Of a stretch of DNA of 33,968 nucleotides, positions 1-33,968 are shown in pieces. The translations under genes and the position numbers were made by a program. The stretch is from assembly GCA_002167365.1 (NCBI GenBank), contig NHCU01000045.1, positions 32,054 through 66,021 on the forward strand, in the 5' to 3' direction. The notes beneath the pieces were generated by a model, which worked only from the letters and a program-made list of their open reading frames with translations, was not told where the DNA came from and did not search any database. The stretch comes from Betaproteobacteria bacterium TMED41. GTDB taxonomy: Bacteria > Pseudomonadota > Gammaproteobacteria > Burkholderiales > Burkholderiaceae_A. Each line of letters starts with the position of its first letter. Position 1 is the stretch's first letter.

Positions 1-264
1 AATGTTTTACCAAAAACCATGGCAAAACTATGTAAATTAGCTTTAAACACACGAGCCAAGGAGGCTGGAGAGTTAAATATAGAATTACTTAATATTCATC
101 AGACTCTTTTCCTGGAGGCAAATCCAATTCCAATTAAATGGTTAATGGCTTTTATGGGATTAATTCCCAAAGGAATTAGACTTCCGTTAACAGATCCATC
201 CAAATCTACTGTGGAACAATTGAAGCGAATTGTTGAAAAGATCAACTATTTTGAGGGCAGTTAA
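1..264 (+). CDS. dapA: 4-hydroxy-tetrahydrodipicolinate synthase, C-terminal part (5' truncated by window edge)
   Basis: Frame is open from base 1 (NVLPKTMAKLCKLALNTRAKEAGELN...LTDPSKSTVEQLKRIVEKINYF), resembling the DapA C-terminus; followed directly by bamC, a common dapA-bamC arrangement. Confidence 0.8.
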   Translation, partial: NVLPKTMAKLCKLALNTRAKEAGELNIELLNIHQTLFLEANPIPIKWLMAFMGLIPKGIRLPLTDPSKSTVEQLKRIVEKINYFEGS

Positions 265-1398
265 ATGTTTTCCTTTTTTTTCTCTAATTTTAATTTTTTG
301 ATTTGTAAGATAATTTTTTTTGTAATATTAATTTTTGCTATTGCTGGTTGTTCATCAATTCCTTTTTTGGAAAATGAATCGGATTTCGATTCATCAGTGA
401 TACTTAATAAACCAAAAAAACTTGAGGTTCCGCCTGATTTAATAACTCCAGCAAAGGATAGAAAATTCAGTATTCCTTCTTCTGGTTCAACCATGTCCGA
501 ATTTGAGTCGTCAGTTATCAAAGATGGAAGTCGAGAGATTAGAACAAATATTTTGCCAGCAATTACCGGAATGGAAATTCGATCTTATGGAAATCATAGG
601 GTACTGATAGTTGAGAAACCAGTTGAATATCTATGGCCAATCTTGAGAAATTTCTGGGTTAATTCAGGGTTTGAAATTTCAAAAGAGAGTCCCGAAATCG
701 GTGTTATAGAGACTGATTGGTTCGAGGATAAAAGAAACATACCTCAAGGTTTAGTAAGGGGTTTTTTGGGTAGAGTGTTTGATAATATCTACGATTCTGG
801 AGAGAGAGACCGTTACAAAATGCGGTTGGAGAGGTTATCCGTTGACAAAACAGAGATTTCGATTGCACACAAAGGGTTAATTGAGGTGGTGGATGATAGA
901 CCGGAGGGTACGATAAGTTGGAAAAATAAGCCCACTGACAGAAAACTGGAGGAAGAATACTTAAAACTTATAATGATTTCTCTCGGTGCCCATGAGAATA
1001 AAGCTTCTGATTTAATTGAAACGAAAGCAGTATCATCAGATGTTTTATTAACCTCAGATGAATCAACTACTCACATAAAAATCTCCGAAAACTTTGATAG
1101 ATCTTGGAGAAGAGTCGGTATGGCCATTGACAGACTGGAGTTTGAAGTAGAGGATAGGATACGTACTAAAGGAACCTACTTTATCAGGTATAGAGATCCT
1201 ACAATTGGCAAAAAGAAAAAAAGTTTCTTTTCTAATTTATTTTCTTTTGCAAGTTCACCCGAAAAATTACAAATCTATAGAGTTCAATTGACAAGTAATG
1301 GTGATGAAACCAAAATTTTAGTTCTTGACAAGGACGGGATTGATAATAGTGCGACAACAAAGTCGATTGCATCGATTTTATTTGATCAGTTAAAGTAA
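265..1398 (+). CDS. bamC: Outer membrane assembly lipoprotein BamC (NlpB)
   Basis: N-terminal hydrophobic signal with lipobox (FAIAGC|SS), BamC-like body (VEKPVEYLWPILRNFWVNSGFEI..IGVIETDWFEDKRNIPQ), position after dapA. Confidence 0.85.
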   Translation: MFSFFFSNFNFLICKIIFFVILIFAIAGCSSIPFLENESDFDSSVILNKPKKLEVPPDLITPAKDRKFSIPSSGSTMSEFESSVIKDGSREIRTNILPAITGMEIRSYGNHRVLIVEKPVEYLWPILRNFWVNSGFEISKESPEIGVIETDWFEDKRNIPQGLVRGFLGRVFDNIYDSGERDRYKMRLERLSVDKTEISIAHKGLIEVVDDRPEGTISWKNKPTDRKLEEEYLKLIMISLGAHENKASDLIETKAVSSDVLLTSDESTTHIKISENFDRSWRRVGMAIDRLEFEVEDRIRTKGTYFIRYRDPTIGKKKKSFFSNLFSFASSPEKLQIYRVQLTSNGDETKILVLDKDGIDNSATTKSIASILFDQLK

Positions 1399-2172
1399 GT
1401 GAGATTTTGTTGCTTGGGAAGCGGAAGCGAGGGAAATTCGCTAGTTTTAGAGTCTGGTCTAAATAATAAAACTACAATTCTAGTAGACTGCGGACTCAAG
1501 TTCGATGTTCTTGAAAAAAGATTAATTGATCAAGGAATTTCTATTTCAGAAATAGATGCTATCTTTATAACTCATGAACATAGTGATCATGTTAGAAGTG
1601 CTGCTAAATTCGCCCGAGTTTTTGAAATTCCGTTGTTTATGACCCATGGAAGTTTTTATGCATATCGGGATCATTTCCAAAAAATAAAGTTTTTATCATT
1701 TTTAAAATCTGACCAAACAACCAAATTTAATGATTTGAGCATATTGCCATTTTCTATTCCTCATGATGCAAGAGAGCCAGTTGCTTTGGTTTTTCAGGAT
1801 TTAAAACATCGTCTTGGTGTACTCACTGATGCTGGTTCAATTACTCCTCATATTGAAAAAACATTAAGCAAACTCGACGGTTTAGTATTAGAGTTCAATT
1901 ACGACCCTAACATGTTGAAGGACAGTAAATACCCGCACTCCTTAAAAAAGAGAATTGCTTCCTCTTTTGGTCATCTATCTAATGAAGATGCTCAAAATTT
2001 GCTTAAAAAAATTTACCACGATAAATTACAAGTTGTTGTAGCCGCTCATTTAAGCCAAAAAAACAATAGCCCAGAGTTAGTAGATAAGATGTTGAAGGTA
2101 TTCAAAGAAAATTCGGTCAAGATCCTCATAGCCAAACAATCCAAGCCGACAGGATGGATTAATCTTAATTAA
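1399..2172 (+). CDS. MBL-fold metallo-hydrolase (YycJ/WalJ-like), GTG start
   Basis: MRFCCLGSGSEGNSLVLESG..ILVDCG and ITHEHSDHV (HxHxDH) metallo-beta-lactamase signature. Confidence 0.88.
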   Translation: MRFCCLGSGSEGNSLVLESGLNNKTTILVDCGLKFDVLEKRLIDQGISISEIDAIFITHEHSDHVRSAAKFARVFEIPLFMTHGSFYAYRDHFQKIKFLSFLKSDQTTKFNDLSILPFSIPHDAREPVALVFQDLKHRLGVLTDAGSITPHIEKTLSKLDGLVLEFNYDPNMLKDSKYPHSLKKRIASSFGHLSNEDAQNLLKKIYHDKLQVVVAAHLSQKNNSPELVDKMLKVFKENSVKILIAKQSKPTGWINLN

Positions 2173-2181
2173 AGCAAATTT

Positions 2182-2985
2182 TTAATTAGTATCACTGTTT
2201 ATTTTTAAATCCATAAATACGGACTTTGTACTCGCATAGTAAGAACCATGAGCTACAGACATTAGTACAAGAGAAAGGGGCATGATTCCCAGAGTCAATA
2301 CCTGTTTGAAACTAGCAAATAAATTTGCCAGTGTTGAAAACAAGAAAATTAAGAACAATACTATTGCAAACCACAACAAGCCATAAAATAGAAAGCTTTT
2401 TCGGTTTAACCAAACTGCAAAAAAAGAATAAAATACTGCCTTTGTTGCACTGAATTTGTTCCAAACAACCAATTGAGGAGCGTACCAAAACGACATCATA
2501 ACTGGTATGTAGGCTAAGACAGCTACCATAGCTCCAAATCCGTTCGAGGTAGAGTTGGAGGGTAAATTATTTGAATAAACTGGGAACTCTCCAGTGGATA
2601 TTGCTTTTAAAAGTGATCCTCCATCTAAAGTTATAGACAAAATCAACACTAAAATAATTTGTAAAACATAGATAATTCCTAGTAATAGCATAGACTTAGC
2701 ATGGGCACCGGTAAATCCAGAAATAATTAGTTTTGGAAATGGTATTTGGTTTTCATCCACAGCACGCGCTAATGCTATAAAGCCAAAAGCAAGTCCTGGC
2801 GACAAAATTAAAGTAATTATGAGTCCAAAAATAGGCACCAAACCAAATAGAAACATTGCTGTCCAGTAGGTAAAAAGTGAGAAAATCCATATTAGTGGTT
2901 GTTTTTTAAATATTTTAAAACCTTGAATTAACCATGCTTGGCCAGCACTGGAGTTGACTACCTTGGGTTGACTTGTCATCAACAC
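2182..2985 (-). CDS. BPSS1780-family multi-pass membrane protein
   Basis: Several hydrophobic helices; N-terminal GQAWLIQGFKIFKKQPLIWI pattern; overlaps thrB by 7 nt, as in betaproteobacterial operons. Confidence 0.65.
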   Translation of the reverse strand: MLMTSQPKVVNSSAGQAWLIQGFKIFKKQPLIWIFSLFTYWTAMFLFGLVPIFGLIITLILSPGLAFGFIALARAVDENQIPFPKLIISGFTGAHAKSMLLLGIIYVLQIILVLILSITLDGGSLLKAISTGEFPVYSNNLPSNSTSNGFGAMVAVLAYIPVMMSFWYAPQLVVWNKFSATKAVFYSFFAVWLNRKSFLFYGLLWFAIVLFLIFLFSTLANLFASFKQVLTLGIMPLSLVLMSVAHGSYYASTKSVFMDLKINSDTN

Positions 2986-3980
2986 GGCTTTTCTTTCATT
3001 TCAGATTTTCTTTTGAGTAATATTCGTTCAAATTGAGTTGGATCTTTTGGGGTTAAAAGAGTAGCTTCCCTCGGAACATACCAATCATATAGTCTTGATA
3101 TCCAAAAACGAAATGCTGCTGATCTGAGGGTCATGGGCCAAGCTTCGGTTTCTTGTGAAGTTAATTTTCTAATACTTTGATAACCTAGAAGTAAAGAGTC
3201 AAGTTCATTTTTCTTAAATGTACCAATTTTATCTTTGTCATGAAAGATTGCCCAATCATTTGCAACTACTGCTAAATCAAAAATTAATGTATCAAATCCG
3301 GCAAAGTAAAAATCAATAATTCCTCCCAACTTTTCTTGTAGGATACCTGTTTTTTTCTCAATCTGCGTATTCTGAAGAAAAAGAGCGTTGTCTCTGAAAA
3401 GATCTGCATGAATTACTGCTTTGGGTAATGCCTTATAGTTTGAAGAGTTGAAAAAAGATTCCTGGTCTTTTAACTCATCAATAAGGGTGTTTTGTTTATG
3501 ATGCGGAAGAAATTTTAAAATTTCAGGTGTTGTTTGTTTCCACCATGGTAGACTTCTGGTGTTATTTTGTACTTCAGGAAAGTCCGAAGCATCTTGATGA
3601 GAAACTGCCAAGGCTTTGCCGATTTCATAACAATGATGGGTATTTGGATTTTCAACCACTCTGCCATTGAGCCTGCTAACTATTGTTGCTGGTTTTCCAT
3701 TGCAGAATTGAAGTAATTCTTTTTTTTTGTTTAAAATTGGAAGGGGGCATGGAGTTCGCCGTTTGGCTAAGTGCCTCATTAATGATAGATAAAAAGGGGC
3801 TTGATCAATAGTTAATTTTTCAAAAATTGTTAAAACGTAGTTATTTTCAGACGTATAAATGAAATAGTTGGTGTTTTCGATCCCAGCCTGGATTCCCTCA
3901 AAATACAACAGTTCCCCAATATTAAAATTGGAAAGAAGGTTTTGCAAAGTTTCTTGGGTTACTTTTGAGAAAACAGCCAT
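2979..3980 (-). CDS. thrB: Homoserine kinase type II (APH fold)
   Basis: MAVFSKVTQETLQNLLSNFNIGELLYFEGIQAGIENTNYFI..; AVIHADLFRDNALF and GGIIDFYFAGFDTLIFDLAVVANDW kinase motifs. Confidence 0.9.
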   Translation of the reverse strand: MAVFSKVTQETLQNLLSNFNIGELLYFEGIQAGIENTNYFIYTSENNYVLTIFEKLTIDQAPFYLSLMRHLAKRRTPCPLPILNKKKELLQFCNGKPATIVSRLNGRVVENPNTHHCYEIGKALAVSHQDASDFPEVQNNTRSLPWWKQTTPEILKFLPHHKQNTLIDELKDQESFFNSSNYKALPKAVIHADLFRDNALFLQNTQIEKKTGILQEKLGGIIDFYFAGFDTLIFDLAVVANDWAIFHDKDKIGTFKKNELDSLLLGYQSIRKLTSQETEAWPMTLRSAAFRFWISRLYDWYVPREATLLTPKDPTQFERILLKRKSEMKEKPC

Positions 3981-4029
3981 AATTAATAGTTATAGTTTAC
4001 TTTTTTTAATTTAAAATTTTTATTTTTTT

Positions 4030-6678
4030 ATGAAAAACTCTCAATTAATTTCAGTTAAAGAGATACGTGAAACCTTTATAAACTATTTTGCGGAAAATGG
4101 GCATACAAAAATTTCCTCAAGCCCTTTAATTCCATTGTCGGATCCCTCACTCTTGTTCACAAATAGCGGAATGGTTCAGTTTAAAGATATTTTCATGGGT
4201 AATAAACAACCAAATTCACCACGAGCTGTAACCTCTCAAAGGTGCTTAAGAGCTGGAGGAAAGCACAATGATTTAGAAAATGTTGGCTATACTTCAAGAC
4301 ATCACACTTTTTTTGAGATGCTTGGGAATTTTTCTTTTGGGGATTACTTTAAGGAGGAAGCAATTATTTTTGCTTGGCAATTATTAACAGAGGTTTTAAT
4401 GATTGACTCACAAAAGTTAGTCATAACAGTATATGAGGAAGATGCTGAAGCTTATAATTTGTGGAAAAATAAAATCAGAATTAGTGAAAGCCGAATAATA
4501 AAAATTGGTGATAATAAAGGATCTAAGTATGCTAGTGACAATTTCTGGCAAATGGCTGATGTTGGACCTTGCGGGCCATGTTCAGAAATTTTTTTTGATC
4601 ATGGTAGTGGAGTACCAGGCGGGCCGCCGGGTTCAGAAAGCCAAGACGGTGACCGTTTTATTGAAATTTGGAATCTTGTTTTCATGCAGTTTAATAAATT
4701 GGAAAATGGTGAGGTTGAAAAGTTGCCAAATTTGTCGGTAGATACCGGTATGGGACTTGAGCGAATAGCCGCTGTGATGCAAAAGGTAACTAGTAATTAT
4801 GATATTGATTTATTTAAGGAATTAACGTCAAAAGTTTTATTCCGAACAGGTGCGAATAATAAAAACCATTCTTCCCTTAGAGTAATTGCTGACCATATCA
4901 GAGCATGTTGTTTTCTAGTTTTAGATGGTGTTTTACCCTCAAATGAAGGTAGAGGTTATGTTTTGAGAAGAATCATCAGAAGAGCTTTGCGCCATGGACA
5001 CAAGTTGGGCCAGACAGATCCCTTCTTTCATTTGCTTGTTGATGACTTGGTTAATGTTATGGGGAGCGGTTTTACTGAGTTGACAGATAAAAAGGAATTA
5101 ATTGCTAATCATTTACTAGATGAGGAAGAAAAATTTGGAGAGACCCTAAATAGAGGTATTGAGATATTAGATAACGTTCTACTAAACTCTAAACAAAATA
5201 AAATCGATGGAAAAACTGCTTTTCTTCTATATGACACTTATGGGTTTCCCATAGATCTAACTGCAGATATTTGTAGAGAAAAGGGTTTTACTCTGGATCA
5301 AGAAGGTTTTGAAAAAGAAATGAGCAGTCAAAAACATAAAGCACGAGCATCAAATAAGTTTAAATTAGAAGCTAATTTTAAGTGCTCTGATCCCGAAACA
5401 AATTTTGTCGGCTACGATTTTTCGAAGACTGAGAGTAGTATTATTTCAATTTTTAAAAATCATAAACTGGTTAAAAAAGCAGTGAAAGGAGAGTCTACAG
5501 TGTTAACAGTAACTCAGTCTTGTTTTTATGCTGAGTCTGGCGGTCAAGAAGGAGATATTGGTACTTTAAAAACTAATACTGGTTTTGTAAAAATCTTTAA
5601 CACTACAAAAATGATTAATAATGTTTTTCTTCATCACTGTCTTATAGAAGAGGGGGAGGTATCCGCCAATCAGTCTTGTGAGTTAAAAATAGACGAAGAA
5701 AAAAGAACACATATTAAAAGAAATCACTCTGCAACACACCTCCTACATTTAGCGTTAAAGAAAATTCTAGGAAGCCATGTTCAACAAAAAGGATCATTGG
5801 TTACTTTTGAAAGGACTCGTTTTGATTTCTCCCATCCAAGTATTTTAACCTCTGAACAAATTAGAAAAATTGAGGATTTAGTTAATAACGAAATAATAGA
5901 AAATACCAAAACACACGTGAATTTAATGGAGTATTCTGAAGCTTTGAAATCTGGTGCTGTTGCCTTATTCGGTGAAAAATATAACGATGAGGTCAGGGTG
6001 TTGTCGATTGGCTCCTCTAAAGAATTGTGTGGAGGAACTCATGTGGAGAGAACAGGAGATATAGGGTTTTTCAAAATTATTCATGAAACAGGTGTTTCCA
6101 GTGGTGTAAGGAGAATTGAGGCGATAACTGGAGAAAACGCAATCATGTATATTCATGAAACAGAAAAATTAGTACAAAAACTATCTCAAATTGCCAAAAC
6201 ACCAGTAAAAAAGCTGTCAGATAAGGTGAGCAACCTACTAGAGTCAAATAAAAAACTTGAACAGCAGTTGGAAATGATTCAACAAAAATGGATTTCTTCC
6301 ATAAGAGAGGAGATAATCAAAGATTCATCAAAATATATCGGAATAAATTTAATAGTTAAAAGTATAGATGAGGTGGGTATAAAAGTACTCAAGAGTCTTG
6401 TTGATTATGTAAAATCAAAACTTTCTCCAGTGATTGTTGTTTTATCAACAATAGAAAATCGAAAAATTCATTTAATTGTTGGTGTAAGTAAAGATGTTTC
6501 AAAAAAGTATCGAGCATCTCATATTGTTTCTGAACTTGCACCAATAATTGGTGGCAAAGGGGGAGGGAGAGATGATTTAGCTCAAGCAGGAGGATTAAAT
6601 ATTTCAGGCTTCCCTAAGGTATCCAAAAATATTCAAAGAATATTAGACGAATTGCATGAGGTTAAAAAGCATGAGTGA
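4030..6678 (+). CDS. alaS: Alanyl-tRNA synthetase
   Basis: Full-length 882 aa: IRETFINYFAENGHTKISSSPLIP, RCLRAGGKHNDLENVGYTSRHHTFFEMLGNFSFGDYFK, HSATHLLHLAL, CGGTHVERTGDIG. Confidence 0.98.
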   Translation: MKNSQLISVKEIRETFINYFAENGHTKISSSPLIPLSDPSLLFTNSGMVQFKDIFMGNKQPNSPRAVTSQRCLRAGGKHNDLENVGYTSRHHTFFEMLGNFSFGDYFKEEAIIFAWQLLTEVLMIDSQKLVITVYEEDAEAYNLWKNKIRISESRIIKIGDNKGSKYASDNFWQMADVGPCGPCSEIFFDHGSGVPGGPPGSESQDGDRFIEIWNLVFMQFNKLENGEVEKLPNLSVDTGMGLERIAAVMQKVTSNYDIDLFKELTSKVLFRTGANNKNHSSLRVIADHIRACCFLVLDGVLPSNEGRGYVLRRIIRRALRHGHKLGQTDPFFHLLVDDLVNVMGSGFTELTDKKELIANHLLDEEEKFGETLNRGIEILDNVLLNSKQNKIDGKTAFLLYDTYGFPIDLTADICREKGFTLDQEGFEKEMSSQKHKARASNKFKLEANFKCSDPETNFVGYDFSKTESSIISIFKNHKLVKKAVKGESTVLTVTQSCFYAESGGQEGDIGTLKTNTGFVKIFNTTKMINNVFLHHCLIEEGEVSANQSCELKIDEEKRTHIKRNHSATHLLHLALKKILGSHVQQKGSLVTFERTRFDFSHPSILTSEQIRKIEDLVNNEIIENTKTHVNLMEYSEALKSGAVALFGEKYNDEVRVLSIGSSKELCGGTHVERTGDIGFFKIIHETGVSSGVRRIEAITGENAIMYIHETEKLVQKLSQIAKTPVKKLSDKVSNLLESNKKLEQQLEMIQQKWISSIREEIIKDSSKYIGINLIVKSIDEVGIKVLKSLVDYVKSKLSPVIVVLSTIENRKIHLIVGVSKDVSKKYRASHIVSELAPIIGGKGGGRDDLAQAGGLNISGFPKVSKNIQRILDELHEVKKHE

Positions 6679-6916
6679 AGAGAAAATTACCCAAGTTCCT
6701 CTGGAGTTGGATTTAAGTGGATTAAATTGTCCTTTGCCAATTTTAAAAACAAAAAAAATGTTGTCAGCTTTAGAGTCCGGTCAGTTAATTCACGTGACAT
6801 CGACTGATTCCGGATCCTTTAATGATTTTAAGTACTTTTGTGAACACACAGGCAATGAAATGATTTCTAGGGAAGAGAGAGAATCAAAATATTATTTTTT
6901 GATAAAAAAAAAATAA
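6671..6916 (+). CDS. tusA: TusA-family sulfur carrier protein
   Basis: LDLSGLNCPLPILKTKKMLSAL (CPxP motif). ATG at 6671 (MSEEKITQ) overlaps the alaS stop; the ORF track starts at 6656 with a less likely upstream ATG. Confidence 0.85.
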   Translation: MSEEKITQVPLELDLSGLNCPLPILKTKKMLSALESGQLIHVTSTDSGSFNDFKYFCEHTGNEMISREERESKYYFLIKKK

Positions 6917-6935
6917 TACGCATCGAAAAATTTAA

Positions 6936-7991
6936 TTAAACCTTTTTCTCAGTAATATCAGCAGCTGTGGTGAAAGCGTCAGAAAAAAATTGTTCTTGTG
7001 GTAAATTGCAACTCTTAACAAAATCTTTTTGCGCTGATTGAACCATTATTGGTGATCCGCATGAGTAAACAGAGTAACCACTCAAATCCGGAAATTCAGA
7101 GATGACGGCGTGATGAACGAAACCAGTTTTTCCTGGCCATTCAGATTTGTTTATTTCGTCGCTCACTACAGGAACAAATTTAAAATTTTTAAGGGTCTTC
7201 TCCCAATTTTCCGCAAGGTCACACATGTAGAGTTCGGAAGGCTTCCTTACTCCCCAAAACAAATGTATTTCTCTATCTATACCTTTGGTGATGGCATTTT
7301 CAATAACGGCTTTGATCGGAGCAAAGCCAGTACCACTTGCTAAAAATATAATTGGTCTTGAAGAATCCTCTCGTAAAAAAAATGTACCAAGAGGTCCTTC
7401 GAGGCGTAATATATCTTTTTCCCTAATTGCATTGATTGAAGGAGTACCATCACCAAAGATTGCGTCAGTAAACGCGCCTCCAGGAGTATGTTTTATGTGA
7501 AGTTCAACGAAGTTATCCTGATTGGGAGCATTGGCCATGGAATAACTTCGTCTCTTACCATCCTTAAGTAAAATGTCTACGTACTGACCGGCAATAAAAT
7601 CGAATCTTTCACTAGAGGGTAGTTTGAGCTTAACTATTGCGATGTCCTCAGCTTTTTTTTGAATGCTTTCAACCCTACATGGTAATTTTTTGGGTGTTAT
7701 CACTCCTGGTTTTGCTATTAGCGTTGCTTGTAATTTTAAATTAGTTAATGCTTTGGCAGTACATAATAAGATTTTATTATTATTTTTTTCACTTTCAGTT
7801 AATGCCTTCGATTGATGTGGACCGTAATCCACACGACCATCTATAAGAGTGGCTTTGCAAGATCCACAAGCTCCGTTTTTACAGCCATAAGGAAGAATTA
7901 GCCCTTGCTTCAGAGCAGCCTGTAAAATGGTTTCATTGACTTCGATTTTATATAAATCACTGGAAGTATTAAGTGTGAAATGTAATGTCAT
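6936..7991 (-). CDS. CDP-6-deoxy-delta-3,4-glucoseen reductase-like flavin reductase (2Fe-2S ferredoxin plus FNR-type domain)
   Basis: GCKNGACGSCKATLIDG 2Fe-2S motif; RSYSMANAP and GTGFAPIKAVIE FAD/NAD-binding motifs. Confidence 0.85.
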   Translation of the reverse strand: MTLHFTLNTSSDLYKIEVNETILQAALKQGLILPYGCKNGACGSCKATLIDGRVDYGPHQSKALTESEKNNNKILLCTAKALTNLKLQATLIAKPGVITPKKLPCRVESIQKKAEDIAIVKLKLPSSERFDFIAGQYVDILLKDGKRRSYSMANAPNQDNFVELHIKHTPGGAFTDAIFGDGTPSINAIREKDILRLEGPLGTFFLREDSSRPIIFLASGTGFAPIKAVIENAITKGIDREIHLFWGVRKPSELYMCDLAENWEKTLKNFKFVPVVSDEINKSEWPGKTGFVHHAVISEFPDLSGYSVYSCGSPIMVQSAQKDFVKSCNLPQEQFFSDAFTTAADITEKKV

Positions 7992-8020
7992 GTTATTTGT
8001 CAGTATAAAAAAACTGTTTT

Positions 8021-9166
8021 TTAAATGCTATTTTTTTGAACCCAAGAAAAAATAAACACACCAAAGATCAAAGCCAAAAAGCTAGGAATAAAAGCAACTG
8101 TGATAGGTGGCCAAGTGTTTAATAATCCCAAATGAGAAAACAAACTATTTCCTAAATGAAAAGTAATACCCACTATCATTCCTAAGAATATTTTAAATCC
8201 AATAGAACCTTTTCGTGAATGCAAATATGCTGCCGGCAGTGCAATAATTATCATTATCCATAATAAAAAGGGGTAAAAAACTTTTTTCCAGTAGGCTATT
8301 TCGTAACGATTAGTTTTTTGTTTTCCAGAGTTTAAATAATCTATAAATGAAGATAGCTCGATTGCTGACATTTTTTCAGGCTTAACAGTGAGAGCTTCGA
8401 TTGTCTTTGATGATAATTTAGTTGGTATGATTAAATTACTATATTTTTCTAGCTTAACCAATCCCTTTTCATCAATTATTAAAGTCGTAGGCTCTACAAG
8501 ATTCCAGGCATTCAAAATTTTTGTGTTTTTAATTTCAAGGGATTGATAATTTCCATTGACGGACGAGGTAATTGAAATTAGTTTAGAATTTTGGTCGAAA
8601 TCATATATTTTTATATAATTTAAAGATTTGTCGGGGTTGATTTTTTTTATGTTCAAAATCCTTTCTTTGACTTTTGTATTTGCAGTGTTTTCGAATAATA
8701 AAAACCTGTCTCGTAACCAAAAACCAGATTTAAAATTACTTGTTGACTGAGTCTTGAACTTTATTTCACCCCAATTTCTAGAAAACTGCTCTGAAATAGG
8801 AATTAAGAACTCTGACAAAATTACAGTAATGAATGTTAAAGGCAACCCTATTATAAGGACAATATTCATAGCTTTTTTTGGAGATAAACCACCTACTCTA
8901 AAAGCAGTAAATTCCGAAGTTGAAGCTAGCTCGGAAAAGGCCCATAAACTTCCAATGAGTGTTGCAATAGGAATAATTTCATAGGTAACATTTGGGATTT
9001 TTAACAAAACAACAGCAAGTATCGTACTAATAAGAAATGTTCCTTTACCAATTTGGTCCAACTCTGCAATTAAATTAAAAAATGTAAATAAAAGAGTGAA
9101 TCCAACTAAAGTAAGAATAATCCTTTCTAACACTACTTTTGCCAAATATTTGGTTGTTAGATTCAT
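8021..9166 (-). CDS. lptG: LPS export ABC transporter permease LptG
   Basis: YjgQ-type permease: N- and C-terminal TM helices, SELASTSEFTAFRVGGLSPKKA; adjacent to lptF. Confidence 0.9.
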   Translation of the reverse strand: MNLTTKYLAKVVLERIILTLVGFTLLFTFFNLIAELDQIGKGTFLISTILAVVLLKIPNVTYEIIPIATLIGSLWAFSELASTSEFTAFRVGGLSPKKAMNIVLIIGLPLTFITVILSEFLIPISEQFSRNWGEIKFKTQSTSNFKSGFWLRDRFLLFENTANTKVKERILNIKKINPDKSLNYIKIYDFDQNSKLISITSSVNGNYQSLEIKNTKILNAWNLVEPTTLIIDEKGLVKLEKYSNLIIPTKLSSKTIEALTVKPEKMSAIELSSFIDYLNSGKQKTNRYEIAYWKKVFYPFLLWIMIIIALPAAYLHSRKGSIGFKIFLGMIVGITFHLGNSLFSHLGLLNTWPPITVAFIPSFLALIFGVFIFSWVQKNSI

Positions 9167-9167
9167 A

Positions 9168-10280
9168 TTACGTTATTCTTATTTTTTTAAATAGCATTTT
9201 CATAAGGTTACCTTGTAAATACATCTTCACATAAAAGAGACATAGAGTTATTATGAGGATTGAAAGTGGTAAGCAGAACAGTCCAAAGTATAGATTCATT
9301 TGTTGTCTAGCTATCAAAGCTTGAATTATTCCTAGAAGATTATTGAAGGCAATAAACATGAGGATTGCTCCGAAGATATGCAAGAGCCTACCTTGGTTTG
9401 TGTTCAGATTAGCCAGGGGAATTGAGAGAAATGGCAAAAAAAGACACAATAATACTGTTCCAATTCTAAAGGATAGTTCGCCAAGGTCTGAAGAGGATTG
9501 TCTTTTGAATAAATTCCAAGTTGACGTGCTTCTGACTCTCTCTTTATAGGTCGTTGATTTTGGAGTGGTATCAATTTTCATTTTGTAGTTTTCAAACTTT
9601 GTACTTCTAATTTTAGAGGTTGAATTTGAGAATGATTTAATGTCAGTTCTTGAGCCAAACTCTAAATGAATCCAAGGCAACTGATTAGAGTCGAAAACCA
9701 ACTTTCCTCTTGATCCCATTACTATTGTCTCATCCTCATCCTCATTGACTGAAATAAATACCAGTCCTAAATCTGACGACTCCTTATCAGTTTGTTCTAT
9801 GAAGATTATTTTTTTTCCACCAGAAAACTCGCTAAATGTACCGGGGGCAATTTCTGTTAAATTCCTTTCTGATAATGACTGCTGTCTGAGTTCATCAGCT
9901 TGATTCCTTGCCCATGGGGTTGCAATTAGAGACGTTATCATCGTTGCAATTATCAAAGGCCAAGAAAACTTCCAAATTACGGGGATGAAAGACGTTAATT
10001 TTTTTCCTGAGCTAAGCCATATAACCATTTCATTATCCCGGCATTGTCTCGATAAAACCATGAAAACTGATAGAAATGCAGTTAGAGTTACAATAGTGGA
10101 GATTGAACTTATTGTAGAAAAACCAATTAGAGGAACAACCAGTTGAGCTTCTAATTGACCAGAGGCAGCGTTACCGAGAGTTCTAACTAAGGCCATTGTG
10201 ATCACTATTGTCAAAAGACATGCAAATGTCATTCCGGCTACAGACCGCAATTCGCTTAGAATAGATTTTTCGAATATCAC
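9168..10280 (-). CDS. lptF: LPS export ABC transporter permease LptF
   Basis: MIFEKSILSELRSVAGMTFACLLTIVITMALVRTLG..; YjgP-type architecture; divergent from pepA. Confidence 0.9.
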   Translation of the reverse strand: MIFEKSILSELRSVAGMTFACLLTIVITMALVRTLGNAASGQLEAQLVVPLIGFSTISSISTIVTLTAFLSVFMVLSRQCRDNEMVIWLSSGKKLTSFIPVIWKFSWPLIIATMITSLIATPWARNQADELRQQSLSERNLTEIAPGTFSEFSGGKKIIFIEQTDKESSDLGLVFISVNEDEDETIVMGSRGKLVFDSNQLPWIHLEFGSRTDIKSFSNSTSKIRSTKFENYKMKIDTTPKSTTYKERVRSTSTWNLFKRQSSSDLGELSFRIGTVLLCLFLPFLSIPLANLNTNQGRLLHIFGAILMFIAFNNLLGIIQALIARQQMNLYFGLFCLPLSILIITLCLFYVKMYLQGNLMKMLFKKIRIT

Positions 10281-10325
10281 TGGCTTTATAATATAAATTT
10301 TTAGTTATTTAAAGGGTATTTTGTC

Positions 10326-11954
10326 ATGACCGTAACCAGTGCAACAAATAATTCCTCAAAAGATTTCAAAGATACTAAAGACCCCGGAGAATTACGGGAA
10401 GAAATTAATTTTTTGGCCAGTAATAAACCAGTAGACCGAGCTTCGTCCGATTGTGTCTGGGTTGGTCTTTTTTCTACTAATAATGGAGTTGAGCTCACTG
10501 GGCCGGCAAGAATACTGGACAAAGCTTCAAAAGGAGTCATTACCAAAATTATTAAATCGGGTGATTTTAGCGCTAAAAAAGGGACTTCCTATCTGATTCG
10601 TGATTTGACTGGTATACCCTCCTTAAGGGCTCTACTTGTTGGTTGTGGGAATAAAGATTCTTTCAATGCAAGAGTTTTTAATGACGTAGTAAAAAATGCA
10701 ACAAGAGCAATGATACCTTTGAAAGGTGTAAAAAAAGTTGCATCTTTTTTAACTGAAATTAATGTCAAAGACAAAACAGGAGTTTGGAGACTTCAGTCTC
10801 ATTTGACGGCTGTACGTGAAGCTCTTTACCGTTTTGATAGATTTAAATCCTCAAAAGAAACTTCCGGGGAGGCAAAACCAAACAAATCTCCAGCTAAATC
10901 CTTCAAAGCAAAAAAACCAGAAAATTTTTGTTCGCTTAAATCAGTTGAGATGTTGTTACCTGGAGATATGAGGCCTTCAGATTCAGCGTCTTCGATTGGA
11001 GAAGCATCTGCGCTATCTGATGGTGTTGAATTATGTAAAGACTTAGGAAATTTGCCTGCAAATGTCTGTACGCCATCTTATTTGGTCAATGTAGCCAAAT
11101 CGATCTCTAAACAATATAGATTAAAGTGCGAAGTCATAGATAAGGTTGGTTTGGAGAAATTAGGTATGGGCTCTTTTCTTGCTGTTGCTCAAGGTTCAAT
11201 TCAACCTCCATACTTGATTACACTTCAGCATAATGGAGGCAAATCTAAAGAGCCACCAGTAGTAATTGTTGGAAAAGGGATAACTTTTGACTCAGGAGGA
11301 ATTTCAATTAAGCCATCTGCTGCCATGGATGAAATGAAATATGACATGTGTGGAGCCGCAACTGTTTTAGGTCTAATGAAAGCTGTTGCAATGGCTGGCA
11401 TGAAAAAGAATGTTATTGGAGTTGTTGCAACCTGTGAAAATATGCCAAGTTCAACGGCTACTCGACCCGGAGATATTGTTAAGTCTATGTCTGGACAAAC
11501 CATTGAAATTCTCAATACTGATGCGGAGGGCAGATTAATTTTGTGCGATGCTCTTACATATGTTGAGAAATTTAACCCGTCGTGCGTTATTGATGTCGCT
11601 ACTTTAACTGGTGCTTGTGTAGTGGCTTTGGGGAATATTAATACTGGTTTATATTCTTCCGACGAAGACTTGGCCAAAAAACTTTTGGATTCTGGATGTA
11701 ATTCATTAGACCCTGCCTGGCGCCTACCTTTAGAAGATGATTATCAAGATTTATTAAAATCTCCTTTTGCTGATGTTGCAAATATTGGGGGAAGGTCAGC
11801 TGGCAGTGTAACTGCTGCGTGTTTTTTATGGCGCTTTGCAAAAGCTTACAAGTGGGCACATCTTGATATTGCTGGGACAGCTTGGGAAAGCGGATCCTCT
11901 AAATCAGCCACTGGCCGACCAGTCCCTTTACTATTTAACTTTTTAAGTAACTAG
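10326..11954 (+). CDS. pepA: Leucyl aminopeptidase (M17)
   Basis: VGKGITFDSGGISIKPSAAMDEMKYDMCGAATVLG and the M17 signature NTDAEGRL. Confidence 0.97.
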   Translation: MTVTSATNNSSKDFKDTKDPGELREEINFLASNKPVDRASSDCVWVGLFSTNNGVELTGPARILDKASKGVITKIIKSGDFSAKKGTSYLIRDLTGIPSLRALLVGCGNKDSFNARVFNDVVKNATRAMIPLKGVKKVASFLTEINVKDKTGVWRLQSHLTAVREALYRFDRFKSSKETSGEAKPNKSPAKSFKAKKPENFCSLKSVEMLLPGDMRPSDSASSIGEASALSDGVELCKDLGNLPANVCTPSYLVNVAKSISKQYRLKCEVIDKVGLEKLGMGSFLAVAQGSIQPPYLITLQHNGGKSKEPPVVIVGKGITFDSGGISIKPSAAMDEMKYDMCGAATVLGLMKAVAMAGMKKNVIGVVATCENMPSSTATRPGDIVKSMSGQTIEILNTDAEGRLILCDALTYVEKFNPSCVIDVATLTGACVVALGNINTGLYSSDEDLAKKLLDSGCNSLDPAWRLPLEDDYQDLLKSPFADVANIGGRSAGSVTAACFLWRFAKAYKWAHLDIAGTAWESGSSKSATGRPVPLLFNFLSN

Positions 11955-11959
11955 TCATA

Positions 11960-12409
11960 TTGACGAGAATAGATTTTTATTTCAATGTAACTAATCAGCT
12001 TAATTTTTCTTGTAGGCTCATTAGAAAGGTGATGCGTGACTTTAAAGCCAATGAAGAGGAACCTATAGTGGTTTATTGCCCAGAAAAATCAAAGCTTTGT
12101 TTTTTTGATGAACTGTTATATTCATTCTCTAGCGTAGATTTTTTGCCACATGTTTTTGTTGGAGACTCGTTGGAATCTAAAACTCCTATAATTTTGTCGG
12201 CTAATCCATGGTTACCTGATATGCCCAGAAGACCAAATGTATTACTTAATTTGGATAATGAAATTTGTGAAGTATTCGGTTCTTTTGATAGGGTGATTGA
12301 AGTTGTTAGTACTGCCGAGACTGACAAATCACCTGCAAGAAAAAAATTTATTTTTTACAAAAATCGTGGATATCAAATTCACAATCATGATGTCTGTGAA
12401 AAACAGTGA
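11960..12409 (+). CDS. holC: DNA polymerase III chi subunit (TTG start)
   Basis: FYFNVTNQLNFSCRLIRKV..VYCPEKSKLCFFDELLYSFSSVDFLPH; sits between pepA and valS, the usual holC position. Confidence 0.85.
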   Translation: MTRIDFYFNVTNQLNFSCRLIRKVMRDFKANEEEPIVVYCPEKSKLCFFDELLYSFSSVDFLPHVFVGDSLESKTPIILSANPWLPDMPRRPNVLLNLDNEICEVFGSFDRVIEVVSTAETDKSPARKKFIFYKNRGYQIHNHDVCEKQ

Positions 12410-15405
12410 GTTCAAAAAAACAACTAGAAATTAAAGATTTTGAATTATCTTGGGCTACAAAATGGGAGTCTAAAGGACTATACATAACTCCCGCACTGAA
12501 TAATAATTCTTCGCCTGCTAAATTGGGTTCTTTTTGTATACAGTTACCTCCTCCAAATGTTACTGGAACCTTACATATGGGGCACGCCTTCAATCAAACT
12601 TTGATGGATATTTTGACCCGTTGGCAAAGGATGAGAAAAAAAAGAACACTATGGTTGCCTGGGACAGATCATGCTGGAATAGCAACTCAAATGATAGTTG
12701 AAAGACAATTATTGAACGATGGAAAATCTAGACAAGATATGGGAAGGGCAGCATTTTTGAATCATGTTTGGAAGTGGAAAAAGAAATCCGGAACAACAAT
12801 AACAAAGCAGATGAGACGACTCGGTTCAAGTTGTGATTGGTCCAAAGAATACTTTACGATGGATTCAACCAGATCTAAAGTTGTTGAAAGAGTTTTTGTA
12901 GAACTTTTTAATCAAGGTTTGATATACAAAGGGAAAAGACTTGTCAACTGGGATCCTGTTTTGATGACCGCTGTATCTGACTTGGAGGTTGTTAGTGAGG
13001 AGGAAAGTGGACATATGTGGGAAATTCGTTACCCAGTTGTTCAAAATGAAAATAATGAGAAGGTTAAAAGTTTTTCTGATGATAACCAAGTCAAGTATTT
13101 AGTAGTTGCTACCACGCGTCCGGAAACGCTCATTGGTGATGTTGCTGTTGCTGTCCATCCTAAAGATAAGCGATATTCAAAATTTATTGGACAGACTCTA
13201 AAAGTTCCAATCATTGATCGCACTATACCTATTATTGCAGATGAAAACGTGGATATGGATTTTGGAACTGGTTGTGTAAAAATAACCCCAGCTCACGATT
13301 TTAATGACTATGAGATGGGTAAAAGACACAACCTACCAACAATCAATATCTTTTCTTTGAATGCAAAAATTAATGAAAATGGCCCCGAAAAGTATTTGGG
13401 TTTAGATCGGTTTGAAGCTAGAAGAAAAATATTAGAGGAATTAAAAAAAATTAATTTATTACAAGCTGAAAAAACTCATTCTCTTGTTATAAAAAGAGGT
13501 GATAGAAGTGGAAGCATAATTGAACCCATGCTTACTGATCAATGGTTTGTTGCTATGAATAAAGCACCCATACATGAAGCAAAAGGAGTAGCTAAAAGTC
13601 TTCGCCAACAGGGATTAGAAGCGATAACTTCAGGTAACTTAAAACTGTTTCCTGAAAACTGGAATTCTACTTATATAAATTGGCTTGAAAACTTACAGGA
13701 TTGGTGTATTTCCAGACAATTATGGTGGGGACATCAAATTCCAGCTTGGTATAAGGCGGACAAAAACGGAAAAGCAATTTTTGACGGACTGATATTTGTA
13801 GCAATAAATTATGACGATGCCAAAGAGCAAGCTGTAAATCAAGGTTGGAATGGCCCCATTATTAGAGATCCTGATGTTTTAGATACATGGTTTTCGTCTG
13901 CTTTGATTCCTTTTTCAAGTCTTGTAGAAGAGGAAAGCGTTTGGAATGAAAACTCTAATAGCCCACGCATAAACTCTGAATTAGATTCTTTCATACCATC
14001 CGAAGTGTTAGTGACAGGTTTTGATATTATATTTTTTTGGGTTGCTCGTATGGTCATGATGACTAGTCATTTCTGCAATAAAATTCCTTTTAAAAATGTT
14101 TACATACATGCTCTAGTCAGAGATGCAGATGGAAATAAAATGAGCAAGAGTCGAGGGAATACTCTAGATCCCATTGATCTAATTGATGGCATAAGCCTGG
14201 AGGATCTAATAAAAAAACGTTGCTCAGGATTAATGAATCCAAAACAAGCGAAAGAAATTGAGAAAAAAACCATTTTAGAATTTCCAAACGGTATTCGATC
14301 TTTTGGAACTGACGCACTCCGTTTCACATTTGCCAATTTAGCCAGCCCAGGCAGGGATATAAGCTTTGATCTATCAAGGTGTGAGGGGTATGGGAATTTT
14401 TGTAATAAATTAAGAAATGCCAGTCGCTTCGTTTTGATGAATTGCGAAAATATGGATAATGGATTGGATAAATGTGGTGGCGAGTGCGGGCCAGATGGAT
14501 ATTTGTTTTTTGGCCTTGCCGACAAATGGATAGTTACTAGACTTCATGAATCAATAAAAATAATTAACGATTTTTTATCCAAATATAGGTTTGATTTGGC
14601 TGCAAAAGAATTGTATGAATTTGTTTGGAATGAGTTCTGTGATTGGTATTTGGAATTCGCTAAAACACAATTAAATTCAGTGTTGGACAATAAAAAAAGA
14701 GCAACCAGACGAACAATGTTGAGAACTTTAGAAACAATATTGCGTTTATCCCACCCCTTTATACCTTTTATTACCGAGGAGTTATGGCAGTTAATAGCAC
14801 CCTTGGCCAAAAAATCCAAAAAGCTTCAAAACAATGAATTTGATTCAATAATGTTATCTTCTTTTCCTAAATACGAAGCTACAAAGTTGGATTTCCAAGC
14901 TCAAATAAAAATTAATCAAATTAAAGATTTGATTTCCTCAATTAGAACATTACGTTCAGAAATGAAATTATCGCCAGGAGATAAAATACCTTTAATTATT
15001 TTAGACCACTCTAAATCCAATGACAGACAAAGCAAAGATTTAAACTTAACAACAGATAGTCCGGAAAGACATGAGTTTATTTTAGCCATCAAGTCATTGG
15101 CAAAAATTAGTGAAATCCAGGTTGTGAATTTTTTACCTGAGAAATTTGTCAATTCGCCTTCTAAGTTAGTGGGAAATCTTAAATTAGTTCTCGAGGTTAA
15201 TGTTGACCCAGAATCTGAAAAGCAAAGAATTAAAAAAGAAATTGAGAAATATGAGTTTGAAGTTAATAAGGCTAAAAATAAATTAGCCAACAAGAACTTT
15301 GTTGAAAAAGCTCCTCAAAAAATCGTTATCCAAGAAAAGAAAAGGATGGCGGTTTTTTCAGAGAAAGTTCAAAAATTAAAACATCAAATTACTTTTTTTG
15401 ATTAG
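12406..15405 (+). CDS. valS: Valyl-tRNA synthetase (GTG start, GTGA overlap with holC)
   Basis: PPPNVTGTLHMGHAFN (HIGH-type), DGNKMSKSRGNTLDP (KMSKS), editing-domain motifs TTRPETLIGD. Confidence 0.98.
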   Translation: MSSKKQLEIKDFELSWATKWESKGLYITPALNNNSSPAKLGSFCIQLPPPNVTGTLHMGHAFNQTLMDILTRWQRMRKKRTLWLPGTDHAGIATQMIVERQLLNDGKSRQDMGRAAFLNHVWKWKKKSGTTITKQMRRLGSSCDWSKEYFTMDSTRSKVVERVFVELFNQGLIYKGKRLVNWDPVLMTAVSDLEVVSEEESGHMWEIRYPVVQNENNEKVKSFSDDNQVKYLVVATTRPETLIGDVAVAVHPKDKRYSKFIGQTLKVPIIDRTIPIIADENVDMDFGTGCVKITPAHDFNDYEMGKRHNLPTINIFSLNAKINENGPEKYLGLDRFEARRKILEELKKINLLQAEKTHSLVIKRGDRSGSIIEPMLTDQWFVAMNKAPIHEAKGVAKSLRQQGLEAITSGNLKLFPENWNSTYINWLENLQDWCISRQLWWGHQIPAWYKADKNGKAIFDGLIFVAINYDDAKEQAVNQGWNGPIIRDPDVLDTWFSSALIPFSSLVEEESVWNENSNSPRINSELDSFIPSEVLVTGFDIIFFWVARMVMMTSHFCNKIPFKNVYIHALVRDADGNKMSKSRGNTLDPIDLIDGISLEDLIKKRCSGLMNPKQAKEIEKKTILEFPNGIRSFGTDALRFTFANLASPGRDISFDLSRCEGYGNFCNKLRNASRFVLMNCENMDNGLDKCGGECGPDGYLFFGLADKWIVTRLHESIKIINDFLSKYRFDLAAKELYEFVWNEFCDWYLEFAKTQLNSVLDNKKRATRRTMLRTLETILRLSHPFIPFITEELWQLIAPLAKKSKKLQNNEFDSIMLSSFPKYEATKLDFQAQIKINQIKDLISSIRTLRSEMKLSPGDKIPLIILDHSKSNDRQSKDLNLTTDSPERHEFILAIKSLAKISEIQVVNFLPEKFVNSPSKLVGNLKLVLEVNVDPESEKQRIKKEIEKYEFEVNKAKNKLANKNFVEKAPQKIVIQEKKRMAVFSEKVQKLKHQITFFD

Positions 15406-18400
15406 CTTTTAAAAAATTATTTAACTCAATGCCAGTTGACGTTTTTGTTTTTCTAATAACATCTGGATGAGCTTGATTCATAAGTTTGCCACCTGATTTA
15501 CCTCCTGAAGGACCTAGGTCAACAATCCAATCCGAGGCAGCCCATATATCAAGTTGATGTTCCACTACAACTACTGTATTACCAAAAGCTACAAGTTTGT
15601 TAAGTGCTTCAATTAACTTTTCTATATCAGCCATATGAAGCCCGACAGTAGGCTCGTCTAAAACATAAAGTGTATGAGTATAGTCGTTAGACTTAGCGAG
15701 CTCAGATGCTAATTTTATTCTTTGTGCTTCTCCTCCTGAGAGAGTTGAACTGGGTTGTCCTAATGTCAAGTAACCCAGACCCAACTCTTTGAGTAGGGTC
15801 AAGGATTTTGAAATGGAATGATGAGATGCAAAAAATTCTAAGGCATTTTCAATATTCATTTCAAGAATATCTGAAATAGATTTATTCCTCCAAAGTATTT
15901 TGGTAGTTTCAGAGGTAAATCTTTTTCCAGAACACTCTTCACATTTTATTAATACATTAGGCAGAAAATTCATTTCTACTTTTTGAATTCCATTACCTTT
16001 ACATACAGGACATCTACCTTCTCCAGAATTAAATGAGAAATGAGAATTTGACCATCCTCTCATTTTTGCTTCACTACTTTGGGAAAACACATTCCTTATT
16101 TTGTCCCACAGTCCAATATAAGTAGCTGGTGTGGATCTGGATGTTTTTCCAATAGGAGATTGATCTACTTCAAGTACTCGTGAAATAGTGTTCCAATTTT
16201 CAATTTTATTACAACCTGTACAATCAGTTAAAACAAATTGTCCGGATTTTTTTTTCTGTTTACTGAGACATAATTTTTTTATATTTTTTATTAAAATATT
16301 TCTTGCTAACGTTGATTTCCCACTTCCGGACACTCCGGTAATGACTGTTAACCTGTTGAGTGGTATGTTGATATCTAAGTTTTTCAGATTATTAGAATTT
16401 GCACCAAAAATTTTAATAAATGATTCCGATATATTTTTCGGTTTTCTTATTTTGAGTGTGATTGGATTTTTGAGATACTTTCCAGTCACGGAGTTCGAAG
16501 TTGATACAATGTCGGCAAGTTTACCTTGTGCTATTACATTTCCTCCTTCCAAACCAGCATTTGGCCCAATGTCAATTATATTATCAGCCATGTTTATAGT
16601 ATCTTCATCATGCTCAACAACAACAACAGTATTGCCTTTTTTTTGTAATGACCGCAGTATCACAAGAAGAGACTTGTTGTCTTTTGGGTGAAGCCCTATT
16701 GTTGGTTCGTCAAGTATGTAACAGACTCCTTTCAAGTTCGATCCAAGTTGTGAAGCAAGTCTAATTCTTTGTGCTTCTCCTCCCGATAAAGTTGGAGCTG
16801 ATCTATTAAGAGAAAGATAACCAAGTCCAACTTGTTCAAGAAAATTTAACCGGCTGAGAATTTCAGAAATTAAATCTTTTGCTACTAAACTCTCTCGTTT
16901 GGAAAGTGATTTGAAATATGTTGCAAGCCAGAGCTTCAAATCAACAATCGAGTAGTTTGAAAGATCTACGATAGATTTTTGATTAACAAAAACAGACTGT
17001 GCAATTTGATTTAACCTACCACCATCACATGTTTCACAAGTCCCGAGAGTATCGTTGGTATCAAAAATGCTGTACTCAGATGCCTCGGCGCGACTTGTGT
17101 TTTCAATGTCATTAATTACATTCAACCCAGAGCCAATACATACTGCACACCATCCCTTTTTGGAGTTATATGAAAATAATCTTGGATCAAGCTCAGAAAA
17201 ACCTGAACCACACTTTGAACATGCATTTATTGTAGAAAAAAAAGACAAATCTAAGTTAAAGTTCTGTTTGCTTTTTTTTGAGGTATATTTTTTTATTTTG
17301 TTGACCAATATGCCCATTGACCCTTTACCTAAAATCAAAGCACCCTCGATAATTTTAAAGAGCTCCAACTCCTTTTTTTTCTCAATAATTAATTCTTCAA
17401 ATACAAGTTCAATGCTGTGTTCTTTATATCTATCTAATTTAGGAAAGCTATTTGTAAGTACAATTTTTCCGTCAACTCTGAGTTTTTGATAGTTTCTCTT
17501 TGCAGCCCATAAGGCTAATTCCTTGTAACTTCCTTTTCTATCGATAACTAGTGGAGAGAGAATAAAAACCTTTAAACCTTCAAAGTTAGAAATAATTTTG
17601 GATAGGATGGATTCTTTACTTAATGGAGAAATTAGAACATTACATTTAGGACAAAACTGTTTACCATTTTTAACATACAATAATCTTAGGTAATGATGAA
17701 TTTCTGTTAAAGTTCCAACTGTACTTTTATTTCCTCCCCTGCTGGATCTTTGTTCTATAGCAACTGTTGGAGAAATACCTGTAATTAAATCAACATCTGG
17801 CCTAGATCCGGGTTGAACAAATTGACGAGCATAGGCATTCAGAGATTCCAAGTATCTTCTCTGGCCTTCTGAAAATAAAATGTCAAAGGCAATACTTGAT
17901 TTTCCACTACCGGATACCCCTGTAATTACTGTGAGTTGATTGTGAGGGATTTTTACGGAGATATTTTTTAAATTATGTTCGCGTGCATTGATAATTTCTA
18001 TGAATTCATTCTTTTTGTTTACATTCTCACTCAAGTTTTTAATAATATTCTTTCTTTTATTTTGTTTCCTAGGAAAGTATTTCGCTAATGCTTTTCCAGT
18101 ATGTGAAAAAATATTTTTTTTTACTTCATCTGGTGTGCCTTGTGCAATTATTTTTCCTCCTTCTGGTCCTGCCTCAGGACCCAGATCGATAATCCAATCC
18201 GAATAATTTATAAATTCTAAACTGTGTTCAATAACAATTATTGAATGCCCATCAGTAATGAGTGTTTTCATCGCCTTAAGCAAAGTTTTAATATCATCTA
18301 AATGAAGGCCTGTAGTTGGTTCGTCAAATAAAAATAAATTACTATTTTTTTTCTTATCATTGACGACTATTTTTTTGGGAGATGATTGTGCTCTATTTAA

Positions 18401-20926
18401 GTGAGCAGCAATTTTTAAACGTTGAGATTCTCCTCCGGATAGAGTTGTTAATGATTGACCCAGTTTTAAGTAACCAAGCCCAACTAACAATAGAGAAGAA
18501 AGATTTTTGACAACTTTTTTTTCTTTTTCAAAAAAATTGCAAGCCTCAGAAACTGTTAAATTTAGTATGTCTGAAATAGATTTATTGTTAAACTTTATTT
18601 CTAAAATTTCTTTCCTAAATCGCATACCATCACATACCTCACAGCTTAAAAAGACATCGGATAAAAATTGCATTTCAATTCTTTCAAACCCATTTCCCAT
18701 ACATTCCGGGCACCTTCCTTGTCCGGTATTAAAACTAAAATTACTGGGTAAATAATTTCTTTTTTTTGCCTCCTCTGTAGATGCAAAAAGCTTTCTAATT
18801 TCGTCAAACGCGCCAATATACACCACCGGATTGGATCTTGATGTTTTTCCTATAGAGGATTGATCAATATTGATGATTTCTCTAAAAAATTGAAAACCTT
18901 CAATCTTTTCATAATTTTTTGGATCACGGAGCTCTGATCCAATTTTATAGCATAGAGCTGGGTATAATACGTTTTGTATCAACGAGGATTTTCCGCTTCC
19001 TGAGACACCAGTTATGCAACAAATACATTCTAGAGGGATCGTTATATCAATCCGATTGATATTATTAGTCTTTGCACCTGTTATTCGAATGCTCTTATCA
19101 GTAGTTTTATTGTTTGTTGAAATTAAACTTCTTTTCTCTGATATATTTTTTTCATTGCGTATGTATTTTCCAGTCAAGCAATTAGACTTTAAAAGTTCGT
19201 TGTAAGAGCCTTCGAAACATATATTACCGCCCTCAATTCCAGGCCCAGGCCCAAGCTCAATTATATGATCCGCGGCAGCAATAACTTGTGGATCATGTTC
19301 CACAATTAAAAGAGTATTTCCTGCATTTCTTAACCTTAGTATCACACTTATTAAATTTTCTAGATCTCTTGAGTGAAGTCCTATCGAAGGTTCATCTAGT
19401 ACAAAAAGGGTATTAACTAGTGAGGTGCCCAGTGCTGTTGTCAAGTTTATCCTTTGTACCTCTCCTCCTGATAGAGTTCGTGATTGCCTTTCAAGGGTGA
19501 GATATCCCAAGCCAACCTGTTGGCAAAAAGTCAATCTGCTTTGTATTTCCTTTACGACAACTTCTATTGCATCTTGGGTACTTTTATTTTCCTTATTTTG
19601 TTTAGCTTGTATTTTTAATTCTTTTATCCATTCTGTGATTATGTTAATGGGCTGAGATAGCCACTCGTGAATATTTTTATCAAGAATTAACCAGTTCAAG
19701 GATTCTGATTTAAGACGACTTCCCGAGCAAGAATTACATTGAGAGTATGATCTATACCTAGATAGTAAAACTCTGACGTGCATTTTGTATGATTTCGTCT
19801 CCAGTTTTTTAAAAAAACGTGATACACCGTACCATTCTTTTCTCCATTTACCAGTCCATTTGGAGCAGCCATTAAATACCCAATCTTTATCTCTATTGCT
19901 TAGTTTTTTCCATGGTATGTCTATTGGTATTTGATTTTTTATAGCATGTTGAATCAATTCTTTTTGACAATTTAAATAGGATTTGGATTGAAATGGACGA
20001 ATTGCTCCATCAGATAATGATTTACTCTCGTCTGGTATTACAAGATTGGTGTCGACTCCAATTATTCGTCCAAAACCTTTACAGTTCTCACAGGCTCCAA
20101 TCGGTGAATTAAAGGAAAACAGAGCGGGTCGAGGCTTTTTAAAAGTAATGTTGCAAATTGAACAATTAAATAATTGTGAGTAAGAATTAATTTTTTGTTT
20201 CTTTTCAAGATCAAAAATATCACATTGTAAATTTCCAGTTTTATAAGCATTGTCAATAGATTCAATCAATCGTGACTTATCTAATTTTTTGTTTACTGTA
20301 AAACGATCAGTAATTACGGTTGCCCGGTTTTCAACTCTTTCATAAAGTCTTGTATAACCCTGTGCTGACAAAGAGTTTATTAGTTCTTCGTCGGTAATGG
20401 ATTTTGGTACTTTTAAATTAAAGGTTACCGCTATTTTAAGCCCAAAGCATTTCTTTACTAATTCTTTTGCCACTCTAGATGAGGGCATCTCGAGCACTTC
20501 TTTTTTACATTTAGGACAGTGAAGCTTAGAACATTTGGCAAATAGAAGTTTGAAGTGATCTGATAATTCGGTAATGGTGCCTACAGTTGACCGGGAGTTT
20601 TTGATTTGATTAGTTTGTTCTATTGAAACGGCTGGAGGCACACCTAAAATTTTTTCAACATTTGGTTTATCCATTCTATCAATGAATTGTCTAGCATATG
20701 ATGAAAATGTTTCTATGTAACGCCTTTGACCCTCTGCAGTAACAGTATCAAAAACCAAACTACTTTTACCTGATCCAGAGACACCGGTAACAACGATTAT
20801 TTTACCAAGTGGCAGATCTAACGACAAATTTTTTAGGTTGTTCTGTTTGGCTCCAGAAATAAATATAGAATTTAATCGTGATAGATTAGATATATTTTTT
20901 TTTATAATTTTTGAATTACGGTTCAT
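15389..20926 (-). CDS. uvrA: Double-length (tandem fused) UvrA-type excinuclease ABC subunit A, 1845 aa
   Basis: Four Walker A motifs (three GVSGSGKSS, one GVSGSGKST), four LSGGE[VSA]QR signatures and paired zinc-binding CxxC motifs: two UvrA copies in one uninterrupted frame. Confidence 0.95.
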   Translation of the reverse strand: MNRNSKIIKKNISNLSRLNSIFISGAKQNNLKNLSLDLPLGKIIVVTGVSGSGKSSLVFDTVTAEGQRRYIETFSSYARQFIDRMDKPNVEKILGVPPAVSIEQTNQIKNSRSTVGTITELSDHFKLLFAKCSKLHCPKCKKEVLEMPSSRVAKELVKKCFGLKIAVTFNLKVPKSITDEELINSLSAQGYTRLYERVENRATVITDRFTVNKKLDKSRLIESIDNAYKTGNLQCDIFDLEKKQKINSYSQLFNCSICNITFKKPRPALFSFNSPIGACENCKGFGRIIGVDTNLVIPDESKSLSDGAIRPFQSKSYLNCQKELIQHAIKNQIPIDIPWKKLSNRDKDWVFNGCSKWTGKWRKEWYGVSRFFKKLETKSYKMHVRVLLSRYRSYSQCNSCSGSRLKSESLNWLILDKNIHEWLSQPINIITEWIKELKIQAKQNKENKSTQDAIEVVVKEIQSRLTFCQQVGLGYLTLERQSRTLSGGEVQRINLTTALGTSLVNTLFVLDEPSIGLHSRDLENLISVILRLRNAGNTLLIVEHDPQVIAAADHIIELGPGPGIEGGNICFEGSYNELLKSNCLTGKYIRNEKNISEKRSLISTNNKTTDKSIRITGAKTNNINRIDITIPLECICCITGVSGSGKSSLIQNVLYPALCYKIGSELRDPKNYEKIEGFQFFREIINIDQSSIGKTSRSNPVVYIGAFDEIRKLFASTEEAKKRNYLPSNFSFNTGQGRCPECMGNGFERIEMQFLSDVFLSCEVCDGMRFRKEILEIKFNNKSISDILNLTVSEACNFFEKEKKVVKNLSSLLLVGLGYLKLGQSLTTLSGGESQRLKIAAHLNRAQSSPKKIVVNDKKKNSNLFLFDEPTTGLHLDDIKTLLKAMKTLITDGHSIIVIEHSLEFINYSDWIIDLGPEAGPEGGKIIAQGTPDEVKKNIFSHTGKALAKYFPRKQNKRKNIIKNLSENVNKKNEFIEIINAREHNLKNISVKIPHNQLTVITGVSGSGKSSIAFDILFSEGQRRYLESLNAYARQFVQPGSRPDVDLITGISPTVAIEQRSSRGGNKSTVGTLTEIHHYLRLLYVKNGKQFCPKCNVLISPLSKESILSKIISNFEGLKVFILSPLVIDRKGSYKELALWAAKRNYQKLRVDGKIVLTNSFPKLDRYKEHSIELVFEELIIEKKKELELFKIIEGALILGKGSMGILVNKIKKYTSKKSKQNFNLDLSFFSTINACSKCGSGFSELDPRLFSYNSKKGWCAVCIGSGLNVINDIENTSRAEASEYSIFDTNDTLGTCETCDGGRLNQIAQSVFVNQKSIVDLSNYSIVDLKLWLATYFKSLSKRESLVAKDLISEILSRLNFLEQVGLGYLSLNRSAPTLSGGEAQRIRLASQLGSNLKGVCYILDEPTIGLHPKDNKSLLVILRSLQKKGNTVVVVEHDEDTINMADNIIDIGPNAGLEGGNVIAQGKLADIVSTSNSVTGKYLKNPITLKIRKPKNISESFIKIFGANSNNLKNLDINIPLNRLTVITGVSGSGKSTLARNILIKNIKKLCLSKQKKKSGQFVLTDCTGCNKIENWNTISRVLEVDQSPIGKTSRSTPATYIGLWDKIRNVFSQSSEAKMRGWSNSHFSFNSGEGRCPVCKGNGIQKVEMNFLPNVLIKCEECSGKRFTSETTKILWRNKSISDILEMNIENALEFFASHHSISKSLTLLKELGLGYLTLGQPSSTLSGGEAQRIKLASELAKSNDYTHTLYVLDEPTVGLHMADIEKLIEALNKLVAFGNTVVVVEHQLDIWAASDWIVDLGPSGGKSGGKLMNQAHPDVIRKTKTSTGIELNNFLKANQKK

Positions 20927-21899
20927 TGACTTTAAGTACTATTTTTCCACAGTGATCTGACAATTCCATTTTTTTATGTGCTAATTCGGCATCCTCGAGC
21001 TTGAATATTTCATGGACTTTTGTTTTGATATTTCCAGATTCAATTTCGGGCCAAATATTTTGTTTTAGTACGTTAACAATTCTCTCCTTCTCGGCATTAG
21101 AACGTGATCGTAGGGTAGACCCTGTAATTATCTGTTGTTTTAGCATTATCTGGAAAAGATTTAAATTTGTTTTGCTTCCTTTCAAAAATGCAATTTGCAC
21201 AAGTCTTCCTCTGTGCGACAAACAATTTAAGTTTTTTGAAATATATTCTCCGCCCACCATATCCAAAATAACATTCACACCCAATTTATTTGTACACTCT
21301 AGAATTTTTTCTTCAAAGTCTTCTAATAAATAAACAATAGTTTCTTCAGCGCCTAAGCTCTTACAATAAATAGCTTTTTTTTTGTTTCGCACGGTACAGA
21401 ATATTGAGGATTTTCTCCATCTTGCGAGTTGTATGGCAGCTGTTCCAACGCCGCTACTGCCGCCATGAATTAGAACTCTTTCACCTCTTGAGAGGCGCCC
21501 GTGTTCAAACAAATTAACCCATGCGGTCATGTATGTTTCTGGAAGTGAGGCTGCTTCATAAAAATCTAGCCCTTTGGGAATTGGGAAACAATGACTTGCT
21601 GGCAAAACAACAGAATCTGCATAGGCACCGCCAGGAGTAAGTCCACAAACCTTGTCTCCTTCTTTGAGTGTTTTGACATTTTTTCCAATTTTCTCAATAA
21701 TTCCACTAGCTTCAAGACCGAGCCTGGTTGAGGACCCAACAGGAGGGGGGTATAGTCCCTTTTTTTGGAGTATGTCTGGCCTATTAACCCCAGCAGAAAT
21801 TACTTTCATTCTTACTTCATCGATTTTAGGCTCAGGTATTTGAATGTCAGCAATTTCAAGACTGTTATTTTTTTTTGGGTTTACGATAACGGCTCTCAT
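20916..21899 (-). CDS. Zinc-independent NAD(P)H quinone oxidoreductase (MDR family, PIG3/QorA-like)
   Basis: GVNRPDILQKKGLYPPP, GGSSGVGTAAIQLAR nucleotide-binding motif; overlaps uvrA start by 11 nt. Confidence 0.85.
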   Translation of the reverse strand: MRAVIVNPKKNNSLEIADIQIPEPKIDEVRMKVISAGVNRPDILQKKGLYPPPVGSSTRLGLEASGIIEKIGKNVKTLKEGDKVCGLTPGGAYADSVVLPASHCFPIPKGLDFYEAASLPETYMTAWVNLFEHGRLSRGERVLIHGGSSGVGTAAIQLARWRKSSIFCTVRNKKKAIYCKSLGAEETIVYLLEDFEEKILECTNKLGVNVILDMVGGEYISKNLNCLSHRGRLVQIAFLKGSKTNLNLFQIMLKQQIITGSTLRSRSNAEKERIVNVLKQNIWPEIESGNIKTKVHEIFKLEDAELAHKKMELSDHCGKIVLKVNEP

Positions 21900-21910
21900 T
21901 TATAAAAAAA

Positions 21911-23605
21911 TTATCCTTTTTTCCAATTATCTTTTAAAGAGACAGTTCTATTAAAAACTCTAGTTTGATTTTTTAAAATTTTATCCAAAATAAAATATCC
22001 ATGTCTTTCAAATTGAAACTTTTCACCAACCTTGGCATTTAGAATTGAAACTTCGACAATAGAATTTAATTGAACATGCGATTGCTCGTTAAAAGTTTGA
22101 GGTATGTTTTCTTGCGTAATTAGTTTGTTAACATTTTGCCCAGGTGTGTAGTCTTCAAAAATACTGTCATAAAGGTTTAGCTGGACCGAACATGAGTCTT
22201 TGATGCTTATCCAATGAATGTTGCCCTTAACTTTATACGAGTTTGAACCGGAAGTACCACTTTTTGAATCCTTAAAAATATTGGCTTTGATGGCAACTAT
22301 ATTTCCAGCAGTATTTTTTTCATAACCAGTACACTCAATAACATAGGCATATCTTAAGCGAACTCTACCTCCAGGCTGTAACCTGAAAAACCCAGGGACC
22401 GGATTCTCTTGAAAGTCTTTATGGTCAATATAAAGTTCTTTTCTAAAGTTTATTTCTCTTTGACCAAGTTCTGGTTTTTTAGGGTGATTTGGGGCAAAGC
22501 ATGTTTCAAAATAATCAGGTTCAACATTTTCAATTATAAGTTTTAATGGTTTTAGAACGGCAATTCTTCTAAGGCATTTCAAATTTAAATCTTCTCTCAT
22601 ACATTCTTCTAAAAAAGAGTAATCAATTTTTGCATCAGATTTAGTTACACCTATAGCCTCACAAAAATTTATAAAGCCTGCTGCCGTGTAACCTCTTTTT
22701 TTTGCTCCAGCAATTGTGGGCATTCTTGGATCATCCCATCCATTTACGTATTTATTTGATATCAGTCCCCCTAGTTTTCTTTTTGAAAGAAAAACATTAC
22801 TCACGTTTAGTCTTGAAAATTCATATTGGTTAGGAAGTTTTGAGATGTTAAAGAAACCGCATTCAGCTACTTTTTTAACTACCCAATCGTAAAGTGGACG
22901 GTGATCTTCAAATTCTAATGTACAGATAGAGTGGGTGATATTTTCAATTGCATCAGAGAGTGGATGTGCAAAATCATACATAGGATAAATGCACCATTTT
23001 GATCCTTGACGGTGATGATTAACATGCCTAATGCGGTACAGGACTGGATCCCTCATATTTAAATTTGGAGAATTCATGTCAATTTTGGCCCTTAGTACAT
23101 GATCTCCATCAGAAAATTCTGAGTTTTTCATTTTTTTAAAAAGGTCAATATTTTCTTTAATTGATCTTTCGCGAAAGATAGAGTTAATTCCTCCTTCTTT
23201 AAGTGTTCCTCTGTTTGATTTAATATCCTCAAATGATTGAGAGTCAACATATGCAAAATTATTTTCGATTAATGCCAAAGCAAATTCAAAAAATTTTTCA
23301 AAATAATCACTCGCAAAATAAATATGATCTCCCCAATCAAAACCAAGCCAATGTACGGAATCTTTTATAGACTGGACAAATTCTTCATTTTCTTTTTCTG
23401 GGTTTGTATCGTCAAATCTCAAATGGCATTGACCACCGAACTCCTTTGCTAATCCAAAATTTAAGCATATTGATTTTGCATGTCCAATATGTAAATATCC
23501 ATTCGGTTCTGGAGGGAACCTGGTAATGATATGCTTAACTTTATTTTCTCTTAAATCTTTTTCTATAATTTGGCGTATAAAATTGGTGGGTTGAAATTTT
23601 TCCAG
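21911..23605 (-). CDS. glnS: Glutaminyl-tRNA synthetase, apparent CTG start
   Basis: Frame extends 61 codons upstream of the ORF-track start (TTG at 23422): (L)EKFQPTNFIRQIIEKDLRENKVKHIITRFPPEPNGYLHIGHAKSICLNFGLAKEFGGQCHLRFDDTNPEKE, including the HIGH motif. CTG at 23605 is preceded by AGGGAGG-ATAAA. Confidence 0.93.
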   Translation of the reverse strand: MEKFQPTNFIRQIIEKDLRENKVKHIITRFPPEPNGYLHIGHAKSICLNFGLAKEFGGQCHLRFDDTNPEKENEEFVQSIKDSVHWLGFDWGDHIYFASDYFEKFFEFALALIENNFAYVDSQSFEDIKSNRGTLKEGGINSIFRERSIKENIDLFKKMKNSEFSDGDHVLRAKIDMNSPNLNMRDPVLYRIRHVNHHRQGSKWCIYPMYDFAHPLSDAIENITHSICTLEFEDHRPLYDWVVKKVAECGFFNISKLPNQYEFSRLNVSNVFLSKRKLGGLISNKYVNGWDDPRMPTIAGAKKRGYTAAGFINFCEAIGVTKSDAKIDYSFLEECMREDLNLKCLRRIAVLKPLKLIIENVEPDYFETCFAPNHPKKPELGQREINFRKELYIDHKDFQENPVPGFFRLQPGGRVRLRYAYVIECTGYEKNTAGNIVAIKANIFKDSKSGTSGSNSYKVKGNIHWISIKDSCSVQLNLYDSIFEDYTPGQNVNKLITQENIPQTFNEQSHVQLNSIVEVSILNAKVGEKFQFERHGYFILDKILKNQTRVFNRTVSLKDNWKKG

Positions 23606-23668
23606 TTTATCCTCCCTAAAATTTAATTTTCTTTAAAGCTACTACATTTTGAGTAAAAAATATCATTT

Positions 23669-26452
23669 ATGACTAATTCGTTAAAAAAAAGAATGTTAAT
23701 TGTCGACGCATCAAGTTTTTTGTACAGGGCCTATCACGCACTACCCGATTTAAGAAGTAAGAAGGGTCATCCAACAGGGGCTCTATACGGAATAATCAAT
23801 ATGCTCAAAAAAGTACGTTTGGACTGGCCATCACAAATTGGTGCCTGTGTGTTTGACCCTAAGGGCCCGACATTTAGAGACAAAATCTTTTCTGATTATA
23901 AAGCAACCAGATCATCAATGCCCGAAGATTTGTCATTACAAATTACACCAATTTTTGAGGTTGTAAAGGCGCTTGGCTGGCCTTTTATTCAAGTTAGTGG
24001 ATATGAAGCTGATGATGTTATTGGAACCTTAGTTTGTGAGGCAAGAAAAAAAAATCTTGGCTCAGTTATTATTTCTGGTGATAAAGACTTAACTCAATTA
24101 GTCAATGAAGATGTTATTTTAGTTGATACCATGAGCCGTCATGGAGGAAGTGGAAAAATTTTTGATATCGCATCCGTTGTGGAAAAATTCGGGGTGGCTC
24201 CCGACAAAATAATTGACTATTTAACTTTAGTCGGTGATCAGAGTGACAACATACCCGGAGTAAGAAAAGTTGGTGCTAAAACAGCTGTCAAGTTATTAAA
24301 TGAATATGGTTCGATCAATCAAATTTTCGATTCAGTTCAAAATATCTCGGGTGCAGTAGGAAAAAACCTTCAAGAAGCAAAAGATTGGATTCCTTTAGGA
24401 AAAAAACTAGTGACAATAAAAACTGATTGCCCTGATTTGGATGATTTTATTCAGGATATGGAGAATAAATTAAAGTGGTTGCCTACAGATGTTAAAAAAA
24501 TTAGTGATATAAAAGTCAAGTATGACTTAGGAAGAATTTTTAAAGATTTTCTAGAACCCGATGGAAGCTCTGTTGATAGACATGACTCCATCATTGGTCA
24601 TGCGAATTACAAAAAAGAGATTACTGAAAATTTTAAAAAAAATATCAAGCTTAATTACCGAACAATATACAGTCTTGAAGAGCTTGACGAGTTGATCAAA
24701 GTTATTGACGAGAAACCTATTGTTGCTTTTGACACAGAAACTACCTCTTTAAATGTTCGTGAAGCGGCTTTAGTTGGAATTTCTCTCTCTTGGGACCTTG
24801 GTTGTGCCGCTTATATACCCATTGGTCATGTTCATGATTTAGAAAGAAAACAATTAGAGCTTGAGCCAGTCCTCAAGGCTTTGAAACCTTGGTTTGCAGA
24901 CAAAAAAAATACCAAGCTAGCTCATAATCTAAAATATGATCAGCACATTTTAGAAAATCATGGGATTTTGTTAAATGGGAATTTGCACGATACACTTCTG
25001 CAATCCTATGTTTTAGAGGCTCATAGGAGGCATGATTTAGAATCTTTGGCGCTCAGATTTCTAAACAGAAAGGGCTTGTCTTATGATGAGCTAACTGGGA
25101 CGGGGAAAAAACGAATTGGCTTTGAACAAGTTCCGATTGAGCTTGCAAGCAAGTATTCATGCGAAGATTCAGATTTTACTCTTGATCTTCATAATAAACT
25201 TTACCCGGCTCTGTTAAAAGATGATGCTCTTTTAAAAGTCTATCGTGAAATTGAACTACCTTCTCTTGAAGTTTTAAAAATCATGGAGTCGGATGGTATT
25301 TACATAGATAAATTATTACTTGCAAAACAGACGAAAGAGCTGGCAAACAAAATATTTCATCTTGAAAATCAAGCTCACGGACTTGCAGGCAGATCTTTCA
25401 ACCTTGGTTCACCAAAACAAATAGGTGAATTTTTATTTGGAGATTTAGATTACAAGCCGATAAAAAAAACTGCAAGCGGTGCTGCCTCAACAGATGAGAG
25501 TGTGCTGGAGCGGTTAGCTGAAAATTATCCCTTACCAAAAGTGCTACTGGAGTGGAGGACCTTGTCAAAGTTAAAATCTACTTACACTGATAAGCTACCA
25601 AAAATGATAGATCCAAGTTCTTTACGAGTGCATACTACATTTTCACAAGCAACTGCTGTTACCGGCAGGTTGTCATCGAGCGATCCAAATTTGCAAAATA
25701 TTCCAGTAAAAACTGAAGAGGGCAGGAAAATTAGAGCAGCTTTTATAGCAGGTAAAAGCACAAGAATAGTTTCTGCTGATTATTCTCAAATTGAATTAAG
25801 AATAATGGCTCATTTGTCAGACGATAAAAGTCTAATAACTGCTTTTGAAAATAGCCAGGATGTTCATAGTGCCACTGCGGCAGAAATTTTTGGCGTTTCC
25901 AATGAGAAAGTCACACCAGATCAGAGAAGGACGGCGAAGGTGATAAATTTTGGTCTCATTTATGGGATGAGTCCTTTTGGCCTATCAAAAAATTTAGGTA
26001 TTACTATAGATGCGGCAAAGTCATATATTGACAAATATTTCACGCGTTATCCAATGGTTGCGAGATTTATGGAAAACACTAAAGATTTGGCCAAAAAAAA
26101 TGGTTATGTTCAGACTGTTTTTGGAAGGAAGTTATGGTTGCCAGAAATAAATTCTCCTAATGGTCCCAGAAGACAAGCGTCTGAGCGGGCTGCAATTAAT
26201 GCTCCTATGCAAGGTACAGCTGCTGATTTAATAAAGATGGCTATGATAAACATGCACGGCGCCATTTTGGAAAATAGATTCCAGTCAAAAATGGTTTTGC
26301 AGGTTCATGATGAATTGGTTTTTGAAACGCCTAATAATGAGCTGGAGGACTTTTGTAACTGTGTAAAGGTAGTAATGTGCTCCGTAGCAAAATTAAAGGT
26401 CCCGCTTTTGGTAGATGTTGGGAATGGACAAAATTGGGAACAGGCTCATTGA
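23669..26452 (+). CDS. polA: DNA polymerase I
   Basis: 5'-nuclease (LIVDASSFLYRAYHALP), 3'-5' exonuclease (VAFDTETTSLN), polymerase motifs (SADYSQIELRIMAHLS, RRTAKVINFGLIYGMSPFGL, QVHDELVFE). Confidence 0.98.
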   Translation: MTNSLKKRMLIVDASSFLYRAYHALPDLRSKKGHPTGALYGIINMLKKVRLDWPSQIGACVFDPKGPTFRDKIFSDYKATRSSMPEDLSLQITPIFEVVKALGWPFIQVSGYEADDVIGTLVCEARKKNLGSVIISGDKDLTQLVNEDVILVDTMSRHGGSGKIFDIASVVEKFGVAPDKIIDYLTLVGDQSDNIPGVRKVGAKTAVKLLNEYGSINQIFDSVQNISGAVGKNLQEAKDWIPLGKKLVTIKTDCPDLDDFIQDMENKLKWLPTDVKKISDIKVKYDLGRIFKDFLEPDGSSVDRHDSIIGHANYKKEITENFKKNIKLNYRTIYSLEELDELIKVIDEKPIVAFDTETTSLNVREAALVGISLSWDLGCAAYIPIGHVHDLERKQLELEPVLKALKPWFADKKNTKLAHNLKYDQHILENHGILLNGNLHDTLLQSYVLEAHRRHDLESLALRFLNRKGLSYDELTGTGKKRIGFEQVPIELASKYSCEDSDFTLDLHNKLYPALLKDDALLKVYREIELPSLEVLKIMESDGIYIDKLLLAKQTKELANKIFHLENQAHGLAGRSFNLGSPKQIGEFLFGDLDYKPIKKTASGAASTDESVLERLAENYPLPKVLLEWRTLSKLKSTYTDKLPKMIDPSSLRVHTTFSQATAVTGRLSSSDPNLQNIPVKTEEGRKIRAAFIAGKSTRIVSADYSQIELRIMAHLSDDKSLITAFENSQDVHSATAAEIFGVSNEKVTPDQRRTAKVINFGLIYGMSPFGLSKNLGITIDAAKSYIDKYFTRYPMVARFMENTKDLAKKNGYVQTVFGRKLWLPEINSPNGPRRQASERAAINAPMQGTAADLIKMAMINMHGAILENRFQSKMVLQVHDELVFETPNNELEDFCNCVKVVMCSVAKLKVPLLVDVGNGQNWEQAH

Positions 26453-26475
26453 GAAACCAGACAATTTATTGATAA

Positions 26476-26592
26476 TTAAGAATTTATTTCGTTAGTAAAT
26501 GAAACTTGCCCTGCAAAAGTTTCTTTTATATCAACTGAAAATAAAATTATAAATATAACAAAATATGCTGCCGCGTACTGTTTGATTTTCAT
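26476..26592 (-). CDS. Candidate 38-aa small signal-peptide/membrane peptide (MKIKQYAAAYFVIFIILFSVDIKETFAGQVSFTNEINS)
   Basis: Not in the ORF track (<60 aa). ATG at 26592 with upstream AAGGTG (7-nt spacing), basic N-terminus plus hydrophobic stretch; 14 nt downstream of the 86-aa ORF on the same strand. Confidence 0.45.
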   Translation of the reverse strand: MKIKQYAAAYFVIFIILFSVDIKETFAGQVSFTNEINS

Positions 26593-26606
26593 TTGTGAGC
26601 ACCTTA

Positions 26607-26867
26607 TTAATGGATTTCGTTTTGTGTTCCAGGATTATTAGAAAATAAATTACAAGAATCAACATATAGTTGACTGCAAACATAAGTTAATAGTTGATGG
26701 TTTTCACATTCTGGGTGTGCAATTATTGCCTTCATAATTCCCGGCAGTAATTCAATATCTTCGGATTCAGTGTTATTTTGACTGATTTGATACAAAGTTT
26801 TTAAAGCAGAGGCAATCAATGCTTCAAATGTAGGCAAACTCGAGTCTAAATCTACTTTTACTGTCAT
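26607..26867 (-). CDS. Hypothetical 86-aa protein, divergent from a TonB-dependent receptor and downstream of Fur-like sites
   Basis: ORF in otherwise empty intergenic space; upstream AAGGG-TATTTA-ATG Shine-Dalgarno; no recognised family. Confidence 0.6.
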   Translation of the reverse strand: MTVKVDLDSSLPTFEALIASALKTLYQISQNNTESEDIELLPGIMKAIIAHPECENHQLLTYVCSQLYVDSCNLFSNNPGTQNEIH

Positions 26868-26903
26868 TAAATACCCTTTATTTTTGAAAATTTTTCTTGC
26901 AAT

Positions 26904-26918
26904 TAAGAATCATTCTCA
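26904..26918. promoter_or_regulatory. Fur-box-like site 1 (TAAGAATCATTCTCA)
   Basis: 11 of 14 defined positions of the 7-1-7 Fur motif TGATAATnATTATCA, hand-counted; in the divergent region between the 86-aa ORF and the TonB receptor. Confidence 0.6.
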
Positions 26919-26944
26919 TTATTATTAACAAATAAATTTACAAA

Positions 26945-26959
26945 TGCAAATCATTATCA
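26945..26959. promoter_or_regulatory. Fur-box-like site 2 (TGCAAATCATTATCA)
   Basis: 12 of 14 defined positions of TGATAATnATTATCA; followed by TTATTG, extending the hexamer array. Confidence 0.7.
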
Positions 26960-27034
26960 TTATTGTTTTGTAAAAAAAGCAAGAAATACTAAAAATTAAT
27001 ATCTAAGTAAGTGGGAATGGAAAGTCTTTTTATT

Positions 27035-29170
27035 ATGAGAAACAAGAATTTAAAACTGAAAATAATACCATTGAGTTTGATGTTGGTAATGTCAACCGCA
27101 TTTTCGGATGATGTAATTCTACAAAATATTGAAATAATTGGTGGTAATGAAAAAGCCAAGACACTTCCCGGATCTGGGCATGTTGTTACAAAAAAACAAA
27201 TGCAAATTGAATTAACGGATGACATCAACCAAGTGCTAAAAACTGTGCCTGGAGTATATGTTCGTGAAGAAGATGGATACGGTTTAAGGCCTAACATAGG
27301 TATAAGAGGTGCAACATCCGAAAGATCTGACAAAATTACACTTATGGAAGATGGAGTTTTGATTGCTCCTGCGCCATATTCAAATCCTTCCGCTTATTAC
27401 TTTCCCACAATTATGAGGATGCAGTCGATAGAAGTTTTAAAGGGTGCTCCTCTTCTTAAATATGGACCACAAACGACCGGTGGTGTTGTTAACTTATTAT
27501 CCACACCAATTCCAGCAACAAGATCGGGTAGGCTCTCCACCTTTTTGGGCGAAAACGAGCAACTCAATACACATATATATTTCGGAGATGGAAGCGGGAA
27601 GTTTCAATATTTAGTAGAAGCTGTTAGAAGAGATACAAATGGTTTCAAAGAGATAGATGGACGTTCTAATAAAGACACTGGTTTTGGGATATCTGACTAT
27701 GTTATTAAACTTGGTCTGAATAATGATTCAAACAGTTTCTTATTTAAAGCACAAAGTTCGAGAGAAACTTCCAATGAAACTTATTTGGGTCTTACTGATG
27801 CTGACTATAATGCTAATCCCAACAGAAGATATGCTATGTCTTCAATTGATCAAATGAAAAATGATCATCAAGGATATAGCTTGACTTACTTCCAGGAGTT
27901 GACAGATAACTCCTATTTGGTAGCCACAGCTTATAGAAATGAATTTGCCAGAGATTGGCACAAACTATCAGGCGGTGGTAACTACGTTGATTCAGCAAAC
28001 GGCGGAGATGCAACAGCTCAGGGTCAGCTTGATGGAACAATAGATATTGATTCACTAAATTACAAACACAATAATAGATCTTATGTTTCAGAGGGAATAC
28101 AAGTTAACGCTACATTTGAACTTGCTAGTCACACTGTTGAGGTTGGTATTAGATCTCATGAAGACAGTATGGATCGCTATCAGCCACAAGATTATTACGC
28201 GCAAACAAACGGTTCTTATGTTTATTCAAGCACAACTTCACCAAGTGGCAGTAATAATCGCGTAGAAACTGCTGATGCTACAGCTCTTCATATTGCTGAC
28301 ACATGGCAAGCCACTGATAGATTGCTTGTTAATGCTGTCTTAAGACATGAAGATGTTGAAAGTAGTAGAAAACAATATGGTAGTGATAGAACAACTGTTG
28401 CCAGCTCAAAAAGCAATGAAAGCGATATTTTACTTCCAGGCTTATCATTTACTTATGATGTAAACGACAACATTCAAACGCTTGCCGGATATCACAAAGG
28501 ATTCTCCCCCATAGGTGGCGGAGCTTCATCAGAGCAGGAGCCAGAGGAGAGTGATAATTTTGAATATGGCGCCAGATATAAAAAAGACGACTTCTTTGTT
28601 GAAGGGATTGGTTTTTTCAGCGATTTCTCAGACAAGTCTGAGAATTGTTCTTTGGCATCTCCATGTAGCAATGATGCAACCTCGGGTACTTATGTTACAG
28701 GTGAAGCAGAAATTTCTGGTTTAGAGTTTCAAATACAAAATACTTTTAAAACAGGTAACATGCAAATTCCAGTAAGTCTTGTTTACACTTATACTAAAGC
28801 TGAAATAACCGGAAATAATAATGCGAGTGGGTACGTTTCTGGAGACTTATTAAAGGCTGTTCCCGAAAACGTATTCAGCATAAGAGCTGGTTTTGAACAT
28901 AATTCGGGCTGGGACAATTATGCGATTTTCAAGTACATAGATGAAACCTGTGTCAGTACGGGTTGCAATAGGTCGTCTGACGCCTTCGCTAAAACCGATG
29001 AATTGTTTGTGGTTGATTGGGTTAGCAGGTACGAATACTCATCTAACACAGACCTTTTTTTGAAAGTCGTAAATGTATTTGATAATCAAGCAATAATTTC
29101 GCGCGAACCAGATGGAGCTAGGCCAAATAAGCCTAGGACAATTTCAGCTGGCGTAAGAATCAACTTTTAA
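27035..29170 (+). CDS. TonB-dependent outer membrane receptor, FecA-like (siderophore/ferric citrate type)
   Basis: Signal peptide (MRNKNLKLKIIPLSLMLVMSTAFS), plug domain (VLKTVPGVYVREEDGYGLRPNIGIRGATSERSDKITLMEDGVLIAPAPYS), beta-barrel ending in a terminal Phe. Alternative starts at 27011 (GTG, ORF track) and 27017. Confidence 0.92.
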   Translation: MRNKNLKLKIIPLSLMLVMSTAFSDDVILQNIEIIGGNEKAKTLPGSGHVVTKKQMQIELTDDINQVLKTVPGVYVREEDGYGLRPNIGIRGATSERSDKITLMEDGVLIAPAPYSNPSAYYFPTIMRMQSIEVLKGAPLLKYGPQTTGGVVNLLSTPIPATRSGRLSTFLGENEQLNTHIYFGDGSGKFQYLVEAVRRDTNGFKEIDGRSNKDTGFGISDYVIKLGLNNDSNSFLFKAQSSRETSNETYLGLTDADYNANPNRRYAMSSIDQMKNDHQGYSLTYFQELTDNSYLVATAYRNEFARDWHKLSGGGNYVDSANGGDATAQGQLDGTIDIDSLNYKHNNRSYVSEGIQVNATFELASHTVEVGIRSHEDSMDRYQPQDYYAQTNGSYVYSSTTSPSGSNNRVETADATALHIADTWQATDRLLVNAVLRHEDVESSRKQYGSDRTTVASSKSNESDILLPGLSFTYDVNDNIQTLAGYHKGFSPIGGGASSEQEPEESDNFEYGARYKKDDFFVEGIGFFSDFSDKSENCSLASPCSNDATSGTYVTGEAEISGLEFQIQNTFKTGNMQIPVSLVYTYTKAEITGNNNASGYVSGDLLKAVPENVFSIRAGFEHNSGWDNYAIFKYIDETCVSTGCNRSSDAFAKTDELFVVDWVSRYEYSSNTDLFLKVVNVFDNQAIISREPDGARPNKPRTISAGVRINF

Positions 29171-29262
29171 ACAAATTAGATAACCCCAAAAAAAAATGAT
29201 TTCACGTTTCTTTGGTTCTGCCACTCTTCTCCAGTGAAAAACCGTTCGTAAATCTTTTTTTT

Positions 29263-29293
29263 AACCCGTACTCCCCAATACGGGTTTTTTTTT
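29263..29293 (+). terminator. Rho-independent terminator of the TonB receptor gene
   Basis: AACCCGTA-CTCCCCAA-TACGGGTT perfect 8-bp stem followed by a T tract. Confidence 0.85.
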
Positions 29294-29328
29294 ATTTGCT
29301 TGTTTATAAATACTATATGGTTGTGTGA

Positions 29329-29400
29329 TGCCGTTGGAGGGAATTGAACCCCCGACCTCTCGCTTACGAAGCGACTGCTCTACCCCTGAGCTACAACGGC
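29329..29400 (-). tRNA. tRNA-Thr (anticodon CGU)
   Basis: Minus-strand cloverleaf GCCGTTG-TA-GCTC..GAGC-A-GTCGC-TTCGTAA-GCGAG-AGGTC-GGGGG-TTCAATT-CCCTC-CAACGGC-A; 7-bp acceptor stem pairs; CCA not encoded. Confidence 0.95.
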
Positions 29401-29413
29401 TCATCATAAAAAC

Positions 29414-30355
29414 TTATTTGGTTAAGGATTTGGGCAAAGGAAATCTAATGTGTTCTTGAGCACCTGGTAGTCTTCGAACCGATGAGGCACCGAGAGTTTT
29501 AACTGCTTGCAAAAGTTTTTGAACTAATGACTCAGGTGCAGATGCACCAGCGGTAATTCCCACACTAGTAGTATTGCTCAACCAATTTGGATCTAAATCT
29601 TCAGCTCCATCAATCAAGTATGCTTTTGCTCCATATTTTTCAGCAACTTCGCGAAGTCTGTTACTGTTGGAACTGGTTGGACTCCCAACAACTAAAACTA
29701 AATCAACTTGTTTGGCCATCAACTTAACTGCATCCTGTCTGTTTTGAGTAGCGTAGCAAATGTCGCTGACTTTAGGACCTACAATAGTGGGAAATCGTTT
29801 TTTTAAAGTTTTTATTATTTCCGCAGTATCATCGGCAGATAGAGTAGTTTGGGTGACATATGAGAGTTTATTGGGATTGTTTACTTTAACTAAGTTAGCC
29901 TGAAGCGCGTCTTCAACTAAATGAATTTCACTTTTAAGTTGTCCCATTGTTCCTTCAACTTCTGGATGACCAGAGTGACCAATCATTATTATTTCAAAAC
30001 CTTGCCTTGAAAGTTTTTTTACCTCAGCATGAACTTTTGTGACAAGTGGGCACGTTGCATCAAAAACCTCTAAACTCCTGTTTAGTGCTTCATCCTGGAC
30101 TTTGATTGACACTCCATGAGCGCTCATTATGACTCTTGCACCCAATGGTACATCCTTTATCTCATCAACAAAAATCGCACCCTTCTTCTTCAAAGCACTC
30201 ACAACGTGAGTATTGTGTACTATCTCGTGTCTCACGTAAACAGGAGCACCAAACCTCTCTAGCGCTCTTTCAACTATTTCGATGGCTCTTTCAACACCTG
30301 CACAGAAACCTCTTGGTTCTGCTAGGACTATTTCTAAACTCGATTTTGATTTGAT
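29414..30355 (-). CDS. ispH: 4-hydroxy-3-methylbut-2-enyl diphosphate reductase; start codon uncertain and non-canonical
   Basis: IspH core with Cys motifs [17 protein letters not shown] and [10 protein letters not shown]. The essential N-terminus [34 protein letters not shown] lies upstream of the ORF-track GTG at 30235; 5' end here is a provisional ATC codon. Confidence 0.9.
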
Positions 30356-30442
30356 TGCAAAACACCAATAATTTATATCATAAATGGATTTTAACCTCTT
30401 TAAGTACTGTTGAGAGAGATTAAGTTTAGGTTTTTTTAAACG

Positions 30443-30471
30443 TTGATAGTAATAGTATATTTTAATATAAT
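30443..30471 (+). promoter_or_regulatory. Sigma70 promoter for rpmB-rpmG
   Basis: TTGATA - 17 nt - TATAAT, located 30 nt upstream of the rpmB ATG. Confidence 0.8.
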
Positions 30472-30501
30472 TGAAGGTTAATCAGATATGGAGATGTAAT
30501 C

Positions 30502-30735
30502 ATGGCTCGTGTGTGCCAACTAACAGGAAAAAAACCATTGGTAGGGAACAATGTTTCGCATGCCAAAAATAGGACTAAAAGACGATTTTTACCGGGTTTG
30601 CAATATAGAAGGTTTTGGCTTGAGAAGGAAAATAAATGGATTAAATTGCGTTTGTCTAATGCGGCCCTTAGAACAGTGGACAAAAAAGGTATTGAGATGG
30701 TCTTGGAAGAAATAAAAGCAAAAGGAAAGGTTTAA
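30502..30735 (+). CDS. rpmB: 50S ribosomal protein L28
   Basis: [39 protein letters not shown]; followed by rpmG. Confidence 0.97.
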
Positions 30736-30739
30736 TAAT

Positions 30740-30907
30740 ATGGCTAAAGGGGCAACTGAAAAAATTAAATTAGTATCCAGTGCGGAGACTGGCCATTTTT
30801 ACACTACTACAAAAAACAAGCGAACTATGACTGGTAAATTGGAGATTAAAAAATTCGATCCCAAAGTCAGAAAACACGTCATGTATAAAGAGGCAAAGAT
30901 AAAATAG
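30740..30907 (+). CDS. rpmG: 50S ribosomal protein L33 (cysteine-free form)
   Basis: 55 aa, not in the ORF track: [55 protein letters not shown]. Confidence 0.96.
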
Positions 30908-31135
30908 TTTAATGATTCGAAAAAGTTTTTTTGAAAATGTTGTTTAAGAAAATCCATATAAAAATCTAAAAATATTCGAATTTTGGATGCATTGCACAAC
31001 TTTTTTTTTGACAAATATTTTGTCTCACTAAGTTTGCTTTTCAGATTTTCATGGTTATTTTTTTGCTTTGCCTCTTCAAAACTTACTCTTAACTTTGTAC
31101 TCTTTTAATAACCTAGATAATTTGGTGTTAACTCA

Positions 31136-32137
31136 ATGAAAATTTGTATCGTTGGTGCTGGTTCAATTGGAGGTGTCATTGCTTCCCGTTTGCACCGAAA
31201 AGGTGATGTAACAGCTGTACTGAGGGGGGAAAATTTAGAAGCTGTTAAAAAAAATGGATATCAAATTGTTGGAGATAGGGGAACAACAACTACTGCAAAA
31301 GTTAAAGCCACTGACAATTTGAAAATTATTGGCAAACAAGATTTAATTATTTTGTCTGTCAAAGCCCATCAAATAAAAGAAATCGTAAACGATTTAGAAC
31401 ATATCATTCACAATCAGTCAATTATAGTAACGATGCAAAACGGAATACCTTGGTGGTATTTCAAAAAATTCACAAGCTCTTTCTCCATTCAACATGTAGA
31501 AAGTGTAGATCCTAAAGGATTTATTGCTTCAAATATTGATGCTGATAAAATCATTGGTGGCGTTGTATACATGGCGGCTGAGAAAGTGAAACCAGGAGTA
31601 ATTAAATCGATAGAAAATGAAAAAATTTCTTTTGGTGAACTTGATGGTTCTTACAGCAACAGATTGAGAAATATATGTCAAATGTTTGTTGAATCTGGAA
31701 TTAAAGCTCCTATAAAAAAAGATATTAGAAGTGAAATATGGATAAAGTTAATGGGCAACTGTACATTAAATCCCATCTCAGCTATTTCTCAAAGTACACT
31801 GTCGGAAATCTGTCAATCAGTTCAAGGAAGAGATCTTTTATATAAAATGTGTTGTGAGGTAAAAAATATTGGCGAAACCTTTGGTGCAAAATTTAAAGTT
31901 TCTATTGAAGATAGAATTAAAGCTGCTGAAAACGTCGGACATCACAAAACATCCATGCTTCAAGATATCGAACATGGTAGACAGACGGAGTTGGAGGCTT
32001 TGCTAGGTTCTGTTTTAGAATTAGGAAAAATTGCAAAGTTAAAAACTCCTTACTTGGAATCTTTATATGCTTGCTGCTCATTGTTAGATTCAAAATTGCA
32101 GCAAACATCTAGTTTTTTGAAGATCAGAGAAGGGTAA
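31136..32137 (+). CDS. 2-dehydropantoate 2-reductase family protein (PanE/ApbA)
   Basis: MKICIVGAGSIGGVIASRLHRKGDVTAVLRG Rossmann motif; NPISAISQSTLSEI and HKTSMLQDIEHGRQTELEALLG family motifs. Confidence 0.85.
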   Translation: MKICIVGAGSIGGVIASRLHRKGDVTAVLRGENLEAVKKNGYQIVGDRGTTTTAKVKATDNLKIIGKQDLIILSVKAHQIKEIVNDLEHIIHNQSIIVTMQNGIPWWYFKKFTSSFSIQHVESVDPKGFIASNIDADKIIGGVVYMAAEKVKPGVIKSIENEKISFGELDGSYSNRLRNICQMFVESGIKAPIKKDIRSEIWIKLMGNCTLNPISAISQSTLSEICQSVQGRDLLYKMCCEVKNIGETFGAKFKVSIEDRIKAAENVGHHKTSMLQDIEHGRQTELEALLGSVLELGKIAKLKTPYLESLYACCSLLDSKLQQTSSFLKIREG

Positions 32138-32171
32138 ATGGTCTTAATAATTTATTACAAAATTACTCAAT

Positions 32172-33689
32172 ATGTTCAAGTCAATCTATGATTTAGTTTC
32201 TTCACAAAGTGATAATTTGATTGCTTTAGAAACTCCAAAAGAAGTCAAATTCACTTTTCAAAATCTTAAGAAAAAAATAGATGAATCCATAAAACTTTTG
32301 CAATCATTGAGTTTGGCGAATGAGAGAATTGCAATTATTTTACCTAACGGGCTAGGTGCAGCATTTTCATTTCTTGCAGTTTCCTCATGTGCAGTATCCG
32401 CTCCGCTCAACCCAAACTTTAAAAAAGAGGAGTTTGAGTTTTATATTATGGATCTTAATATTAAAGGAATTTTGGTTGAACAAGATTCTAAGTTAACCGT
32501 TGTTGATGTTGCACTTGAACAAGGCATAAAAATTATAGAAGTCTGTGATCCGGATACAGATCCAACTTTGATATTTTCAAAAAAAAATTTTATTAACCAT
32601 CCACCAACTAAAAGTTTTGAGAGTTCATTAACTCACAAAAATAATTTGGCTTTATTACTTCATACATCCGGAACTACTGGAAAACCAAAAATAGTGCCTT
32701 TAACTCATGGTAATTTATGCGATTCCGTGGAAAATATAAGTAATAGCCTAAATTTAAATTCTCATGACCGTGGACTGAACATAATGCCACTTTTCCACAT
32801 TCACGGTATTGTAGCTTCTTTACTTTCTCCACTGTCTCGAGGTGGAACAGTTATCTGCTCTAAAGGATTTGATGCTCTGAGTTTTTTTCATATTTTAATT
32901 GACCTTAAGCCTACATTCTTTTCAGCAGTACCAACTATGCATCAACTGATTTTGGATAGGGGAAAACGAAATAGGCTGTCCATTACTAAACACTCCTTGA
33001 GATTCTTACGGTCTTCCTCCGCCTCAATGCCTGAGGTTTTACACAAAGAACTAGAGGCTTTTTTTGATGTGCCTTTGCTAGAGGCCTACGGAATGACAGA
33101 AGCCTCACACCAAATTAGCAGCAACACAATTTCTACATCAAGCAAGTTAGGTAGTGTCGGGAAAATTCAGCCCGGGAAGGTTGGTATTTTTGGACCTAAT
33201 AATCAATTAATTGACAATAATTTATTAGGTGAAGTGGTCATTAAAGGAAAAAATGTAACGAATGGATATGAAAATAATCCAATGGCCAATGAAGATTCGA
33301 TCATTAATAAATGGTTTAAAACTGGAGATCAAGGGATGATAGATTCGGAGGGCTTTCTTTTTTTAAAGGGGCGCTTAAAAGAAATCATTAATAAAGGTGG
33401 AGAAAAAATTAGCCCTGTCGAAATAGACGAATTAATTACCAGCCACCCTGATGTTGCACAAGCTGTCGCTTTTTCATTTCCTCATAGCAAATTAGGGGAA
33501 GATGTTGCAGTAGCAATAGTGTTAAAAGAAGAAAAAAAATTAAGCCAAGAGGATATAAAAGGTTATTGTTTACAAAAAGTCGTTAGGTATAAAGTCCCTT
33601 CTAAAATAATTTTTATTGATGAAATTCCCAAAGGGCCAACCGGAAAACCAATGAGAAGAAATTTAGCTTCATTGCTTCTGGGTTTATGA
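32172..33689 (+). CDS. AMP-dependent acyl-CoA synthetase, closest by eye to oxalate--CoA ligase (AAE3/Pcs60-like)
   Basis: LLHTSGTTGKPKIVPLTH, PLFHIHGIVASLLSPLSRGGT, AVPTMHQLILDR, LEAYGMTEASHQISSN, GEKISPVEIDE, GPTGKPMRRNLA. Confidence 0.85.
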   Translation: MFKSIYDLVSSQSDNLIALETPKEVKFTFQNLKKKIDESIKLLQSLSLANERIAIILPNGLGAAFSFLAVSSCAVSAPLNPNFKKEEFEFYIMDLNIKGILVEQDSKLTVVDVALEQGIKIIEVCDPDTDPTLIFSKKNFINHPPTKSFESSLTHKNNLALLLHTSGTTGKPKIVPLTHGNLCDSVENISNSLNLNSHDRGLNIMPLFHIHGIVASLLSPLSRGGTVICSKGFDALSFFHILIDLKPTFFSAVPTMHQLILDRGKRNRLSITKHSLRFLRSSSASMPEVLHKELEAFFDVPLLEAYGMTEASHQISSNTISTSSKLGSVGKIQPGKVGIFGPNNQLIDNNLLGEVVIKGKNVTNGYENNPMANEDSIINKWFKTGDQGMIDSEGFLFLKGRLKEIINKGGEKISPVEIDELITSHPDVAQAVAFSFPHSKLGEDVAVAIVLKEEKKLSQEDIKGYCLQKVVRYKVPSKIIFIDEIPKGPTGKPMRRNLASLLLGL

Positions 33690-33968
33690 AGGTTTTGTAA
33701 ATCTCTTTCTTTTAATTGATGAGTACCCTGATAATAAAATTAAAATCAGGCCTACAGTTCCGGTAATGATTTCTGGAATGTGAAACTGAACGCTACCAAT
33801 CATAATGATTGCAAGGGCGCCAATAGCATAGTGTGCTCCATGCTCTAAAAATACTAACTCATTAAGAGTCTGTTTTTTTACAAGATAAACAGTTAAAGAC
33901 CTAACTGCCATTGCACCTGCTCCAAGTCCTAGCATAATTATTACAACATCTTTTGTGATAGCGAATGC
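33684..33968 (-). CDS. DUF475/TerC-like integral membrane protein, C-terminal part (5' end beyond window)
   Basis: ITKDVVIIMLGLGAGAMAVRSLTVYLVKKQTLNELVFLEHGAHYAIGALAIIMI; frame remains open to the window edge. Confidence 0.7.
   Translation of the reverse strand, partial: AFAITKDVVIIMLGLGAGAMAVRSLTVYLVKKQTLNELVFLEHGAHYAIGALAIIMIGSVQFHIPEIITGTVGLILILLSGYSSIKRKRFTKPS

Follow-up and report, generated by a model that had tools for sequence, protein, structure and literature searches.

Sequence comparison shows that two very short open reading frames (ORFs) of Betaproteobacteria bacterium TMED41, ORF86 and ORF38, are genuine genes under selection, and their operator appears to tie them to iron starvation. 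They lie opposite a TonB-dependent receptor gene in a discrete Fur-type cassette, which is present in some species of the genus and missing from most congeners. We consider it probable that the locus is a compact iron-starvation cassette, in which a Fur-repressed receptor is joined by a helical accessory protein, which is optional, and by a tiny peptide that is exported or sits in the membrane. Fur binding, the response to iron, the location of the proteins, and their molecular role in the cassette are what we infer from the features described below.

The window, the whole stretch of 33,968 nucleotides that was analysed, belongs to a MAG (G000) of 1.92 Mb in 79 contigs that is 93% complete. 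The genomes of the relatives are MAGs as well. The main comparison is with G005, a second species within the genus, which is the marine MAG Betaproteobacteria bacterium TMED100. The features of the locus are listed in Table 1.

Table 1. Features of the cassette and its right border, in positions of the window.
Feature	Position	Strand	Basis
ORF38, 38 aa, signal-peptide or membrane-anchor features	26476-26592	-	G005 orthologue
ORF86, 86 aa, predicted mainly helical, no apparent signal peptide	26607-26867	-	G005 orthologue
Fur-type site 1, overlapping 19-bp registers 26899 and 26905	26899-26923	.	13/19 in each register; kept in G005
Candidate promoter of the small genes, TTGCAT-17-AATAAT	26921-26949	-	consensus match; same in G005
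Fur-type site 2, overlapping 19-bp registers 26940 and 26946	26940-26964	.	14/19 in each register; kept in G005
FecA-like TonB-dependent receptor, plug and barrel	27035-29170	+	Pfam, PDB match, G005 orthologue
tRNA-Thr(CGT), right border of the inserted cassette	29329-29400	-	ARAGORN; empty sites in relatives

The earlier note on this DNA took the two small ORFs for real genes, and the comparison with G005 bears this out. Both are found there at full length, in the same order and opposite the orthologous receptor. ORF86 is 63% identical to its orthologue without gaps, and ORF38 is 68% identical. The two ORFs are separated by 14 nt, and Shine-Dalgarno-like sequences precede both of them in both species. 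By the Nei-Gojobori method (G000 vs G005), pS is 0.62 and pN 0.20 for ORF86, and pS is 0.90 and pN 0.17 for ORF38; since these values come from a single species pair with synonymous sites near saturation and a few ambiguous G005 bases, they show constraint rather than its exact strength. Differences at codon positions 1, 2, and 3 number 20, 13, and 37 in ORF86 and 5, 7, and 21 in ORF38. Change in the small ORFs is thus mostly synonymous and points to purifying selection, the lack of which the earlier note had named as grounds for abandoning its proposal. The receptor (pN 0.04) and polA (pN 0.12) are under stronger constraint than either small ORF.

These results bear on two other explanations. 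Their shortness and the lack of any match to a protein family would suit chance open frames. However, frames, starts, and spacing are kept at full length in the second species with synonymous-biased change, which already contradicts this idea and leaves it next to no credence. The minus-strand transcript might instead be mainly a Fur-controlled regulatory RNA, with the ORFs being secondary. There is a precedent in Burkholderia, where small mRNAs under Fur control are known to be sources of sRNAs as well; the sRNA BrrF arises in this way from the mRNA of HemP, a small Fur-linked protein (PMC7377471). A transcript of this kind is nevertheless very unlikely here, given that most of the differences in each ORF are at third codon positions, and neither an Rfam match nor a terminator-like site was found on the minus strand.

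The signal-peptide-like features that had been noticed in ORF38 are a KIK stretch, a hydrophobic core (Kyte-Doolittle 2.4 across 15 residues), and TFA ahead of a possible cleavage site. The tail is short and poorly conserved relative to G005. By its sequence, ORF38 looks like a signal peptide or a short membrane anchor, which suggests an inner-membrane or exported location.

The two Fur-box-like sites described earlier (26904-26918 and 26945-26959) match GATAATGATAATCATTATC at 13-14 of 19 positions, each in two overlapping registers. The Fur-site scan that the earlier note had called for, done by matching a 19-bp consensus, recovered them as the two double sites of the intergenic region. Among Markov-random intergenic sequences matched in composition, 2% reach a best match of at least 14/19. 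G005 retains both sites, while the sequence around them drifts. The proposed minus-strand promoter is also present, and its hexamers and spacer are identical in G005. The Fur-type sites overlap this promoter, which is the arrangement expected of a Fur regulon, with a Fur-box-like site over the promoter. The intergenic region contains eight promoter-like matches against 4.1 expected, so the exact start sites are uncertain. Similar paired Fur-type sites are found upstream of the receptor in four congeners, where it lies at another locus. Taken from the sequence, Fur control of both the receptor and the small genes is likely. In three congeners (loci L013, L015, and L016), paired Fur-type sites lie between the orthologous receptor and a divergently oriented rhodanese-like gene.

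The receptor has the plug and beta-barrel domains of TonB-dependent receptors, with Pfam scores above the cut-offs for both PF07715 (Plug, 57.4 bits) and PF00593 (TonB_dep_Rec, 105.7 bits), and is 90-91% identical in G005. The start is listed as GTG 27011, but ATG 27035 is more likely, as the signal peptide starting there aligns with the relative. The description of the receptor as FecA-like stands in part. FecA is the only PDB match in a sequence search and thus the nearest solved structure. On the other hand, the receptor reaches 75.6 bits against the FecA equivalog NF041676, whose cut-off is 1100, and the FecA match begins at the plug, leaving the N-terminal signalling domain of FecA with no visible counterpart. 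The receptor is followed at 29261-29295 by a strong hairpin that resembles a terminator and has a T run (AACCCGTACTCCCCAATACGGGTTTTTTTTT); it is nearly identical in G005.

Together, the small genes and the receptor form an insertion of about 2.9 kb between polA and tRNA-Thr(CGT), with ispH beyond, in both G000 and G005. The site is empty in six other genomes of the genus, in which tRNA-Thr comes no more than a few tens of bases after polA, with ispH next. Measured against the congeners, the cassette counts as an insertion; either a gain here or a loss elsewhere may account for it. Flanking repeats were looked for at the insertion borders and not found. Four of the six genomes carry the receptor elsewhere (62-64% identical), opposite the rhodanese-like gene or after another gene, and lack ORF86 and ORF38. 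No receptor match was found in the remaining two genomes, both of which are incomplete. On the co-occurrence that the earlier note had asked about, the small ORFs are found with the receptor in two of the eight genomes and are absent from the other six. Since the receptor is kept without them in four congeners, the small proteins could at most be its optional partners. The idea of iron-linked receptor partners thus holds as far as the ORFs are under selection and the Fur-type operator and promoter are kept, and it is weakened by the receptors that stand alone.

ORF86 gave nothing above chance in sequence searches against Pfam, NCBIfam, PHROGs, or the PDB. Apart from its own matches, searches covering 399 genomes from the order and 369 from the class gave chance-level matches only, and neither the first genome-contig scan nor a viral-contig scan gave a relative. 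Weak genome matches (L003, L017, and L021) contain internal stops or run antisense to other genes, and were set aside as chance. A tblastn search of plasmids returned only matches with E=7 inside an ornithine decarboxylase gene. AF2 predicts helices at residues 14-29, 35-50, and 58-76 with moderate confidence (mean pLDDT 73.5). A Foldseek comparison of this model with the PDB, which the earlier note had suggested, gave no significant match.

A family of three-helix proteins in iron and heme operons of Burkholderiales (alignment A4) offers a distant point of comparison. A search with a consensus sequence led to this family, and the retrieved sequences alone serve as evidence. Members came from 29 of 300 genomes in the order, and the family pattern is roughly L.AA.LYLM....CP..A..I..HL..LA..P....LR..C..L...W. 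A Trp in helix 3 is present in 19/19 members, a Cys-Pro before helix 2 is usual, and many members have a C-terminal His. AF2 gives a confident three-helix fold (helices 11-28, 31-45, and 54-75; mean pLDDT 87). The likeness of this model to the MIT domain in Foldseek against the PDB (E 0.7) is not significant and was not taken as homology. Within stretches no longer than 15 kb, iron markers, namely TonB, ExbB/D, Bfd, Bfr, TonB-receptor, PepSY, HemS-like, or HemP-like genes, are present at 22/30 A4 loci (L054-L083) vs 0/20 control stretches taken from a subset of these genomes; the marker set was derived from the A4 loci, so the loci that supplied markers match by construction. The names HemP, HemS, Bfd, and PepSY for these neighbours are readings of the sequences and not profile results. 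An iron-linked small-protein family thus recurs in many Burkholderiales. It is described by no Pfam or NCBIfam model and is newly exposed here, and cultured relatives offer a way to test it. Searches of plasmids with the consensus and two members gave nothing usable, and the A4 profile gave only chance-level matches in the window's own taxonomic family. Two loci (L055 and L058) have two copies each. At the heme-type loci L071, L075, and L077, the A4 ORF adjoins another small protein, about 90 aa long and with paired Cys (like ...EHCAGCEIMHLHIGAFTLRMKPVAL...); L070 and L077 also match this protein.

ORF86 shares with the A4 family its length, an N-terminal PTFEAL.ASAL stretch, the C-terminal His, and the three-helix plan, the last judged by helix boundaries rather than by superposed coordinates. 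It also lies in an iron-uptake neighbourhood, opposite a TonB receptor. The Trp and the Cys-Pro are found in neither ORF86 nor its G005 orthologue. Against the A4 profile, hmmsearch gives E values of 3.4-3.8 and hhalign gives a P of 0.0078 and a probability of 5%, both short of accepted thresholds. In a custom glocal alignment, none of 6000 shuffles scores as high as ORF86, yet 5/2206 natural translated-frame windows do, and its score of 37 compares with 99-225 for true members withheld when the profile was built. ORF86 resembles the family only weakly; we do not claim membership, yet it may work in a similar way. For the role in uptake, regulation, or coupling that the earlier note had suggested, this weak likeness is the sole further lead. 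It is conceivable, if somewhat doubtful, that ORF86 is an outlying member of the A4 family, that this family, possibly heme- or iron-sensing, goes with TonB/ExbBD, Bfd/Bfr, and heme uptake genes across Burkholderiales, and that ORF38 is the membrane partner of ORF86 in this lineage.

How the small genes relate to the receptor is the main point on which explanations differ. They might be iron-starvation genes with a function unrelated to the receptor, such as iron sparing or stress, that merely share the operator region. The four congeners with a receptor and no small genes are in line with this, as is the lack of a hemin phenotype upon deletion of the two uncharacterised proteins of a Stenotrophomonas operon (PMC9241770). 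However, in both species that carry them, the small genes and the receptor occur together at one inserted site, and we regard an unrelated function as rather unlikely. The iron-starvation cassette is favoured because of the orthologues and their synteny, the synonymous bias, the kept Fur-type sites and promoter, the sites in congeners, the discrete insertion, and the weak likeness to A4. It is weakened because the small genes are found in two of eight genomes, the receptor is alone in four, the likeness to A4 is below threshold, with the Cys-Pro and the Trp absent, and all these genomes are MAGs. In such a cassette, Fur would occupy the two overlapping double sites when iron is plentiful, silencing the receptor and the divergent two-gene transcript, and scarcity of iron would allow expression of both. 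ORF86 would most likely serve iron uptake as a small helical protein of the cytoplasm, either as an accessory or as a regulator, much as the three-helix proteins of TonB/ExbBD, Bfd/Bfr, and heme operons would in other Burkholderiales. ORF38, made together with ORF86, would most likely be a tiny inner-membrane or exported peptide.

The locus can be compared with known systems. The receptor is like FecA in having it as the sole solved-structure relative by sequence, and unlike it in the equivalog score and the signalling domain. ORF86 resembles HemP/HmuP in being small, Fur-linked, and next to a TonB receptor. Unlike HemP/HmuP, it has no match to Pfam hemP (PF10636), on which ground it was rejected as a member, and it is predicted to be helical. 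The hemP-hemA-smlt0796-smlt0797 operon of Stenotrophomonas maltophilia is a Fur-controlled heme-receptor operon, in which one of the two uncharacterised proteins has a predicted signal peptide (PMC9241770). That operon runs in a single direction and contains HemP and a heme receptor, whereas the present locus is divergent and HemP has no Pfam match anywhere in the genome. Both are Fur-type TonB-receptor loci with two uncharacterised proteins, one with and one without a predicted signal peptide.
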